Source: Chryseobacterium sp. 52
GTDB taxonomy: Bacteria; Bacteroidota; Bacteroidia; Flavobacteriales; Weeksellaceae
Direction of reading: 5' to 3'
Assembly (NCBI RefSeq): GCF_002754245.1
Contig: NZ_PEEX01000001.1
Span: 4,754,001 to 4,818,000 of the forward strand
DNA: 64,000 nt
Position 1 is the stretch's first letter. The number at the start of each line of letters is the position of its first letter. Below are positions 1 through 64,000 of this stretch, piece by piece. The position numbers and the translations under genes were made by a program. Under the pieces are notes generated by a model. The model ran no database searches, had not been told where the DNA came from, and was given only the letters and a program-made list of their open reading frames with translations.

Positions 1-1662
1 ACTCCAATAGTTATATTTATTTCCTAAAACACTCATATTATCATCTGCTGTAGTTGTCGCAAAACTATGGGTGCCATCAGTAGTCAACCCTGAATTATTC
101 AAATTGGCAGTTGTGGTATTTACCGAATATCCTTTGTAGAAATCACGGCTGTAACGAAGTCCTGCATTCACACTCAAATTATCTGTAATGTTATAATCTA
201 AATTAGCATAAAGATCATTCAAACTTCCCTGAACCTGAGAATCTCTCAACAGGAAAGACATATCTGTAACTCCGTTATACGTTTTGGAATATCCTGTAGA
301 ATTTGGACTAAGAGAAGTATCTACTAAATTAAGAAGTTCCGGTTTGTCTGTTGCCGTTGCCAAAATATTACTCCAGTTCCAGTACTGATGAGATTTCCAG
401 TTTGATTTATAGAAACCGGCAGTTACATTTCCTTTGTCAAATTTATAATTTAACTGCAGATCATTCACAAAATTATTCATCTGCTTATCTATCGCCCAGA
501 ATCCTAATTCCTGAACAAAAGCCGGATTTACAAGCGCGCCGTTACTTACCAGGGAATATTGGTAATTGTTTCCTGTAATCCCGTTGTCGTTTGCAAATTT
601 ACCCGCTGTAGCAGGACCTCCTGCAGGGAAAATCCCTGTGTAATTCATATTGATATTGGTATACCTTGTTTTGTTTAAAACAGAGAAGTTATTTCCAAGA
701 TCATATTTAAATTCAGCCCCTAAAACATCAACTTTCGGATGAATTCCATCTTCCAGATTTCTGCTGAAAAAACCGCCTCCCGCCTGAGGAATATTTAACT
801 GGCTGATGGTTCTGTAGCTGTACGTTCCATAATTAGCATCAAACCCGGGAAACTCTTTTAAATCATTTCCGTTTTGAGTTAAAGGAATTGGGAGATAAAA
901 GGTATTTCTATCATCCAGTTTTTTATAATACACCTTAGCATAGCCTTTATCAAAGACATATTTAAGATTCATTCTGATCTGTCCGCCATTGTTGGCTCTG
1001 AAGCCTGTCTTTCTGATTCCATTATCCGTTCTGTAGAACCCACCGACATTAAAGAAAAGTTTATCCTGAACCAATGCACCACCTACATTCACATCTGTAC
1101 GCATCAATCCATATGTACTGGTTTCCAGCTTAGCAGTTCCTTTAAAATCATTACTTCCTTCTTTGGTAATAAAGTTGATAAGACCACCGGGAGAATTGGT
1201 TGCATAAATAGATCCTGAGCCTCCTCTTAATGCCTCTAACCGGCTTACAGAATTATCTACACGGAAAAAATTATCTGCATTCGCAAACTGAAGTGCTCCG
1301 TCTTCAAAAACGGGTAATCCGTCTTCCTGAACCTGCACAAATTCATAAGCTCCAGCAGAAGGAATTCCTCTTGCAAAAAGGTTGTTTCCTACCTCACCTC
1401 CTGAAGTTTCCACGGCAAATCCCGGAACTCTCTGTAACAGAGCTGCAGCACTGATAGGGTTTTGTTTCTGGATCTCTTTTGCCGTAAAAGTAGAAATGGC
1501 CGTACTGGATTCTATTTTCTTTTTCGGACCTGAGCTTCCGGTAATAACGATCTGATCTATTGAGGATGTCTTAACGGAATCCTGTGGAGTTTCCTGGGCA
1601 TACGCATTATTGAAATACAGCGTAGCCGTTGCAGCCATTAAAAATATCGATCTTTTTTTCAT
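1..1662 (-). CDS. TonB-dependent outer-membrane receptor (3' part outside the window)
   Basis: About 554 N-terminal residues are visible and the frame is open to the window edge. A signal peptide (residues 1 to about 22, ending NNAYA) is followed by a plug domain with typical phrases such as LLQRVPGF, LEALRGGSGSIYATNSPGG and INFITKEGS, then the start of the beta-barrel. No N-terminal carboxypeptidase-like regulatory domain is present, so this is not a classic SusC. The ATG lies 22 nt downstream of the trehalase stop on the same strand, which suggests one operon with the MFS and trehalase genes and a sugar substrate, perhaps trehalose or a glucoside. The substrate is inferred from context only; an iron or vitamin substrate cannot be excluded. 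Confidence 0.9.
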   Translation of the reverse strand, partial: MKKRSIFLMAATATLYFNNAYAQETPQDSVKTSSIDQIVITGSSGPKKKIESSTAISTFTAKEIQKQNPISAAALLQRVPGFAVETSGGEVGNNLFARGIPSAGAYEFVQVQEDGLPVFEDGALQFANADNFFRVDNSVSRLEALRGGSGSIYATNSPGGLINFITKEGSNDFKGTAKLETSTYGLMRTDVNVGGALVQDKLFFNVGGFYRTDNGIRKTGFRANNGGQIRMNLKYVFDKGYAKVYYKKLDDRNTFYLPIPLTQNGNDLKEFPGFDANYGTYSYRTISQLNIPQAGGGFFSRNLEDGIHPKVDVLGAEFKYDLGNNFSVLNKTRYTNINMNYTGIFPAGGPATAGKFANDNGITGNNYQYSLVSNGALVNPAFVQELGFWAIDKQMNNFVNDLQLNYKFDKGNVTAGFYKSNWKSHQYWNWSNILATATDKPELLNLVDTSLSPNSTGYSKTYNGVTDMSFLLRDSQVQGSLNDLYANLDYNITDNLSVNAGLRYSRDFYKGYSVNTTTANLNNSGLTTDGTHSFATTTADDNMSVLGNKYNYWS

Positions 1663-1684
1663 AGCACATGATTTTTTTATAGAG

Positions 1685-3172
1685 TTAGTTTTGTTTTAAT
1701 TTGAGATAGACCCCGTTTGTCCATCCGAATCCATCCTGATTCGGGTATTCTCCTCCTCCTGCAATTGTTTCAGTGTCTAGTGCGTTATATTTTTCCATTA
1801 ATTTTCCGGTGTTGCTGTATACCCTTTCCACATTCTTACACCAGTTATTTTTGATTTCTTCAGCCAGTTCATCGAAGCCATAGTTTTTCATTGCTTTAAA
1901 ACCCAGCCACTGATAGGGAGCCCACGCATTTGGAAGATCCCACTGCTGACCGGTTTTTTTTGTGGTGGTTACAAGACCTCCCTGATACAGAAACTTTTCG
2001 GCTATATTTTTAGCTACAGATTCTGCCTGTTGGCTGTCTGCCAGTCCAAGAAATAAAGGGTAAAGAGCAGCAATGTGTTCAGACGGTGTGTTTTTGTGTT
2101 TTTTTAAGTGATAATCTTTATAAAATTCAGTCTTTTCATCCCAAAAATATGTGTTGATCATCTGTCTGCGTACTGCTGCTCTTTGAGTAAAATAATTTTC
2201 TTTCTCTGTCAGATTCAGAAGGGCTGAAGATTTGGCTAAAGTTTTCTCCAGATGCCACAAAAGGCTGTTGAGATCTACTTCTGCAATATTCAGTGTTTCT
2301 ATCGTCTGTATATGTTCACCGTCTGCAAACCATCTGCTGGAAAAATCCCAGCCGGATTCGCAGGCGCTTCTTATGTTTCGGTAAAACTCCTGTCCTTCTG
2401 CATTTTCACTGTCTTCAATATCGATCAGGTAACTTTCAGGACGTGGTGCATTGTCTGCATCATAATAACGGTTCAACATATCTCCGTTTTTCGTTTTCAC
2501 CACTCTTTTTACACAGGTATCATTATCCAGCCACTCTTCTCCATTCATCCAGAAAGCATATTCCTTCTCTAAAGTATCATAATATTGGGTATATATTTTT
2601 TCATCCTGAGTGGTTTCAAAAAGAAGATCCAGCATCAGTGAAAAGTATGGTGGCTGTGAACGGCTCAGGAAATGGGTTCTGCTCGCATTCGGAACAAAGC
2701 CTACATTCTGAATTAAATAGGAACAGTTTTCCACAATGTTTTCCATCATGTCTACTCTTCCGGAAACCTGTAATCCAAGCATAATAAAATAGCTGTCCCA
2801 ATAGAAAAACTCATTAAAACGGCCTCCCGGTACAATATAAGGCTTCGGAAGTTTCAGAAGTGTTCCTTTTTCTTCATAAGCAGTACGGGTAAGCTCATCC
2901 CAAAGCTTTTCGATATGCTGTTCAATGGGAAGCTGGCCTTCTCTGTGGATTGAAATTTTCGCTCCCAGAAAGTCAAAATTTGCCATCACAAAATCTTTCA
3001 GATCGAAACCTTCCTTCCCTTTTGCTTTTTCATATTCCGCATTGATCTCCGAAACAGGAAACATGGGAACGGCATCCGTCATCATCTTCTGGTCTTCAAA
3101 AACCTCCGCTCTTTGCACGTCATCAAAAAGAGCCTGAATTTCGTTGATGTAAAGCTGTTTATTCATTATCAT
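1685..3172 (-). CDS. treF: Trehalase, glycoside hydrolase family 37
   Basis: Hydrolyses trehalose to two glucose molecules. Both family signatures are readable: PGGRFNEFFYWDSY at about residues 115-128 and QQWDLPNAWAPYQW near residue 410, plus the glycine-rich IAGGGEYPNQDGFGW near the C terminus. At 495 residues it is of normal size. There is no signal peptide, so the enzyme should be cytoplasmic (TreF-like), which requires import of intact trehalose. The start codon overlaps the MFS stop by 4 nt (ATGA), so the two genes are probably translationally coupled; an in-frame ATG two codons downstream is an alternative start. The TonB receptor follows after 22 nt. Confidence 0.93.
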   Translation of the reverse strand: MIMNKQLYINEIQALFDDVQRAEVFEDQKMMTDAVPMFPVSEINAEYEKAKGKEGFDLKDFVMANFDFLGAKISIHREGQLPIEQHIEKLWDELTRTAYEEKGTLLKLPKPYIVPGGRFNEFFYWDSYFIMLGLQVSGRVDMMENIVENCSYLIQNVGFVPNASRTHFLSRSQPPYFSLMLDLLFETTQDEKIYTQYYDTLEKEYAFWMNGEEWLDNDTCVKRVVKTKNGDMLNRYYDADNAPRPESYLIDIEDSENAEGQEFYRNIRSACESGWDFSSRWFADGEHIQTIETLNIAEVDLNSLLWHLEKTLAKSSALLNLTEKENYFTQRAAVRRQMINTYFWDEKTEFYKDYHLKKHKNTPSEHIAALYPLFLGLADSQQAESVAKNIAEKFLYQGGLVTTTKKTGQQWDLPNAWAPYQWLGFKAMKNYGFDELAEEIKNNWCKNVERVYSNTGKLMEKYNALDTETIAGGGEYPNQDGFGWTNGVYLKLKQN

Positions 3173-4407
3173 TTCTTAGGATTTATTTTTAATTTATTCA
3201 TAAAAATGGCCGAAACAATCAGCAGTGAAAGCGGTATCAGCGAAAGATAAAACGCCTGTTGCCCACTGAATTCCTGAAAGACAAAACCTGTGATCATAGA
3301 ACCTATCGTCCCTCCAATTGCAGAAAAAACAACGATGAGCCCGGACATTGCACTATGCAAATATTTGGGGATGGATGCCAGAATTACAGAATTGATACTT
3401 GGATAAATCGGTGCCAGCAAACCTCCCATCAGAGGAAATAAATACACCACAAGAGGCGCATTAAACCAGCCTGTTCCTTCATCAATCTGAATATTGTGAG
3501 TTAATGGTAAAACCAAAATAATACTTATTGCAAAACCAATTACACAGAAAGAAACCACATAAATCCAGCTGAATTTCTTAGAGAAAAAGCCCGATAAAAA
3601 TCTCCCCAGCGCAAAAGCTCCGGCTAAAACCGCTCCGGCCTGGATACTCATGGAAGTCGGGAGCTTTAAAATTTCTTTATAAAAAGTAGGAGTCCAGGTC
3701 TGAAAACTCTGTTCAACCAATACAAAAAGGAAAGCACATAAAAGAAAGAACAGTACTTTTTTATAACTGAATAAACTGATGCTGTTTCTAAGGTCGCCCA
3801 AAAGATCTGTCTTAGTACTTTTCGCTTCCTTTTCATCAAGTCGAGAAAAGAGCAGGAACAAAAATGAGAGTGTTGAAATTATTCCCAAGACCCAATACAC
3901 ATTCATCCATTGGGTGGATTTGGGATTGTGGTCATCAATGAATAAACTGAAAAGTACATTTCCGGCCAATACTCCAATCATGAAAAATCCTTCCAGAAAC
4001 CCCATAAAACTGGCGTGTTCTTTATCTGTATCTGTGACAAGACCAATGGAAGTGAAAACAGAGATTTTTATTAAAGCAAAAGAGATTCCCACAACGGTAA
4101 ACAGTAATTTGAAAAACCAGAAATCATTTGCAAAAGGCATTACAAAACACATACAGCTCACCAGGAAAAGGGCAATAAGCATGGATTTTTTGATCCCGAT
4201 TTTTGGAAGAAATGATGCCAGAATAAACGAACATATTGCAATCGGAAGATCCTTAAACCCTTCAAGAATACTTGCCGAAGATTTCGTGATTCCGAAGTTC
4301 TGCTGTACCTGCAGAATAACTGTTCCCACGGAATTCAAAAGAATCGCGAAAACAAAATAATTTAAAAACAATACAGCTTTGATGTTGAAATTTTTCATGG
4401 AGATCAT
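3169..4407 (-). CDS. MFS transporter, probable sugar importer
   Basis: A 412-residue polytopic inner-membrane protein with about 12 hydrophobic segments and a charged central loop (around residues 185-205), the usual Major Facilitator layout. It is the first gene of a leftward operon with a cytoplasmic trehalase (4-nt stop/start overlap) and a TonB receptor, and a divergent AraC-type regulator sits 114 nt upstream. The context suggests that it brings trehalose or a related disaccharide across the inner membrane after TonB-dependent passage through the outer membrane. The substrate is inferred. A second ATG three codons downstream (4398) could be the true start. Confidence 0.85.
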   Translation of the reverse strand: MISMKNFNIKAVLFLNYFVFAILLNSVGTVILQVQQNFGITKSSASILEGFKDLPIAICSFILASFLPKIGIKKSMLIALFLVSCMCFVMPFANDFWFFKLLFTVVGISFALIKISVFTSIGLVTDTDKEHASFMGFLEGFFMIGVLAGNVLFSLFIDDHNPKSTQWMNVYWVLGIISTLSFLFLLFSRLDEKEAKSTKTDLLGDLRNSISLFSYKKVLFFLLCAFLFVLVEQSFQTWTPTFYKEILKLPTSMSIQAGAVLAGAFALGRFLSGFFSKKFSWIYVVSFCVIGFAISIILVLPLTHNIQIDEGTGWFNAPLVVYLFPLMGGLLAPIYPSINSVILASIPKYLHSAMSGLIVVFSAIGGTIGSMITGFVFQEFSGQQAFYLSLIPLSLLIVSAIFMNKLKINPKK

Positions 4408-4467
4408 TTCTTGTCGGCTAAGATAGAAGCATTTCGCTTAACATTAATTTAACACAATAAATGAATA

Positions 4468-4499
4468 TTTGAACTATATTAATATAATTAGTATTTTTA
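4468..4499 (+). promoter_or_regulatory. Candidate promoter of the AraC-family regulator
   Basis: TTTG (4468-4471), a 20-nt spacer and TATTTTTA (4492-4499) resemble the Bacteroidota promoter TTTG/TAnnTTTG with one mismatch. It lies 22 nt upstream of the regulator ATG, in the intergenic region shared with the divergent MFS gene. Confidence 0.4.
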
Positions 4500-4521
4500 T
4501 TGAATAAATACGATTAATCAG

Positions 4522-5385
4522 ATGAAAGTTAGTTTTGAAAGAATTATCCCCAGTGAAAAAAGCTCCTTCCGCACCCTGCACAACAATTCGCCGATCTGCG
4601 AATTCAAATGGCAGTATCATTACCATCCCGAAATTGAATTGGTATGCGTGATCTCCGGGAACGGAACCCGACACGTTGGCTATCATAAAAGCAATTATAC
4701 AAATGGCGATCTGGTCCTGATTGGGTCTAATATTCCGCATTCGGGGTTTGGACTTAACTCTACTGATCCCCATGAGGAGATTGTCCTTCAGTTCAGGGAA
4801 GAAATCCTTCAGTTTCCCCAACAGGAAATAGAAGCCAGATCTATTAAAGATCTGCTGGAACTTTCAAAATATGGAATTCATTTTCATCATAAGATCAAAA
4901 AAATGATGCTTCCGAAGCTGAAACTCATGCTGGAATCGGAAGGTTACAAAAGATATCTGCTTCTGCTGGAAATATTGTTTGAACTTTCAAAATGTAAAGA
5001 TTATGATCTTCTGAACAAGGAAATTATGCCATACACCATTATTTCAAAGAATAAAACGAGGCTGGAGAATATCTTCACCTACGTGGAACATCACTATGAT
5101 AAGGAAATCAATATTGAAGATGTTGCAAAGCTGGCCAATCTTACACTTCCGGCTTTCTGTAATTTTTTTAAAAAGGCTACACAAATTACTTTTACGGAAT
5201 TTGTCAACCGATACCGTATCAATAAAGCCTGTCTGCTGATGGCCCAGGATAAAAGCATTTCAGAATGCAGTTACAGCTGTGGATTTAATAATGTGACTTA
5301 CTTTAACCGGATGTTTAAAAAGTATACGGAGAAAACACCTTCTGAGTTTATTAAGAATTATTCTCATAATAAGGTGAATGTGTAA
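4522..5385 (+). CDS. AraC-family transcriptional regulator with N-terminal cupin sensor
   Basis: The N-terminal part (about residues 15-90) has the cupin sugar-sensing fold signature: HYHPEIELVCV, GNGTRHVGYH, and a GDLVLIGSNIPH segment. The C-terminal 100 residues form the two AraC helix-turn-helix motifs (IEDVAKLANLTLPAFCNFFKK and SISECSYSCGFNNVTYFNRMFKK), ending in TPSEF. The length of 287 is normal for this type. It is divergent from the MFS-trehalase-TonB receptor operon, so it is the obvious candidate regulator of that operon, binding in the 4408-4521 gap. The inducer is inferred to be the transported sugar. Confidence 0.9.
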   Translation: MKVSFERIIPSEKSSFRTLHNNSPICEFKWQYHYHPEIELVCVISGNGTRHVGYHKSNYTNGDLVLIGSNIPHSGFGLNSTDPHEEIVLQFREEILQFPQQEIEARSIKDLLELSKYGIHFHHKIKKMMLPKLKLMLESEGYKRYLLLLEILFELSKCKDYDLLNKEIMPYTIISKNKTRLENIFTYVEHHYDKEINIEDVAKLANLTLPAFCNFFKKATQITFTEFVNRYRINKACLLMAQDKSISECSYSCGFNNVTYFNRMFKKYTEKTPSEFIKNYSHNKVNV

Positions 5386-5423
5386 TTGCTGAGGTTCGAA
5401 TCCTTCTGCAATCATTAAGCAGA

Positions 5424-5523
5424 TGCTTCGACTCTGCTCAGCATGACATCTCTAATGCAGAATGTTTTAACGTGAAAAAAATACAGTCAATTTATAACTG
5501 TCATGCTGAGCGAAGTCGAAGCA
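5424..5523. repeat. Dispersed inverted-repeat element, copy 1
   Basis: Two 25-nt arms, 5424-5448 and 5499-5523, are reverse complements with two mismatches and enclose a 50-nt spacer. The core TCATGCTGAGC followed by a GTCGAAGC end recurs in a second element at 56670-56749. The element sits between the 3' ends of the converging AraC and redoxin genes, a typical place for a REP-like intergenic palindrome. Confidence 0.75.
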
Positions 5524-5536
5524 TATTTATTTCATA

Positions 5537-5566
5537 TAAAAAGCTGCTCTTAAAAAAGAACAGCCT
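5537..5566 (-). terminator. Intrinsic terminator of the redoxin gene
   Basis: GCTGCTCTT (5543-5551) pairs with AAGAACAGC (5556-5564) with one G-U pair. On the minus strand it is followed by a short T run. It lies 43 nt past the redoxin stop. Confidence 0.6.
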
Positions 5567-5608
5567 TATATATGTGTAACGGACAAAAACTATTAGTTCT
5601 TACCTCTA

Positions 5609-6163
5609 TTACTTCCATTTAATATTACATCCCATACTCGGTCTTTGAATTTCCTCCTGTGGTTCACCCAACAAAAGATTTTCAAAAGCAATGATCAGAT
5701 CTTCTCCGGTTACATCTTTGTTGTTCCCCGGTCTTGAATCATCCATTTGACCTCTATAAACAAGGTCTAATTTATCATCGAAGAAATAGAAATCCGGTGT
5801 GCATGCTGCATCGTAAGCTTTTGCTACAGCCTGACTTTCGTCGTACAGATATGGGAAATCAAAGTTTCTTTCGATCTGGAATTCTATCATTTTCTCCGGA
5901 GCATCAGCCGGATATTTTTCTACATTATTGGCATTGATCGCAATGAATTCAATCCCTTTGTCATTATAATCTTCATACAATTCGTTGATCTTATCGATCA
6001 CGTGAAGAACAAACGGACAATGGTTGCACATAAAGATCACCAGTGTTCCTTTCTCACCTTTCAGATCGTCCAGAGATTGGATTTCATTCGTTTTTGAAGG
6101 GTTCGGAAGCTCGAAAAACGGAGCTTTAGTTCCTAGAGCCAGCATATTTGAGGGAGTATTCAT
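5609..6163 (-). CDS. Thioredoxin-fold redoxin (AhpC/TSA-like)
   Basis: A 184-residue protein with a thioredoxin/peroxiredoxin-like fold: LGTKAPFFELPNP near the start, then GTLVIFMCNHCPFV with a CNHC pair in the place of the usual CxxC active site, and a cis-proline region at AACTPDFYFFD. Related proteins are annotated as thioredoxin-family or peroxiredoxin-like. It has no signal peptide and is probably cytoplasmic. The frame extends upstream to a TTG at 6187, but the ATG at 6163, preceded by AAAGGAT, gives the better N terminus (MNTPSNMLALG). It is divergent from the tetR gene. Its substrate is unknown. Confidence 0.85.
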   Translation of the reverse strand: MNTPSNMLALGTKAPFFELPNPSKTNEIQSLDDLKGEKGTLVIFMCNHCPFVLHVIDKINELYEDYNDKGIEFIAINANNVEKYPADAPEKMIEFQIERNFDFPYLYDESQAVAKAYDAACTPDFYFFDDKLDLVYRGQMDDSRPGNNKDVTGEDLIIAFENLLLGEPQEEIQRPSMGCNIKWK

Positions 6164-6261
6164 ATCCTTTATTTTCTTTATTCGCAAAGATAAAGTTTCT
6201 TTTAATATAAGCCAATCTGCGAATTTATAAACTTGCGTTAAATGTTAATTATCAATTATTA

Positions 6262-6294
6262 TTTGGAAGATATGTATAAAAGTTTGTAGTTTTG
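6262..6294 (+). promoter_or_regulatory. Promoter of the TetR-family gene
   Basis: TTTG (6262-6265), a 21-nt spacer and TAGTTTTG (6287-6294) match the Bacteroidota promoter pattern. The TetR-type palindrome follows immediately, across the expected transcription start, which suggests autorepression. Confidence 0.65.
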
Positions 6295-6307
6295 CTAACA
6301 CTGTTAG
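6295..6307. promoter_or_regulatory. TetR operator, site 1
   Basis: CTAACACTGTTAG is a near-perfect 13-nt palindrome between the tetR -7 box and its ATG. The same core, TAACAC(C/T)GTTA, appears three more times upstream of the efflux operon. Confidence 0.75.
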
Positions 6308-6319
6308 TAAATAAATATC

Positions 6320-6916
6320 ATGGGCCTACATGAACGTCGTCAAAGAGAGAAAGAATCCATCCGTGCAAATATTTTGCAGGCGGCTTTCGGTTTGGCTAAA
6401 ACAGAAGGCTGGGCATCACTTTCGATGCGTAAAATTGCAGATGCCATTGAATACAGTGCTCCTGTAGTTTATGATTATTTTGAAAACAAGGAAGCCATTT
6501 TGTATGAAATTTCCATCAACGGTTTTCATTGTCTTCATATAGAATTATTAAAAGCACAGCAAAAATTTGAAACTCCCGAAGAGCAGCTTACTGCCATAGT
6601 AGATGCTTACTGGGATTTTGCTTTTAAAAATAAAGAATACTATCAGCTGATGTTTGGTTTGGGAATGCAATGTAGTGGTAAAGGACAGATGAAAGAAGAA
6701 TTTTCATCATTCCAGGATCTGATCTACGAATGTACTTTCAACATTATTAAGAAAAACGGTTCTAACCCGGATAATGCCTGTCATATGTCTCATGCTCTAT
6801 TTTCGGCAGTGCACGGTTTGATCTCCATTATGATGATGAGAAATACGGATATTCCTTCTACGATGAACAAAACGACTTTGGACGAAACAGTTTCTGCTTT
6901 TGTTAAGTCTTTGTAA
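6320..6916 (+). CDS. TetR-family repressor of the adjacent RND efflux operon
   Basis: A 198-residue TetR regulator. The N-terminal DNA-binding domain is clear: ILQAAFGLAKTEGWASLSMRKIADA followed by VVYDYFENKEAILYEI (about residues 15-70). The C-terminal ligand domain resembles the TetR_C/WHG type. It is upstream of and co-oriented with an RND efflux operon. Four copies of one palindrome occur, one just before its own ATG and three in the 6917-7275 gap, so it probably represses itself and the pump until a pump substrate releases it. The inducer is unknown. Confidence 0.9.
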   Translation: MGLHERRQREKESIRANILQAAFGLAKTEGWASLSMRKIADAIEYSAPVVYDYFENKEAILYEISINGFHCLHIELLKAQQKFETPEEQLTAIVDAYWDFAFKNKEYYQLMFGLGMQCSGKGQMKEEFSSFQDLIYECTFNIIKKNGSNPDNACHMSHALFSAVHGLISIMMMRNTDIPSTMNKTTLDETVSAFVKSL

Positions 6917-6917
6917 T

Positions 6918-6959
6918 TTTTTTTTGAACTAAAAATTAACACCGTTAGGAAAAATAACA
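6918..6959. repeat. 42-nt direct repeat of the efflux control region, copy A
   Basis: A T run, then TGAACTAA, an A/T-rich bit and TTAACACCGTTAGGAAAAAT. Identical to 7171-7212 apart from one base. Each copy carries one TetR operator, so the block appears to be a duplicated regulatory module. Confidence 0.8.
6936..6948. promoter_or_regulatory. TetR operator, site 2
   Basis: TTAACACCGTTAG, same core palindrome as site 1, inside direct-repeat copy A, 20 nt past the tetR stop. Confidence 0.7.
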
Positions 6960-7049
6960 TCATATTTAAGTAAAATATTCAGTTAAAAAACTAAAAAACA
7001 GCGATGGAAACTATTATTTTAAAATTACAGGAAGTTTTTACCATTAAGC

Positions 7050-7062
7050 TTAACACTGTTAG
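7050..7062. promoter_or_regulatory. TetR operator, site 3
   Basis: TTAACACTGTTAG, same core as the other sites, between the two direct-repeat copies. Apart from the operators and repeats, the 359-nt gap 6917-7275 shows no gene that I can support. Confidence 0.7.
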
Positions 7063-7170
7063 ATAAATTAACACATAATTAATACACCTCATTATATATA
7101 AATCAACATTAAAAAAACGGACAGCTATTATGAAAATGACGATCTGACTCCTTGATTAAAAATTCTGAAA

Positions 7171-7212
7171 TTTTTTTTGAACTAAATATTAACACCGTTA
7201 GGAAAAATAACA
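7171..7212. repeat. 42-nt direct repeat of the efflux control region, copy B
   Basis: 41 of 42 bases equal copy A (6918-6959). It ends 63 nt before the efflux adaptor ATG and contains operator site 4. A TTTG inside the T run (7176-7179) could act as the -33 element, with the operator then filling the spacer. Confidence 0.8.
7189..7201. promoter_or_regulatory. TetR operator, site 4
   Basis: TTAACACCGTTAG, closest site to the efflux operon, 74 nt upstream of its first ATG. Confidence 0.7.
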
Positions 7213-7275
7213 GAAATTATTTAAAAGAACACTATTACTTAAATCTAACACTTCATTAAAAAAATTAAACCAACA

Positions 7276-8436
7276 ATGAAAATACCTGGAAAAATAAGGT
7301 TTATCGTACTTATATCAAGTATTATCCTTTTGCAGAACTGTACCCAAGCAGCAGAAGGTTCCAATGCAGCGCCGCCCGCTCCGGAACTTCCGGTTTATAC
7401 CGTGATCACATCTCCAGCAACAACATATCAGGAATTCCCTACCGCACTGGAAGGTAAAAACAATGTAGAGATCAGATCTCAGGTAGACGGATATCTGGAC
7501 AGAATCTATGTGGAGGAAGGTTCTTACGTAAGAGCCGGACAGCCATTATTTAAAATAGATTCAAGAGCATATGGCGAACAGGTGAATATGGCACAGGCCA
7601 ATCTTCAGGCCGCCAATGCCAATATTGAAAAGGCTAAAGTGGAAGTTGACAGACTTCAACCGTTAGTAGCAGCAAAAGTTGTTTCTGACGTGCAGCTTAA
7701 AACAGCAAAAGCCAATTATGCAGCCGCTGTTGCTGCATCCTCACAGGCCAGAGCTTCTGTAGGAAATGCTAGGATTAATGTAGGATTTACAACTATTACA
7801 GCACCGGTAAGCGGATATATTGGAAGAATTCCTTACAAAAAAGGAAGCCTGATCTCAAGAACAGATCCTAATCCGTTGACTCTATTATCAGACATCAGCG
7901 AAATTTATGCATACTTCTCTCTGAGTGAACTGGATTTTATCGCGTTTCAGAATAAATATCCGGGAGCCAGCTTAGAAGAAAAGCTAAAGAATATGCCCAT
8001 GGTAGATCTGGTAATTGCTGACAACAGTACCTATCCTGAAAAAGGAAAAATGAGCATTGTAGACGGACAGTTTGATAAAACAACCGGAGCCATCAGTGTA
8101 CGTGCTGTATTCCCAAATACACAGGGAACTTTGAGAACAGGAAATACAGGAAGAGTGCGTATGCCTCAGATGATATCTAATGCATTGGTTATTCCACAGG
8201 AATCTACTTTTGAAATTCAGGACAAAACCTATGTGTATATCTTAGGAAAAGACCAGAAAGTCACCAGCAAACCCGTGAAGATCTCAGGAAAAACTGAAAG
8301 CTATTACTTTATTTCTGAAGGACTTTCTCCGGGAGAAAAAATCATATACACTGGAATCGGAAGCTTAAAAGACGGCGTTTCTATTAAGCCGAAAATGATT
8401 TCATCCGACAGCTTATTAAAAGCTAAACCTTTGTAA
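7276..8436 (+). CDS. RND efflux periplasmic adaptor (membrane fusion lipoprotein)
   Basis: A 386-residue AcrA/MexA-type adaptor that links the inner-membrane pump to the outer-membrane channel. The signal peptide ends in a lipobox (ILLQNC, Cys22), so it should be a lipoprotein. Then come a barrel-sandwich half (NNVEIRSQVDGYLDRIYVEE), a helical hairpin (about residues 105-165), the second lipoyl half (ITAPVSGYIGRI), and the beta-barrel and membrane-proximal domains. It is first of three co-oriented pump genes; the permease begins 40 nt downstream. Expression is probably controlled by the TetR sites upstream. Confidence 0.93.
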   Translation: MKIPGKIRFIVLISSIILLQNCTQAAEGSNAAPPAPELPVYTVITSPATTYQEFPTALEGKNNVEIRSQVDGYLDRIYVEEGSYVRAGQPLFKIDSRAYGEQVNMAQANLQAANANIEKAKVEVDRLQPLVAAKVVSDVQLKTAKANYAAAVAASSQARASVGNARINVGFTTITAPVSGYIGRIPYKKGSLISRTDPNPLTLLSDISEIYAYFSLSELDFIAFQNKYPGASLEEKLKNMPMVDLVIADNSTYPEKGKMSIVDGQFDKTTGAISVRAVFPNTQGTLRTGNTGRVRMPQMISNALVIPQESTFEIQDKTYVYILGKDQKVTSKPVKISGKTESYYFISEGLSPGEKIIYTGIGSLKDGVSIKPKMISSDSLLKAKPL

Positions 8437-8476
8437 TCTATTCCGAATACAGAAGACTTAAAAAAATAAACTTCTT

Positions 8477-11400
8477 ATGTTAAAACAATTTATAGAAAGA
8501 CCGGTACTTTCAACGGTCATCTCCATTATACTGCTATTGCTGGGAGCGCTTTCGGTTTTCAACCTGCCGATTACGCTGTTCCCGGACATTGCACCTCCAA
8601 GTGTTCAGGTAACGGCATTTTATCCGGGAGCGAACGCAGAAGTAGTCGCAAGATCAGTAGCAACGCCTATTGAAGAGGCCGTAAACGGGGTTGAGAACAT
8701 GACGTACATGACCTCCAACTCCAGTAACGACGGTACTATGACCCTGAGTGTGTTTTTCAAACAGGGCTCAGATGCTGATAATGCCGCAGTAAACGTTCAG
8801 AACCGTGTATCTAAAGCGATGAGCCAGCTTCCTCAGGAGGTGGTTCAGGCCGGAATCTCTACGCAGAAAGTTCAGAACAGTATGATTATGTTCATGGGAC
8901 TGTCGAGTGATGATCCTAAGCAATATGATGAGCTGTTTCTTCAAAACTATCTAAAAATCAACATTATTCCGCAGATACAGCGTATTCCGGGTGTTGCCCA
9001 GGCTCAGGTTTTCGGAACAAGAGATTATTCCATGAGAATCTGGTTAAAGCCAGACAGGTTAGCTGCTAATAATCTTTCTCCACAGGAAGTAATGGCAGCG
9101 ATTAAAGACCATAACCTTGAAGCTGCACCAGGACGTTTGGGACAGGGAAGCAAGGAAACTTACGAATATATTTTAAAGTATAAAGGTAAATTAAACAAAA
9201 ACGAAGACTACGAAAACATTGCCATTAAAGCCAATAATGACGGTTCATTTTTAAGATTAAAAGATGTAGCAAGAGTAGAATTCGGGTCTTATACCTATAC
9301 AGCAGCGAACAGAGTAGATGGTAAACCGGTTGCCGGTTTCGCAATTCTTCAGACTGCAGGTTCCAACGCGAATGAAATTCTGACTGAAATTGAAAAGCAG
9401 GTAGATCAGTTCTCTACTACCCTTCCAAAAGGAGTAAAACCGATCATCATGTACAATTCCAAAGATTTCCTTGATGCTTCTATTCATCAGGTAGTTGAAA
9501 CTTTGGTTATTGCATTTATCCTGGTATTTATTGTCGTATATATTTTCCTTCAGGATTTCAGATCTACCTTGATTCCGGCAATTGCTGTTCCGGTAGCCAT
9601 TATCGGTACCTTCTTCTTCCTTCAGCTGTTTGGATTCAGTATTAATATGTTGACACTGTTTGCATTGGTACTCGCCATCGGTATTGTTGTGGATGATGCT
9701 ATCGTTGTGGTAGAAGCTGTCCATTCCAAGATGGAACATACAGGAATGCCGGTAGAGCAGGCAACAACCAGCTCTATGAGTGAAATTTCCGGGGCTATTA
9801 TTTCTATTACATTAGTGATGTGTGCCGTATTTATTCCGGTTGGTTTCATGCAGGGTCCTGCGGGAGTTTTCTACAGACAGTTCGCATTCACTTTGGTTAT
9901 TGCCATTATGATTTCAGCAGTAAATGCATTAACATTAAGCCCTGCCTTATGTGCATTATTACTGAATGATCCTCAGGGAGAACCTGGAGAGCACGGTAAG
10001 AAAACAGGTTTTGGAGCGAGATTTTTCAACGCATTCAATGTGACCTTTAATAATATGACCAGAAAATACATTTACAGCCTTAAGTTTTTAATCAAAAACA
10101 AATGGGTTGCAGTAGGAGGTCTGGGTCTTATCATTGCTGCAAGTATTTTCATGATTAATAAAGCTCCTACAGGATTTATCCCAACAGAAGATCAGGGATT
10201 TGTACTGTATGCTGTAAATACTCCTCCGGGAAGTTCACTGGAAAGAACACACAGAGCAACTGAACAGATTGATAAAATTGTAAATGCTGAAAAAGCAATG
10301 AATCACCTTTGGGTAGCGGATGGAATGAACTTCATCAGTAATGCCAACGCTTCTCCTTATTCTGCAGGTTTCATTAAACTGAAAGATTACGACAAACGTG
10401 GGGATATGAAAGATCCTGATCAAATTGCAGCAGCATTAACAGGAAAAGTGGCGCAGGTGAAAGATGCCAACGCATTCTTCTTCAACTTCCCTACTGTTCA
10501 GGGTTTTGGTAACGTTTCCGGTTTTGAATTTATGCTTCAGGATAAAACCAACGGTTCTTTTGAGCAGTTAGGCACAACCACACAAGCCTTCATTGGAGAA
10601 TTGATGAAACGTCCTGAAATTGCATTTGCTTTTACAACCTATGCAGCGGGAAATCCACAGTATACTATTGACGTAGATTCGGATAAAGCCAATCAGCTGG
10701 GAGTTTCTATAACAGAATTAATGCAGACCATGCAGATTTATTACGGAAGTAGCTTCGTTTCGGATTTCAACAGATTTGGAAAATACTATAGAGTAATGGC
10801 TCAGGCAGATATTCCTTACCGTACGGATGCCAATTCTTTGGAAGGAATCTATGTTAAAAATAATTTAGGTGAAATGGTTCCTGTAAAAACTTTGGTTACC
10901 CTAAAAAGAACTTTCGGGCCTGAAACAGTGACAAGAAATAACCTGTTCAACGCAGTAACCATCAACGGAACTCCAAAACCTGGCTACAGTACAGGAGATG
11001 CCATTAAAGCAGTTGAAGAAGTTGCCCAGAAATCACTTCCAAGAGGTTTCGGATACGAATGGACGGGAATTACCCGTGAGGAAATCAAAACAGGAGGACA
11101 GACAGCCTTTGTATTCCTTTTAAGTATCCTGTTTGTCTATTTCTTACTGGCAGCTCAGTATGAAAGTTATATTCTTCCGTTTGCTGTTATTCTTACGGTT
11201 CCTACAGGGATTTTCGGAGTATTTGCATTCACAGGATTAGCAGGAATTGATAATAATATCTATGTTCAGGTTGGTTTAATCATGCTGGTCGGGCTATTAG
11301 CGAAAAACGCGATTCTGATTGTAGAATTTGCCGTTCAGAGAAGAAAAGCAGGAAAAACATTAATTGAATCTGCACTTCAGGCTTCAAGATTACGTTTAAG

Positions 11401-11656
11401 ACCTATTTTGATGACTTCATTTGCCTTCATTATCGGTATGTTACCGTTGGTTTGGACTCAGGGAGCGGCGGCAAAAGGTAACCATTCCATTGGTATCAGT
11501 ACCGTAGGAGGAATGTTTACAGGAGTGGTATTCGGAATTTTCATTATTCCCGTAATGTATGTAATCTTCCAGTATCTGCATGAAAAAATGCCGAGCAGAA
11601 AGAAGAAAAGACTGCTGAAAAAACAGCAGGAAGAACTTTTAGCAACGGCTCATTAA
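8477..11656 (+). CDS. RND efflux permease, HAE1 (AcrB-like) family
   Basis: A 1059-residue proton-driven inner-membrane drug pump, the full length expected of AcrB/MexB proteins. It starts with the family-typical FIERPVLSTVISIILLLLGA and has the PVAxYPxxxPP-like segment ITLFPDIAPPSVQV. TM4 carries the proton-relay pair of aspartates in GIVVDDAIVVVEAV, and the second half mirrors it with LAKNAILIVEFA. Two large periplasmic loops (about residues 30-330 and 560-870) form the drug-binding porter domain. It lies between the adaptor and the outer-membrane channel genes. Substrate range cannot be read from sequence. Confidence 0.96.
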   Translation: MLKQFIERPVLSTVISIILLLLGALSVFNLPITLFPDIAPPSVQVTAFYPGANAEVVARSVATPIEEAVNGVENMTYMTSNSSNDGTMTLSVFFKQGSDADNAAVNVQNRVSKAMSQLPQEVVQAGISTQKVQNSMIMFMGLSSDDPKQYDELFLQNYLKINIIPQIQRIPGVAQAQVFGTRDYSMRIWLKPDRLAANNLSPQEVMAAIKDHNLEAAPGRLGQGSKETYEYILKYKGKLNKNEDYENIAIKANNDGSFLRLKDVARVEFGSYTYTAANRVDGKPVAGFAILQTAGSNANEILTEIEKQVDQFSTTLPKGVKPIIMYNSKDFLDASIHQVVETLVIAFILVFIVVYIFLQDFRSTLIPAIAVPVAIIGTFFFLQLFGFSINMLTLFALVLAIGIVVDDAIVVVEAVHSKMEHTGMPVEQATTSSMSEISGAIISITLVMCAVFIPVGFMQGPAGVFYRQFAFTLVIAIMISAVNALTLSPALCALLLNDPQGEPGEHGKKTGFGARFFNAFNVTFNNMTRKYIYSLKFLIKNKWVAVGGLGLIIAASIFMINKAPTGFIPTEDQGFVLYAVNTPPGSSLERTHRATEQIDKIVNAEKAMNHLWVADGMNFISNANASPYSAGFIKLKDYDKRGDMKDPDQIAAALTGKVAQVKDANAFFFNFPTVQGFGNVSGFEFMLQDKTNGSFEQLGTTTQAFIGELMKRPEIAFAFTTYAAGNPQYTIDVDSDKANQLGVSITELMQTMQIYYGSSFVSDFNRFGKYYRVMAQADIPYRTDANSLEGIYVKNNLGEMVPVKTLVTLKRTFGPETVTRNNLFNAVTINGTPKPGYSTGDAIKAVEEVAQKSLPRGFGYEWTGITREEIKTGGQTAFVFLLSILFVYFLLAAQYESYILPFAVILTVPTGIFGVFAFTGLAGIDNNIYVQVGLIMLVGLLAKNAILIVEFAVQRRKAGKTLIESALQASRLRLRPILMTSFAFIIGMLPLVWTQGAAAKGNHSIGISTVGGMFTGVVFGIFIIPVMYVIFQYLHEKMPSRKKKRLLKKQQEELLATAH

Positions 11657-11667
11657 TAAAAATGATT

Positions 11668-11778
11668 TACAAAACTTTGAGATTAATAGAGAAGCAACTA
11701 TTCAAACTCCTATCATAAAAAGCAAAGTATTCTCCTACTAAAGACCTCTTTGCATAAAAAACTTCTCAAAGTTTTGTA
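11668..11778. repeat. Inverted-repeat element inside the efflux operon
   Basis: Perfect 15-nt inverted repeats, TACAAAACTTTGAGA (11668-11682) and its complement (11764-11778), bound a 111-nt segment that nearly fills the gap between the pump and channel genes. A smaller internal pair, GCAAAG and CTTTGC, can extend the fold. It resembles a miniature inverted-repeat or a processing hairpin. Confidence 0.6.
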
Positions 11779-11793
11779 TTCAATCAAAAGTCT

Positions 11794-13215
11794 ATGAAAA
11801 CTATGAAAAAAATAAAGAATATTTTTCTAACATTTATATTGGCTGTAGCCTCGGTTTCGTGTGTGTCTAAACTGGCATACACGGAGCCGGATCTTCAGCT
11901 TCCGGAAAAATTCCAGTACACCGCTACTGCTGATACAGCAAGTATTGCCAATCTGGAATGGAAACAGTTTTTCAGCGATCCTATTTTACAGGGACTGATT
12001 GAAAAAGGAATTAAAAATAATTATGATCTTCAGATTGCTTTAAAACAGGTCGCTTCTTCACAGGAAAAACTGAAACAGGCAAAATATCTTCAGTATCCGG
12101 ATGTAGGTTTCGCCGTTTCTGCACAAATTTCAAAACCTTCGGACAACAGTATGAACGGGAAAAGCTTAAATTCATTTTTAGGTCAGAGCCACGTTGAAGA
12201 TTATAATGCAGCATTCAACCTTTCATGGGAAGCCGATATCTGGGGGAAAATAAAAAACCAGCAGGAAGTTTCAAGAATGCAGTATCTGCAGACTTACGAA
12301 GCAACAAAAGCAGTCCAGACTCAGGTTGTGGCAGCTATCGCTCAGGGATATTATAATTTATTGATGCTTGACAAACAGATCCAGATCGCAAAATCAAATT
12401 TGGAGTTAAGCACCAATACCCTTTCCATCACCGAAAAAATGTGGCAAAGTGGAGACACTACCTCTTTAGGTGTTCAGCAGGCAACTGCTCAGAAACAGTC
12501 GACAGAACTTTTGATTACACAATTGGAGCAGAATATTGCCATCCAGGAAAATGCCTTGAGTATCCTTGTCGGTGAAAATCCAAATACAATCAACAGAACG
12601 ATTGAAATGTCTGATACTTCTCTTCCACAGAATATTTCGGCAGGTCTTCCGGCAGCAATGGTAAGCCGTCGTCCGGATGTCCGTCAGCAGGAACTGGTTC
12701 TGTTGGAATCAAATTCAATGGTAGGAATTGCTCAGGCGAATATGTATCCTGCCTTGAAAATCACAGCAAACGGCGGGGTGAATTCATTTAAAATTGATAA
12801 CTGGTTTCAGATTCCGGCTTCTTTGTTCGGATCTGTATTAGGAGGAATTACTCAGCCTATTTTCCAGAAAAGACAATTGAAAACAGATCTGAATGTTGCT
12901 AAAATTCAGAGAGAGAAAAACGTTCTGGCTTTCCGTCAGTCCGTTTTAAATGCAGTGGGAGAAGTTTCTGACGCTTTGGTTTCTAACGAAAGCTTAAAAG
13001 TTCAGGAACAAAAAGCAACAGAACAGGTAACCACGTTGAAAAACGGAATAAAAAGTGCCGAAATGCTTTACAAAGGCGGTATGGCCAATTACTTAGAAGT
13101 GATTACAGCTCAGGGAAATTCTCTGCAGGCTGAACTGAATCTTGCGTCTGTAAAAAGACAGAGACTGAGCAGCATTGTGGATCTTTACAGAGCACTTGGT
13201 GGCGGTTGGAAGTAG
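11794..13215 (+). CDS. Outer-membrane efflux channel lipoprotein, TolC/OprM (NodT) family
   Basis: A 473-residue channel protein that completes the tripartite pump. The signal peptide ends in a lipobox (ASVSC, Cys23), as in OprM-type lipoproteins. Two outer-membrane efflux repeats follow (about residues 60-240 and 270-465), with family phrases such as FNLSWEADIWGKIKNQQEV, LPAAMVSRRPDVRQQE and LYRALGGGW at the C terminus. It is the third gene in the operon, 137 nt after the permease across an inverted-repeat element, and is followed by an intrinsic terminator. Confidence 0.94.
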   Translation: MKTMKKIKNIFLTFILAVASVSCVSKLAYTEPDLQLPEKFQYTATADTASIANLEWKQFFSDPILQGLIEKGIKNNYDLQIALKQVASSQEKLKQAKYLQYPDVGFAVSAQISKPSDNSMNGKSLNSFLGQSHVEDYNAAFNLSWEADIWGKIKNQQEVSRMQYLQTYEATKAVQTQVVAAIAQGYYNLLMLDKQIQIAKSNLELSTNTLSITEKMWQSGDTTSLGVQQATAQKQSTELLITQLEQNIAIQENALSILVGENPNTINRTIEMSDTSLPQNISAGLPAAMVSRRPDVRQQELVLLESNSMVGIAQANMYPALKITANGGVNSFKIDNWFQIPASLFGSVLGGITQPIFQKRQLKTDLNVAKIQREKNVLAFRQSVLNAVGEVSDALVSNESLKVQEQKATEQVTTLKNGIKSAEMLYKGGMANYLEVITAQGNSLQAELNLASVKRQRLSSIVDLYRALGGGWK

Positions 13216-13239
13216 TAAATTTAATTATATTGTTTTTAG

Positions 13240-13275
13240 TGCGGTCTCAGTTTAGGGGCCGCATTTTTTATTTTA
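13240..13275 (+). terminator. Terminator of the RND efflux operon
   Basis: GCGGTCTC and GGGGCCGC pair with two G-U pairs around the loop AGTTTA, followed by a T-rich tail. It starts 25 nt after the channel stop. Confidence 0.75.
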
Positions 13276-13321
13276 AACTTATTTGAATCATTGAAGATCT
13301 TAGTGGTTTAAGCTGTGATTA

Positions 13322-13482
13322 TTTTTTAACGCAAAGTTTTATTCTAAAGACCGTTTTATTGCAAGAATTGCAAAGGTCGCGACAAAGTCGCTGATGAAGA
13401 AGCCTTCTCAAAAATCAATTTCATTGATTCATCTTTGCTCCCTTAAATAGGTATTTAAATAACTTTTCTTTGCGTTAAAAAA
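13322..13482. repeat. MITE-like element with 15-nt terminal inverted repeats
   Basis: TTTTTTAACGCAAAG (13322-13336) and its exact complement (13468-13482) bound a 161-nt segment with no reading frame. Inside are further hairpins: GCGAC-AAA-GTCGC (13379-13391) and an AATCAAT/ATTGATT stem. It lies between the converging efflux channel and miaA genes. Elements with CTTTGCGTTAA ends recur in Chryseobacterium-type genomes as I recall, but copy number cannot be tested here. Confidence 0.6.
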
Positions 13483-13525
13483 ATTCCGGATTATAATATC
13501 GAAGAAAGTAGCTTCAATTCAAAAC

Positions 13526-14440
13526 TTACTTTTGGAACTGCGCAGAAATCCATTGAAGCAACTCATCAAAATTTGCTTGAGAATATCCTAATTGCAGATA
13601 ATGAATATCATCCGCCTTTCTGTACCAGGTCAGTTGACGTTTTGCATATCTGCGGCTGTTTTTTTTGATCTCGGAAACAGCAAAATCAAGATCCCATTCT
13701 CCATCAAAATATTTGAATAATTCTGCATAACCAACAGTTTTCAAGGCTGTAAGATCTTTAAATTTCTCTAAACTTTCCGCTTCTGCCAAAAGTCCTTTCT
13801 CCATCATCATATCTACCCTTCTGTTGATTCTGTCATACAGTTCTTCCCTCGGCGCCTCAATTCCGATACGGATTACCTTGAAATCCCGGGAATCCTGAGA
13901 AACAGCAATTAATTCAGAATACTTTTTATCCGTCTGCCAGATCACATCAATAGCACGTAGAAGCCTTCTGTGATTGTGAAAATCCACTACTTTAAAATAT
14001 TCAGGATCGAGTTCTTTCAAGATAGTCTGAAGTTTTTCAATTCCTTCATTGTCAAGAATCTCCTGTAACTTTTTCTGATTGCTTTCATCAGCTTCAGGTA
14101 AATCATTCAATCCCTCAAGAACTGCTTTTTCATACATCATACTACCGCCCACTAAAATGACAGTATCATGATTAACAAAAAGTTCATTGAGTTTTTTTAA
14201 AGCATCTTCCTCATATTGACCAATAGAATAGTATTCTTCAACCGAAAGATTCCCGATAAAATGATGAGGTGCCTGCCTCAGTTCTTCTTCAGAAGGCGAT
14301 GCTGTACCGATTTTCATTTCTTTAAAAAACTGACGGGAATCGCAGGAAACAATTTCTGTCCTGAAATGGTTTGCCAGATCAATTGCCAGTCTTGTTTTCC
14401 CTATTCCAGTGGGCCCTACAACAGAAATCAAATTTTTCAC
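13526..14440 (-). CDS. miaA: tRNA dimethylallyltransferase
   Basis: Transfers a dimethylallyl group to N6 of A37 in tRNAs that read codons starting with U. The P-loop GPTGIGKTRLA is at residues 9-19, SCDSRQFFKEM follows (the catalytic Asp region), then VGGSMMYEKAV and the C-terminal ALKTVGYAELFKYFDG and RRYAKRQLTWYRK motifs. At 304 residues it is the normal bacterial length. The start codon is GTG. It is divergent from the yicC gene, with only 43 nt between the starts. Confidence 0.96.
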   Translation of the reverse strand: MKNLISVVGPTGIGKTRLAIDLANHFRTEIVSCDSRQFFKEMKIGTASPSEEELRQAPHHFIGNLSVEEYYSIGQYEEDALKKLNELFVNHDTVILVGGSMMYEKAVLEGLNDLPEADESNQKKLQEILDNEGIEKLQTILKELDPEYFKVVDFHNHRRLLRAIDVIWQTDKKYSELIAVSQDSRDFKVIRIGIEAPREELYDRINRRVDMMMEKGLLAEAESLEKFKDLTALKTVGYAELFKYFDGEWDLDFAVSEIKKNSRRYAKRQLTWYRKADDIHYLQLGYSQANFDELLQWISAQFQK

Positions 14441-14458
14441 AGTGCTAATTTAAATGTT

Positions 14459-14466
14459 TATCTTTG
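14459..14466 (+). promoter_or_regulatory. -7 promoter box of the yicC-type gene
   Basis: TATCTTTG fits TAnnTTTG, 17 nt upstream of the ATG. No good -33 TTTG was found. Confidence 0.45.
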
Positions 14467-14483
14467 TACAACAATAAAAAACT

Positions 14484-15341
14484 ATGATTTTATCAATGAC
14501 CGGATTCGGCAGAGCCGAAGGCGTTTTTGAAGGGAAAAAGATTTCGATAGATATTAAATCCTTGAACAGCAAAAGCTTTGATTTAAATATCAAAGTTCCT
14601 TTACGTTATAAAGAGAAAGAATTCGAGATCAGAAAAATCCTTAACGACAGAATTATCCGTGGGAAAGTAGACTGCTACATCAATTTGGAGAACCTTGAAG
14701 AGTCTAATGATGTGAAGATCAATAGGAGTTTAATTGATTCTTATATGAATGAACTTCGCTCCATCGCTGCTGACGGTCCCGACTTTGAATACCTTAAAAT
14801 GGCAGTAAGACTGCCTGATGCGATCAGCTCAAGACCTGACGAACTTACAGAAGGTGAATGGGAGTCTTTGGCCAAAATCGTTCACGCAGCGGTAGACCGT
14901 TTTATGGAATTCAGAAAGACAGAAGGAGGCATCTTACACGAAGAATTGAAAAGAAATATCCAGAATATTGATAGATATCTTTCAGAAGTTATTCCTTTTG
15001 AAGAAGAAAGAATCATTGCTGTAAAAGAGCGTTATCAAAAATCTTTAAAAGAATTTGAGAATGTTGATGAAACACGTTTCTATCAGGAAATGGCTTATTT
15101 CACGGAGAAACTTGATATTGCAGAGGAGAAAGTAAGACTTACCCAGCATTTGAAATACTATCAGGAAGTAATGGACAATGAAGATTTCAACGGAAAAAAA
15201 CTTGGTTTTATTTCTCAGGAAATCGGAAGAGAGATCAATACTTTAGGATCAAAAGCCAATCATGCAGAAATCCAGAAACTGGTAGTCATGATGAAAGATG
15301 ATTTGGAAAAAATAAAAGAACAGACGTTAAACGTATTATAA
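14484..15341 (+). CDS. yicC: YicC/YloC-family endoribonuclease
   Basis: A 285-residue protein of the YicC family, of which the E. coli member is an endoribonuclease. The N terminus ILSMTGFGRAEG is diagnostic, and the C-terminal DUF1732 region is clear in KLGFISQEIGREINTLGSKAN. It is probably cytoplasmic. It is followed by guanylate kinase 90 nt downstream, an association seen widely in bacteria, where yicC and gmk are neighbours. Its start is supported by the TATCTTTG box. Confidence 0.92.
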   Translation: MILSMTGFGRAEGVFEGKKISIDIKSLNSKSFDLNIKVPLRYKEKEFEIRKILNDRIIRGKVDCYINLENLEESNDVKINRSLIDSYMNELRSIAADGPDFEYLKMAVRLPDAISSRPDELTEGEWESLAKIVHAAVDRFMEFRKTEGGILHEELKRNIQNIDRYLSEVIPFEEERIIAVKERYQKSLKEFENVDETRFYQEMAYFTEKLDIAEEKVRLTQHLKYYQEVMDNEDFNGKKLGFISQEIGREINTLGSKANHAEIQKLVVMMKDDLEKIKEQTLNVL

Positions 15342-15431
15342 GTTACGGGGTACGAGACAAGGATGATGATTTCGAATTAATAATGAAGCGGAATTTAAAC
15401 CCGAATCTCAAAACCCGAAACCCGAAACAAA

Positions 15432-15998
15432 ATGGATAAAGTTATCATATTTTCAGCACCATCGGGGAGCGGAAAAACTACATTAGTCAAGCATTCTCTG
15501 GAAACATTTCCTGAACTGTCCTTCTCAATTTCATGTACGACAAGACAGCCGAGAGGAAGTGAAGCCCATGCAGTGGATTATCATTTTTTAAGTCCGGATG
15601 AATTCAGAGAGAAAATAGCGGAAGATGCTTTTGTAGAATATGAAGAAGTGTATACTGACAAATATTACGGTACGTTAAAATCTGAGGTGGAAAAAATCTG
15701 GAATCAGGGGAAAGTAGTGATCTTTGATGTGGATGTAAAAGGAGGAATTTCTTTAAAAAAATATTTTGGAGAAAAAGCTCTGTCTATTTTCATTGAACCG
15801 CCTTCCATAGAAGAATTGGAACGAAGATTGATCTCCAGAAATACAGATGATGCGGAAACCATCAAAACCCGTGTCGCAAAGGCAGGAGAAGAAATGACCT
15901 ATGCAACGGAATTTGACAGGATCGTGATCAATACTGATCTTGATGAAGCAAAAAAAGAAATAGAAAGTTTAATAAAAAATTTTATAGAAAGAAACTAG
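15432..15998 (+). CDS. gmk: Guanylate kinase
   Basis: Phosphorylates GMP to GDP with ATP. The P-loop APSGSGKTTLVKH is at residues 8-20, the GMP-binding segment ISCTTRQPRGSEAHAVDYHFL follows at about residues 35-55, and the lid and C-terminal ARISRN-like stretch (LISRNTDDAETIKTRVAKA) is present. At 188 residues it is normal. It lies between yicC and nadA on the same strand. The 90-nt gap before it ends in short CCCGAAAC direct repeats of unknown meaning. Confidence 0.96.
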   Translation: MDKVIIFSAPSGSGKTTLVKHSLETFPELSFSISCTTRQPRGSEAHAVDYHFLSPDEFREKIAEDAFVEYEEVYTDKYYGTLKSEVEKIWNQGKVVIFDVDVKGGISLKKYFGEKALSIFIEPPSIEELERRLISRNTDDAETIKTRVAKAGEEMTYATEFDRIVINTDLDEAKKEIESLIKNFIERN

Positions 15999-16092
15999 GA
16001 ACGGGAAATTAGAAGTTAGTTGTAGCCATTTATGTTACACCAAAACGCTAATTTCTAATCTCTACTTCTATAAACAAAAATTTGAGGTTGAT

Positions 16093-17112
16093 ATGAGTAC
16101 CGAAACATTAGAAAAAGCTAAATCTGCAATTCCTGTAAGAGGATTTCTGGATATAAAAGATATAGCGATCCCTCAAGGAGAAGAATTAGTGAAAGCTATT
16201 CTAAAGCTTAAAGAAGAAAAAAATGCGGTAATCCTTGCCCATTATTACCAGCCGGGAGAAATTCAGGACATCGCTGATTTCCTTGGAGATTCTTTACAGC
16301 TGGCAAGACAGGCAAAAGATACTAATGCAGACATGATTGTATTCTGCGGGGTACATTTCATGGCAGAAGCCGCCAAAATTCTGAACCCAACTAAGAAAGT
16401 AGTTCTTCCTGACACTATGGCAGGATGCTCTCTGGCAGACGGATGTTCAGGAGAAGGTTTGAGAAAAATGCGTGAGCAGCACCCGAATGCTTTAATTGCA
16501 ACCTACATCAACTGTAATGCTGAAACTAAAGCAGAAAGTGATATCATCGTAACCAGCTCCAATGCGGAAACTGTGATTGAAGCTCTGCCGAAAGACAGAC
16601 CCATCATTTTTGCACCGGATAAAAACTTAGGAAGGTATTTATCTAAAAAAACAGGTCGTGATATGATCCTTTGGGACGGAAGCTGCATCGTACACGAGGC
16701 ATTTTCTATGGAAAGAATCGCTCAGCAGCTGGCAGAAAATCCAGATGCAAAAATGATTGCGCATCCTGAAAGTGAAGAGGCCGTCTTAAAACTGGCTCAC
16801 TTTATCGGTTCTACATCTGCCCTATTGAATTTTGTAGAGAAAGATGACTGTCAGAAATTCATCATTGCAACTGAAGAAGGAATTCTTCACGAAATGAGAA
16901 AGCGTGCCCCACACAAAGAACTGATTCCTGCTCTTGTTTTTGACGAAAGCTGCAACTGTTCAGAGTGTTTCTACATGAAGCGCAATACCATGGAGAAATT
17001 ATATCTCTGCATGAAATATGAACTTCCGGAAATTCTTATTGACGAAGAACTTCGTTTAAGAGCTCTGAAGCCAATTGAGGCCATGCTGGATCTCTCCAAG
17101 TCTATTAAATAA
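16093..17112 (+). CDS. nadA: Quinolinate synthase
   Basis: Condenses iminoaspartate with dihydroxyacetone phosphate to quinolinate in NAD biosynthesis, using a [4Fe-4S] cluster. Family motifs are clear: NAVILAHYYQPGEIQDIADFLGDS, IVFCGVHFMAEAAKIL, LPDTMAGCSLADGC and the C-terminal CNCSECFYM. The cysteines of the CGVHF and CNCSEC segments are likely cluster ligands. At 339 residues it is of normal length. Its TAA overlaps the ATG of the following secreted protein by one base (TAATG). No nadB or nadC lies in this window. Confidence 0.96.
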   Translation: MSTETLEKAKSAIPVRGFLDIKDIAIPQGEELVKAILKLKEEKNAVILAHYYQPGEIQDIADFLGDSLQLARQAKDTNADMIVFCGVHFMAEAAKILNPTKKVVLPDTMAGCSLADGCSGEGLRKMREQHPNALIATYINCNAETKAESDIIVTSSNAETVIEALPKDRPIIFAPDKNLGRYLSKKTGRDMILWDGSCIVHEAFSMERIAQQLAENPDAKMIAHPESEEAVLKLAHFIGSTSALLNFVEKDDCQKFIIATEEGILHEMRKRAPHKELIPALVFDESCNCSECFYMKRNTMEKLYLCMKYELPEILIDEELRLRALKPIEAMLDLSKSIK

Positions 17113-17618
17113 TGAAAAAAATATTTTTATTATCTTTTTTGTTCTCTGTCAACTTTTACTTTTCTCAGAATCATAAAGAAACAGTGATCAGGCAGGCAAC
17201 TGAAATGAGAAAATATTTCATGGAAAAAAATTATAACGCTTACAGCAATTATGTTTACGAAGGCGTTATAAAAATGTTTGGCAACAAACAAAAAATGATC
17301 AATACTTCAGTAGAGGCAATTGATAAAATGAATACATCAGGATACATTTTTAAGAAAGTCGATTTTTCTGAGGTAGGTGATATAATTCCTATTAAAAATG
17401 AGCTTCAAACAGTAGTTCATCAAAAAATAGAAATGGAAACCCCAAAAGGAAATATGTCTGGTGATCATTATTTGATAGCAATTTCAAAAGACAATGGAAA
17501 ACTTTGGAAATTTATAGATACTTCAGGAAAAGATATTGAAACTGTGAGGAAATATTTTCCAAATTTAAGTTCTAAGCTTTTTATTCCGAAGAAAAAAATG
17601 ACTAAAAAGACAATTTAA
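17112..17618 (+). CDS. Small secreted protein of unknown function
   Basis: 168 residues with a signal peptide (MKKIFLLSFLFSVNFYFSQ, cleavage near residue 19). The mature part is a small alpha+beta protein with a helix (ETVIRQATEMRKYFMEKNYNAY), followed by strands that include a MSGDHYLIAISKDNGKLWKFID stretch, which suggests an NTF2-like or DUF4440-like fold; this is a guess from pattern, not a match. The start overlaps the nadA stop by one base, so translation is probably coupled. It ends in a strong bidirectional terminator. I do not recognise a function. Confidence 0.75.
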   Translation: MKKIFLLSFLFSVNFYFSQNHKETVIRQATEMRKYFMEKNYNAYSNYVYEGVIKMFGNKQKMINTSVEAIDKMNTSGYIFKKVDFSEVGDIIPIKNELQTVVHQKIEMETPKGNMSGDHYLIAISKDNGKLWKFIDTSGKDIETVRKYFPNLSSKLFIPKKKMTKKTI

Positions 17619-17632
17619 ACCAAGAAATATAA

Positions 17633-17660
17633 AAAAGCACTGTTTTCACAGTGCTTTTAT
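17633..17660. terminator. Bidirectional terminator
   Basis: An 11-bp perfect stem, AAAAGCACTGT with ACAGTGCTTTT, loop TTTC, with T runs on both strands. It serves the nadA-linked gene rightward and the leader-peptide gene at 17665 leftward. Confidence 0.85.
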
Positions 17661-17664
17661 TTTT

Positions 17665-17868
17665 TTAAAATGGTCCGAAACAGAAATAATCTACCTTTAC
17701 ACGTAATTTACAGCATTCAGGTAATGCATTAAAATCTTCACATGATCTTGGATAATCCGGTCCTACTCCATAAGGTCCGGGAGGGCAGTTTTCAAAACAG
17801 CTACCTACTCCATTACCTCCGTTAATTGATTTCAAATTTTGTCTGTCTAATTTTTTCAGATTTTTCAT
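17665..17868 (-). CDS. Bacteriocin-like double-glycine leader peptide 1
   Basis: 67 residues. The leader MKNLKKLDRQNLKSINGG matches the double-glycine type seen in Chryseobacterium bacteriocin-like peptides, with cleavage expected after GG (residue 18). The core of 49 residues has five cysteines (in GSCFENC, SCEDF and ECCKL contexts count six) and prolines, which suggests disulfides. The frame runs upstream to 17910, but the ATG at 17868, in the context ATTAATATGAAAAAT shared with peptide 2, is clearly the start. A TATATTTATA element lies about 20 nt upstream. No dedicated peptidase-transporter is nearby. Function unknown; antimicrobial or signalling roles are both possible. Confidence 0.8.
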   Translation of the reverse strand: MKNLKKLDRQNLKSINGGNGVGSCFENCPPGPYGVGPDYPRSCEDFNALPECCKLRVKVDYFCFGPF

Positions 17869-17954
17869 ATTAATTTTTTTGGTGTATAAATATAGCATTT
17901 TAAACCCCATCTATGAAAAATATACTAATTAAAGCTAAATCAGGTTGTAATTAA

Positions 17955-18128
17955 TTACAGCATTGGTGCATAACAGGTTCCACCTGGTTTTCTCCAGCAT
18001 CCCCATGCTCCGCCACCGCGGAAGCATACAAATGCAGCACCACCACATGTTTCACTCTGAAATTCGGTAATTCCACTACCACTAATCTTGCTTTTCTGTT
18101 CTCTTGAAAGCTTTCTAAAATTTTTCAT
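17955..18128 (-). CDS. Bacteriocin-like leader peptide 2
   Basis: 57 residues, too short for most gene callers. The leader MKNFRKLSREQKSKISGSG has GSG instead of GG at the cleavage site. The core is rich in Gly, Trp and Cys: ETCGGAAFVCFRGGG, then AWGCWRKPGGTCYAPML, with four cysteines. The upstream region repeats that of peptide 1 (TATATTTATA, then ATTAATATGAAAAAT). It is the second gene of a leftward tandem array with its own probable promoter. No known toxin motif is seen. The shared leader and start context make it a real gene even without homology to a named family. Confidence 0.72.
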   Translation of the reverse strand: MKNFRKLSREQKSKISGSGITEFQSETCGGAAFVCFRGGGAWGCWRKPGGTCYAPML

Positions 18129-18212
18129 ATTAATTTTATTTTGGTTTTATAAATATAATAACTTAAACCTAATTAATGAAAAATATATCACACAATACAG
18201 AATAAACATTAA

Positions 18213-18275
18213 TTAATCCCCGGGCTTGCTGCCCCCGTTGATGTTTTTCAATTGTTGTTTTGATAGTTTTTTCAT
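18213..18275 (-). pseudogene. Truncated leader peptide 3 (leader without core)
   Basis: The frame encodes MKKLSKQQLKNINGG and then only five residues (SKPGD) before TAA. The leader is intact, with a perfect GG site, but the core is lost or replaced by a stop. It lies in the same tandem array and orientation as its neighbours. It may be a decayed family member, or a free leader peptide that acts as a decoy for the export peptidase. Decay is the simpler reading. Confidence 0.6.
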
Positions 18276-18326
18276 AATATTTTTTTGTGAAATTGATATG
18301 AATTTAACTAATTATACTATTGAAGT

Positions 18327-18545
18327 TTACCAGTCTACTTCAGGGCCAGGCATACCGCATCCTCCACCTCGCAGACAATTACCAGCGCTGCAGACTTGCC
18401 AAACCTGAGGACAAATTTTAATATCTTCCGGAACACTACATTTGGTAGAGCCGCCATTGGGGGTCCTACAATCAATTAAAACATAACCATAACCTCCCGT
18501 TATACTGCTAAGCTCTTTTCTTGACATTTTTTTTGCATTTTTCAT
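18327..18545 (-). CDS. Bacteriocin-like double-glycine leader peptide 4
   Basis: 72 residues. The leader MKNAKKMSRKELSSITGG ends in GG at residues 17-18. The core has six cysteines (IDCRTP, TKCSVP, IKICPQ, QVCSAG, NCLRG, GGCGMP) and ends GPEVDW, which resembles small disulfide-rich secreted peptides. The start is the ATG at 18545, after an A/T-rich stretch ending AAAAATCAATATG, parallel to the other members. No modification enzyme lies nearby, so an unmodified disulfide-bonded product is more likely than a RiPP with thioether or heterocycle chemistry. Function unknown. Confidence 0.78.
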   Translation of the reverse strand: MKNAKKMSRKELSSITGGYGYVLIDCRTPNGGSTKCSVPEDIKICPQVWQVCSAGNCLRGGGCGMPGPEVDW

Positions 18546-18589
18546 ATTGATTTTTTTTTAATTATGAATTATACTTTGAAATAAACCTG

Positions 18590-18772
18590 TTATTCTCCTG
18601 TTGGAATTTTTCCACAATAGATTCCTTTAGGAATGCATTTTTTTGCATATTCGCACCAATAATGCGAGTAAATACAGACGCATGGAAAAGGACTACACTC
18701 CATACCTGCACCTACCACCGCTTTTAATTCTTCTCTTGTAAGCTTTTTAATTCTTTTCCTAGTATTCTGAAT
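18590..18772 (-). pseudogene. Bacteriocin-like leader peptide 5 with lost start codon
   Basis: An open frame of 60 codons closely follows the family pattern (NTRKRIKKLTREELKAVVGAG, then a core with six cysteines such as ECSPFPCVCIYSHYWC and KKCIPKGIYCGK). By alignment with its neighbours the start should be ATG AAA, but the sequence reads ATT CAG at 18772-18767, with an in-frame TAA directly upstream (18775-18773). The double glycine is also changed to GAG. Either translation begins at ATT or the gene is silenced. The core remains intact, which suggests recent loss or use of the rare start. Confidence 0.6.
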
Positions 18773-18926
18773 TTAAATTAAAGTTATCAGTATATTTTTC
18801 ACAAATGATTGATATAATAAACAAATATGGGCCGTATAGATTTTAAAACAAAAGCAGAACTAGCAGGTGTAGCTGAATATTGAGTAAGTGATCCATATTG
18901 AATCATTACCGTAAACATAAAATAAT

Positions 18927-18956
18927 TTTGCTGTCTCGAAATTATTTGTACATTTG
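18927..18956 (+). promoter_or_regulatory. Promoter of the threonine operon
   Basis: TTTG (18927-18930), an 18-nt spacer and TACATTTG (18949-18956) match the Bacteroidota promoter exactly. The same spacing occurs before tRNA-Cys. The leader-peptide ATG is 11 nt after the -7 box, so the mRNA has a very short 5' end. Confidence 0.75.
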
Positions 18957-18967
18957 TTTCGTAAAGA

Positions 18968-19075
18968 ATGAATTTTCTAAGAAACATATCAGATATTTCT
19001 ACACCGGAATTACTTATTTCGGGGTTATCTTCTGTTTCTACATCAACGACTACAATTACAACAACTACCCCGTAG
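18968..19075 (+). CDS. Threonine operon leader peptide (thrL-like)
   Basis: A 35-codon frame beginning MNFLRNISDIS and ending STSTTTITTTTP then TAG. Seven of the eight codons at 19046-19069 are Thr and one is Ile. This is the same logic as E. coli thrL, whose Thr and Ile codons stall ribosomes when charged tRNA is scarce. It follows a good promoter and precedes thrA by 92 nt; its stop codon forms the loop of a 7-bp hairpin. It is not homologous to E. coli thrL in sequence and must be judged by function: attenuation of thrABC. Confidence 0.82.
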   Translation: MNFLRNISDISTPELLISGLSSVSTSTTTITTTTP

Positions 19076-19131
19076 CGGGGTACATTTTCACATATTATTT
19101 CCGGTACCTGTACTCTTTTTTTTAAAGAGTA
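19066..19131 (+). promoter_or_regulatory. Threonine attenuator hairpins
   Basis: Three overlapping stems are visible. Stem 1: TACCCCG (19066-19072) with CGGGGTA (19076-19082), its loop being the leader TAG. Stem 2, terminator-like: GGGGTACA (19077-19084) with TGTACTCT (19109-19116), two G-U pairs, running into eight Ts. Stem 3: TACTCTTT (19111-19118) with AAAGAGTA (19124-19131). Stems 1 and 2 exclude each other, as do 2 and 3. My reading: a ribosome stalled early at Thr codons lets stem 1 form and blocks the terminator. Confidence 0.65.
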
Positions 19132-19167
19132 ACCATTTCCTTTTATCCAACCTCAAATACATAATAG

Positions 19168-21618
19168 ATGAAAATCTTAAAATTCGGTGGCACATCTGTC
19201 GCCAGTTCCCAAAACATCTTTCTGGTAGAAAGTATCGTAAAAAAAGAATCTCTAGAAAATAGAATTATTGTGGTCGTTTCAGCACTTCATGGGATAACTG
19301 ACAGTCTTATAAAAGCTGCAGAATATGCTTCTGTTAAAGATGAAAGTTACATTCCGATCATTAAAGATCTCGAAGAAAGACATCTTGAACTCGTAAAAGA
19401 ACTGATCCCTATTTTAGAACAGAGCTCATGGCTAAGCTTCGTAAAAAAACACTGTAACGATATGGAAGACATCTATAGCGGGATCTTTGTGTTAGGTGAA
19501 TTTACAGATAAGATCAGAGATAGAATTACTTCATATGGAGAGTTTCTTTCTTCCCATATTGTCGCAGCCAGACTTCAGTCCGAAGGATTAGACTGTCTGT
19601 GGATGAACACCGCAGAACTGATCAGAACTGATAGTAACTTCAGTAATGCCAGAGTAAATTTTGATATCACAGAAGTAAATTTAAAAAATTACGTGACTGA
19701 GCATCAAAATCAAGTCATTGTAGCCCCTGGTTTTATAGCCAAAGACCTGAGCGGAAATGCTACCACATTAGGGAGAGGTGGTTCAGATTATACAGCAGCG
19801 ATCATCGCAGCAGCTGTTTCTGCCGAAGAACTGCAAATCTGGACAGATGTAAGCGGCATGATGACCGCAGATCCAAGATTAGCTTCCAATGCCAAGCCCA
19901 TCCCTGAGATCTCTTATCATGAAGCGATGGAACTTTCCCACTTTGGGGCAAAAGTTCTTTATCCACCTTCCATACAGCCTGTAATGGCCAAAAACATAGA
20001 TCTTAAGATTAAAAATACTTTTGATCCTGATGCTTCTGGTACTTTAGTTTCCTATAATCTGAATATTTCTGAAAATAAAAAACATCAGATTGCAGCGGGT
20101 GTTTCCAATATGAACCCTATTGCTCTTCTTACTTTGGAAGGCAGTGGAATGGTGGGAATTCCCGGAATTTCTGCAAAGCTGTTTCAATGCCTCAGTTTTG
20201 AAAAAATCAATGTCATTCTTATAACTCAGGGATCCTCGGAACATTCTATTACCATCGCAGTTAATGAAAAAGATATATTTCATGCAGAAAATGCCGTCAA
20301 TTTGACTTTTGCAGATGATATAAAACTTCAGAGAACATCTCCTGTAACTATAGAAACAGGTCTTTCAATTGTTGCGCTTGTGGGAGAGAACATGAAAAAC
20401 AGAAGTGGAATCAGTGCCAAAATGTTTGGATGTCTGGGTAACAACGGCATTAATATCAGAGCTATTGCACAGGGATCTTCAGAAAGAAATATCAGCATTG
20501 TCATTGCAGAAAAAGATACCAGAAAAGCAGTCAATGTTCTTCATGAAGAGTTTTTTGAATCAGAAATCAAGCAGGTGCATCTCTATCTCTGCGGAACAGG
20601 GAATGTGGGCTCTAAGCTTATCCAGCAGATCTATGAACAGAATAATTATCTGCAGGAAAATCATTTAATCAATTTACGGATTGCCGGTATCTCCAACAGC
20701 CGAAACATGCTTTTTTCCGATAAAGGAATCTCTGAAAGCGAATTGAGCAACTGGAATGAAAAAGCTGTTGAGGCATCTGTCCATGGATTTGCAGACCAAA
20801 TCATCTCACGGAATCTTCGGAACTCAGTTTTTATTGATGTTACTGCCAGTTCAAAAGTACCGGAGGTTTACGAAAAATTATTAAAAAGAAGTATCAATAT
20901 TGTAGCCTGTAATAAAATAGCTGCATCCTCAGATTTTGAACAGTATAAAACATTAAAAAACACGGCAAGAAACCATAACTGTAAATTTTATTTTGAAACC
21001 AATGTAGGTGCCGGGCTTCCGGTTATTGGAACCATTAATGATCTGATGAAAAGCGGAGATAAAATAACCTCTATTCAAGCTGTATTGAGCGGAACTTTAA
21101 ATTTTGTATTTAACAATTATGACGGAAGCAGAACATTTTCCGAAGTGGTAGCCCAGGCTCAGAAAGAAGGTTATACGGAACCTGATCCCCGTCTGGATCT
21201 TACTGGAACTGATGTAGCCCGCAAGATTTTAATTTTGGCCCGGGAAGCTGGATATCCTCTACAGTTTAATGATATTGAAAACGAAAGTTTTCTGCCTGAG
21301 GAATGCCTGCAGGGAAGTGTGGAAGACTTTTATGTAAAGCTTACTGAATACGAAGATCATTTTAAAAGTTTACTGTATTCTGCCCAAAAAGACGGCAACA
21401 TTTTAAAATACACTGCTGAGTTTAAAGATGGAAAAGCCAAAGTAGGGCTGCAACACGCCGCTTCGGACAGCGATTTGTATCACCTCTATGGTAAAGACAA
21501 TATTGTCATCTTTAAAACTTTAAGATATTCCGAACAGCCTCTTGTTGTAAAAGGTGCCGGTGCCGGAGCTGAAGTAACAGCCAGTGGTGTTTTTGCAGAT
21601 ATTATCCGATCCGTTTAA
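19168..21618 (+). CDS. thrA: Bifunctional aspartokinase / homoserine dehydrogenase
   Basis: Catalyses the first and third steps of the aspartate pathway to threonine. The N-terminal kinase (about residues 1-290) starts MKILKFGGTSVASSQN and has GFIAKDLSGNATTLGRGGSDYTAA. Two ACT domains follow (about 310-460; GISAKLFQCLSFEKINVILI and GISAKMFGCLGNNGINIRAIAQGSS), the likely site of threonine feedback. The C-terminal dehydrogenase starts with the NAD(P) motif LCGTGNVGSKLIQQI and contains FETNVGAGLPVIGTI and EPDPRLDLTGTDVARK. The 816 residues match the E. coli ThrA layout. It is preceded by a leader-peptide attenuator, and thrB follows after 10 nt. Confidence 0.97.
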   Translation: MKILKFGGTSVASSQNIFLVESIVKKESLENRIIVVVSALHGITDSLIKAAEYASVKDESYIPIIKDLEERHLELVKELIPILEQSSWLSFVKKHCNDMEDIYSGIFVLGEFTDKIRDRITSYGEFLSSHIVAARLQSEGLDCLWMNTAELIRTDSNFSNARVNFDITEVNLKNYVTEHQNQVIVAPGFIAKDLSGNATTLGRGGSDYTAAIIAAAVSAEELQIWTDVSGMMTADPRLASNAKPIPEISYHEAMELSHFGAKVLYPPSIQPVMAKNIDLKIKNTFDPDASGTLVSYNLNISENKKHQIAAGVSNMNPIALLTLEGSGMVGIPGISAKLFQCLSFEKINVILITQGSSEHSITIAVNEKDIFHAENAVNLTFADDIKLQRTSPVTIETGLSIVALVGENMKNRSGISAKMFGCLGNNGINIRAIAQGSSERNISIVIAEKDTRKAVNVLHEEFFESEIKQVHLYLCGTGNVGSKLIQQIYEQNNYLQENHLINLRIAGISNSRNMLFSDKGISESELSNWNEKAVEASVHGFADQIISRNLRNSVFIDVTASSKVPEVYEKLLKRSINIVACNKIAASSDFEQYKTLKNTARNHNCKFYFETNVGAGLPVIGTINDLMKSGDKITSIQAVLSGTLNFVFNNYDGSRTFSEVVAQAQKEGYTEPDPRLDLTGTDVARKILILAREAGYPLQFNDIENESFLPEECLQGSVEDFYVKLTEYEDHFKSLLYSAQKDGNILKYTAEFKDGKAKVGLQHAASDSDLYHLYGKDNIVIFKTLRYSEQPLVVKGAGAGAEVTASGVFADIIRSV

Positions 21619-21628
21619 AATAAATACT

Positions 21629-22564
21629 ATGATAAAAATAAAAGTTCCCGCTACCGTTGCCAATCTGGTTTGCGGATTTGATATCCTGGGAATGGCCATC
21701 CATGAGCCTTATGATGAGATGGAACTGAAATTACTGGACACTCCCGATATTATTATCAAACATGAAGACCAGTTCGGCCTTCCCGAAGATCCTTCTGAAA
21801 ATGTAGCAGGGGTTGTTCTTCAAAATATTCAGCAACATCTTCAACTGACAACAGGTTTTGAAGTAACGATCCGCAAACATATAAAACCGGGCAGCGGGCT
21901 CGGCTCCAGTGCGGCAAGTGCCGCAGGAGCCGCCTTTGGAGCCAATGCATTATTAGGAAACATTCTATCAAATGAGCAATTGATTCATTTTGCCATGTTT
22001 GGAGAAGAACTTGCTTCAGGAGTACGCCACGCAGATAATATTGCACCATGTATTTACGGGGGGATCACTTTGGTAAAATCCTCCTCTCCTATTGATATTA
22101 TTCCTTTAAATACTCCTGATTTATTCGTGGTGGCTGTACATCCGCAGGTCGAAGTAAAGACTTCTGATGCGCGACAGATTTTAAAGAAAAATATTCTTTT
22201 GAAAGATGCTGTAGAACAATGGGGAAACATCGCAGGATTGGTAGCCGGGATTCTGAAAAATGATATCCCTCTGATTGGCAGAAGTCTTCATGATGTACTG
22301 ATAGAACCTGTACGCAGTATTTTAATTCCAAAATTTGACGAGATCAAAACAAAAAGCTTAGAGGCTGGTGCGTTAGGAGGCGGAATTTCAGGTTCAGGAC
22401 CATCTATTTTCATGCTGGCAGAGACAAAAGAAACTGCAGAAAGCATCTCCGGGATAATGAAATCTGTGTATGATGAAATTGATATTGAGAGTTTTGTATA
22501 TGTATCCAAAATAAATCCTGCGGGAATTGAGATCGTTGAAGAAATTAATGATGAAAACCAATAA
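21629..22564 (+). CDS. thrB: Homoserine kinase
   Basis: Phosphorylates homoserine to O-phosphohomoserine. A GHMP-family kinase of 311 residues: N terminus IKVPATVANLVCGFDILGMAI, ATP-binding KPGSGLGSSAASAAGAAFGA (about residues 88-107), and the C-terminal GALGGGISGSGPSIFML motif 3. The frame extends upstream into thrA to 21584, but the ATG at 21629, 10 nt after the thrA stop, fits the family start. It is the second gene of the thr operon, followed by thrC after 10 nt. Confidence 0.96.
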   Translation: MIKIKVPATVANLVCGFDILGMAIHEPYDEMELKLLDTPDIIIKHEDQFGLPEDPSENVAGVVLQNIQQHLQLTTGFEVTIRKHIKPGSGLGSSAASAAGAAFGANALLGNILSNEQLIHFAMFGEELASGVRHADNIAPCIYGGITLVKSSSPIDIIPLNTPDLFVVAVHPQVEVKTSDARQILKKNILLKDAVEQWGNIAGLVAGILKNDIPLIGRSLHDVLIEPVRSILIPKFDEIKTKSLEAGALGGGISGSGPSIFMLAETKETAESISGIMKSVYDEIDIESFVYVSKINPAGIEIVEEINDENQ

Positions 22565-22574
22565 ATTAAAAACA

Positions 22575-23888
22575 ATGAAGTATTATAATTTAAAAGATAA
22601 ACAGGAAACCGTTGACTTCAAAACAGCCTCTATAAAAAGTCAGGGAAGGCAAAAAGGATTATTTTTCCCGGAAAGTATTCCTAAGTTTGAGGAAGAATTT
22701 ATCCGGAATCTTCATCTGTATTCCGATGAGGAGATTGCTTTCAGATGTATGACAGATTTTATCGGGGATGAAATTCCATTGGATGTTCTGAAGCAGATTG
22801 CAGCAGAAACGGTCAGCTTTGATATCCCTTTGAAAAAAATCAGTGACCAGATCTCCGTTTTAGAATTATTCCATGGACCTACCTTGGCTTTCAAAGATGT
22901 AGGTGCCCGGTTTATGAGTCGATGTCTTTCTTATTTCCTAAAGGATCAGCATAAAAAAGTAACGGTTCTCGTTGCCACTTCCGGAGATACAGGCGGAGCT
23001 GTTGCCCATGGATTCTATAATGTTCCCGGAATCAATGTGGTTATTCTTTATCCTAAAAACAAGGTGAGTCCGGTTCAGGAAAAACAGCTTACGGCACTGG
23101 GTGGAAATATTTCTGCACTGGAAGTTAATGGAAATTTCGATGACTGTCAGAACCTTGTCAAACAATCTTTTTCAGATGAAGACATCAACTCTGAAGTGTT
23201 TTTGACTTCTGCCAATTCTATTAATATCGCAAGATGGCTTCCCCAGCAAATTTATTATCTATTAGCCTTAAAACAATGGAAACTACAGGAGAATTCAGAT
23301 CCTGTAATCTGTGTTCCGAGTGGAAACTTCGGGAATATCTGTGCCGGACTTCTGGCTTATTTCCGGGGGCTTCCTGCAGAACATTTTATTGCGGCCTGTA
23401 ATGAAAATGATGTGGTTCCCGATTATCTGAAGTCCAATCAATATCATCCTAAAAAAGCGGTAGCTACTCTATCCAATGCCATGGATGTGGGAGACCCAAG
23501 TAATTTTACAAGAATTCTGGAACTTTTCGCACATCAGTTTGAAACTTTAAACAATATGATCTCCGGGTATTCAATAGATGATGAATCAACGTTACAGACG
23601 ATAAAAACGGTTTATGAGAAATACGGATATATTTTAGATCCTCACAGTGCCGTTGCCTTTGCTTCTCTGGATGAGTATCTTCATGAAAATCCTGGTAAAA
23701 AAGGATTCATACTGGGAACTGCTCATCCCGTTAAATTCCCGGAAGCAGTAGAAAAAGCAACTCATATCAACATTGAAGTACCGGAAGCGCTGGAGGATCT
23801 TATGAAGAAGGAGAAAAAAACTGTAGAAATAAATGCAGATTTTGAAGAATTAAAGCGATTTTTGCTGAATAAAAATCACGAACAATGA
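22575..23888 (+). CDS. thrC: Threonine synthase
   Basis: Converts O-phosphohomoserine to threonine with PLP. The start MKYYNLKDKQETVDFKTA is family-typical. The PLP lysine is in TLAFKDVGARFM (about residue 105), and SGDTGGAVAHGF binds the cofactor phosphate. At 437 residues it is of the common bacterial class. The upstream in-frame ATG at 22527 lies inside thrB and is unlikely; the ATG at 22575 leaves a 10-nt gap after the thrB stop. The stop overlaps folB by 4 nt. Confidence 0.96.
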   Translation: MKYYNLKDKQETVDFKTASIKSQGRQKGLFFPESIPKFEEEFIRNLHLYSDEEIAFRCMTDFIGDEIPLDVLKQIAAETVSFDIPLKKISDQISVLELFHGPTLAFKDVGARFMSRCLSYFLKDQHKKVTVLVATSGDTGGAVAHGFYNVPGINVVILYPKNKVSPVQEKQLTALGGNISALEVNGNFDDCQNLVKQSFSDEDINSEVFLTSANSINIARWLPQQIYYLLALKQWKLQENSDPVICVPSGNFGNICAGLLAYFRGLPAEHFIAACNENDVVPDYLKSNQYHPKKAVATLSNAMDVGDPSNFTRILELFAHQFETLNNMISGYSIDDESTLQTIKTVYEKYGYILDPHSAVAFASLDEYLHENPGKKGFILGTAHPVKFPEAVEKATHINIEVPEALEDLMKKEKKTVEINADFEELKRFLLNKNHEQ

Positions 23889-24256
23889 GTAAGATCTTTC
23901 TTGAAGAGGTAAAAATATATGCGTACCACGGTGTACTTCCCGAAGAAAATATCATCGGTACTTATTATATTTTAAATGTAGAACTGCATACCGACCTTTG
24001 GAAGGCAGCGGAAACGGATGATCTGAATGACACCATAAGTTATGCTGATATCAACGATATCATTCATCAGGAAATGGCCATTAAATCCAAGTTACTGGAA
24101 CATGTGGCGGGAAGAATTACAATGAAAATCCATGAAAATTTTCCCCAGATTTCCTACATCAAATTAAGAATCACAAAAACTTCCCCACCGATGCAAGGCG
24201 AAATGAAAGGAGCCAGTATAGAACTGGAGAGAAGTTTCAAACCCGGTGTTCTTTAA
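23885..24256 (+). CDS. folB: Dihydroneopterin aldolase
   Basis: A folate pathway enzyme that cleaves dihydroneopterin to 6-hydroxymethyl-dihydropterin. The 123-residue protein shows the family motifs KIYAYHGVLPEE near the start, NDTISYADINDIIH and LLEHVAGRITMKI in the middle, and IKLRITKTSPPMQG at the C terminus. The ATG overlaps the thrC stop by 4 nt (ATGA), so it is translationally coupled to the threonine operon. It may therefore come under threonine attenuation, an odd partnership for a folate gene. Confidence 0.93.
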   Translation: MSKIFLEEVKIYAYHGVLPEENIIGTYYILNVELHTDLWKAAETDDLNDTISYADINDIIHQEMAIKSKLLEHVAGRITMKIHENFPQISYIKLRITKTSPPMQGEMKGASIELERSFKPGVL

Positions 24257-24287
24257 AATTTTATTTTCACAAAAAAAACATAAAGCA

Positions 24288-25652
24288 TTGAAATCCATTA
24301 AATTATTATTTCTATTAAGCTTTGCAGTTGTTTTTGGACAGACTGCTGTTGATAATCAATCTGCTGCCTATAATTTTCCAAAGATCAGATCAAGTATTAC
24401 GATGCCGGTCACTATCCCGCTTTCTGAGATCAGTAATATGATCAATGCTTCGGTAAAGGATCTGGTGTTCCAGGATGACTCGTATACCGATAACAATAAT
24501 GATCAGTTCAAAGTAAAGGTATGGAAAACCCGTCCTATCCGTCTGGTGGGAGGGACCAGCCAAAATCTTCTGATCGAAGTGCCTTTAAAAATATGGGCTG
24601 AAAAAGGAATCGGTACTTTGGGGGTCTATTCTTATCAGAACACAACTTTTGAAACAGTGATGTCTTTTAATACGACTGTCAGTTTCAATAATAACTGGAC
24701 GATATCCACCAATACGCAGCCTAATGGTTTCCGATGGGTGACAAAACCTGTTCTTGATTACGGCAAAATACAGATCCCGATTACTTCTCTTGTAGAAAAA
24801 AGCCTGAAAGAACAGCAGGGGAAATTTGCCAAAACGATTGACCAGCAGATGAATGCCCAACTGAACTTCCAGCAATATGCTGTTATGGCGTGGAATGTTT
24901 TTTCTCAGCCTTTTAATATTTCGGAAGAATATAATACGTGGCTGAAAATAAGTCCGGTAGGCGTCAATATCACTCCCTTGAAATTCTATGGAAATGAGAT
25001 CACCACAAATATCGGAATGGATATTTATTCTGAAACTTTTACGGGAAGTAAGCCTGCCGCATCACAAACAGTAAGGTCAGCCGGTAATTTTAATGTTGTC
25101 CCGGTTCTGGCAGACAAGTTTCTGTTGCAAACCACTGCAAATATTCCTTTTTCTGAAGCCACGAATATTGCAAGAAATATGTTCATGAATAAAGAATATG
25201 ACGTAAGAGGTTCTAAAGTGAAGATCAAAGATATCAGGGTTTATGGTGCTGATGGAAAAGTGATCATCGAGGCCGAAACGGAAGGTTATGTGAACGGAAA
25301 AGCGCTTATTTCAGGAATTCCTGTCTATGATGAAACGAAAAAGAAAATTGTACTGTCTAATACCAAATTCAATCTTAAAACAGCCAATATCCTCCAGAAA
25401 ACAGCTACTCTTCTTTTTAAAGGAAAAATCGTGAAGATGATTGAAGATGAGTACGGAATTCCGACTCAGGATCTGGAACTGGCTTCCAAGAAAAGCATCG
25501 AAGACGCATTCAATAAAGAATATTATAAGGGTTTAAAAATGAACGGAAGAGTTTATAACCTGAAACCCGGCAGCATTCTTTTAAATGAATCAGGAATCAC
25601 AGCAGTTATTGAAACCAATGCTACTTTAAAACTAATACTGAACGGAATTTAA
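24288..25652 (+). CDS. DUF4403-family secreted protein
   Basis: A 454-residue protein with a signal peptide (MKSIKLLFLLSFAVVFGQ) and a body typical of DUF4403: SSITMPVTIPLSEISNMINASV, VPLKIWAEKGIG, and repeated long beta strands, a fold suggestive of a lipid-binding or envelope-spanning tube. Function is unknown. The start is uncertain: TTG at 24288 gives the clean signal peptide, while a GTG at 24246, inside folB, would add 14 residues. It is co-oriented after folB with little or no gap and so part of the same transcript; the RDD gene follows 25 nt later. Confidence 0.78.
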   Translation: MKSIKLLFLLSFAVVFGQTAVDNQSAAYNFPKIRSSITMPVTIPLSEISNMINASVKDLVFQDDSYTDNNNDQFKVKVWKTRPIRLVGGTSQNLLIEVPLKIWAEKGIGTLGVYSYQNTTFETVMSFNTTVSFNNNWTISTNTQPNGFRWVTKPVLDYGKIQIPITSLVEKSLKEQQGKFAKTIDQQMNAQLNFQQYAVMAWNVFSQPFNISEEYNTWLKISPVGVNITPLKFYGNEITTNIGMDIYSETFTGSKPAASQTVRSAGNFNVVPVLADKFLLQTTANIPFSEATNIARNMFMNKEYDVRGSKVKIKDIRVYGADGKVIIEAETEGYVNGKALISGIPVYDETKKKIVLSNTKFNLKTANILQKTATLLFKGKIVKMIEDEYGIPTQDLELASKKSIEDAFNKEYYKGLKMNGRVYNLKPGSILLNESGITAVIETNATLKLILNGI

Positions 25653-25677
25653 ATTAATAAAAAAATAAAACTATTAC

Positions 25678-26166
25678 ATGAGAAAATATTTACAGATCGT
25701 TGACAGAAACAGAGCTTCGAAAGGAACAAGGTTTGCGAATTATTTAATTGACCTCGTTTCTTTCTATATTATATTTTTTGTCGTTAATACCCTACTAATG
25801 ATTATCAGCCCGGCCTATAGAGGGTGGATAGCCAATGCTCACGATCTTATCCAAAGATTACTAGGCATCATTTCCTATATCATATTCTGTTTTTTAATGG
25901 AAACAGCAACTGGTGGAAGAAGCATTGGAAAATTCATTACAGGTACCAAAGTGATCATGACGGATGGCCAGAAACCTTCTGTTGGAGACTACTTTTTAAG
26001 AAATATTATCAGAGCGGTTATACTGATTGATCAACTGTCCTTTTTAAGTGAAAATGGATTTCATGACAGCTGGAGCAGTACACGTGTTGTCAGCATAAAA
26101 AATTATGAGACTGAAAGACAGCTAAAAAGCGATATAAACAGCATTGGAGCGAAAGAAATTATTTAA
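25678..26166 (+). CDS. RDD-family membrane protein
   Basis: 162 residues with the RDD pattern: RASKGTRFANYLIDLVSFY opens the first membrane helix, a second helix follows near residues 55-75, then GRSIGKFITGTKVI and a final hydrophobic segment. The family has no firm single function; transport and stress roles have been proposed. It is the last gene of the run that begins at thrA. Only 58 nt separate its stop from the tRNA-Cys gene, which has its own promoter in that gap. Confidence 0.85.
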   Translation: MRKYLQIVDRNRASKGTRFANYLIDLVSFYIIFFVVNTLLMIISPAYRGWIANAHDLIQRLLGIISYIIFCFLMETATGGRSIGKFITGTKVIMTDGQKPSVGDYFLRNIIRAVILIDQLSFLSENGFHDSWSSTRVVSIKNYETERQLKSDINSIGAKEII

Positions 26167-26171
26167 AAACT

Positions 26172-26201
26172 TTTGTTCGTTAAGAATTTTTGCTATATTT
26201 G
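26172..26201 (+). promoter_or_regulatory. Promoter of the tRNA-Cys gene
   Basis: TTTG (26172-26175), an 18-nt spacer and TATATTTG (26194-26201), an exact consensus match, 23 nt before the mature tRNA 5' end. Confidence 0.75.
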
Positions 26202-26224
26202 CACACCTCAAAAATGGTAAAAAT

Positions 26225-26295
26225 GGTACTTTGGCCGAGCGGCTAGGCAGTGGTCTGCAACACCATCTACAGCGGTTCGAATCCGCTAGGTACCT
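26225..26295 (+). tRNA. tRNA-Cys(GCA)
   Basis: A 71-nt cloverleaf. The acceptor stem GGTACTT pairs with AGGTACC with one G-U pair. The D stem is GCC/GGC. The anticodon stem GTGGT/ACCAT holds the loop CTGCAAC, which gives anticodon GCA. The T arm is AGCGG-TTCGAAT-CCGCT. No CCA is encoded; the discriminator is T. A strong terminator follows. Confidence 0.93.
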
Positions 26296-26300
26296 CATAA

Positions 26301-26335
26301 AAACCTCTAATTATTTTAATTAGAGGTTTTTTGTT
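26301..26335 (+). terminator. Terminator of tRNA-Cys
   Basis: A 13-bp perfect stem (AAACCTCTAATTA with its complement, loop TTT) followed by a T-rich tail, 5 nt after the tRNA. Confidence 0.85.
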
Positions 26336-26502
26336 TTTTACTCCCTACTCCTCTGAATTGCAGGTTATTATTTTCCATAAAAGAATATCAAATCAGTTCA
26401 CTTAAATACTTTAAGCCGAAGCAAAATCACGTATTCATATCATATTTCAGATGACACAAAAGCGTAAAAAAATGATTAAAAAACAGACCGTTTATTGGAA
26501 AT

Positions 26503-26591
26503 AAAAAAATCCCCGAATTGCTTCGGGGATAAAAACTAATAACCATGAAAACTCAAATTAAACATGAGTTGATTGATTACATTGAAAAATC
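26503..26591 (-). ncRNA. Putative small RNA or terminator module, copy 1 of an 89-nt repeat
   Basis: 88 of 89 bases are identical to 28311-28399. Read on the minus strand, it begins after a TTTGG(T/C)A(C/T)G stretch kept in both copies, forms a small AACTCA/TGAGTT hairpin, passes a T-rich linker (TTTTCATGGTTATTAG) and ends in a perfect 8-bp hairpin (TCCCCGAA/TTCGGGGA) with seven Ts. It lies 109 nt past the stop of the leftward beta-lactamase gene, so it may also act as its terminator. On the plus strand the same segment opens a small frame (MKTQIKHELIDYIEKS), but similarity stops where the peptide goes on. Confidence 0.5.
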
Positions 26592-26699
26592 GTACCAAAA
26601 TGTAAAAACTTTCGAAAATAATTTATATTTTTTTTCAAGAAAAGTGGTCGATTCCCTTTTGAGAGAAATCTTTACACCTATTTTATAATTGGGAATCAA

Positions 26700-28145
26700 T
26701 TAATTAGAACGGAGTTGTTCTAACACTTTCTTTCCATTTTCATTATTAGGATTTAAGTCCATAGATTTTTGATACATTTCAATGGCTTTATTCTTATCCC
26801 CAGCTTTTAATAATACTTCACCGTAGCTATCATAAGCGTTCCAGCTGTCAGGAAATAAATACACGTTAAGCTTAAAAATCCCCAATGCTTCTTTCTGCTG
26901 ATTCGTTGTCAGCATTCGGTATGCCCAATTGTTAAGCTCAACTTCATTTGGATTAAAATCGGGATTTTCTTTTTTCTCTTTCTTTACAAAATCTATTGCA
27001 TTTTCAAATCCGATCTTCTGCAGATTTTTTCTAAGATACGTTAACGGATCTGCTTTAATAATATCCGGAATATAGCATCCTGCAATTTCTTCAGCAAAAT
27101 CTTCAGGAGAACTTCCCCCTAAATTAGTCAACACGATTACCGCTAAATTATCATCCGGATACACCAGCAAAACAGATCTGTTTCCGCCGGACATCCCTAC
27201 TGCTTTATGGTTTTTCCGAAGTTTTGCAATTCCCCAACCACGTACCCAATCTGTAGGATTTCCATTATTGAATTTACCCGGGGTCCACATCAGGTCTAAT
27301 GTTGAAGACTTTTGGAATAATTTACCGTTTTTTAGAGCAATAATCCAATTTCCAACGTCTTCGGCAGTACTGTTGAGCCCACCTGATGTACGGCTAAAAT
27401 CCGGAAATTCATAATAATTATTAGCCAGTCGGTCCTGACTTACTTTTTTTCCATCAAAAAAACTTCTGTAGCTGTAACTAGGTGCATAATTTGGAATGAT
27501 ATCTCTTGAATCTCCAAATAAAGTATGTTTTAAAGAAGCTACCTTAAATTGTTTTTCGGCAAAGAAATCTACAAAGGATTGGTTGGTAAGCTTATCAATG
27601 ATCTTACCCAATAAATAATAATTGGTCTGATTGTAGCTGAATTGCTCACCGGTTTTAAATTCCAAAGGAGTGGTTTTAAGATTTTCCCAAATGGCAGCCT
27701 CCGTTTTTAACGGACCTATATTTCCCGTATTAGGATCAAAAAATCTTAAAATATCCGGTAATCCTGAAATATGAGTCAACAATTGATCTACAGTAATTTT
27801 TTGCCATTCTACAGGCAAATCATCTAAATATGTGTTAATGGGTGCATTCAGCTTTACTTTTCCCTGTTCAACCAACTGCATCACGGCAACACCCGTAAAA
27901 ACTTTTGTATTTGAATTAAGCGGAAAAATCGTGGTATTTTTTACAGAAATATTATCCTGTATGCTTGAAACTCCGTATGATTTGTTTAAAACAATTTTCC
28001 CGTTCTGAACTATTGCAAGTTGTAATCCGGGAATTCGTCTTGTTTTCATTTCCCGGTTAATGATTTCATCTACATCAGATTTTATATTTTGAGCAAAAGA
28101 TGATAAAGAAACCAACAAAGACATAATTAGAAAGCAGATTTTCAT
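26700..28145 (-). CDS. Serine hydrolase (class C beta-lactamase family) with C-terminal TPR
   Basis: 481 residues. A signal peptide (MKICFLIMSLLVSLSSFAQ) places it in the periplasm. The beta-lactamase domain has the SxxK nucleophile motif in PLNSNTKVFTGVA (about residues 76-88), a Y-N-Q in place of YxN in FSYNQTNYYLLG, and GMSGGNRS in place of the KTG/HxG motif. The C-terminal part (about residues 400-478) is a TPR pair with DSWNAYDSYGEVLLKAGDKNKAIE. Such proteins are usually peptidases or esterases (the Beta-lactamase/transpeptidase-like fold), not proven drug-resistance enzymes. It is a lone gene between two copies of an 89-nt repeat. Confidence 0.85.
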   Translation of the reverse strand: MKICFLIMSLLVSLSSFAQNIKSDVDEIINREMKTRRIPGLQLAIVQNGKIVLNKSYGVSSIQDNISVKNTTIFPLNSNTKVFTGVAVMQLVEQGKVKLNAPINTYLDDLPVEWQKITVDQLLTHISGLPDILRFFDPNTGNIGPLKTEAAIWENLKTTPLEFKTGEQFSYNQTNYYLLGKIIDKLTNQSFVDFFAEKQFKVASLKHTLFGDSRDIIPNYAPSYSYRSFFDGKKVSQDRLANNYYEFPDFSRTSGGLNSTAEDVGNWIIALKNGKLFQKSSTLDLMWTPGKFNNGNPTDWVRGWGIAKLRKNHKAVGMSGGNRSVLLVYPDDNLAVIVLTNLGGSSPEDFAEEIAGCYIPDIIKADPLTYLRKNLQKIGFENAIDFVKKEKKENPDFNPNEVELNNWAYRMLTTNQQKEALGIFKLNVYLFPDSWNAYDSYGEVLLKAGDKNKAIEMYQKSMDLNPNNENGKKVLEQLRSN

Positions 28146-28310
28146 GTTTTAATTTTATATATAGAACAACTGAAAATGAAATTTGTTACATGCTTTAATT
28201 ATTTTAAAATAATTGCCACAGTCCTCCAGAATATATTTTGTTCAAAAATGGTATACCAAAATAATCAATGAACAAATTTAACCTGAGATACAGTCAAAAA
28301 AACAGGGCAA

Positions 28311-28399
28311 AAAAAAATCCCCGAATTGCTTCGGGGATAAAAACTAATAACCATGAAAACTCAAATTAAACATGAGTTGCTTGATTACATTGAAAAATC
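28311..28399 (-). ncRNA. Putative small RNA or terminator module, copy 2 of the 89-nt repeat
   Basis: The second copy, differing by one base from 26503-26591, with the same hairpin and T run on the minus strand. It lies 165 nt upstream of the beta-lactamase start and past a probable gene relic, so it would end leftward transcription from the 28.4-28.9 kb region. Its plus-strand frame starts MKTQIKHELLDYIEKS and then diverges fully from copy 1. Confidence 0.5.
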
Positions 28400-28483
28400 A
28401 TGCCAAAGTTGCTATCAGGAAAAATACTTTTATAATTTTTTTAAAATTACATCGTCCATTTTATCCAACTTAACTGAGTTGGT

Positions 28484-28714
28484 TTATGTGATAAAAATTC
28501 CCAGCAAAACCGGCAGCTAAAGCAGGATCGCTAATGATAAAAGCATTTGGAAAACTTGTTTTGGAAACCCATTCCATTTATTTTTTATGACCAAAGTCAT
28601 ATTTTGGTACTTCGTTTTTTTGTCAGTTTTCCAGATTCCGGATCAGCAGGATTGTACAAAACAAATACTATTTCCTCTTTTCTTTTGTGGGTCGAAGTGA
28701 TATTTTATCTCAAA
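28484..28714 (-). pseudogene. Possible relic of a DUF3592-like membrane protein
   Basis: No intact frame is present, but shifting frames give protein-like pieces: EIKYHFDPQKKRG, then IVFVLYNPADPESGKL, a phrase close to the VxVLYNPxxPxxA motif of DUF3592 proteins, then a hydrophobic run QVFQMLLSLAILL, a stop, and LPVLLGIFIT, which resembles the C-terminal membrane helix of that family. At least two frameshifts and one stop would be needed. This is pattern reading without a search; chance is possible in AT-rich DNA. Confidence 0.3.
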
Positions 28715-28774
28715 TAAAGAAAATCTTTTGACAGGAAAATGAGTTACACATAAAAATTTGATGCAACATAAAAA

Positions 28775-28868
28775 ACAAAAGGCCTCCTTAACGGAAGCCT
28801 CAAAAACACAAATGATGAAAAAAATTTTTATAATTTAAAGTAGAAAATTATTTTATTCTTTAATTCTG
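28775..28868 (-). ncRNA. Possible small RNA with terminator
   Basis: On the minus strand a TACTTTTG box (complement of 28869-28885 area) precedes about 90 nt ending in AGGCTTCC-GTTAA-GGAGGCCT (one G-U pair) and TTTTGTTTTTT. The linker TTTTTTTCATCATTTGTGTTTTT before the hairpin is laid out like the one in the 89-nt repeats. The rest of 28.40-29.32 kb is very AT-rich and I see no intact gene in it. Confidence 0.35.
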
Positions 28869-29318
28869 TTTTCAAAAGTACCACGTTTTACCCTTTCCAT
28901 TTTATGATTCAACTCATAAAATCCATTTTAATTCATTATTTCTCTGATAAGAAATTTTAAAATTTATAATAAATACATGTAATTCTACACGGCATTGTGA
29001 AATTCAATGTGGTAATTTTTATCATGCAAATTGAATTTTTACACACAGTTATTGATCATGTAAATTTAATTTCTCCAAAAGATTCATTTAACATAAAATT
29101 ATCAATCAAAATAAATATTATGTTAAATATAAACAGCCGATAAACTATTTTAAAAAAAATAAATTTTACAACATACATACTAATAATCAATTATTAACAA
29201 AACTATCGCATCATAATTTTATAAAATAAGAAAAATAATTCAAAAATACCATGATCCAGGTTATGTTTTTGCATTATTTTATTTCCTAGTTTTACATAAA
29301 AATTTAAATCAATATAAC

Positions 29319-30146
29319 GTGATAAAATTCTCTATACTAATCGCCAATTATAATAATGGTAAGTACTTTAGAGACTGTTATAACTCGTTGATCAGCCAGA
29401 CGTACGAGAACTGGGAGGTTATAATTGTCGATGATGCATCTACTGATAATTCTGTAGAAGTAATTGAAACTATTATACAAAACGATTCTCGTTTTAAGAT
29501 CTACAGCAATGCTTCTAATCAAGGCTGCGGCTATACAAAGAGAGAGTGTATGAAATATGCAGAAGGGGAAATATGTGCTTATCTGGATCCTGATGACGCT
29601 ATTTATGTGGACGCATTAGAAAAAATAGTTCAGGAATTTACTAAAAACGAAATTGTAGCAGCTTATTCCCAAATGATGCTGTGCAATGAAAATCTCAGTC
29701 CTGAAAAAGTATTTGCAAGTACAAAAAAAATCTACAACAGCAGATATTTTTTCAACTGCCCTACCCAATTTGCCCATTTCTTCACGTTCAAAAAAGAAAC
29801 TTATCTGAAAACTACCGGCATCAATCCTACTCTAAAAAGCGCCGTAGATCAGGATCTCTATCTAAAAATCCTGGAGCACGGCAGCGTAGAATACATAAAG
29901 GAACCGCTCTACCTCTACAGACTGCATTCTAATGGCATTTCCCAACAAAGCTTTAAACCGGGTGCAAAAGAATCTTTCGCTAAAGTGATTCATGACACCA
30001 TGAAAAGAAGAGGGATTAGAAAAATCAACAATCAGCTGGTCCCGGAGGTATATACGAATCAGCATGAAATTTATGAACTCCTGAATTACCAAACCCAGAA
30101 ACTTCACAGGCTGATTAATAAAGTTAAAGTAACATTCAATATATAA
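29319..30146 (+). CDS. Family 2 glycosyltransferase
   Basis: 275 residues of the GT-A fold. IKFSILIANYNNGKYFRDCYNSLISQTYENWEVIIVDDASTD forms the nucleotide-binding start, and the metal-binding DxD is in ICAYLDPDDAIYVD (about residues 86-99). Residues 160-200 (SAVDQDLYLKILEHG) hold the probable acceptor-site ED/DQD motif. It is cytoplasmic and likely adds a sugar to a lipid- or polysaccharide-linked acceptor. The start codon is GTG. It stands alone, not in a polysaccharide cluster, with a good terminator 6 nt downstream. Donor and acceptor are unknown. Confidence 0.88.
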   Translation: MIKFSILIANYNNGKYFRDCYNSLISQTYENWEVIIVDDASTDNSVEVIETIIQNDSRFKIYSNASNQGCGYTKRECMKYAEGEICAYLDPDDAIYVDALEKIVQEFTKNEIVAAYSQMMLCNENLSPEKVFASTKKIYNSRYFFNCPTQFAHFFTFKKETYLKTTGINPTLKSAVDQDLYLKILEHGSVEYIKEPLYLYRLHSNGISQQSFKPGAKESFAKVIHDTMKRRGIRKINNQLVPEVYTNQHEIYELLNYQTQKLHRLINKVKVTFNI

Positions 30147-30151
30147 CAATG

Positions 30152-30182
30152 AAAGGCTTCTCATTCCCGAGAAGCCTTTTTT
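30152..30182 (+). terminator. Terminator of the glycosyltransferase gene
   Basis: An 11-bp perfect stem AAAGGCTTCTC/GAGAAGCCTTT, loop ATTCCC, followed by Ts. Confidence 0.85.
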
Positions 30183-30212
30183 ACAGATACCTACATATCT
30201 TATTTCTATAAA

Positions 30213-30665
30213 CTATTCTGCCCAGGTAACAGGAATGTATACGGTAACATATCCATCTGCATCTACCTGAGTATCAGAAACTGAACCTGTTACCGATCCG
30301 TAGCCTGTCCAGCCCCCTTGCCCCTGCATTGCAGAAAACGTGTAGGTTCCTGCCGGAACCCCTTCAGCATACCCGGGAAGAGTCTGGAAACCGCCGCTAT
30401 AATAGGTATCATAAATCTCTCCTGTCACTGTATTCTCAGCTAGAAAGCTTCCTACATCGTGATTTCCTGAAAGTGTTTTTGTTCCGTCCAGAGAAATAAG
30501 ACCGAATCTCACTTTGTACGTTTTCGTTTTTGAAGCTTCTTTGGATGCTTCAGCATGTGCCTGAGGCTGAGTATTATCTGCCATGATATCATCATTGGAA
30601 GAACATGAAACTGCGGCAACAGATAAAGCCACAAAAGCCACTGTTTTAAAAATTGATATTTTCAT
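30213..30665 (-). CDS. Small lipoprotein of unknown function
   Basis: 150 residues. The signal peptide ends in a lipobox (VAAVSC, Cys about 21), followed by SSNDD, the acidic kind of sequence that sends Bacteroidota lipoproteins to the surface. After a low-complexity linker (QAHAEASKEASKTK) a beta-rich domain follows, with GYAEGVPAGTYTFSAMQGQGGWTGY and a DADGYVTVYIPVTW end that suggests an Ig-like or transthyretin-like sandwich. I do not recognise a named family. It stands alone on the minus strand. Confidence 0.75.
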   Translation of the reverse strand: MKISIFKTVAFVALSVAAVSCSSNDDIMADNTQPQAHAEASKEASKTKTYKVRFGLISLDGTKTLSGNHDVGSFLAENTVTGEIYDTYYSGGFQTLPGYAEGVPAGTYTFSAMQGQGGWTGYGSVTGSVSDTQVDADGYVTVYIPVTWAE

Positions 30666-30914
30666 ATTAAAGTAATTTGGTTCTCAAAAATAACCAATTC
30701 ATATGAACTGAATAAAAATCATTCATGAACTAAAAATTACATTCTGAAACGTGACCTGGAAACTGATGCAGCACACTGTCTTTCTCTGAAAAAAGATTAT
30801 TTTACTTCAAAATTCATTACTTTAACACTTCTTAACTTAATTTTGGCTTCATAATTGAAAATACATAAAGAGTTGCCGCCGTTTTGGCTAAGACTACTTA
30901 TTAAAATTTGAATT

Positions 30915-31466
30915 ATGAGAAAGATAGTATTAGCAGGTTTTTTATCAGTCTTTTTAATGACGGCCTGTAAAAAAGATGACAGGACAGCTGAAAAATCTCT
31001 TGAAGAGCAGAAACTTGAATTTCAGGCAAGACAGCTTGATATAGAGAAACAAAAGCTGGCCATTGAGAAAGAAAAACTAGTGTATGAAGCACAGAAAAAA
31101 GTAGACAGTATCTCGGAAAGTAAAAAATCCAAAGCTGCTGCAGACAACAATTCGAAACCTCAGATCATAAGAGAAACAAAAACAGTATATAGAGACAGAG
31201 GATCAAACTCTAATTCAGGAGGTGGAACCTATGCAGACAACGGGAACAGTTCTTCGCAAGGAACAACCCAAAAGAAAAAAGGATGGAGTAAAGCGGCTAA
31301 AGGAACTGCTATTGGTGCCGTAGGTGGTGCCGCAGTAGGAGCCATTGTTGCTAAGAAAAACAGAGGTCTTGGAGCCGTGATCGGAGGTGTAGTTGGTGGT
31401 GCAACCGGGTATACTATCGGAAGATCTCAGGACAGAAAAGACGGAAGAGTTCAACCGCGTAATTAA
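30915..31466 (+). CDS. Lipoprotein with coiled coil and glycine zipper
   Basis: 183 residues. The lipobox is LMTAC (Cys18). Residues 27-70 are a charged heptad helix (LEEQKLEFQARQLDIEKQKL, continuing with KEKLVYEAQKK), residues 95-125 are a Ser/Gly/Asn-rich linker, and residues 127-172 hold a glycine zipper (AIGAVGGAAVGAIVAKK, then GAVIGGVVGGATGYTIG) of the kind that inserts in membranes, as in YMGG/OmpA-associated and Rick_17kDa-like proteins. It is likely a stress-linked envelope lipoprotein. A perfect terminator follows 20 nt after the stop. Confidence 0.82.
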   Translation: MRKIVLAGFLSVFLMTACKKDDRTAEKSLEEQKLEFQARQLDIEKQKLAIEKEKLVYEAQKKVDSISESKKSKAAADNNSKPQIIRETKTVYRDRGSNSNSGGGTYADNGNSSSQGTTQKKKGWSKAAKGTAIGAVGGAAVGAIVAKKNRGLGAVIGGVVGGATGYTIGRSQDRKDGRVQPRN

Positions 31467-31486
31467 CATTTTTCACGATAACATAT

Positions 31487-31518
31487 AAAGATTGCTTATT
31501 TTTAAGCAATCTTTTTTT
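31487..31518 (+). terminator. Terminator of the glycine-zipper lipoprotein gene
   Basis: A 12-bp perfect stem (AAAGATTGCTTA with its complement, loop TTTT) with a T tail that ends one base before the ATG of the next gene. Confidence 0.85.
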
Positions 31519-33150
31519 ATGATATTACTTTTGCTTTCCTCCGTTCTTATTCTCGCAGTTCTCTCAGGCTGGGGAAAGATCATGGAAAGCTGGTTTGGTT
31601 CTTTATTTCAGGGAATTTCAGGGAGTATTTTAAACGGGATATTAGGGCTGAGCCTCATTTGGACAGTTCTGGCATTTTTTACTCCGATTAATATATATGT
31701 AGAGATTCCTTTTGTATCGGCCGGAATTCTGTTTTTCTTCAAAAAGAAAGTATATCATCAATTCTATCAGTTTTCAAAAAAAGACACTGTTTTAATCGCC
31801 GGGATTTCACTGGTCATTTTATACAGCAGTTCTTTTCATCCTTATATATTAGATCACTTCGGATATTATGTTCCTACCATCAAATGGCTTACAGAATATG
31901 GTTTGATAAAAGGTATTTCCAATCTGGACCTCACCCTGGGACAGATGTCACTCTGGCATATTTTCCAGTCAGGTTTTTCCAGTTTCTCAGATCCCTTTTT
32001 ACGGATCAATGCTGTTTTACTCATCGTGTATGTCATTTATATTTTTGAAAGAAAAAGCTGGATACAGCTGTGCTTTATTCCGGTACTGCTGCTTTTTTCA
32101 CAGTCTCCCAGCCCCGATCTGCCTGTTATTGCTTTATCATTAATTATTTTAAATGAAATCATAGCGGGAAATAAAAACATCAGCCTACTTTTTGCATTTT
32201 CCCTTTTCATTTTCTCCATAAAACCGACCATGATATGGCTTCCCATATTGGTTTTTCTGTGTTCTGTTCTTATTTCCAAGCCTCATTTTAAAAATTTAAT
32301 TTTCGGCATCAGCATCCTTTTCTTATTCCTTATTAAAAATATATGGACATTCGGATATCCGATATTTCCTGTTGCAGTAGGTGACTTAGGATTCAGTTGG
32401 AAACCCAATCCTGAAGTATTAAAAATCTCTTCACAATATGCAGTTCAGAAGACATATGATATGCAGTATACTTATGAGGAAATTCAAAAATTCTCTTCAT
32501 ATGATGCTGTCAGAAACTGGTTTTCACTGGACGGAATTAAATCAAAAATCAATATTCTTTTCATCCTGAGTTTGATAATATTCTCCGTTTTTGCTTTCAT
32601 TAAAAAGAAAAAGATCATCAGTCTGATCTGTATCTCCATACTAATAAAAAGTATACTGATATTAACGTTTTCAGCCCAATATCGTTTTTTTATAGATGTA
32701 TTCTTTGTGATTATTTTTATTCTGTTTACTCATTTAAACAAAAAAACATCCTTACTCTTTTTATCTTTTTCGGGTTCTGTTGTGATCGGATTTTTAAGCT
32801 TTCCCAATTTCATCCGCCAGTATGTTCCGAGTTTCAAACCTGGAAATTTCATGGCAGGATTCAAAAAAGAACAGTTGTATACCCCTTCTGTTTATCACTA
32901 CAACACATTTGAGACTTTCCGGATTGGCAACTTAAAGTTCAATGTTTCAAAAAATTACCCTTTCAATTTTGACACCCCGATTCCTTCAATTTCAGAAGGT
33001 TATATTCCTGACGATATAAAAGCAGGAATTTTTCCTCAGTATATTGACGAAAAAAATATCAAAAAAGGATTCATCTGGAAACAACTGACACCGCAGGAAA
33101 AACGGGAAGCAGAGAACGTTATCAATAATATCAAAAACACTGATAAATAG
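31519..33150 (+). CDS. Polytopic membrane protein (LIC_10190-like, possible GT-C type)
   Basis: 543 residues with about 12 hydrophobic segments and a soluble C-terminal tail (about 100 residues). The phrase KNIWTFGYPIFPVAVGDLGF resembles the TGYPxFP segment of LIC_10190-type membrane proteins, often found with glycosyltransferases, so a role in glycan export or assembly is possible. A TTG at 31492 would lengthen it by nine residues, but that lies within the upstream terminator hairpin, so the ATG at 31519 (MILLLLSSVLILAVLSG) is preferred. Exact function is unknown. Confidence 0.75.
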   Translation: MILLLLSSVLILAVLSGWGKIMESWFGSLFQGISGSILNGILGLSLIWTVLAFFTPINIYVEIPFVSAGILFFFKKKVYHQFYQFSKKDTVLIAGISLVILYSSSFHPYILDHFGYYVPTIKWLTEYGLIKGISNLDLTLGQMSLWHIFQSGFSSFSDPFLRINAVLLIVYVIYIFERKSWIQLCFIPVLLLFSQSPSPDLPVIALSLIILNEIIAGNKNISLLFAFSLFIFSIKPTMIWLPILVFLCSVLISKPHFKNLIFGISILFLFLIKNIWTFGYPIFPVAVGDLGFSWKPNPEVLKISSQYAVQKTYDMQYTYEEIQKFSSYDAVRNWFSLDGIKSKINILFILSLIIFSVFAFIKKKKIISLICISILIKSILILTFSAQYRFFIDVFFVIIFILFTHLNKKTSLLFLSFSGSVVIGFLSFPNFIRQYVPSFKPGNFMAGFKKEQLYTPSVYHYNTFETFRIGNLKFNVSKNYPFNFDTPIPSISEGYIPDDIKAGIFPQYIDEKNIKKGFIWKQLTPQEKREAENVINNIKNTDK

Positions 33151-33188
33151 AACAAATCCAGAAACTTTATTATCTGAAGAAAAATAGG

Positions 33189-33196
33189 TAATTTTG
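33189..33196 (+). promoter_or_regulatory. -7 promoter box of aroC
   Basis: TAATTTTG fits TAnnTTTG, only 4 nt before the aroC ATG, so the transcript would be leaderless or nearly so. No clear -33 element was found. Confidence 0.4.
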
Positions 33197-33200
33197 TATC

Positions 33201-34271
33201 ATGTTCAACACATTAGGTAATCTTCTCAGTCTTACAACATTTGGAGAAAGTCACGGCGTGGCTTACGGTGGTATCATCAATAATTTTCCGGCAGGATTAA
33301 CGGTAGATTTCGATAAAATTCAATATGAATTGGATCGCAGAAAACCCGGCCAGTCTGCTATTGTTACTCAAAGAAAAGAAAGTGACACGGTAAAGTTCCT
33401 TTCCGGGATCTTTGACGGAAAAACAACAGGTACCCCAATAGGTTTTATTATAGAAAATGAAAATCAGAAATCTAAGGACTATGATCATATTGCAGATTCA
33501 TATCGTCCCAGTCATGCAGATTTCACATATGACCAGAAATTCGGGATCAGAGACTATCGCGGCGGCGGAAAATCATCAGCAAGGGAAACCATCAACTGGG
33601 TAGTTGCAGGTGCATTGGCCAAGCAGCTTTTATCCGGTATTGAGATCAATGCTTATGTCTCTTCGGTAGGCGATATCTTCTGCGAAAAACCTTATCAGGC
33701 ATTGGATTTTTCAAAAACGGAAAGTAATGATGTCCGTTGTCCGGATGCTGAGACCGCTGAAAAAATGATCGAAAGAATCAAAGAAATAAAAAAAGAAGGC
33801 AATACCATTGGCGGAACGGTTACCTGTGTGATCAAAAATGTTCCTGTAGGAATTGGAGAGCCTATTTTTTCCAAACTTCAGGCTGAACTTGGCAAAGCGA
33901 TGCTGAATATTAATGCCTGCAAAGGATTTGAATACGGAAGCGGTTTCTGTGGTGCTAAAATGACTGGAAAGGAGCATAATGATGCCTTCAATACAGATTT
34001 TACAACACAATCTAATCTTTCGGGAGGCATCCAGGGTGGAATTTCAAACGGAATGGATATTTATTTCCGTGCTGCATTCAAGCCTGTAGCAACTATTTTA
34101 AGACCACAGGAAAGTGTAGACAAATATGGCAATCCTGTTATCGTAGAAGGAAAAGGACGTCACGATCCATGTGTAGTACCCAGAGCCGTTCCTATTGTGG
34201 AAAGTCTGGCTGCATTTGTACTGGCTGATTTGTTCTTAATTAACAAAACAAGAAACATCAATAATTTTTAA
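33201..34271 (+). CDS. aroC: Chorismate synthase
   Basis: The last step of the shikimate pathway: removes phosphate from EPSP to form chorismate, using reduced FMN. The three family signatures are clear: [14 protein letters not shown] (residues 10-23), [29 protein letters not shown] (about 99-127), and [22 protein letters not shown] near the C terminus. The 356 residues are the normal length. The gene is followed by a thioredoxin-like gene 17 nt downstream. A TAnnTTTG box lies immediately upstream. Confidence 0.97.
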
Positions 34272-34288
34272 TATAAATACTTTTAGTA

Positions 34289-34855
34289 ATGAAAAATTAC
34301 TGGGATCAGGGCATTTCTTTTGAAGAATATATCCGCATCGGAAGAGAAAGATTAGAAAATCCTTCCAACCAACAGGAAATCGACTATAAACAATATTACG
34401 AACTTGGGCTTCAGAGAATGGACAGAACACTGAAAAAGTATGTCCCGGATGAAGAGCAGCTAAAAGAATTGGCTTCTAAGAATTTTGACGGAAAAATCCT
34501 GATCATTTCAGAAGCATGGTGTGGTGATGCCAGTGCAACAGTTCCTGCACTTATTACTTTTTTCAAAGGGCACAATGAGGTGAGAATTTTCCTGAGAGAC
34601 AGTGATAAAAGCCTGATCAATCAGTTCCTGACCAACGGCACAGAATCTATTCCAAAAGTAATTATTCTGGATAAAGATTTTAAGGTAAAAAATTCATGGG
34701 GACCGCGCCCGAAATACGGATATGAATTATTAATGAAGCATAAAGCAGATCCTGAAGCGTATCCAAAAGATCATTTTTATAACGACCTGCAGTTGTATTA
34801 TGCTAAAAACAGAGGCAAAGATTCAGTTCAGGAAATTTTAGAGTTATTATCGTAA
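34289..34855 (+). CDS. Thioredoxin-family protein with a single active-site cysteine
   Basis: 188 residues. An N-terminal helical extension (about 65 residues) precedes a thioredoxin fold with ILIISEAWCGDASATVPAL: the first cysteine of CxxC is present but the second is replaced (WCGDAS). The cis-Pro loop is NGTESIPKVIIL. Related proteins form the Thioredoxin_9 group. With one cysteine it could not act as a normal dithiol reductase and may bind or glutathionylate partners instead. It lacks a signal peptide. It follows aroC by 17 nt, and the TlpA-like gene follows after 44 nt. Confidence 0.85.
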   Translation: MKNYWDQGISFEEYIRIGRERLENPSNQQEIDYKQYYELGLQRMDRTLKKYVPDEEQLKELASKNFDGKILIISEAWCGDASATVPALITFFKGHNEVRIFLRDSDKSLINQFLTNGTESIPKVIILDKDFKVKNSWGPRPKYGYELLMKHKADPEAYPKDHFYNDLQLYYAKNRGKDSVQEILELLS

Positions 34856-34899
34856 AATAGAATTCCACACGGCAAAAAAATAAAAGTAAAGATCAACGC

Positions 34900-35439
34900 A
34901 TGAAAAAGAATATCATTTATCTTGTCCTTATCATCATTATTGGTGTGGTAGCTTTTGTTCCCGGGGTAAAAGAATACCTCAGAGAACAGTTTTTCCCGAT
35001 CGCTACCATTGAAAATGCCGTCCATGTAAGTGAGGAAGATTATGACATTGAACTTAAAGGAATCAATGCACCGAGTACCAATCTTAAAAATTTTAAAAAC
35101 AAAGCCGTTTTCCTTAACTTCTGGGGAACATGGTGTCCGCCATGCAGAAAGGAATGGCCTACCATCCAAAAATTATATGACTCCCGAAAAGGAAATGTAG
35201 ATTTCGTTCTGATTGCGATGAATGACAAAGAAGAAGATGTAAGAAAGTTTTTAAAAGAGAATAATTATACCGTTCCTGTTTATATTGCACAAAGTCCCAT
35301 ATCTGAAAAAATTCTTCCAAAGGTTTTCCCCACCACTTTCCTTCTGGATAAAAACGGAAGAATCATCATAAAAGAAGATGCCTACAGAGATTGGAACACA
35401 GAGACTGTGCATCAGTTCATTGACAATATCATCAAGTAA
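34900..35439 (+). CDS. TlpA-like thiol:disulfide oxidoreductase
   Basis: 179 residues. An N-terminal membrane anchor (IIYLVLIIIIGVVAFVPG) exposes a thioredoxin domain to the periplasm. The active site is FLNFWGTWCPPCRKEWP (WCPPC at about residues 76-80) and the cis-Pro loop is VFPTTFLLDKNGRII. TlpA/ResA-type proteins reduce disulfides in the periplasm, for example in apo-cytochrome c. Located after another thioredoxin-like gene with a 44-nt gap, so the two may be co-transcribed with aroC. The true partner is not shown by context. Confidence 0.9.
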   Translation: MKKNIIYLVLIIIIGVVAFVPGVKEYLREQFFPIATIENAVHVSEEDYDIELKGINAPSTNLKNFKNKAVFLNFWGTWCPPCRKEWPTIQKLYDSRKGNVDFVLIAMNDKEEDVRKFLKENNYTVPVYIAQSPISEKILPKVFPTTFLLDKNGRIIIKEDAYRDWNTETVHQFIDNIIK

Positions 35440-35522
35440 TTTATTTAACTAAATTTTATAGTTTATTGGTATAAAATTTGCGAAATTTACTACGTTGAAA
35501 AATTTATTAAACTAAACACAAA

Positions 35523-35864
35523 ATGAAATATTCAAAATTGAATCTTGCAAAAGAAGCCATCAGCCATAAAGGCTTCGTAAAAAAAATCCCTGACATCTTC
35601 AGAATGGTAAAATTATGGAGAAAAGGTCTGTACCCGATGAGATCCATCGACATTATCCTTCCCCTTCTGGGAATTTTATACGTGATCTCCCCTATTGACC
35701 TTCTTCCTGAATTTGCGGTACCTGTATTAGGGGTTATGGATGACCTGGCGGTATTATCCCTGACAATTCCAAAACTGATCAAAGAAGTTGACAAGTTCTT
35801 GTTGTGGGAAGCCGAACAGAGGCTGAATGGTACAAAAGTAATCGACGCAGAAATTGTAAAATAA
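35523..35864 (+). CDS. YkvA-family (DUF1232) small membrane protein
   Basis: 113 residues. The DUF1232 core is at about residues 45-85: LLGILYVISPIDLLPEFAVPVLGVMDDLAVLSLTIPKL, with the diagnostic SPIDLLPE and DD pair. A basic N-terminal helix precedes two hydrophobic segments, and the C-terminus is charged. Function unknown in the family. It is a single gene with a terminator 25 nt downstream. Confidence 0.85.
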   Translation: MKYSKLNLAKEAISHKGFVKKIPDIFRMVKLWRKGLYPMRSIDIILPLLGILYVISPIDLLPEFAVPVLGVMDDLAVLSLTIPKLIKEVDKFLLWEAEQRLNGTKVIDAEIVK

Positions 35865-35888
35865 TAATTTACAGAAATACAATGTAAG

Positions 35889-35918
35889 CCATCCTGAGAA
35901 ATTTAGGATGGTTTTTTT
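35889..35918 (+). terminator. Terminator of the DUF1232 gene
   Basis: CCATCCT (35889-35895) pairs with AGGATGG (35905-35911), followed by seven Ts. Confidence 0.8.
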
Positions 35919-35962
35919 GTTTACAAATTGTTGATAAATTTTTAAGCCTTGTTTCAAATCCT

Positions 35963-35970
35963 TAAATTTG
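35963..35970 (+). promoter_or_regulatory. -7 promoter box of the pyrEF gene
   Basis: TAAATTTG, an exact TAnnTTTG match, 19 nt before the ATG. The best TTG upstream is not at the usual distance. Confidence 0.45.
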
Positions 35971-35989
35971 CAATATCTAATAAAAAATA

Positions 35990-37369
35990 ATGGAAAGTAA
36001 AAAAGAGTTTTTCTTAGAGTGCTACAAGCTGGGCATCATCAAATTCGGAAGGTTTACCTTAAAAAGCGGTATTGAAAGTCCGTTCTATGTAGACCTTAGA
36101 CCTTTGGCCTCAGACCCTAAAATCCTAAAAAATCTGGCTAATTATTTACTGGAAATGCTTCCATTGGATAATTTCGATTTAATCTGCGGAGTACCTTATG
36201 CAGCGCTTCCGATGGCTACTGCAATGTCTTTGGAAAGCTATATTCCATTAATTATTAAAAGAAAAGAAGCCAAGAGCTACGGGACTAAAAAACTGATCGA
36301 AGGAATTTATCAGAAAGGTCAGAACTGTCTTTTGGTAGAAGATGTGATCACTTCCGGAAAATCTCTTGTAGAAACCATTGCAGAAGTGGAACAGGAAGAC
36401 CTTAAAGTGGCTGATATTGTTGTAGTTCTCGACAGAGAGCAAGGGGGAAAACAGCTGCTTGAAAGCAAAGGCTACAGAGTTCATACCCTTTTCAATATTT
36501 CGGAAGTATGTACTATTCTTCAGGAAAACGGAGAGCTGTCTGATGAAGAAGTAAAGAGAATTCAGGATTTCCTGCAGGGGAATCATATTCAGTTTGAAGA
36601 AGTGACAAGAAGTTCTTACGAACAGAAACTGCAAAACGCTCAACATTCAGTGTCTAAGAAATTATTAGCAACTGCTCTGGAGAAAAAATCAAACCTGATT
36701 GCATCTGCTGATGTTACCACAACACAGGAATTGCTTGAACTTGCTGAAAAAGTAGGACCTCATGTTATTGCATTAAAAACGCATATTGATATTATTTCAG
36801 ATTTTGAATACGAAAAAACAATCGTTCCTTTAAAAGCATTGGCTGAAAAGCACAAGTTTTTATTAATGGAAGACAGAAAGTTTGCAGATATCGGTAATAC
36901 ACAGGAACTACAGTTTACCAGCGGTGTATTTAAAATTACAGACTGGGCAGATTTCGTTACATCACAGGTAATTGGAGGTTTTGAGTCATTAGACTGTTTC
37001 AAAAATGTAGGCGTTGTCGCTATTGTAGGTATGTCTTCCAAAGGTGCACTAACTACTGCCAGCTACCGTGAAGAAGCTCTAAAAGTAGCTTTATCCCATC
37101 CTAACGTTATTGGAGGTGTTTCACAGAATCAGATTCCTGAGGAATTGTTGCTTTTCACTCCGGGTGTTAACCTTGCAGATTCAGGAGATGGAAAAGGACA
37201 GCAGTACAACACTCCTGAACATGTTTTCAAAATGCTTCACACCGATTTTATTATTGTAGGAAGAGGAATTTACAAATCTGAAGATCCTGAAACGGCTGCC
37301 ATTACTTATAAGAATGAAGGCTGGAATGCTTATGTTAATTCTTTGCAAAAAAACGAGGTCCAGGGCTAA
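35990..37369 (+). CDS. pyrEF: Bifunctional orotate phosphoribosyltransferase / OMP decarboxylase
   Basis: Carries out the last two steps of UMP synthesis. The N-terminal OPRT (about residues 1-205) has the PRPP motif LLVEDVITSGKSLVETI. The C-terminal OMP decarboxylase (about residues 215-459) has LMEDRKFADIGNT, the DxKxxD-type catalytic segment, and a FIIVGRGIYKSEDPETAA phosphate-binding end. The domain order (OPRT then decarboxylase) is the same as in animal UMP synthase; most bacteria have separate pyrE and pyrF. The decarboxylase also resembles the eukaryotic-type group. Its own TAAATTTG box lies 19 nt upstream. Confidence 0.92.
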   Translation: MESKKEFFLECYKLGIIKFGRFTLKSGIESPFYVDLRPLASDPKILKNLANYLLEMLPLDNFDLICGVPYAALPMATAMSLESYIPLIIKRKEAKSYGTKKLIEGIYQKGQNCLLVEDVITSGKSLVETIAEVEQEDLKVADIVVVLDREQGGKQLLESKGYRVHTLFNISEVCTILQENGELSDEEVKRIQDFLQGNHIQFEEVTRSSYEQKLQNAQHSVSKKLLATALEKKSNLIASADVTTTQELLELAEKVGPHVIALKTHIDIISDFEYEKTIVPLKALAEKHKFLLMEDRKFADIGNTQELQFTSGVFKITDWADFVTSQVIGGFESLDCFKNVGVVAIVGMSSKGALTTASYREEALKVALSHPNVIGGVSQNQIPEELLLFTPGVNLADSGDGKGQQYNTPEHVFKMLHTDFIIVGRGIYKSEDPETAAITYKNEGWNAYVNSLQKNEVQG

Positions 37370-37398
37370 AATCCTGTTGAATATATTCAAAATAAGTT

Positions 37399-37406
37399 TA
37401 TATTTG
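37399..37406 (+). promoter_or_regulatory. -7 promoter box of the M1-like gene
   Basis: TATATTTG, an exact TAnnTTTG match, 17 nt before the TTG start. Confidence 0.45.
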
Positions 37407-37423
37407 GGCTTTATCACAGGATA

Positions 37424-40246
37424 TTGAAAAAGATCACCACATGCCTTGTTTTGTTTTGGGGAATTGTACAGGTTTCCGGGCAGAAAGACAGCATATATAT
37501 TGAAGCAAAATTATCTGCCGACAGAAAGACGCTGGAGGTTAATCAGGAAATTGTGTATTACAATCATTCCGACAAAGACCTGCAATCGGTGAAACTTCTC
37601 AATTGGGTTTCTGCTTATAATAAAAAAGGAACATCTCTGGTCTACAGAAAACTGGAAGACCGAAGCAGTGATCTTCATTTTGCAAAACCTGAACAGCTTG
37701 GCAAGCTTCTGGATCTGCAAATCAGAAATCCGTCACAGCAGCCTATTGTTGTGAATTCCAATTCAGATGAGAATCTTTTTCTTCCTCTGACAGAGGCTTT
37801 AAAGCCTGGTGAAAGTATTAAACTACAGCTACAATACAGAATGCACCTTCCCGATACGAAATTTACGGGTTACGGTACATCTGATAAAAGTACAGCATTA
37901 AAATATTTCTTTATTGTTCCGGATCATTTTGATCCGGACAATATTTCCAAAAGAAACTATCATGATATTGAGGAATCAGTGAGTTTCAATACTTTCTGGA
38001 CTGTCAATTTCGACCTTCCTCCCAACTATTTTATCGAAGGTAATCTGCCGCAGATTCAAATGAATTCATTTAATGGTTATCTGGATTCTGATCCTGAATT
38101 TGTTATCTCACAAAATGGTCTTCCTTCCATCAAAGTAAATGTGGATGGAGCAGATACAGAGATCAAGTTCGGATATAATCTGAAGCCTGAAGAAAAACAG
38201 AATCTTGAATTCTACCTGCCGTTGCATTTAAAATTCATTAAAGAAAAAATCGGCTTTCTTCCTAAAAATCTTTTTATTTCGGATAAATTCAGATCATCAG
38301 AAGATTTTTTCGGAAATAATGATATCGCATTCTGGAAATTCAGATTTCAGCTGTTTACCGATGCTGAAAAAACGGATCTTGATTATTTCGGGATCATCGC
38401 AAAAAAAATCCTTGACGAAAGTATTATTGCAGATAAGCAGAAAAATCACTGGTTTAAAAACGGTTTAAAATCATATCTGGAAATCCAGTACCTTCAAAAA
38501 TTCTATAAAGACACCAAGTTATTGGGTACTTTGCCGGAGACGCGCATTTTTGGAGTAAAGCCACTGAAATTATTTCATGCATCCCAAGTGAAACTTATTG
38601 ACCGTTACGGTCTGTCATATCAGTATATTATGTCTCAAAACCTTGATCAGAAGATCAGCGAGAACTTTACGGTTTTGAGTAACTTTAATGATATGGCTGT
38701 CAGCAGTTTTGAAACCGGAAGTCTATTCAATTATACGGCTGAAAAAATGGGGTATGATAATTTCAACAGCATTTTGAAAGATTATATTTCCAAAAATACA
38801 GACCGAAAGATCAATCCTGAAGAATTTCTGAAGGAACTGGCTGAAAAGGACAAGACCTCAGGATATCTCACCAATTTTTTGAAGCAGAAAAACAGAGTGA
38901 ATTTCACCCTGAAAAACATCAAAAAAGAGGAAGATTCTTTACATATCAGAATCGGTAAAAATACAGATGCTCCTATTCCTTTCAAACTCGAAACACAAAC
39001 GAGTGAGGGTGAAAAAAAATCCTATTGGATAGAAACGGAAGAAAATGAAAGAATCAAAAACTTTTCTCTTCCTGCTTCAGAGGACATCCACAAAGTGACT
39101 CTTAACAGTGATTATATTTTCCCGGAATCTAAATACCGAGACAACTTTTTATATGCAAAAGGTCTGTTTTCGAATACAAAGAAAATAAAATTCAAACTTA
39201 TTAAGGATATTCCAAATCCTGAATACAACGAAATATACATCAGTCCAAGGGTACGTTTTAACAATACCTATGATAAGTTTCTTCTGGGAGTCAATTTAAA
39301 AAACCAGTCTTTCTTCGACCAGAAATTTTTGTATTCCTTTACCCCAACTTACAGTACCGGAACCGGAAAATTGACGGGATCAGGAGCTGTATCCTACTCT
39401 TTCCTTCCTGCTGAAAGTATTTTCAGAAGCATCACTTTTGGGGTATCGGGCTCTTATTTCCACTATGATTACGGATTGGCTTACAGAAAAGGTTCAATAT
39501 TTTCCAGTTTCAGCTTTAGAAAAAATCCGAGAAGCACGGTCAGCAGAAGTATCGGCTTTTCTTATAATTACTTGGAAAGAGACCTGAATTCCCGCATGAT
39601 TGCCAATAGAGATTATGGAAAATATAATCTTTGGACCGCAGGATATGGATACAGTGACAGCCAGATGATTCATGAAAAAAGTTTAAGCTTAAGTGCTCAG
39701 GGCATGGAAGATTTCAACAAAATAACTGCTGAAGGATTTTACAGATGGGAATTTGCTCCAAAGCAAAAACTAAGTCTTAGGCTATTTGCAGGTTATTTTG
39801 TAAGAAATGATACCCGAAATAATATGTTCAACTATGGAATTTCAAGGGTATCCAACTATTCTTTCTCTTATAATCTTTTGGGTGAAAGTGCTAACAGCGG
39901 ACTTTTGTCACAACAGTTTATCCTGGCTGACGGAGGTTTTAAATCTTTTATTCCGGGATCTGTCAATCAATGGATCACTTCCATGAATGTAGACTCCAGT
40001 GTCTGGAAGATATTTCATGTATATGCAGATGCGGGGATCTATAAAAACAAAAACCGTTCTGCAGAATTTATTTGGGACACTGGTATCAAAGTAAGAGTGA
40101 TTCCTGATTTTCTTGAAGTTTATTTCCCTATACAATCGTCCTTAGGTTTTGAACCTTCTTTTAAAGATTATGCAAAACGCATCAGATATACCTTAGTCCT
40201 CAATCTTGGTGCAGTGATCAATGCTGCCAGAAGAGGATGGTACTAA
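37424..40246 (+). CDS. Large secreted M1-peptidase-like protein without zinc motif
   Basis: 940 residues, with a signal peptide (MKKITTCLVLFWGIVQVSGQ) and a TTG start. The N-terminal 450 residues follow the M1 aminopeptidase layout: a beta-sandwich (YIEAKLSADRKTLEVNQEIVYYNHSD) then a catalytic-like helical domain. At the place of the HExxH-x18-E motif I see no HExxH; the segment NHWFKNGLKSYLE lines up with WLNEGLAxYxE but has K-N in place of N-E. The C-terminal 400 residues look like an outer-membrane beta-barrel (alternating short strands, aromatic belts, SFSFRKNPRSTVSRSIGFSY). It is probably an inactive relative fused to a barrel. Confidence 0.7.
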   Translation: MKKITTCLVLFWGIVQVSGQKDSIYIEAKLSADRKTLEVNQEIVYYNHSDKDLQSVKLLNWVSAYNKKGTSLVYRKLEDRSSDLHFAKPEQLGKLLDLQIRNPSQQPIVVNSNSDENLFLPLTEALKPGESIKLQLQYRMHLPDTKFTGYGTSDKSTALKYFFIVPDHFDPDNISKRNYHDIEESVSFNTFWTVNFDLPPNYFIEGNLPQIQMNSFNGYLDSDPEFVISQNGLPSIKVNVDGADTEIKFGYNLKPEEKQNLEFYLPLHLKFIKEKIGFLPKNLFISDKFRSSEDFFGNNDIAFWKFRFQLFTDAEKTDLDYFGIIAKKILDESIIADKQKNHWFKNGLKSYLEIQYLQKFYKDTKLLGTLPETRIFGVKPLKLFHASQVKLIDRYGLSYQYIMSQNLDQKISENFTVLSNFNDMAVSSFETGSLFNYTAEKMGYDNFNSILKDYISKNTDRKINPEEFLKELAEKDKTSGYLTNFLKQKNRVNFTLKNIKKEEDSLHIRIGKNTDAPIPFKLETQTSEGEKKSYWIETEENERIKNFSLPASEDIHKVTLNSDYIFPESKYRDNFLYAKGLFSNTKKIKFKLIKDIPNPEYNEIYISPRVRFNNTYDKFLLGVNLKNQSFFDQKFLYSFTPTYSTGTGKLTGSGAVSYSFLPAESIFRSITFGVSGSYFHYDYGLAYRKGSIFSSFSFRKNPRSTVSRSIGFSYNYLERDLNSRMIANRDYGKYNLWTAGYGYSDSQMIHEKSLSLSAQGMEDFNKITAEGFYRWEFAPKQKLSLRLFAGYFVRNDTRNNMFNYGISRVSNYSFSYNLLGESANSGLLSQQFILADGGFKSFIPGSVNQWITSMNVDSSVWKIFHVYADAGIYKNKNRSAEFIWDTGIKVRVIPDFLEVYFPIQSSLGFEPSFKDYAKRIRYTLVLNLGAVINAARRGWY

Positions 40247-40252
40247 ATAAAA

Positions 40253-40277
40253 AAACAGCTGTAAAATACAGCTGTTT
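40253..40277 (+). terminator. Terminator of the M1-like gene
   Basis: An 11-bp perfect stem AAACAGCTGTA/TACAGCTGTTT around loop AAA, 6 nt past the stop. The gap from here to 40500 is AT-rich with no gene seen. Confidence 0.75.
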
Positions 40278-40500
40278 CTTTTAACATATTATATTGAAAA
40301 CTAACTTTTAATTTTTTGCGTAAGGTTCAGGCAAAGTCTGACTAAGATTTCTATCTATATTCTATAGATATCAAAAACAGTACCACAAAAATCAAAATAT
40401 TAGCAAAAAATAACCATCAAAACAAAATATTAAACATCTCTTTTAACATATTGACTGTAATATTTTAAACAAAATCTTATTATTAGAGTTAATATTATAA

Positions 40501-40534
40501 AAAAACTCCGGCCATTTCTTCGAAATGGCCGGAG
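40501..40534 (-). terminator. Terminator of the 40562 T9SS gene
   Basis: A 13-bp perfect stem CTCCGGCCATTTC/GAAATGGCCGGAG with loop TTC. The A run at 40501-40505 gives the T tail on the minus strand. Confidence 0.8.
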
Positions 40535-40561
40535 CGTATATCTTTTAAAAAAACTAAGAAA

Positions 40562-41422
40562 TTAGTCTTTTAAGATCTTCTGAGATACAGGCTCGTTGTT
40601 TACAGTTCCTGTTACGATATAATTTCCTTTTGCTAGTTCAGCAACATTTACAGTTCCATCCTGTTTTACAGAAGCAGACTTCACTACCTGTCCAAACATA
40701 TTGTAAACTTTCACATCTTTCACATCAGCTCCGAAAGTAATCTCGTCACTCTTCACGAAAGTATTTTTTACGAAGTTTAATTTCGTCTTAAAGTTTTCAG
40801 AGGTACCCAATGCGCCATTTGTTGCTGTCCCTGTAATTATTACATCATCTAAACTAAAAGTTCCTCCAGTAGCTTCAGAACCGTAAAAGTAAAATCTAAG
40901 AGTTACAGGAGAAGTAACATTGGAAATAGCAGGTGTTATTGTATTTCCGGTTTGACCTGCACAAGATGTACAGTCATTTACAAAATGAAATTCATTTGTA
41001 CCCACCACTTCCAATTCTGCATTAGCAGGATTAATAGAAGCAGGAATATTAGAAGCATAAGAATCAGCATTTGATCTTACAGTATAAGATCTTGGACCAG
41101 TACCAGATCTTTGACTTCTAAAAGAAACAGATGATACAGATAGAGATACTCCAGCATTCGGAGTTACAGTAACTTGTAAATATTTTGTTACATCTGGGGT
41201 AGTGGATGTTGGAGCTCCACTATGGGCAAATCTATTTCCAGTAGTAGTTTGAGTGTAACCAGTTGTTGTAAAATTTCCAGCGGCAACGTTAGTACTTCCT
41301 GCTCCTGCTACAGCTCCTGTTGTAGGTGGTGGTGTTCCTTCAAAATCATAAGTCGCAGTAAAACTTTGTGCGTTCATCATGGATAGCGTCGCTAATCCTA
41401 AAATAGTAAAGATTTTTTTCAT
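40562..41422 (-). CDS. Secreted T9SS cargo protein with type A sorting domain
   Basis: 286 residues. Signal peptide MKKIFTILGLATLSMMNAQ (start at the ATG at 41422; upstream in-frame extension lacks a signal peptide). The middle is a Thr/Ser/Gly-rich beta-sandwich region of a kind seen in secreted adhesins (SSVSFRSQRSGTGPRSYTVR, VTLRFYFYGSEATGGTFSLDDVIITG). The C-terminal about 75 residues form a type A sorting domain for the T9SS: VKVYNMFGQVVKSASVKQDG followed by KGNYIVTGTV. It is exported through the outer membrane and probably anchored. Its neighbour at 41511 has the same domain plan, so the two are probably paralogues. Confidence 0.85.
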   Translation of the reverse strand: MKKIFTILGLATLSMMNAQSFTATYDFEGTPPPTTGAVAGAGSTNVAAGNFTTTGYTQTTTGNRFAHSGAPTSTTPDVTKYLQVTVTPNAGVSLSVSSVSFRSQRSGTGPRSYTVRSNADSYASNIPASINPANAELEVVGTNEFHFVNDCTSCAGQTGNTITPAISNVTSPVTLRFYFYGSEATGGTFSLDDVIITGTATNGALGTSENFKTKLNFVKNTFVKSDEITFGADVKDVKVYNMFGQVVKSASVKQDGTVNVAELAKGNYIVTGTVNNEPVSQKILKD

Positions 41423-41456
41423 TATAAAAAGTTTTAAATTTATGGGGTAAAAGTAC

Positions 41457-41487
41457 AAAAAAACCGTCATTATATTAAAATGACGGT
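41457..41487 (-). terminator. Terminator of the 41511 T9SS gene
   Basis: ACCGTCATT (41463-41471) pairs with AATGACGGT (41479-41487). The minus-strand T tail comes from the A run at 41457-41463. Confidence 0.75.
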
Positions 41488-41510
41488 ATATAATTAACAA
41501 TTTATTAAAG

Positions 41511-42266
41511 TTACTTTTTTATAATCTTCTCAGAAACCGCATTACCATTAACATTTCCGGTAACAATATAAATCCCTTTATGAAGATCTATTACATTTAA
41601 AGTTCCGTTTTCAACAACAGAAGCAGTTTTAACCAACTGTCCGTTAATATTGAAAATTTTCACATCAGATTTTGTTCCAAAATAGATTTCATGATCTACT
41701 GAAGTATTTTTAACAAAACTTACAGCTTTAGTTTTAGCATCATTAACAGTAAGAGAACCTTGAGTTACTAATTTAATATCATCAAGGAAAAATCTTCTTC
41801 CTCCCGCTGCTGAAGCAAATTTAAGTTTTGTTGCGGCTGTCCCTCCTATAATATTAACTGTATAAGTGGAGAATGTTGAATTTGTAAGCGTAAAGCTACT
41901 TGTTCCATTAAGGCTACCTCCACCAGTGATTGTAACAGTTAATGCCGTGTTATCTGTACTAAATCCAGCAGCTCTGAAAGTTAGAGTTGCATTACCTGCA
42001 AGCCCTGTTAATGCAGGAGTTGTAACAGAACCGGCACTACCTCCCGAACCTGATTTTATACACTGTGCTCCTCCACCAGAAGCTCCAAATACCCAACCTG
42101 CAGTTGTATAAGTACTTAATGATTTTGTACCTACATTTCCAGTCCAAGAATCATCATTTCCACCTGTACCATCTAAATCATCAAATGTTGCATTAAAAAC
42201 AGTAGTTTGAGCAAACGCAGCAACAGCAAATACGGCAGTTGCAACTAACGAGTAAAATTTTTTCAT
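41511..42266 (-). CDS. Secreted T9SS cargo protein, paralogue of the next gene
   Basis: 251 residues with signal peptide MKKFYSLVATAVFAVAAFA. The body shares the phrasing of the 40562 protein: a beta-sandwich with DDIKLVTQGSLTV preceding the sorting domain VKIFNINGQLVKTASVVENG and KGIYIVTGNVNGNAVSEKIIKK. The domain is shorter by about 35 residues. The pair lies head to tail on the minus strand and each has its own terminator, so they can be expressed independently. Target unknown; surface adhesion or fibre-like roles are typical for such small cargo. Confidence 0.85.
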   Translation of the reverse strand: MKKFYSLVATAVFAVAAFAQTTVFNATFDDLDGTGGNDDSWTGNVGTKSLSTYTTAGWVFGASGGGAQCIKSGSGGSAGSVTTPALTGLAGNATLTFRAAGFSTDNTALTVTITGGGSLNGTSSFTLTNSTFSTYTVNIIGGTAATKLKFASAAGGRRFFLDDIKLVTQGSLTVNDAKTKAVSFVKNTSVDHEIYFGTKSDVKIFNINGQLVKTASVVENGTLNVIDLHKGIYIVTGNVNGNAVSEKIIKK

Positions 42267-42407
42267 GAGTGTAAAATTTAATTATTAATAATTTACAGTG
42301 TAAAATTACCAGTAATTTTCACGGATTTACAATAATTAGATTAATTTTCTGTTAATAATGTTAAACTCATTTCCGTTAACATTTTTTAGCTATTTTTACG
42401 AATTATT

Positions 42408-45400
42408 TTGAAAGGCTTGCGCAATTTTTTTCTTCTGATCGGTTTATTTTTCATGGGCATTTTTTCGGCTCATGCACAAATATTTTCGTGGAAAAATCCA
42501 AACATTCCCGAAGACAGTATTAAAAAAGACAGTATCCTTGCCGCAAGATTTGAGCAGGATATTTTTGCAAAGGACACCCTGGATTTTGTAAGAACCAATA
42601 ACAAAATAATTGTAGACGAAGCTGTACTTGCTAAAAACGACAAGAAAAGATTTTTAGGAGAACTGAACTCCAAAGGTTCCATTATCCGTGGAATTACCTT
42701 CGGAAATAATCAGGGGCAATCTGTACAGAGCTCCATGGATCTTCAGATTTCAGGAAGGCTTTCAAAGGACGTTACTATTTTGGCGAGTATTTCAGATCAC
42801 AATCTTCCTATCCAGGCTGATGGTTATACACAAACGCTTGAAGAATTTGATAAGATTTACATGCAGCTTAATATTAAGGATAAATCTATTCTTAGAGCAG
42901 GTCATCTCGATCTTTTAGAATCTAAAACTTATTTTGCAAAATTCCAGAGAAGGAGTATGGGACTTCAGTTTCAGACCGAATTCGGAAAAGATAACAAAAC
43001 GTTTGTAGATGTTTCGATGGGTGTTGCACGAAGTGAATTCCACAGGGTCCGTTTTCAGGGGGTGGAAGGTAACCAGGGACCTTACCGTCTGACGGGTAAA
43101 AACGGCGAGCAGTTTATCACACTTATTTCAGGTTCTGAGCAGGTGTTTATTGACGGTATTTTGATGAAGCGTGGAGAAAATCAGGATTACATCATTAACT
43201 ACAATACCGGAGAAGTAACATTTACCAGTTTCCGACCTATTTTCCAGCAAAATTTCATTACCATTTCCTATAACTATACGAACAGAAATTACTCCCGATA
43301 TTTATTTACCGGAAAGGTGGAACACCAGAGGGAAAAGTTCAAAATAGGCATGAACTGGTTTATGGAAAATGACAACAAAAATGCACCCCTTTCTTTAAAT
43401 CTTTCCAAAGAAGATGAGCAGATCCTTGCCAATGCGGGTAATGATCCCAATTTGATGTATGCCCCATCGGGTGTTGTTATGGCCTATGATGTTAATAAGA
43501 TCCTATACCGATTAAACCCTGCCGGGAATTTCTACGAATTTTCCACAGATCAGAACGAAACGCTTTATCAGGTTTCTTTTACTTATTTTGGAGTCAATCA
43601 GGGGGATTATAAGATTACCCAAACAACCAACAATGGTCGTGTATTCGAGTATGTAGGTAATAACATGGGAGATTACAAAGCCGTGAGAAAACTTCCTTCG
43701 CCTCAGAAGTCACAGGTATATTCAGTCAATTCCGAATACCTTTTAAAAGAAGGAAAAATAGGAGCTGATTTCTCACTGAGTAATTATGATCTGAATCTTT
43801 TTTCATCCAAAGATGCAGCTCAAAATATGGGATATGCCTGGCGTATTTTTGGAAATAAAACTTTCACGAAAAGCACCTGGAAAGGTACTCCAAGTTTTGA
43901 ATACCAATACATTGATAAGCAGTTCCACATTTTAGACCGTATCAATGATGTAGAATTTTCAAGGGACTTTAACCTGGTACAGGAATTTAGCCAGAGAACG
44001 CAAAACAGGTTTATCTTCAGCTTTTTAAATAAATGGAATAATAAATCCACCTTAAATTACAGAGTCAATTATCTTGATGAGCAGGATACTTATAAAGGGA
44101 TTAAAAATGATCTGGATTTTGGCTGGATCACAGGAAAATTTTTCACGAAAGGAAACCTGTCTTATCTTAATACGAATGCTACACTTCAGGATACCAAATT
44201 TATCCGAGGTGGCGCGTCTACAGAATTTACAGGCAAAAAAGGAAGCTGGGCGATTGGAGGCAGCATGGAACATAATGAGAAGAAGTACAATGATACTCAG
44301 CTTATGGATGTTACCAGTTTCAGCTGGAAGGAGATTTTTGTTCAGAAAAAGATTGGGGACAGTACACGTACCAAGCTTCTTGCAAAGGTGTACATGAGAG
44401 ACAATGACTCCGTACGAAACAACAGACTGGAGAATATGAATAATATTCTGGGAATCATGGCAGAAAGTCAGCTTATTAAAACGGAGAAAACGACTTTAAA
44501 TGCCTTGATCCATTACCGAAAATTCTTCTACCAAAGTAATGAAGCTAATATGACCCGTAATAATGATTTTGTGGTAGGAAATATTCTGTACAACCAACAG
44601 CTTTTCAGAAATGGAATGCGCCTCCAGGCATTCTATGAACTTGGAAACGGACAGGAAGCACAAAGAGAATTCCAGTATCTTAAAGTCACTGACGGACAGG
44701 GTGTTTACAAATGGACGGATTACAACGGAGACGGAATTCAGCAGCTTGATGAATTTGAAATTGCAGAATATTCTGACTTGGCACAGTATATCAGAATTTA
44801 CACCAATTCTGTACGGTATATTGCTTCCAATAAAAATAAAATTCAGCTGGCATTATTTGTCAACCCATCCATTGTTTTCAATTCTGAAAATGCATTTTTA
44901 AAGCGCTGGAATTTTAATATTTCATTAAATTCACAAAATTCATTCTATAAAGAAGATAAAGTTCTGGTCCTGAATCCTTTTGAAAAGAACAGCAATCAGA
45001 TCCTTAAAAATCAGAATATTTTGGCTTCAGTACAGTTTAATCCTACTGAAAAATCCGGTTGGAATGGAAATTACCGCTTCATAACGAACGACAACCTCAT
45101 CAATGCTAATTTCAGCAACGAAGAACGTGAGCAGACCTCTCACTTTGTCAATGTAGGATACTGGTTCAATAAAGAATTCAGAGTCGATTGGGAAAATTCC
45201 GTTCACGATGTTAAAAACTCATCACAGCTATTTGCAACAAGAGATTACCGTTTGAATAATGTTGAAACGAAACCAAAGGCAACTTATAAATTTACAGACG
45301 CCATTCAATCTGAATTATCTTCTGCATACCGTCAAAAAAAGAGAATAGACGGCGAAGAATTATTGAAAGCTTTTGACGTTACAGGTACTATTCAATGGGA

Positions 45401-45644
45401 ACGGAAGAAAACTTCGATCAGGGGAAGCTTTTCTTTTATCAACAATAATTTTAACGGAAACAATTTCAGTATTGTAGGGAATCAGATGCTGGATGGTCTT
45501 AAGCCTGGGAAAAATCAGGTCTGGAGCGTTTTCATCCAACAAGCAATTAACTCTTTCCTTCAGCTCAATTTAAACTACGAGGGAAGAAATTCAGGAGAAC
45601 GAACGATTCATATCGGAAGTATGCAGGTGAAGGCGAGCTTCTAA
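42408..45644 (+). CDS. Large outer-membrane protein with SprA-like beta-barrel
   Basis: 1078 residues, TTG start, signal peptide through the AQ at about residue 24. The segment [20 protein letters not shown], then [37 protein letters not shown], is the phrasing of SprA, the giant T9SS translocon protein, and of its shorter homologues. It continues with dozens of alternating strands that end in aromatic residues to the last residue, so it should be a large barrel. SprA itself is about 2400 residues, so this is a smaller relative of unknown role. An EF-hand-like [14 protein letters not shown] is at about residue 775. Confidence 0.75.
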   Translation: [1078 protein letters not shown]

Positions 45645-45732
45645 TTTGATGTTCAAAACTCTTAATCCATCAATCTACATTTATCTTTTACCATCATAGA
45701 TATTATCATATTTCGGAATGTTTAGAATTTCG

Positions 45733-45740
45733 TAAATTTG
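45733..45740 (+). promoter_or_regulatory. -7 promoter box of dusB
   Basis: TAAATTTG, 4 nt before the ATG, with TTTC 18 nt upstream as a weak -33. A nearly leaderless transcript is implied. Confidence 0.45.
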
Positions 45741-45744
45741 CCGC

Positions 45745-46740
45745 ATGGTAAAAATAGGCAATATAGAACTGCCGGAATTTCCGCTTTTGCTGGCTCCGAT
45801 GGAAGATGTAAGTGACCCTCCTTTCAGACGCCTCTGTAAGATGCACGGGGCAGATATGATGTATTCAGAATTTATTTCTTCTGAGGGCTTGATTCGTGAT
45901 GCGATGAAGAGCCGCAAGAAACTGGATATTTTCGATTATGAAAGACCGGTTGGGATCCAGATCTTTGGTGGAGACGAAGAAGCAATGGCAATGTCTGCAA
46001 GAATTGTAGAGGCGGTAAACCCGGATCTGGTAGACATTAATTTCGGATGTCCTGTAAAAAAGGTAGTCTGCAAAGGTGCCGGAGCAGGGGTTCTTAAAGA
46101 TATTGACCTGATGGTACGTCTTACCAAAGCTGTTGTGACTTCTACCCATTTACCTGTAACAGTGAAAACCCGTTTAGGCTGGGACAGCAGTACCATCAAC
46201 ATTGATGAAGTGGCAGAGCGTTTACAGGAAACAGGTATCAAAGCTTTAACGATACATGCGAGAACCCGTGCACAGATGTACAAGGGTGAAGCAGACTGGG
46301 AACATATTTCCAGAATTAAACAAAATCCTAATATTGAGATTCCTATTTTTGGAAACGGCGATATTGATTCTCCGGAAAAAGCTCTCGAATATAAACAGAA
46401 ATACGCGTGCGACGGAATAATGATTGGCCGTGCAGCGATTGGATATCCCTGGATCTTTAATGAGATTAAACATTTTTTCAAAACAGGTGAACATCTTCCT
46501 GCACCTGTTGTTTCAGACCGTTTACTAGCTGTTCGTCAGCATGCGGAATGGAGTGTAGAATGGAAAGGGGAAAAGCTGGGTCTTATTGAAATGAGACAAC
46601 ACTACAGTAATTATTTCCGGGGCGTTCCACATTTTAAAGAATTCAGAAAAAAATTCCTCGAAGTTTTTACATTGGAAGAAATGGATGTTTTAATTAAAGA
46701 AACGCAACAGTTCTACGAAGAATACCAGGCACAGGTATAA
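45745..46740 (+). CDS. dusB: tRNA-dihydrouridine synthase
   Basis: Reduces uridines to dihydrouridine in the D-loop of tRNA with FMN and NAD(P)H. The FMN barrel motifs are clear: PLLLAPMEDVSDPPFR near residue 15, DINFGCPVKKVVCKGAGAGVL (catalytic Cys of the GCP motif), KTRLGWD, HARTRAQMYKGEADW and PIFGNGDI. 331 residues is the normal length. The signature is of the DusB type (NifR3). It converges with deoC on a shared bidirectional terminator. Confidence 0.94.
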   Translation: MVKIGNIELPEFPLLLAPMEDVSDPPFRRLCKMHGADMMYSEFISSEGLIRDAMKSRKKLDIFDYERPVGIQIFGGDEEAMAMSARIVEAVNPDLVDINFGCPVKKVVCKGAGAGVLKDIDLMVRLTKAVVTSTHLPVTVKTRLGWDSSTINIDEVAERLQETGIKALTIHARTRAQMYKGEADWEHISRIKQNPNIEIPIFGNGDIDSPEKALEYKQKYACDGIMIGRAAIGYPWIFNEIKHFFKTGEHLPAPVVSDRLLAVRQHAEWSVEWKGEKLGLIEMRQHYSNYFRGVPHFKEFRKKFLEVFTLEEMDVLIKETQQFYEEYQAQV

Positions 46741-46750
46741 ATAAATAAAA

Positions 46751-46777
46751 AAACCATCAGATTTGATGGTTTTTTTA
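46751..46777. terminator. Bidirectional terminator between dusB and deoC
   Basis: AAACCATCA/TGATGGTTT, loop GATT, with A and T runs on either side. Confidence 0.8.
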
Positions 46778-46782
46778 TGCTT

Positions 46783-47532
46783 TTAATATCCTTCTGATGA
46801 AGGTCCTTTATTTATTAAACTCAGTGCTGAAGAGGTCCCGATTCTTTTCACTCCCATGCTGATCATTTTTTCAGCATCTTCAGGTGTTCTTACTCCCCCG
46901 GCAGCTTTTACAGGAAGTTTCCCTGCATGATCCAACATGATCCTAATGCCTTCAAATGTGGCTCCATTGGGTTTACCTCCTTCGGTTTGATAAAAGCCTG
47001 TGGAAGATTTTACAAAAATCTTCGGCAGATCATTTTCGGAGAAATTCTCTTCTGCCCAGTTTGAAATATTCTTAGTAATATCTGCAATCTGTTCATCTGT
47101 GAGTGCAGCAATTTCAATGATCCATTTTGCAATCTTTTGATTCTGCAAAGCAAGCTGAGTACATTGTACAAATTCTTCTTTTACCAGCTCCGGATTGCCA
47201 TTGAGATAAGCCGTGTAATTAATTACAAAATCAAGCTCATCTGCTCCATCTTCAATTGCCTTTGAAGCCTCTGCAAGCTTCTCATCAACAGAATAGGTTC
47301 CTTCATGAAAACCTATTACGGTTCCTACCACAACATTTGAATTCCTTTCCTGAATATACTTTTTGATCTCAGCTACATAATCCGGTCGGATCATTACGGC
47401 AAAAATGCCATTCTCTATAGCTTCCTGTACAAGTTTTTTATCAATTTGTAATGTTTCTTCGTTTGAGAGACCTGACTGTGCAGGCGTTTTCAAATAGGTT
47501 GAATCCAAATATTGGGCAATGTTCATAATCAT
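46783..47532 (-). CDS. deoC: Deoxyribose-phosphate aldolase
   Basis: Cleaves 2-deoxyribose 5-phosphate to glyceraldehyde 3-phosphate and acetaldehyde. The Schiff-base lysine is in KIFVKSSTGF (about residue 168) and the second lysine in LPVKAAGGVRTPEDAEKMI (about 201). VIGFHEGTYSVDEKLAEA is the third family mark. 249 residues. Two close starts are possible: ATG at 47532, whose first base is shared with the last base of the Lrp stop (TAATG), and ATG at 47526. It lies after an Lrp-type regulator and an exonuclease-like gene on the same strand. Confidence 0.95.
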   Translation of the reverse strand: MIMNIAQYLDSTYLKTPAQSGLSNEETLQIDKKLVQEAIENGIFAVMIRPDYVAEIKKYIQERNSNVVVGTVIGFHEGTYSVDEKLAEASKAIEDGADELDFVINYTAYLNGNPELVKEEFVQCTQLALQNQKIAKWIIEIAALTDEQIADITKNISNWAEENFSENDLPKIFVKSSTGFYQTEGGKPNGATFEGIRIMLDHAGKLPVKAAGGVRTPEDAEKMISMGVKRIGTSSALSLINKGPSSEGY

Positions 47533-48002
47533 TATACTTTCAGTTGTCTGTAAATACCTTGTTCCAAAGATATGAAAGTTTCTGTTCTTGTCACCCCTTT
47601 CAGCTTCTGAAGTTTGCTAAGAATCTGCATCAGATGGTCATTATCTTTACACAGAACCTTTAAGAATATGGTATAATTCCCTGTTGTATAATGGGCTTCT
47701 ACTACCTCATTAACATCCTGAAGGGATTTTACGACATCCGGATAATGGCTGGGCTGATCTAAAAACATTCCGATATACGAAATTACTTTATACCCAATTT
47801 TTTTAGGGTTAAGAAATGAAATAGAGTTTTCGATAACTCCTGCGTGTTCGAGTTTCTTGATCCTTTGATGTACTGCTGTTGTGGAAATTCCGACATTTTT
47901 TGAAATGTGGGCCAGCGATGTTTTCGCATTATCCATCAGCATGTAAATGATCTCTTTGTCAATCGAGTCTAAATGATAACTTGTGTTGCTTGAATTTTTC
48001 AT
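47532..48002 (-). CDS. Lrp/AsnC-family transcriptional regulator
   Basis: 156 residues. N-terminal winged helix: LDSIDKEIIYMLMDNAKTSLAHISKNVGISTTAVHQRIKKLEHAGVI (about residues 12-58). C-terminal RAM/ACT-like ligand domain: VVEAHYTTGNYTIFLKVLCKDNDHLMQIL and GVTRTETFISLEQ. Typical of Lrp proteins, which bind an amino acid. The gene overlaps deoC by one base and follows the phosphatase-like gene by 16 nt, so all three are likely on one leftward transcript. Target genes are unknown. Confidence 0.9.
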   Translation of the reverse strand: MKNSSNTSYHLDSIDKEIIYMLMDNAKTSLAHISKNVGISTTAVHQRIKKLEHAGVIENSISFLNPKKIGYKVISYIGMFLDQPSHYPDVVKSLQDVNEVVEAHYTTGNYTIFLKVLCKDNDHLMQILSKLQKLKGVTRTETFISLEQGIYRQLKV

Positions 48003-48018
48003 TTTCTACTTTTATTAT

Positions 48019-48963
48019 TTATGTTTTTGTTTCTTCAAATTTTACAAAAACCGGAAAGTGGTCGCTGTATCCGCCTAAGTACCGTGTACCGGCATAGGTT
48101 CGGAAGGGGCGTCCTTCAAAGTTTCGAGTCCGGCTGCTTATTTTCTCAGAGTTAAATATATGGGCACTCTGAAAACTAAATACATCATTATCAAAAAAAG
48201 ATTTTGACAAGATGATCTGATCATATAACAGGCCAGACTTATAATGAAAAGTAGAATAATTTCTTATATAAAACAATTCCTGAAAAGGGTTTACCAATAC
48301 CTTCTCATGATTGTCATCGTAGAGAATTTTTACTAAATTTTCATCATCCGGGTTTTCGTTAAAATCACCGCACAATATTACATGTTCCTTATTGGCATCT
48401 ACAATTTTCAAGATCCTATTACGGATTTCATTAAGTATAAAGTCTCTTTTGGGTTTATTAACATCTTTTTCTCGCTTGGAGGGAAGGTGGGCGATAAAGA
48501 CATTAATAATTGTTCCTTTATACTTAACTTTCGAAAAAAGTACGTCTCTTGTTGTGTCGTAATTTTCTGTGTTTTTATTTAATATCTCAAAGAAGAAGGT
48601 AATAGTTTCTGAGTCTATTATTTCCACTTTGCCTTTATGATATAACATAGCTACGTCTACCTTTCTTTCGTCCATAGAATTGTAATGTACAATTCCATAT
48701 TCAGAATTAAAGGGTTCCATTTCCACCAGATCTTCTAAAACTTTCCTGCCGGAAACTTCAGAGAGGCCTATTAAAAATGGAAGTGTTCCATTTTCCTCCT
48801 TCATCAATTGAAAGACATGTGAAATTTTAAAAAGCTTGTTTCTATATCTTTTTTCATCCCAATTTTTTAAGCCTGATTTTGTAGGATCTAATCTGTGAAT
48901 AGGTTTGGGGTCAGGCAAAAATAAATTTTCAACGTTATAAAAAGAGAACATCTCCATCTGCAA
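48019..48963 (-). CDS. Endonuclease/exonuclease/phosphatase-family protein
   Basis: 314 residues with the DNase I-like fold of the EEP superfamily: FSFYNVENLFLPDP near the start (catalytic Asn), FLIGLSEVSG (metal-binding Glu), VFIAHLPSKREKDV (catalytic His), ILCGDFNENPDDE (GDFN, catalytic Asp/Asn) and GGYSDHFPVFVKFE at the C terminus (SDH motif). No signal peptide is seen. The substrate (DNA, RNA or a phosphoester) cannot be read. First gene of a leftward trio with the Lrp regulator and deoC. The 368-nt gap 48964-49331 upstream is AT-rich and holds nothing I can support. Confidence 0.88.
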   Translation of the reverse strand: MQMEMFSFYNVENLFLPDPKPIHRLDPTKSGLKNWDEKRYRNKLFKISHVFQLMKEENGTLPFLIGLSEVSGRKVLEDLVEMEPFNSEYGIVHYNSMDERKVDVAMLYHKGKVEIIDSETITFFFEILNKNTENYDTTRDVLFSKVKYKGTIINVFIAHLPSKREKDVNKPKRDFILNEIRNRILKIVDANKEHVILCGDFNENPDDENLVKILYDDNHEKVLVNPFQELFYIRNYSTFHYKSGLLYDQIILSKSFFDNDVFSFQSAHIFNSEKISSRTRNFEGRPFRTYAGTRYLGGYSDHFPVFVKFEETKT

Positions 48964-49331
48964 AATTGCTATCTTAAAATTATCAAATTCTTTCTTGTTG
49001 TAAATTTATTATTTTTTTTCATATTTCATTAATTAATTTGTAATAATTTCATATTAATGTTATACAAGTAATATATATTATTTAACAAAAAAAATTAATG
49101 AAAAAGTATTTATACAACTAAATTATTAAGTTTTTAAAATTATTACTCTATAAAGCAAAATCAAAACAATATGTATTTCTCAAATTAGCAAGAAAAAAAA
49201 TCGCATAAATAGCTAGATACGGTTAATAATATTAATCCATTTTAACCTAATGTCAATTCTTATTCCTTTTCATTTACTTCTTTCTAAAAATGCAAAAAAA
49301 ACATCTTATTGACAGATTACTGTTATTATTT

Positions 49332-50003
49332 TTAAAGTAAATCGGGACGTTTTTCCTGTGTTATTCTTACAGCTTCATCCTGACGCCACTCTTCGATTCG
49401 GGCAAAATTTCCGCTTAACAAAATCCCCGGAACCTCTAAACCTTTATACACTTCAGGTCTTGTATAAATAGGGGGCGAAAGAAGATCATCCTGAAAGCTA
49501 TCTGTAAGTGCACTCTGCTCGTCATTCAAAACTCCGGGTACGAGTCTTATAATAGAATCTGCCAGAACACATGCAGCCAGTTCTCCTCCCGTAAGGACAT
49601 AATCGCCAATCGATATTTCTTTAGTGATATGAAGATCCCGGACTCTCTGATCAATACCTTTGTAATGACCACAGAGAAAAATCAGGTTGTTCTTTATTGA
49701 AAGGGAATTTGCTATTTTTTGGTTTAAAGTAATTCCGTCTGGGGTCAGATAAATCACTTCATCGTATTCTCTTTGGGATTTAAGTTCGGAAATGCATTTA
49801 TCAATAGGTTCTATCATCATCACCATTCCTGCTCCGCCACCATAAGGTTCGTCATCGATTTGTCTGTGTTTATTGATCGCCCAGTCTCTCAGATGATGGA
49901 AATGAACTTCTACCAAACCTTTATCTATTGCTCTTCTTAAAATAGAAGTCTGAAACGGGCTTTCCATCAGTTCCGGAAGCACGCTTATTATATCAATTCT
50001 CAT
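49332..50003 (-). CDS. trmD: tRNA (guanine-N1)-methyltransferase
   Basis: Methylates G37 in tRNAs with a G36 neighbour. The knotted SPOUT fold is clear: [58 protein letters not shown] and [29 protein letters not shown]. 223 residues is the normal length. The start overlaps the end of the NDH-2 gene by 4 nt (ATGA), an unusual partner, as trmD usually lies with rimM or rplS. Confidence 0.96.
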
Positions 50004-51262
50004 TGTAATGTACCGTTTTTCTTATTAGGTGAAATAATTAATCTTAAAGAAGAGTCTTTGTTGAAATAGCTCCACATCCAGTTGAAAAAGACTGCAAGCT
50101 TATTTCTAACGCTCAGGATCAGCATCAGGTGGAGAAACATCCAGAAATACCACGCCAGAAATCCCTGGAACTTGATGAACGGAAGATCTACTACAGCCCT
50201 GTGTTTTCCAATAGTTGCCAACGAGCCCTGATCTTTATATTCATATTCAACCCACTCGTTGCTATTCTTCTTTAAAAGGTTCTTACCTAAATTTTTTGCT
50301 TGATTAATCGCTACGTTTGCTACCTGTGGATGGCCTTGTGGATACTTGGGTGTTTCCATATAAGCGATATCCCCTATTGCATAAATATTATCGTAGCCTT
50401 TTATTGTATTAAATCTATCTACTATGTATCTGTTTCTTACTAATTTTTCTTCCGGAAAGCCTTCTACTACATTTCCTGTAACTCCGGCTGCCCAGATCAC
50501 ATTATTGGACGGAATATCTTTCCCGCTCTTCATATATACTTTATTGCCATCGTATTCTGTTACCACTTCGCCACTCAGAAAAGTAACTCCAAGATCTTTA
50601 AGGTATTTTTCAGACTTTTCCTGTGCCTCACTGCTCATTACGGCAAGTGGTTTTTCGGTGGAGCTGACGAGAATGATCTTAAGCTGATCAAAATTCATGT
50701 AGGGATAATCTCTCGGAAGGATTTCTTTTTTCATTTCGGCAAAAGCTCCCGCCAGTTCTACCCCGGTAGGTCCGCTTCCTACGATCACGATATTCCAGTT
50801 ACCGTCATCGCTTCTGCTTTTTTCCAGGATCAGTTTTTCAAAGGTCAACAGGATATGATTTCTGATGCCTATTGCTTCCTGGGTATTCTTCATTCCGAAA
50901 GCTCGGGATTCCATATCCTTGTTTCCGAAGAAATTTGTTTTACAGCCGGTTGCGATGATTAGTTTATCATACGTAAATTCGGCTTCATCTGTGATCACTC
51001 TATTGTGTACAGGATCGATTTCTTTAACTTCGGTAAGGCGGAACTGGGTATTTCTGGACTGCTGAAAAATCTTCCGGAAAGGAAAGGAAATATTGGAAGG
51101 TTCTATCCTCCCGCAGGCAACCTGATAAAAAAGCGGCTGAAACATATGATGATTCACCCGGTCCAGAACGATTACTTTTTTGTTCTTGTTATTCAATGTT
51201 TTTGCAAGCTGCAGCCCCGCAAATCCTCCTCCTATAATGATGATTTTTTCGCGTGTTTCCAT
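50000..51262 (-). CDS. ndh: Type II NADH dehydrogenase (NDH-2)
   Basis: A single-subunit NADH:quinone oxidoreductase. FAD site [16 protein letters not shown] (residues 7-22), middle motif [19 protein letters not shown] (about 160-178) for NADH, and [11 protein letters not shown] for FAD. A C-terminal hydrophobic segment ([15 protein letters not shown]) anchors it to the membrane. 420 residues. The start is the ATG at 51262; a TTG at 51271 would add three residues. The gene shares a 65-nt divergent promoter with GH25, and its stop overlaps trmD by 4 nt. Confidence 0.93.
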
Positions 51263-51268
51263 AATACA

Positions 51269-51276
51269 CAAATTTA
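51269..51276 (-). promoter_or_regulatory. -7 promoter box of the NDH-2 gene
   Basis: TAAATTTG on the minus strand, 6 nt before the NDH-2 ATG. The divergent GH25 gene has TAGTTTTG at 51311-51318. Confidence 0.45.
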
Positions 51277-51310
51277 CTGATTTTATTTAGCATTTAGTAG
51301 TGAAAAAAGT

Positions 51311-51318
51311 TAGTTTTG
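51311..51318 (+). promoter_or_regulatory. -7 promoter box of the GH25 gene
   Basis: TAGTTTTG, 9 nt before the ATG at 51328. A TTG inside it could be mistaken for a start codon. Confidence 0.45.
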
Positions 51319-51327
51319 CAAAACTTT

Positions 51328-52191
51328 ATGACACCCAGAAAGTACACCAAAAAAACTGCCAAAAAAGTACATGAGAACCGTCGGAAGAATTATTTTTTCC
51401 GGAGAAAAGTAATTTTGGCTATTTTAATTATAGCTTTAATAGGGACAGGATTTTACCTGAAACAGTCTGTGAGCTATTATTACGCACTGTACTTTAATAA
51501 ATTCAGTCATAAAAAACTTCACAACAGCGAAATAGAAACATTAAGGATACAGAAAATCCTTACAGCGAATCTTGATAAAACATATGGATTTGACGTTTCT
51601 CATTACCAGAATAAGGAAGATATCAAATGGGACAGTCTGAGCATAGGAAATAAAACCATTCCACTGGAGTTTGTAGTGATGCGAGCCACAATGGGAAACC
51701 GCAATGCAGACAAGCATTTTAATGAATTCTGGGAGAAGGCCCAGAAACACAATCTGATCCGCGGAGCTTATCATTTTTACAGAGCCGATGAAGATCCTGT
51801 CATTCAGGCGAACAATTTTCTGGACAATGTTAAACTGGAAAGCGGAGATCTTCCCCCTATTTTAGATATTGAAAAGATCCCGAAGCGAAAAACGAATAAA
51901 AAGCTAATCGAAGATTTAAAAGTATGGTGTAAGATTGTGGAAGAAACTTACGGGGAAAAGCCAATCATCTACACATACTATCATTACTACAAAGATTTTC
52001 TGAAAGGTGAATTTGATGGCTACCCGCTCTGGCTGGCCAATTATAACGATGTCCCGTCTCCCACTCCCAATGACCACTGGGACTTCTGGCAGTTTACAGA
52101 AAACGGAATCGTTCACGGCATTAATACCAAAGTAGATCTTGATATTTATAATGGGAGCACATGGTCTTTGAAAAGACTGACTTTAGACTAA
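51328..52191 (+). CDS. Glycoside hydrolase family 25 (lysozyme)
   Basis: 287 residues. A basic N terminus precedes a single membrane helix (VILAILIIALIGTGFYL, about residues 29-45), so the enzyme is anchored with its catalytic domain in the periplasm. The GH25 domain (from about residue 85) has the typical GFDVSHYQNKEDIKW start with its catalytic Asp, ILDIEKI (DxE pair), YTYYHYYKDF and PLWLANY. It cleaves the beta-1,4 MurNAc-GlcNAc bond of peptidoglycan. The TTG at 51316 lies within the -7 box and is not used. The stop touches the stop of the convergent hydrolase gene with zero gap. Confidence 0.9.
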   Translation: MTPRKYTKKTAKKVHENRRKNYFFRRKVILAILIIALIGTGFYLKQSVSYYYALYFNKFSHKKLHNSEIETLRIQKILTANLDKTYGFDVSHYQNKEDIKWDSLSIGNKTIPLEFVVMRATMGNRNADKHFNEFWEKAQKHNLIRGAYHFYRADEDPVIQANNFLDNVKLESGDLPPILDIEKIPKRKTNKKLIEDLKVWCKIVEETYGEKPIIYTYYHYYKDFLKGEFDGYPLWLANYNDVPSPTPNDHWDFWQFTENGIVHGINTKVDLDIYNGSTWSLKRLTLD

Positions 52192-53838
52192 TTATTTTTC
52201 CAGAAATCTTAAAATATCTGCATTCAGCTCATCTGCATGTTCAAAAGGAATCATGTGGGTTGCATTATTGTAGATTTTAAGCTCAGAATTAGGAATCTGC
52301 TTTGCTATAAACTCAGTATGTTCCTGCTTAATTACGTCTTTATCTCCTGCAATTACAAGCACTGGATTTTTGATCTTTTCAAGCTCTTTTTCACCAATCT
52401 GCGGTTCATTCAGCATAATCTTCACAAGCCTGCGTTCATTGAACTTTTCAGGTTTGTTCTCCATCTTCAGTACCAGTAACTGGTTTTTCATATGGGAAAC
52501 AAGTCTTTCATCAACACCTTCCGGAAATGCATTAGCTCCGATAGTCATCAGGTTATTAAGATTTTCCGGATATTTTAAAGCAAATTCAATTCCTGTGATG
52601 CCGCCATCACTCCATCCTGCAATATTGATTTTCTTAAGCCCAAGTTTATCGGCAAGAGCTTTTACATCATCTGCAAACATGGTATAGGTAAAATCTTTTT
52701 TAGAGGTGTCGGTACTTTTCCCCTGCCCTCTTGTATCCATAGCAATGACTTTGAACTGTTTGGACAGAACCGGGATCTGCTGGTAAAAATCCTGTATGCT
52801 TCCGGAATTACCATGAAGAAGAAAAACAGGTTCTCCTTCACCATACACTTCGTAATAAAGCCTGGTATCTTTTAATTCAAGATAACCTCCTGAAGATTCA
52901 TTTTTTCCATACACAGACTTCTCAGATTCTATTTTATATTGGGAAACATCAGAAATCAACCCTTCAAGATCATCTCCTGAAGCTGCGGCTTCATCTTTTA
53001 TATTTTTAGCACTTTTATCCACTTTTACGTCTATATTGATTGCTGGTGCAGCCAGTGTTGTCTTCTGCCATTCTCCATAAAATTTCCTAAGAAATCCTGT
53101 TCTGAAAAGGGCTGCACTGATATTGATCTTTCCGTCAAATTCTTTTAAAAACTGAATTCCGATAAAGAATTTTCCCTGTACCCAGATATTATGGTCATTG
53201 ACATCCAGGGTATAGGTTCCGTCTTTGATCATATCTTCTGTAAGTTCCACTGTGATTTCTTCGTCCAGCATATTATCACCAGGAAATCCGTTTTTCTCAC
53301 TGTAAATACTGTACCGCATGAGCACGGGCTTGTCGGAAGAATAACTTGCGATATTCAGATTGATGTTTTTGATCTTGGATCTTCTGCTGGCATTAAATTC
53401 CAAAGCTGTTTCACCAAGAAAGTCTTCTTTTCTGAACTTAGGATTAACAGAATACAGGACATGTTTTGTTTTCGTATTGACACCCCAGTTTTTATCAACC
53501 AGTTTTTTAACCTTTATATTGACTTCCTTTATATTTTTAATCTTTTCTTTTAAAAATATGCGCTGCTGATCCTGTTTTCTTAAATTCTGTACAGTTTCGG
53601 CATAAGTTTCATAACCGGGAACCTCAATTATCAGTTTCCTTGAAGCATCCAGCCCGGAAAGGTCAATAGAAAAATTCCCTTTCTCATCTGAAACGGTTCC
53701 TTTATTTTCTTTTTCAATTCCGATTTTCACATAAGGAACGGGCTTGTTTTCATTTTTAGCAATAACCGTCCCGGAAATTATCTGAGCATTGAAAGAATAA
53801 GCTGCAAAGAGAAAGAATAAAGCATTAAGTTTTTTCAT
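52192..53838 (-). CDS. Secreted alpha/beta hydrolase with N-terminal carboxypeptidase-regulatory-like domain
   Basis: 548 residues with signal peptide MKKLNALFFLFAAYSFNAQ; the ATG at 53838 is preferred to the one 18 nt upstream. Residues 20-100 form a CarboxypepD_reg-like beta-sandwich (ISGTVIAKNENKPVPYVKIGIE), often found in Bacteroidota surface proteins. A middle region of unknown fold follows, and the C-terminal about 230 residues form an alpha/beta hydrolase: LHGNSGS oxyanion, NIAGWSDGG nucleophile elbow, VLVIAGDKDVI (Asp) and ATHMIPFEH (His). Substrate unknown. Its stop abuts the GH25 stop. Confidence 0.85.
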   Translation of the reverse strand: MKKLNALFFLFAAYSFNAQIISGTVIAKNENKPVPYVKIGIEKENKGTVSDEKGNFSIDLSGLDASRKLIIEVPGYETYAETVQNLRKQDQQRIFLKEKIKNIKEVNIKVKKLVDKNWGVNTKTKHVLYSVNPKFRKEDFLGETALEFNASRRSKIKNINLNIASYSSDKPVLMRYSIYSEKNGFPGDNMLDEEITVELTEDMIKDGTYTLDVNDHNIWVQGKFFIGIQFLKEFDGKINISAALFRTGFLRKFYGEWQKTTLAAPAINIDVKVDKSAKNIKDEAAASGDDLEGLISDVSQYKIESEKSVYGKNESSGGYLELKDTRLYYEVYGEGEPVFLLHGNSGSIQDFYQQIPVLSKQFKVIAMDTRGQGKSTDTSKKDFTYTMFADDVKALADKLGLKKINIAGWSDGGITGIEFALKYPENLNNLMTIGANAFPEGVDERLVSHMKNQLLVLKMENKPEKFNERRLVKIMLNEPQIGEKELEKIKNPVLVIAGDKDVIKQEHTEFIAKQIPNSELKIYNNATHMIPFEHADELNADILRFLEK

Positions 53839-53980
53839 AGTAAAAGTTTGGTGCAAAATTCTTCATTTCCAGCCTTCAACACTCACAACAACTTATTAAA
53901 TTTAATCGTCATTGTGTTAAATTAATTCTAAAAATTCACCTGATAGCGGGCAAAATTCTAAAAATCATATCAACTCTGCT

Positions 53981-54493
53981 CTACAAGACATTCATAATCT
54001 CTTCCCATGAGCTAAATCGTTTATAATGATCATTTTCTATCAGCTCATTGTGAGGCTGTGTAAAAATGAATTTTTCTCCGGCAAAATGATCCAGATTTTT
54101 AGGATAATCATCAATCATAACATCTCCATGCACTACTTTTTTGCTGCCGCATAAAACAATTTGTTCCCAGCTGATAAACGGAAAATGTTCTGCCAGCCAG
54201 TCAAATTTTTCTCTTAAACTGTTTGGAAACTCCATTCCGGCTGAAACGATATAGAGTTCATATTTATTATTAATGTATTCTAAAGCATCACGGCTTCCCT
54301 CCATGACCGGAAGTGTGCGAAAAAAACCAACTTCATTAACGTGTTTCTTACCGTTTGGGAATGCTTCAATTTCGGGCAGTCCCGTAAGACCGCTGATTTC
54401 AATTTCGTTTCCTGAGTCTCTTTTTTCAAATTTGACTAACTGACGATAAACATCCGCCATTACCCCGTCCATATCTACAATTACTTTTTTCAT
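53981..54493 (-). CDS. 5'(3')-deoxyribonucleotidase (HAD superfamily)
   Basis: 170 residues. The HAD motif I is at the start: KKVIVDMDGVMADVYRQL (Asp nucleophile at residues 7 and 9). The second motif LYIVSAGME (Ser) and a third around VHGDVMIDDYPKN (DD acid pair) follow, which is the layout of the NT5C family that dephosphorylates deoxynucleoside monophosphates. Probably cytoplasmic. Divergent from the ABC-F gene. Confidence 0.85.
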   Translation of the reverse strand: MKKVIVDMDGVMADVYRQLVKFEKRDSGNEIEISGLTGLPEIEAFPNGKKHVNEVGFFRTLPVMEGSRDALEYINNKYELYIVSAGMEFPNSLREKFDWLAEHFPFISWEQIVLCGSKKVVHGDVMIDDYPKNLDHFAGEKFIFTQPHNELIENDHYKRFSSWEEIMNVL

Positions 54494-54693
54494 TATTTTA
54501 AATCTGATTTAGCATTCTTTAGTATCAAAAATCAAGCCTTGCGGCTCATTCAAAATTACGAAATAGCTTTAGGGAAAGTTCTTCTATTCATATTAAATAA
54601 ATCTTAAAATATTATGCTTTACGGTATTGTTTTGAAAATTTAAATTTGAGCATTTGGTCATCATAATGTAAAACTTTTCTAGTTACATTTTCG

Positions 54694-54701
54694 TACTTTT
54701 G
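54694..54701 (+). promoter_or_regulatory. -7 promoter box of the ABC-F gene
   Basis: TACTTTTG, an exact TAnnTTTG match, 39 nt before the ATG at 54741. No clear -33 element. Confidence 0.45.
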
Positions 54702-54740
54702 CCGCTCAATACAAAATCAATATCAAACCATTACATTCCA

Positions 54741-56633
54741 ATGAATTACGTTTCTGTCGAAAATCTTACTAAATCTTATGGCATCAAAGTTTTGTTCCAA
54801 GATATCTCTTTTCATGTCAATGAAGGGGACAAAATAGCCATTGTTGCAAAAAACGGAAGCGGAAAATCTACCCTTCTTAAAATATTAATGGGGAAAGAAA
54901 TTGCAGACAGTGGAACTGTGAATATTAATAAGGATATTCAGGTGGTTTTATTTGACCAGGAGATCGATTTTGATTCTGATCTAACCATTGAAGAATTTAT
55001 GATGGCGCTTGATTCTGCGCCCATTCAGGCCTTAAAAAACTATCATAAATCGTTACTTTCCACAGATTATGATTTCATTGAAAAAGCTCTGGCTGAAATG
55101 GAAATCCATAAAGCGTGGGATCTGGAGAATGATATGAAACAAATTCTCTCTCAGTTGAAAATTACAGATCTGGAAGCGAAAATGGGAACACTTTCCGGAG
55201 GGCAGATCAAACGTGTAGCCTTAGCAAAATTATTAACTGAAACAAGAGCTGAGCACCGCCATACTCTTCTTATCATGGATGAGCCAACCAACCACCTTGA
55301 TGTAGAAATGGTAGAATGGCTTGAAAGCTATTTAAGCAAAGCTAAAATAACATTAATTCTGGTCACACACGACAGGTACTTCCTGGATGCTGTTTGTGGA
55401 ATTATCTGGGAAATGGAAGATAAAAATCTGTATTTCCATAATGGTTCTTACGCGACTTATCTTGAAAATAAGATGATTCGTGAGGATAATATGAATTCCA
55501 CCATTGATAAAGCCAATAATCTTTACAGGAAAGAACTGGAATGGATGCGAAGACAGCCTAAAGCAAGAACTACAAAATCTAAATCCAGACAAGATGACTT
55601 TTACGAAACTGAAAAAATAGCTAAAACCGATACGAGAAAAGAATCTCTGGAACTTGATTTCGAAATGAAAAGACTCGGAAACAAAATTTTGGAACTTAGA
55701 GATATTTCTAAAAGTTATGGGGATAAATTATTACTAAAAGATTTCAGTTATCAGTTTCAAAGGGGCGAAAAAGTAGGAATTGTAGGAAAAAACGGTGCCG
55801 GAAAATCTACATTACTGAATATCATCCAGGGCCTTGAGCCAAAAGATACCGGAGAAATTGAAACCGGAGAAACGATCAAATTCGGGTATTTTTCACAAAA
55901 AGGACTAAAATATAAAGAGGAAGAAAGAGTCATTGATTTTATTAAAGAAATTTCTGAAAACTTCCCTTTAGCTAACGGAAAAACGATCTCTGCATCACAG
56001 TTTTTAAGACTATTTTTGTTTGATGATCAAACCCAATATTCGCCTATTTCCAAACTTTCGGGAGGTGAAAAAAGAAGGTTGCATTTGATGTACATTTTAT
56101 ATCAGAATCCTAACTTTTTGATATTTGATGAACCTACCAATGATTTAGATCTTCCCACTTTGACGGTACTGGAAAATTTCCTACTGAACTTTCAGGGCAG
56201 CTTGATCATTGTTTCTCACGACAGATATTTCATGGACAGAATCGTGGACCACATCCTCGCCTTTGAAGGGGAAGGAAAAATCAGAGATTTTGTTGGAACG
56301 TTCTCAGAATACAGAGAAGCTAAAAGCCGTGAAGATGCATTAGAAAAAAATGCAGTATCCAAACCGGAACCGGTAAAAGAAATAGCTCCGGTAGCAGAGA
56401 TTCCTCAACCTTCTTCCAAGAAAAGGAAAATGTCCTTTAAAGAACAGAGAGAACTGGAAACCATAGAAAAAGAAATGCCTGAACTGGAACAAAAGCGTAC
56501 TAAGATCATGGACCAGCTGAATAATGAAACGGAATATGAAAAAGTGGCAAAACTTTCTGCCGAATTAGAAACCATTTCTGAAAAGCTAGAGGATTATGAA
56601 ATGAAGTGGCTGGAGTTTCAGGAGCTTTTGTAA
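54741..56633 (+). CDS. ABC-F-family ATPase (Uup-like)
   Basis: 630 residues, two ATPase domains without membrane spans. Domain 1: Walker A KNGSGKSTLLKI, signature LSGGQIKRVALAKLL, Walker B LLIMDEPTNHLD. A linker of charged helices (about 230-310) follows, then domain 2 with GKNGAGKSTLLN, LSGGEKRRLHLMYIL and LIFDEPTNDLDL. A C-terminal coiled coil (from about residue 560) as in Uup. ABC-F proteins act on ribosomes, as in translational rescue or antibiotic protection. The start at the ATG 54741 is preferred to the upstream TTG 54699, which lies in the promoter box. Confidence 0.92.
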   Translation: MNYVSVENLTKSYGIKVLFQDISFHVNEGDKIAIVAKNGSGKSTLLKILMGKEIADSGTVNINKDIQVVLFDQEIDFDSDLTIEEFMMALDSAPIQALKNYHKSLLSTDYDFIEKALAEMEIHKAWDLENDMKQILSQLKITDLEAKMGTLSGGQIKRVALAKLLTETRAEHRHTLLIMDEPTNHLDVEMVEWLESYLSKAKITLILVTHDRYFLDAVCGIIWEMEDKNLYFHNGSYATYLENKMIREDNMNSTIDKANNLYRKELEWMRRQPKARTTKSKSRQDDFYETEKIAKTDTRKESLELDFEMKRLGNKILELRDISKSYGDKLLLKDFSYQFQRGEKVGIVGKNGAGKSTLLNIIQGLEPKDTGEIETGETIKFGYFSQKGLKYKEEERVIDFIKEISENFPLANGKTISASQFLRLFLFDDQTQYSPISKLSGGEKRRLHLMYILYQNPNFLIFDEPTNDLDLPTLTVLENFLLNFQGSLIIVSHDRYFMDRIVDHILAFEGEGKIRDFVGTFSEYREAKSREDALEKNAVSKPEPVKEIAPVAEIPQPSSKKRKMSFKEQRELETIEKEMPELEQKRTKIMDQLNNETEYEKVAKLSAELETISEKLEDYEMKWLEFQELL

Positions 56634-56669
56634 AAAGACAAACTGACCCAACCTTTATTATATAGAAAA

Positions 56670-56749
56670 TGCTCCGACTCCGCTCAGCATGACATTTCTA
56701 ATACCTAGTGTATTATTTGAAAACCGTCACGCTGAGCGGAGTCGAAGCG
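56670..56749. repeat. Dispersed inverted-repeat element, copy 2
   Basis: Arms 56670-56694 and 56725-56749 are reverse complements with four mismatches and share the GCTGAGCGGAGTCG core with copy 1 at 5424-5523. It lies between the converging ABC-F and oxidoreductase genes. The spacer is 30 nt against 50 nt in copy 1, and the phrase TCTAAT is kept near its left end. Confidence 0.75.
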
Positions 56750-56769
56750 TTATTATATTTCGTTCTTTT

Positions 56770-57828
56770 TTAAATAAGGTGAATTACTTTTCCTTCTTTT
56801 GAGCTTTCTATAGATGCATCTATAATTTTCATATTCTGAACAACTTCTCTTCCTTCAGATGGGAGTGCATATCCAAAAACAATATATTCATAGATCTGCT
56901 GATAATAATCCATATAGTTTCCGGGCTCGCTGGAGGTTAGAATTCTTTCTGTCTCTGAATTTTCATTTAAAAAGTTTAAAATTCCGTCTGTCCCCTGTAA
57001 AGGTTTAGTCCATTCTTTTCCATAAACTGGTACAGCTCCGGCAACCAGCTCATTTTCCTGATTATCTGTTCTCTCCTGCAGAAAGCTTCCTTTTTCTCCG
57101 TGAATAGCGTAGGCGTAATGAGCTTCTTTAGTAAAGACTGATGATTTTAGTCTTACTCTTACATTATTTTTGTAGTACAGAAGAATTTCGAAATAGTCGT
57201 TGGCATATTCTTCTCCTTTCATCGAAAACACATCCGCAAAAAGCTTTTCAGGATATCCAAAATATTGTACTGCCTGGTCTACAAGATGGGCACCAAGATC
57301 ATGGAGTGAACCTGAACCTGTCTGCTGCGGATCTTCTTTGTGCTGTTTTCCACTAGGTGTTGTCCGGAATCTATCGAAACGGATCTCAACTTCTTTACTA
57401 TCGCCTAGCTTGCCTTCATTTATTATTTTCTGAACCTGTAAAAAGTCTCTGTCAAATCTTCTGTTTTGATACACACTTAGAAACAGACCTTTTTTTTCTG
57501 CAAGATTCACCAGTTCTTCTGCTTCTGAAACACTCACTGTAAAAGGTTTCTCAACGATTATATTTTTCCCGGCCTCAAGTGCCATTTTTGCATATTCGAA
57601 ATGAGTCTGCACAGGTGTATTAATGATCACCAGTTCTATTTCTGCATTCAAGAGCATTTCCTCTATTGAGCGATAGATGGTTGCTTCCGGATATTTCTCT
57701 TTAGATTCTTCTTTGCTTCTTTCTACGATAGCAGCTATAAAAAATCCGGGATGTTCTTTCAAAAACGGAGCATGAAATACTTTTCCGCTCATTCCAAAGG
57801 CGCACAGTCCTGCTTTTACCAATTGCAT
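56770..57828 (-). CDS. Gfo/Idh/MocA-family oxidoreductase
   Basis: 352 residues. The N-terminal NAD(P)-binding fold has KAGLCAFGMSGKVFHAPFL near the start and EKPFTVSVSEAEEL with the conserved EKP of the family (about residue 93). The C-terminal domain follows from about residue 120 (VEIRFDRFRTTPSG, LHDLGAHLVDQAVQYFG with the catalytic-type HD/His). Substrate is likely a sugar or inositol-like compound, unknown. The ATG at 57828 is preferred to the upstream ATG at 57888, which adds a non-family N terminus. Confidence 0.9.
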   Translation of the reverse strand: MQLVKAGLCAFGMSGKVFHAPFLKEHPGFFIAAIVERSKEESKEKYPEATIYRSIEEMLLNAEIELVIINTPVQTHFEYAKMALEAGKNIIVEKPFTVSVSEAEELVNLAEKKGLFLSVYQNRRFDRDFLQVQKIINEGKLGDSKEVEIRFDRFRTTPSGKQHKEDPQQTGSGSLHDLGAHLVDQAVQYFGYPEKLFADVFSMKGEEYANDYFEILLYYKNNVRVRLKSSVFTKEAHYAYAIHGEKGSFLQERTDNQENELVAGAVPVYGKEWTKPLQGTDGILNFLNENSETERILTSSEPGNYMDYYQQIYEYIVFGYALPSEGREVVQNMKIIDASIESSKEGKVIHLI

Positions 57829-57972
57829 ATGTATAATTTTTAAACAAATATATTCAATAATCCTCAGTTTATCAGCCTCTACCATCACTCATCATTTTTA
57901 TTACATTCTTAAAATATGACAAAAATCATTTTATTATTTTTATCAATTCTAAATTAACCTTTTATAAATTCT

Positions 57973-57980
57973 TATTTTTG
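57973..57980 (+). promoter_or_regulatory. -7 promoter box of the siderophore receptor gene
   Basis: TATTTTTG, an exact TAnnTTTG match, 35 nt before the ATG. No clear Fur box was seen. Confidence 0.45.
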
Positions 57981-58015
57981 CCGCTATTTAAATCTATTCT
58001 ACATAAAAATAATAA

Positions 58016-60328
58016 ATGAAAAAACAACTACTTTCTTTAGGGGTATTACTGGCTACTCTATCTTTAGGTGCCCAGATGAAAAATACTGAAACAGACACGA
58101 TCAGATTACAAACCATAGAGGACATTAATCTTCACAAAACCGGTAATCCTAATCAGGCCAAAACTTTATCGACCAAGTCTAATCTTACGGTAATGGAAAA
58201 CCCTCAGGCCATCTCAATTGTAACACATGAGATCATAGAGCAGCAGCAGGCAAAACAGTTGAGCGATGTTCTTCAGAATGTAAATGGTATGTACCTTACT
58301 TCATCCAGAGGAAATTCTCAGGACAGTTTTGGAGGTCGTGGTTTTATTTTAGGAAATGACAATATCTTTAAGAACGGAGCGCGGATTAACAGTGGTGTAT
58401 TCCCTGAGGTAAGCGGTCTTGAAAGAGTAGAAGTCCTGAAAGGTGCTAATGCAATGCTTTATGGAAATACAGCTGCAGGAGGTATTATCAATATGATTAC
58501 TAAAAAGCCTAAATTCAATTTTGGAGGAAGCATAGGACTTAATGCCGGAAGCTGGAATTCTTACAAGCCAACTGTTGACATTTATGGACCTTTATCTAAG
58601 AATGTAGCATTCAGGGTAAATGGTGCTTACGAATATGCCGAAAGTTTCAGAGATGTTGTAGAATCTGAGAAATATTATTTCAACCCATCATTCTTATTTA
58701 ATTTAAGCCCAAAGTCTCAGTTAATTGTAGAGGCAGATTATCTTAAGAATAACTTTACTCCTGATTTTGGTATTGGTTCTATCACTAATACTGACGGAAG
58801 TTATAAGATGAATGATTTACTTTCCAGAAAAGCCTTCTTAGGAACAGACTGGCAATATCAAAATGTAGAGCAGGTATCTACAACTGCTACTTTTAATCAT
58901 CAGTTTAATGAAAAATGGTCATTAAGTACTACAGCATCTTACCAAAATTATACAAAAGATTACTTCTCAACAGAAAGAGTACAGTGGGCCTACGAAAAAA
59001 ATACAAACCGTCTTTCCTGGAACAGACCATTAAACAGAACCTATAACGAACAAAGCTATACCTCGATTCAGGCTAATATTAATGGTGAATTCAATACAGG
59101 TAAAATTGGTCATAAAGTGCTCATCGGAGCTGATGCAGACTACGGGATGTCTGATTCTTATACCTATTATGATCCTGCTAATAATGCAACCTTCGGGACA
59201 GGCTATATTTACGGAACAGGTGGAAGCAGTACAGGGACACTGTATTTAGATAACCCTTCAACTTGGGCTAGCGGTACAATGCCAAATGCTGAAAAACTGG
59301 AAAAAACAAGAATCAATACAAGAAGAATAGGTCTATATGTTCAGGACTTTATCAGTCTTACTAAAGAATTTAAAGTTCTGGCTGGTTTACGTTGGTCTTA
59401 TGTAGAGAACATGCCAACCCTTAATACTAAATTTAAAACGAATAGTAAAACAGAGCTGGCCAATACTTCGATTTCAGATCAAGCAGTCTCTCCAAAAATT
59501 GGGTTAGTATATATGCCAAATGAAAACCTTTCTGTATTTGCAACATATACCAATTCATTTGTGTCAAATACCGGATATATGTCGGCTGAAATTGGATCTT
59601 TAGATACTTCAGGAACTGCTGCACAGGTTAGAGACAGGGTCAATAACCTTCCAAAACAAGGTGTAAAACCTACCACTATAGATCAATATGAAATCGGAGC
59701 AAAGAAAAGCCTTTGGAATAATGCGTTGGCTATCAATCTTACGTTGTATCAAATCTTGCAAAATAATAATTATCAAAACTACTTCTATGTAGATAATGCA
59801 GGAGCTGTACAGACACCAGATTCTAACCTGAAAGAATTTGCCGGCAAAATGAGAAGCCGTGGTGTTGAGCTGGATATTACAGGAAATCCAAATGAAAATC
59901 TATCTATTATTGGTGGTTTCTCCTATAATAACTCTGTTTACATTGATACCCCTGAAAAAGGATATGTTGAGAAACAAAGACTGGTAAGAACTCCTGCCAC
60001 TACTGCGAATGCTTCTGTATTCTATAAACTTACCAATTATGTAAAAGGTCTGAAAGTTGGAGCCGGTATTTATTATATTGGGGATAGAATAGCTGGTTGG
60101 AATGATTCAAAATCGACCAATGTCAGCAGAAAGGATGTGAGCAGAATGTTCGAACTGAAAGATTATACAACAGTAACTGTGTCTGTAGGCTACGAATGGA
60201 ACAAGTTCTCTATCCAGGGGAAAGTGGGTAACCTGTTCGATGTTGTTAATTATAATGTACACGAAAATTATTCGGTAAATCCAATTACCCCAAGAAACTA
60301 TTACTTTACACTGACGTACAAACTTTAG
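58016..60328 (+). CDS. TonB-dependent siderophore receptor
   Basis: 770 residues. Signal peptide MKKQLLSLGVLLATLSLGAQ. The plug domain (about residues 55-175) has ENPQAISIVTHEIIEQQQAKQLSDVLQNVNG and FGGRGF, and VEVLKGANAMLYGNTAAGGIINMITKKPK, the FhuA/FpvA-type phrase of siderophore receptors. A 22-strand barrel follows with a C-terminal NYYFTLTYKL, ending in an aromatic/aliphatic pair. Transports a ferric siderophore, powered by TonB. A PepSY protein gene follows after 89 nt, which supports iron uptake. Confidence 0.92.
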   Translation: MKKQLLSLGVLLATLSLGAQMKNTETDTIRLQTIEDINLHKTGNPNQAKTLSTKSNLTVMENPQAISIVTHEIIEQQQAKQLSDVLQNVNGMYLTSSRGNSQDSFGGRGFILGNDNIFKNGARINSGVFPEVSGLERVEVLKGANAMLYGNTAAGGIINMITKKPKFNFGGSIGLNAGSWNSYKPTVDIYGPLSKNVAFRVNGAYEYAESFRDVVESEKYYFNPSFLFNLSPKSQLIVEADYLKNNFTPDFGIGSITNTDGSYKMNDLLSRKAFLGTDWQYQNVEQVSTTATFNHQFNEKWSLSTTASYQNYTKDYFSTERVQWAYEKNTNRLSWNRPLNRTYNEQSYTSIQANINGEFNTGKIGHKVLIGADADYGMSDSYTYYDPANNATFGTGYIYGTGGSSTGTLYLDNPSTWASGTMPNAEKLEKTRINTRRIGLYVQDFISLTKEFKVLAGLRWSYVENMPTLNTKFKTNSKTELANTSISDQAVSPKIGLVYMPNENLSVFATYTNSFVSNTGYMSAEIGSLDTSGTAAQVRDRVNNLPKQGVKPTTIDQYEIGAKKSLWNNALAINLTLYQILQNNNYQNYFYVDNAGAVQTPDSNLKEFAGKMRSRGVELDITGNPNENLSIIGGFSYNNSVYIDTPEKGYVEKQRLVRTPATTANASVFYKLTNYVKGLKVGAGIYYIGDRIAGWNDSKSTNVSRKDVSRMFELKDYTTVTVSVGYEWNKFSIQGKVGNLFDVVNYNVHENYSVNPITPRNYYFTLTYKL

Positions 60329-60362
60329 AATTAAATACGATAATAATTTCATCAATCAATAG

Positions 60363-60393
60363 GGAAATTGCATTTTTGCAATTTCCTTTTTTA
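60363..60393 (+). terminator. Terminator of the siderophore receptor gene
   Basis: GGAAATTGCA/TGCAATTTCC, 10 bp with loop TTTT, then a T run. It separates the receptor from the PepSY gene, so read-through or a second promoter is needed for the latter. Confidence 0.75.
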
Positions 60394-60417
60394 AATTATA
60401 AAAACAAATAATACGAT

Positions 60418-60933
60418 ATGGATAAGATCAAGGACACAAGGACTTTTATGAGAATCACGCACCGTTATCTGGGATATTTTCTTGCAGGCATAATGGCTGT
60501 ATATGCACTGAGTGGAGTTCTGCTTGTATACAGAGATACCGATTTCCTTAAAAAAGAAAAGAAATATGACAAAACCATTGCAGTCAATCTTTCTGAAAAA
60601 GAATTGGGAAAAGAATTAAAAATCAAAGGTCTTGAGGTAGAAAAGACTGAAGGTACTGTTCTTCATTTTAAGAAGGGAACTTATAATGCGGCAACCGGAA
60701 AGGCAGAATATTCTAAAATGGAACTTCCTTTTGTACTGGATAAGATGGTAAAACTCCACAAATCTCAATCAAAAGAAACCCTTTCGCCTCTGAATACGTT
60801 TTTCGGGATCTCTTTATTTTTCTTTGTAATTTCCAGCTTCTGGATGTTCAATCCTAAAACCAAAGCTTTCAAAAGAGGGATTAAATTCACAATCGCAGGC
60901 CTTATTATTTCGGTGATTCTTTTATTTATTTAA
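60418..60933 (+). CDS. PepSY-associated transmembrane protein
   Basis: 171 residues. The first membrane helix is in RITHRYLGYFLAGIMAVYALSGVLLVY (about 13-38), typical of PepSY_TM proteins that reduce or release iron from siderophores at the inner membrane. A periplasmic stretch (about 40-125) and two more hydrophobic segments follow (SLFFFVISSFWMF and TIAGLIISVILLFI). Shorter than full-length PepSY_TM reductases (about 370-500 residues), so it is a small form. It stands downstream of the receptor. Confidence 0.85.
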   Translation: MDKIKDTRTFMRITHRYLGYFLAGIMAVYALSGVLLVYRDTDFLKKEKKYDKTIAVNLSEKELGKELKIKGLEVEKTEGTVLHFKKGTYNAATGKAEYSKMELPFVLDKMVKLHKSQSKETLSPLNTFFGISLFFFVISSFWMFNPKTKAFKRGIKFTIAGLIISVILLFI

Positions 60934-61027
60934 ATTGTGGTATCAACAAAAAAGTGACCAAATAATTCACATTTCGATTCCCCTTAAATTAACACTTATT
61001 CTGAGTTTTTATCTAAAATTAAGAAGG

Positions 61028-61043
61028 TTGGCACATTTCTTGT
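61028..61043 (+). promoter_or_regulatory. Sigma-54-like promoter
   Basis: TTGGCAC (61028-61034) then ATTTC and TTGT: GG at 61030-61031 and G at 61042 with 10 nt between. It matches the -24/-12 consensus except that the -12 GC is GT. Located 51 nt upstream of the outer-membrane protein ATG. Confidence 0.5.
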
Positions 61044-61093
61044 TTTTTCTTTAATCTATAAATGATAACATTTAATTATTAAAATAATAAATT

Positions 61094-61684
61094 ATGAAAA
61101 AACTAATTTTTGCAGGAATATTAGCAGTAACAGGTTTGGCTACAACAGCTAATGCTCAGATTCAACAAGGAAACTGGATGGTTGGTAGTACTTTAGCTAC
61201 AAGTAATTTTGGACTGAACTCTGGAGCAGGTTATGATTTTTCAATTCAACCAAGAGCAGCTTACTTTATTAAAGACAATGTTGCAGTTGGGGGTTATGTA
61301 AAATTAGGCTTTTTAAAACCAGGAAAGGGACAATCTACTCAGTTTAACTATGCCGTTGGAGCTTTAGGACGTTATTTCTTATCTCCGGGTGAAAAAGGAG
61401 TAGACAATTTATTAAACCACGGAAGATGGTTTCTTGAAGGTAATGTAGGTATTGGTGGAACTTCAGTAGAAAATGGAATTTCTACAACAGGTCTTGACTT
61501 TGGTGCAGGTCCGGGTTATTCTTACTTTATTACCCCAAATATCGGTGTTGAAGGTTTAGTAAAATATAATGGAGTAACAGGTTTCGGAAACGAAGGATTA
61601 ACATCTAAAATTAGCTTCAATATAGGATTTAGTATTTATTTACCTACATCAAAAGCTAAAGAAGTGGCTAGAGATATGAAATAA
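61094..61684 (+). CDS. Small outer-membrane beta-barrel protein
   Basis: 196 residues. Signal peptide MKKLIFAGILAVTGLATTANAQ. The mature 174 residues are an 8- to 10-strand barrel with repeated Gly/aromatic strands (GNWMVGSTLATSNFGLNSG, NVAVGGYVKLGFLKPG, WFLEGNVGIGG) resembling OmpW/OmpA-like outer-membrane proteins. Function unknown. It has a sigma-54-like promoter and a strong terminator, so it is a single-gene transcript. Confidence 0.82.
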   Translation: MKKLIFAGILAVTGLATTANAQIQQGNWMVGSTLATSNFGLNSGAGYDFSIQPRAAYFIKDNVAVGGYVKLGFLKPGKGQSTQFNYAVGALGRYFLSPGEKGVDNLLNHGRWFLEGNVGIGGTSVENGISTTGLDFGAGPGYSYFITPNIGVEGLVKYNGVTGFGNEGLTSKISFNIGFSIYLPTSKAKEVARDMK

Positions 61685-61709
61685 TCACTTTATTTTGTAA
61701 TAAAAAATG

Positions 61710-61742
61710 AAATCGCCCCGAAATATTTTCGGGGCGATTTTC
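61710..61742 (+). terminator. Terminator of the outer-membrane barrel gene
   Basis: AAATCGCCCCGAAA with its complement, 14-bp perfect stem, loop TAT, then Ts. Confidence 0.85.
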
Positions 61743-61779
61743 GTACAAATTAAAACTAAACTATAAAAAATCAAATAAA

Positions 61780-62415
61780 TCATGTATTGGGTTGAGGCGT
61801 ATATCTCAGATACGGCTTTATCTCAGTTACTCCTTTCGGAAATATCTTTCTGGCATCTTCTGTGGAAATGATGGGTGGTACAATAACATCATCACCGCTT
61901 TCCCAGTTGACAGGAGTAGCAATTGTATGTGAATCAACTAACTGCAGAGAGTCAAGAACCCTCAGTATTTCGTTAAAATTCCTTCCGGTAGAAGCCGGAT
62001 AAGTAATGATAAGTCTTACTTTTTTTAAAGGATCAATGATCAGTAAAGAACGTACAGTTGCTGTCGCTGAAGCATTCGGGTGAATAAAATCATACAGTTC
62101 CGAAATCTTCCTGTCTTTGTCTGCAATAATAGGAAACTGTACCTCTGTATGCTGAGTTTCATTAATATCTTTAATCCAGTTCTGATGGTCTTCTACTCCA
62201 TCTACACTTAAAGCAATCACTTTAGTTCCTCTCTTATCAAACTCTGGCTTCAGCTTTGAAGTATACCCCAATTCTGTAGTGCATACCGGAGTGTAATCTG
62301 CAGGATGCGAAAATAAAATTCCCCACGAGTTTCCTAAGAATTCATGAAATTTGATATCTCCTAACGACGTCTCTGCCTGAAAGTCCGGTGCTGTATCTCC
62401 TAGTTTGATTGACAT
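61780..62415 (-). CDS. 1-Cys peroxiredoxin (Prx6 type)
   Basis: 211 residues. The peroxidatic cysteine is in SHPADYTPVCTTELGYTSK (about residue 45), the typical Prx6 motif, with no resolving cysteine of the 2-Cys type. GVEDHQNWIKDI and the C-terminal KLVDS-type stretch (SLQLVDSHTIATPVNWESGDDVIVPP) are also family-typical. It reduces hydrogen peroxide and alkyl hydroperoxides. The promoter carries a clear palindrome, AGTCTAC-N7-GTAGACT, over its -7 box, so expression is probably repressed by a dimeric regulator. Confidence 0.93.
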   Translation of the reverse strand: MSIKLGDTAPDFQAETSLGDIKFHEFLGNSWGILFSHPADYTPVCTTELGYTSKLKPEFDKRGTKVIALSVDGVEDHQNWIKDINETQHTEVQFPIIADKDRKISELYDFIHPNASATATVRSLLIIDPLKKVRLIITYPASTGRNFNEILRVLDSLQLVDSHTIATPVNWESGDDVIVPPIISTEDARKIFPKGVTEIKPYLRYTPQPNT

Positions 62416-62431
62416 ATTATCTTGCCTTGTT

Positions 62432-62452
62432 AGTCTACAAATTTAGTAGACT
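62432..62452. promoter_or_regulatory. Palindromic operator over the peroxiredoxin promoter
   Basis: AGTCTAC, 7 nt (AAATTTA), GTAGACT: perfect 7-bp arms. It covers the -7 box TAAATTTG (62445-62438 minus). TTTG at 62468-62465 with a 19-nt spacer completes the minus-strand promoter. Confidence 0.7.
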
Positions 62453-62508
62453 TTTTGGAACTGGCAAAATTTTTGTTGAAAATTTATATCTTTAATCAAA
62501 ATTTATTC

Positions 62509-63393
62509 ATGCAGAACATTGAACACCGGTATGTAGACGTTATTTACAGGGTTTTGGAAAGCTGGTATGTGAAGCTGGCCGAACTTACCCCAAAACTGAT
62601 CGTTGGAGTATTAGTATTTTCTTTTTTTCTTATTACCAGTAAATACCTAAGCTTAGCCGCAGTAAAATTATTTCACAAATTCTTTCCGAAAAGTCAAAAG
62701 GAGAGTTCTCTGGTGACTTTAATAAGCATATTCAGGTTTCTCATCATGATGATGGGTTCTTTTATTGCTTTGGAAATTATGGGCTTCAGCGGTTTTCTTT
62801 GGAAATTTATCGGAAGTTTAGGAGTAGCCGGGGTTATTGCCGGGGTTGCTTTGAAAGATCTGGTATCGAGTATCTTTTCAGGAATGCTGATTGGCATTGA
62901 TAAAGCCTTTAAAATAGGGGATTATATTACAATAGGCGCTCATTCCGGAACCGTTCAGGAGATTGGTTTTTTAACGACAAAAATCATTACTGACGATGGA
63001 AAGAAAGCTTATATTCCTAATCAGGTTATTTTCAATGCTCCATTTTACAATATTACAGCCTCACCGCAGCGCAGAATTATTTTAAATTTTGAAATTCCCG
63101 CAGATGAAGATATCAGTAAAGCACAGAAAGGGATGCTGGATGTGATTAAAAGTCTTGAAGGTGTGGACAGGCTGGATACTTCAGAGGTTATTTTTACGGA
63201 TTTAAAACAGGGTAATTTTAATCTTCAGGCCAAATTCTGGATGAAGATAGGCACCAGTATGGTTCAGCTGAAAAGTGAAGCTTATCTGAAGATTAAAGAA
63301 CGTCTGGATACTGATAACATCCAATTGGTAACCCCAACAAGCATTAGCATAACAAATGGGGAAACATCCTCAACTGAACATCAGGATAAATAA
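62509..63393 (+). CDS. MscS-family mechanosensitive channel
   Basis: 294 residues. Three membrane helices (about residues 20-110), with the third rich in Gly and Ala (LWKFIGSLGVAGVIAGVALKDLV), the pore-lining TM3 of MscS. The beta domain follows: FSGMLIGIDKAFKIGDYITI and VQEIGFLTTKIITDDGKKAYIPNQV, with the C-terminal alpha/beta domain ending near residue 290. It opens under membrane tension to release solutes. The start at 62509 (ATG) is preferred to the TTG at 62455, which lies in the peroxiredoxin control region. Confidence 0.93.
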   Translation: MQNIEHRYVDVIYRVLESWYVKLAELTPKLIVGVLVFSFFLITSKYLSLAAVKLFHKFFPKSQKESSLVTLISIFRFLIMMMGSFIALEIMGFSGFLWKFIGSLGVAGVIAGVALKDLVSSIFSGMLIGIDKAFKIGDYITIGAHSGTVQEIGFLTTKIITDDGKKAYIPNQVIFNAPFYNITASPQRRIILNFEIPADEDISKAQKGMLDVIKSLEGVDRLDTSEVIFTDLKQGNFNLQAKFWMKIGTSMVQLKSEAYLKIKERLDTDNIQLVTPTSISITNGETSSTEHQDK

Positions 63394-63496
63394 ATACAAA
63401 GCGGTTTTTTAAGCGGTTTTTTTAGGCAAGACTATTCAGAACAGGGATTCGCAATCACTAAATTTCTCAAAGCTTTTATTGGGGATGAAAACATAA

Positions 63497-63526
63497 AAAA
63501 ACCGTTCCAAAAATGGAACGGTTTTT
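63497..63526. terminator. Bidirectional terminator between the MscS gene and sucC
   Basis: AAAAACCGTTCCA with its complement, 13 bp around loop AAAA, with A and T runs on both sides. Before it, 63403-63426 is a tandem of AAGCGGTTTTTT. Confidence 0.85.
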
Positions 63527-63549
63527 CAATTTATATAAAAATTTTAGTC

Positions 63550-64000
63550 TTAAGCTAAAACTTCTTTTACTTTGTTTGCAGCTTCTTCTAAAGTAATTGC
63601 AGAATGTACAGGAAGACCTGACTCGTCAATTAATTGTTTAGCTTCAACAGCGTTAGTTCCCTGTAATCTTACGATCAATGGAACCGGAAGGCTACCCATT
63701 GCTCTGTAAGCATCTACAACTCCCTGAGCAACTCTGTCACATCTTACGATACCTCCGAAGATATTGATCAGGATCGCTTTTACGTTTGGATCTCTAAGGA
63801 TGATTCCGAAAGCAGTTTGTACTCTCTGAGCATCAGCCGTACCTCCAACGTCAAGGAAGTTAGCAGGACTACCACCAGATAATTTGATGATATCCATAGT
63901 TGCCATTGCAAGACCAGCTCCGTTTACCATACAAGCAACGTTACCGTCAAGTTTCACGAAGTTAAGACCAGCTTCACCAGCTTCCACATCCATTGGATCT
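63550..64000 (-). CDS. sucC: Succinate-CoA ligase, beta subunit (5' part outside the window)
   Basis: About 149 C-terminal residues are in view. [41 protein letters not shown] is the start of the CoA-ligase domain, followed by [42 protein letters not shown], and the C terminus. It couples succinyl-CoA hydrolysis to ATP/GTP formation in the TCA cycle. The full protein is about 395 residues, so the gene starts about 740 nt beyond the right edge. The upstream part and sucD are not visible. Confidence 0.95.

Follow-up and report, generated by a model that had tools for sequence, protein, structure and literature searches.

Chryseobacterium sp. 52 appears to operate one machine that reads a common leader, oxidises and exports, and that serves dozens of secreted disulfide mini-proteins; we put the probability of this reading, which includes the peptide array described here, at roughly three in four. 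The array lies in the window, a 64-kb stretch (bases 4754001-4818000) of a 5.30 Mb genome assembled as a single contig. In the proposed mechanism, a peptidase C39 ABC exporter (PCAT) would bind each leader, cut after the double glycine (GG) and pump the core out together with an HlyD protein. An oxidoreductase would hold the same leader with a dead C39-like domain, and its VKOR and thioredoxin parts would form the disulfides. One such machine would act in trans on the products of about 54 genes, which are spread over 36 loci, and the mature peptides might serve extracellularly in competition with related bacteria, as bacteroidetocins do, a step that we propose more tentatively than the others.

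Five leftward frames of 67, 57, 20, 72 and 60 residues make up the array, as an earlier note on this DNA had described. Gene 1 (17665..17868, minus strand) encodes a 67-aa precursor with the leader MKNLKKLDRQNLKSINGG and a six-cysteine core, gene 2 (17955..18128, minus strand) a 57-aa precursor with a four-cysteine core, and gene 4 (18327..18545, minus strand) a 72-aa precursor with a six-cysteine core; these three are whole. Gene 3 (18213..18275, minus strand) is a 20-aa frame without cysteine, in which the leader is followed by five residues more and hence by almost no core. Gene 5 (18590..18772, minus strand) is a 60-codon frame with a leader and a six-cysteine core that opens at ATT, with no ATG, GTG or TTG ahead of the leader. 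A terminator-like hairpin of 11 pairs, scoring on both strands, occupies 17633..17658, between the array and a convergent gene (17112-17618).

The close kinship claimed for the export leaders was borne out by the NCBIfam model NF047798 (leader_Chryseo, 'bacteriocin-like protein'; cut-off 23.5 bits), which matches all five. When the frames were searched alone, three were at or above the cut-off (gene 1 with 36.1 bits, gene 3 with 27.8 and gene 2 exactly on it with 23.5) and two just below it (gene 4 with 22.5 and gene 5 with 21.2). In the whole-genome search gene 4 was above (23.8 bits), and gene 5, the leader of which is eroded at its start, was below the cut-off again (21.9 bits). The same search in 14 control genomes gave matches at E <= 10 in eight of them, none of which reached the cut-off. 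Judged by these scores, the leaders of the five frames are beyond chance. Since the frames carry the NF047798 leader, their kind is already catalogued, in agreement with the earlier statement that such leaders exist in Chryseobacterium. The frames are short, gene 5 is without a usual start and gene 3 without a core, as one would find in chance or mis-called small ORFs, a reading to which we give practically no credence: a profile of the leader derived from this genome, with gene 1 in its training set, matches just these five places in the 64 kb at the chosen threshold, leader peptides occupy the same interval in all 16 relatives described below, and a curated family model covers them.

Two other families were tried and rejected, namely NF047792 (CCPGW putative bacteriocin; cut-off 80 bits), for which genes 5, 1 and 3 scored 23.0, 15.1 and 14.4 bits and genes 2 and 4 were unlisted, and Pfam Bacteriocin_IIc PF10439 (cut-off 27.1 bits), for which genes 1 and 4 scored 16.1 and 14.9 bits and genes 2, 3 and 5 were unlisted. 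A profile of the gene 1 family matched 40 database proteins, gene 1 itself included, and gene 2 had 10 relatives. NCBI names several of the gene 1 and gene 2 relatives 'bacteriocin-like protein' and others 'hypothetical protein', so that annotation does not generally miss the kind, as the earlier note had thought that it might miss the array. For such peptides 'bacteriocin' is a name, not a result. A PDB sequence search returned one weak match to R-spondin-2 for gene 1 (E 0.017) and none for gene 2, and the predicted structure of the gene 1 family is poor (pLDDT 65.4, pTM 0.44) and says nothing on disulfides. In a literature search of titles and abstract openings we found no paper describing this leader family, its machine or the RNA DUF805b discussed below; a graspetide paper (PMC8939145) names Chryseobacterium and double-glycine.

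The array is flanked on one side by genes for IPP transferase, YicC, guanylate kinase and NadA, and on the other by those for aspartokinase-homoserine dehydrogenase (called thrA here), GHMP kinase, threonine synthase and FolB. An efflux protein of the outer membrane is encoded farther away, and there is also a 168-aa protein that matches no family. By these matches, the ten neighbours scanned are housekeeping genes, an efflux channel or unknown; no immunity gene, LanB/LanC or receptor family was recognised among them. The earlier note had also reported no peptidase-containing transporter in the window, and indeed all four C39 places of the genome search fall outside the 64 kb.

The array is the largest cluster of a family dispersed over the genome. 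We retrieved 59 leader matches, and filtering left 54 genes at 36 loci, the decayed genes 3 and 5 included; the five removed were two unfetched matches (one in a 440-aa frame and one weak), two pieces of one broken gene and one match without GG. The precursors have 41-94 residues (median 55), their leaders end mostly in GG, and no cysteine occurs within the first 18 residues. The five frames of the array carry 6, 4, 0, 6 and 6 cysteines. With gene 3 excluded from the count, the number of cysteines is even in 52 out of 53 cores of this genome (binomial p 6e-15, kinship ignored). It is also even in 169 of the 177 distinct peptides found in the neighbourhood of 80 oxidoreductase loci from other genomes, two of these 169 having no cysteine at all; the remaining eight have one, three, five (four peptides) or seven (two peptides). 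Because cysteine numbers are even at such a rate, these small, presumably secreted peptides are probably disulfide-bonded.

The machinery lies elsewhere in the genome, where the earlier note had supposed it would have to be. Two C39 matches were above the cut-off. The first belongs to a class I lanthipeptide cluster (LanB N and C parts, LanC). The second, at position 42146 of the contig, belongs to a locus that encodes a 502-aa VKOR-thioredoxin protein, a 730-aa PCAT and a 432-aa HlyD, with three leader peptides interleaved (at 41448, 41723 and 44401). Assuming a circular contig, this locus is about 0.57 Mb away from the array. The 730-aa protein contains the Pfam domains C39, ABC_membrane and ABC_tran and aligns with PCAT1 (4ry2) across residues 2-723 (E 1.4e-110). 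Its C39 and Walker motifs are intact in all 27 PCATs compared, that is, those of 26 of the 75 loci mentioned below and of this genome. It scores under the NCBIfam cut-offs of named exporter subfamilies (for example, 446.9 against 523.85 for TIGR01193). On these sequence features, the 730-aa protein is classed as a PCAT, or peptidase C39 ABC exporter.

The 502-aa protein matches PF07884 (40.7 bits) and PF13462 (28.8 bits), both above cut-off, and no NCBIfam family at E <= 0.001. Six cysteines are kept in 78 out of 78 oxidoreductase proteins, the count covering those of at least 400 aa among 81. It is accordingly assigned by sequence to VKOR-thioredoxin fusions, with four cysteines in the VKOR part and a CxxC in the thioredoxin part. 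The relatives of the oxidoreductase (80 records) come from Chryseobacterium (78) or from a 'Weeksellaceae bacterium' (2); the best ones, at 91-92%, include those of C. herbae, C. vrystaatense and C. endalhagicum. At these 80 loci of other genomes, a PCAT was present in 75, an HlyD in 74 and leader peptides in 67 within 7-kb flanks. Several of the missing partners at these loci coincide with contig ends.

Residues 1-125 of the oxidoreductase mostly precede the VKOR part and contain no conserved cysteine. This N-terminus scored 13.9 bits against PF03412 (cut-off 22), and an hhalign profile comparison with the C39 domain gave no support. One of five structure models was confident (pLDDT 76.9; others 39-46), and its best PDB matches were the peptidase domains of ComA, a double-glycine protease and PCAT1, while the C39-like domain 3zua ranked tenth. 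Going by this model, the N-terminus is perhaps a C39-like fold without the catalytic cysteine that serves as a leader reader.

We searched 246 genomes of the bacterial family for all three, leader, oxidoreductase and C39; 99 of them belong to the genus, and 93 of these 99 have a leader match. The seven oxidoreductase-less genus genomes hold zero or one leader match (six have none at E <= 0.1, and G207 has a marginal one), and 90 of the 92 oxidoreductase-bearing ones hold at least three (Fisher p 2.4e-9, kinship ignored). The two exceptions are G194, where the oxidoreductase is shortened, the PCAT match starts only at residue 96 and one leader was found, and G206, in which oxidoreductase and PCAT are whole but only two marginal leaders were found. 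Co-occurrence of leaders with a C39 transporter, a check put forward in the earlier note, was followed for the PCAT orthologue in 21 chosen genomes. It is missing from all six leader-less genomes, four of which have a relative at 45-46% and two nothing at E <= 1e-100, and it is present at 85-92% in the others tested, with G207, which lacks the oxidoreductase, still carrying a PCAT at 92%. Beyond the genus, leaders at E < 1e-5 occur in 12 genomes, each of which also matches the oxidoreductase, and eight of the 20 oxidoreductase-matching genomes are without a leader at that threshold, most of these matches being 25-36% relatives or fragments. Among 296 genomes drawn from the order, three outside the family, all from one genus, have one leader each at E <= 0.001. 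In a nadA phylogeny of 47 genomes, each trait requires six changes on the best tree. The co-occurrence rests partly on kinship, because there are only three well-supported independent pairs; under most pairings two of them agree, none opposes and one is neutral, and the sign test is not significant.

The same survey bears on the LanB/LanC cluster, which has the second C39 transporter of the genome and could in principle make the cores into class I lanthipeptides. A 64-aa precursor nearby follows a sub-threshold match to DUF805b, as some leader genes follow this RNA; this precursor, however, has the pinensin leader type (NF038180, 44.3 bits, cut-off 24). A lone C39 match, beside the oxidoreductase, is all that genomes such as G177, G112, G148, G190 and G232 contain, and they hold from 5 to at least 35 leader matches; in G177, which is one contig, the single C39 match at E <= 1e-5 lies 0.9 kb from the oxidoreductase, and at least 35 leaders are present. 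We reject a lanthipeptide origin because single-C39 genomes keep their leaders, and the cysteine parity, which points to disulfides, likewise makes it very improbable. The single oxidise-and-export machine remains our preferred source of the mature peptides.

Conservation of the array was assessed in the interval between nadA and thrA of 16 relatives, picked by likeness of their oxidoreductase (13 at 87-92% and three at about 80%). The earlier note had held that absence or random breakage of the frames in close relatives would speak against its reading; leader peptides were present in the interval in 16 out of 16, with one to nine each (the contig of G191 ends within it), and genes 1 and 2 are conserved. 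Leftward leader peptides occur in 15 relatives, and the single one of G203 is on the opposite strand. For gene 1 (12 sequences, including that of the window), dN/dS is 0.146, with 0.096 in the leader and 0.169 in the core; for gene 2 (12 sequences) it is 0.091, with 0.101 and 0.081, respectively. Each cysteine column is complete in both genes (12/12; six columns in gene 1). For both genes, these ratios indicate purifying selection. Gene 5 gave a value of 0.085 (five sequences), and gene 4, with one orthologue among the 16 relatives, 0.256 from that lone pair. The diversification proposed in the earlier note is retained as spread by duplication, but diversifying cores are at odds with the values of genes 1, 2 and 5. 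The cores are short and rich in cysteine, as had been said, but only in part mutually unrelated: by eye, a C..C..GPG..C..Y..L..C..V.V..C-like pattern is common to gene 1, to further paralogues and to those counterparts of gene 3 that are whole.

Whole counterparts of gene 3, of about 66 aa with six to eight cysteines, were found in six of the 16 relatives (G169, G191, G196, G229, G139 and G225), and whole counterparts of gene 5, with a conserved core, in four. Since both genes are whole in relatives, we read them as decayed copies, gene 5 being decayed or weakly started, rather than as the overlooked small genes that the short and irregular members had been taken for. The copy turnover together with the conserved orthologues suggests a locus that gains, loses and spoils copies, the surviving orthologues being kept. 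The damage to genes 3 and 5 and the differing number of members among relatives could also mean that the whole array is a decaying remnant that no longer has a function; the dN/dS values of genes 1 and 2, the complete cysteine columns and the persistence of promoter-like elements argue against this, and we hold it improbable. In all seven oxidoreductase-less genomes no leaders occur within 1.5 kb downstream of nadA, and the same holds for 13 of the 23 others examined, including G151, which offered just 251 bases there; a missing array beside nadA is uninformative by itself.

Expression of the array appears to depend on ordinary promoters. TATATTTATA, an element which the earlier note had pointed out at genes 1 and 2, is present upstream of both (17885..17894 and 18148..18157, minus strand). 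A motif count gave these two copies in the window against 0.47 expected, and two were reached in 9 of 100 shuffles; for ATTAATATGAAAAAT, also with two copies in the window, 0.03 were expected and no shuffle out of 100 reached two. We take TATATTTATA to resemble the Bacteroidetes -7 element, presumably of consensus TAnnTTTG, and it reads as such an ordinary promoter element, not as a special signal. Related -7-like elements occur in 32 of 54 upstream regions (70 bases) of leader genes, compared with 14.9 +/- 3.2 of 57 in shuffles, 8 of 57 in the region -200..-130 and 23 of 57 on the reverse strand.

A subset of the family is associated with DUF805b (RF02914; gathering score 35.6 bits), an orphan RNA reportedly first described by Weinberg in 2017. 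This genome has nine matches above the gathering score, four of which sit 18-22 bases before the start of a leader gene, with a chance of 4e-7 to 1e-5 under simple gene-number assumptions. In other genomes of the genus, DUF805b precedes a leader peptide in 16 of the 29 best matches per genome and in 21 of 40 further matches. One of these 40 comes from the leader-less G220 and does not precede a leader, and the set leaves out G200:C1:3149951, which precedes a leader, and G257:C1:4135975. Other targets in the present genome (nine examined) include caspase-domain, phage tail-collar, trypsin-like and DUF6520 proteins, two RCC1-repeat proteins and two proteins without a Pfam family. DUF805b control of the array itself was considered and rejected, there being no RF02914 match in the window. 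A loose regular expression gave 11 off-consensus matches across the nadA-thrA intervals of the 16 relatives and 9 within the 64 kb, which we take as chance. From these searches, ordinary promoters rather than DUF805b seem to drive the array.

A fuller version of the scheme, in which secretion is genome-wide through one VKOR-thioredoxin enzyme with a dead leader-reading C39 domain and one PCAT/HlyD, with DUF805b switching a subset of the genes, is offered more tentatively, at somewhat less than even odds. The place of the array within it, as a site of gain, loss and decay, is put forward with the same reserve. If it holds, the DUF805b regulon would consist largely of secreted small proteins, and this orphan RNA class would gain a likely physiological context.

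For the mature peptides, antagonism is the role that we consider first, by analogy with the bacteroidetocins, at a little under an even chance; counted against it are the lack of a recognised immunity gene among the ten neighbours and the cores, which are conserved and not diversifying. The cores could instead be signals or factors of the biofilm or surface, like EbfG1-4 of Synechococcus, in which biofilm formation requires these proteins and the C39 transporter PteB according to the passages drawn on (PMC4997328). This reading, a serious but lesser contender, fits the purifying selection on the orthologues, the absence of a recognised immunity gene beside the array and the DUF805b that some members have in common with other, partly secreted-looking proteins. 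A locus that varies from one to nine members and dozens of different cores per genome would nevertheless be unusual for signals, and no receptor family was found in the ten scanned neighbours. A role that is neither of these is unlikely. With antagonism as the favoured role or without it, the proposed machine would turn 'bacteriocin-like' orphans into a testable system, in which one gene (PCAT or oxidoreductase) is tied to dozens of secreted peptides. It would also suggest a new route to disulfide peptides, in which the export leader is read by an oxidoreductase, and provide a resource of natural mini-protein scaffolds, with dozens to a genome in many of the 93 leader-bearing genomes among the 99 of the genus.

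The kind of peptide is known in databases, and it is the wide reach of the machine that looks new. The N-terminal leader of the NF047798 family is identical in kind to that of the genes in the window; the model covers this 18-residue leader only and is silent on export, disulfides, number per genome and regulation. Prochlorosins are lanthipeptides made by one LanM from many dispersed precursors with a shared leader. They resemble the present system in having one machine for many dispersed precursors with a common leader, and differ in being LanM products, whereas the Chryseobacterium peptides would share export and disulfide formation. In the EbfG1-4/PteB system of Synechococcus, several small GG proteins likewise leave through one C39 transporter, but the organism is a cyanobacterium, the proteins are four, a biofilm role is shown and the passages drawn on name no VKOR partner (PMC4997328). 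The pneumococcal rtg GG peptides and their PCAT differ in being Gram-positive and, as far as the passages of that paper go, in having no oxidoreductase with a C39-like domain (PMC7018657). Chryseobasin, from the passages cited, is a different Chryseobacterium peptide (PMC10214503).

The nearest system with a tested function is that of the bacteroidetocins (Nat Commun 2019, PMC6671954), described in the passages used here as a C39 transporter and a thiol oxidoreductase with a four-cysteine GG peptide and no obvious immunity gene. By that account, the two systems are alike in occurring in Bacteroidetes and in having a short GG leader, a cysteine-bearing core, a C39 ABC transporter, a thiol oxidoreductase and no obvious immunity gene. 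In our genome, too, transporter and oxidoreductase sit with leader peptides, but at a locus other than the array. Bacteroidetocins, as those passages present them, involve a peptide in a four-gene locus, a TM protein and leaders of 15-16 aa (PMC6671954). In gene content, the Chryseobacterium system has about 54 scattered precursors, an HlyD, an oxidoreductase with a putative C39-like domain and an RNA. The fan-out, the fused C39-like domain, if the model is right, and the RNA set it apart from the bacteroidetocins.

Across the genus, roughly one in two of the examined sites of the orphan RNA DUF805b (16/29 and 21/40) had a leader-peptide gene of the NF047798 family on its 3' side, including loci L029, L027, L003, L010 and relatives. 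One such site, preceding a leader-peptide gene, lies within the VKOR-PCAT locus, which encodes the VKOR-thioredoxin oxidoreductase. The DUF805b regulon may consist largely of secreted small proteins. A sub-threshold DUF805b match (28.1 bits) was also detected upstream of a 64-aa pinensin-family precursor (L088, genome position 3649265), which accompanies a class I lanthipeptide cluster comprising a PCAT, a split LanB and LanC (L036, genome 3641250-3648893). Separately, the oxidoreductase matches in genomes G046, G062, G074 and G084 (genus g23) all contain an in-frame TAG, which may be either an alignment edge or a real interruption.

On the nadA side of the array, a plus-strand gene convergent to it (window 17112-17618) encodes a 168-aa protein, for which a Pfam search returned no family above the cut-off. 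A terminator-like hairpin, scoring on both strands, stands between this gene and gene 1. In 9 of the 16 relatives, this side carries an extra leader peptide on the opposite strand, beginning MKNLKKLDKECLKSINGGT or similar and encoded directly downstream of nadA (L100, L106-L111, L113 and L114); none is present there in the window. Elsewhere in the genome (2721062-2721117), a single leader gene is broken into two frames and is another decayed family member.

The aspartokinase-homoserine dehydrogenase gene (window 19168-21618) is preceded by a threonine-rich frame of 35 residues (18968-19075, plus strand), which stops 95 bases short of it and is accompanied by a hairpin-like repeat (19066-19082). 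An Rfam search of this region yielded no scoring family. Threonine-rich frames precede the same gene at 93-98 bases in all 15 relatives examined, and the frame in the window looks like a threonine attenuator leader.
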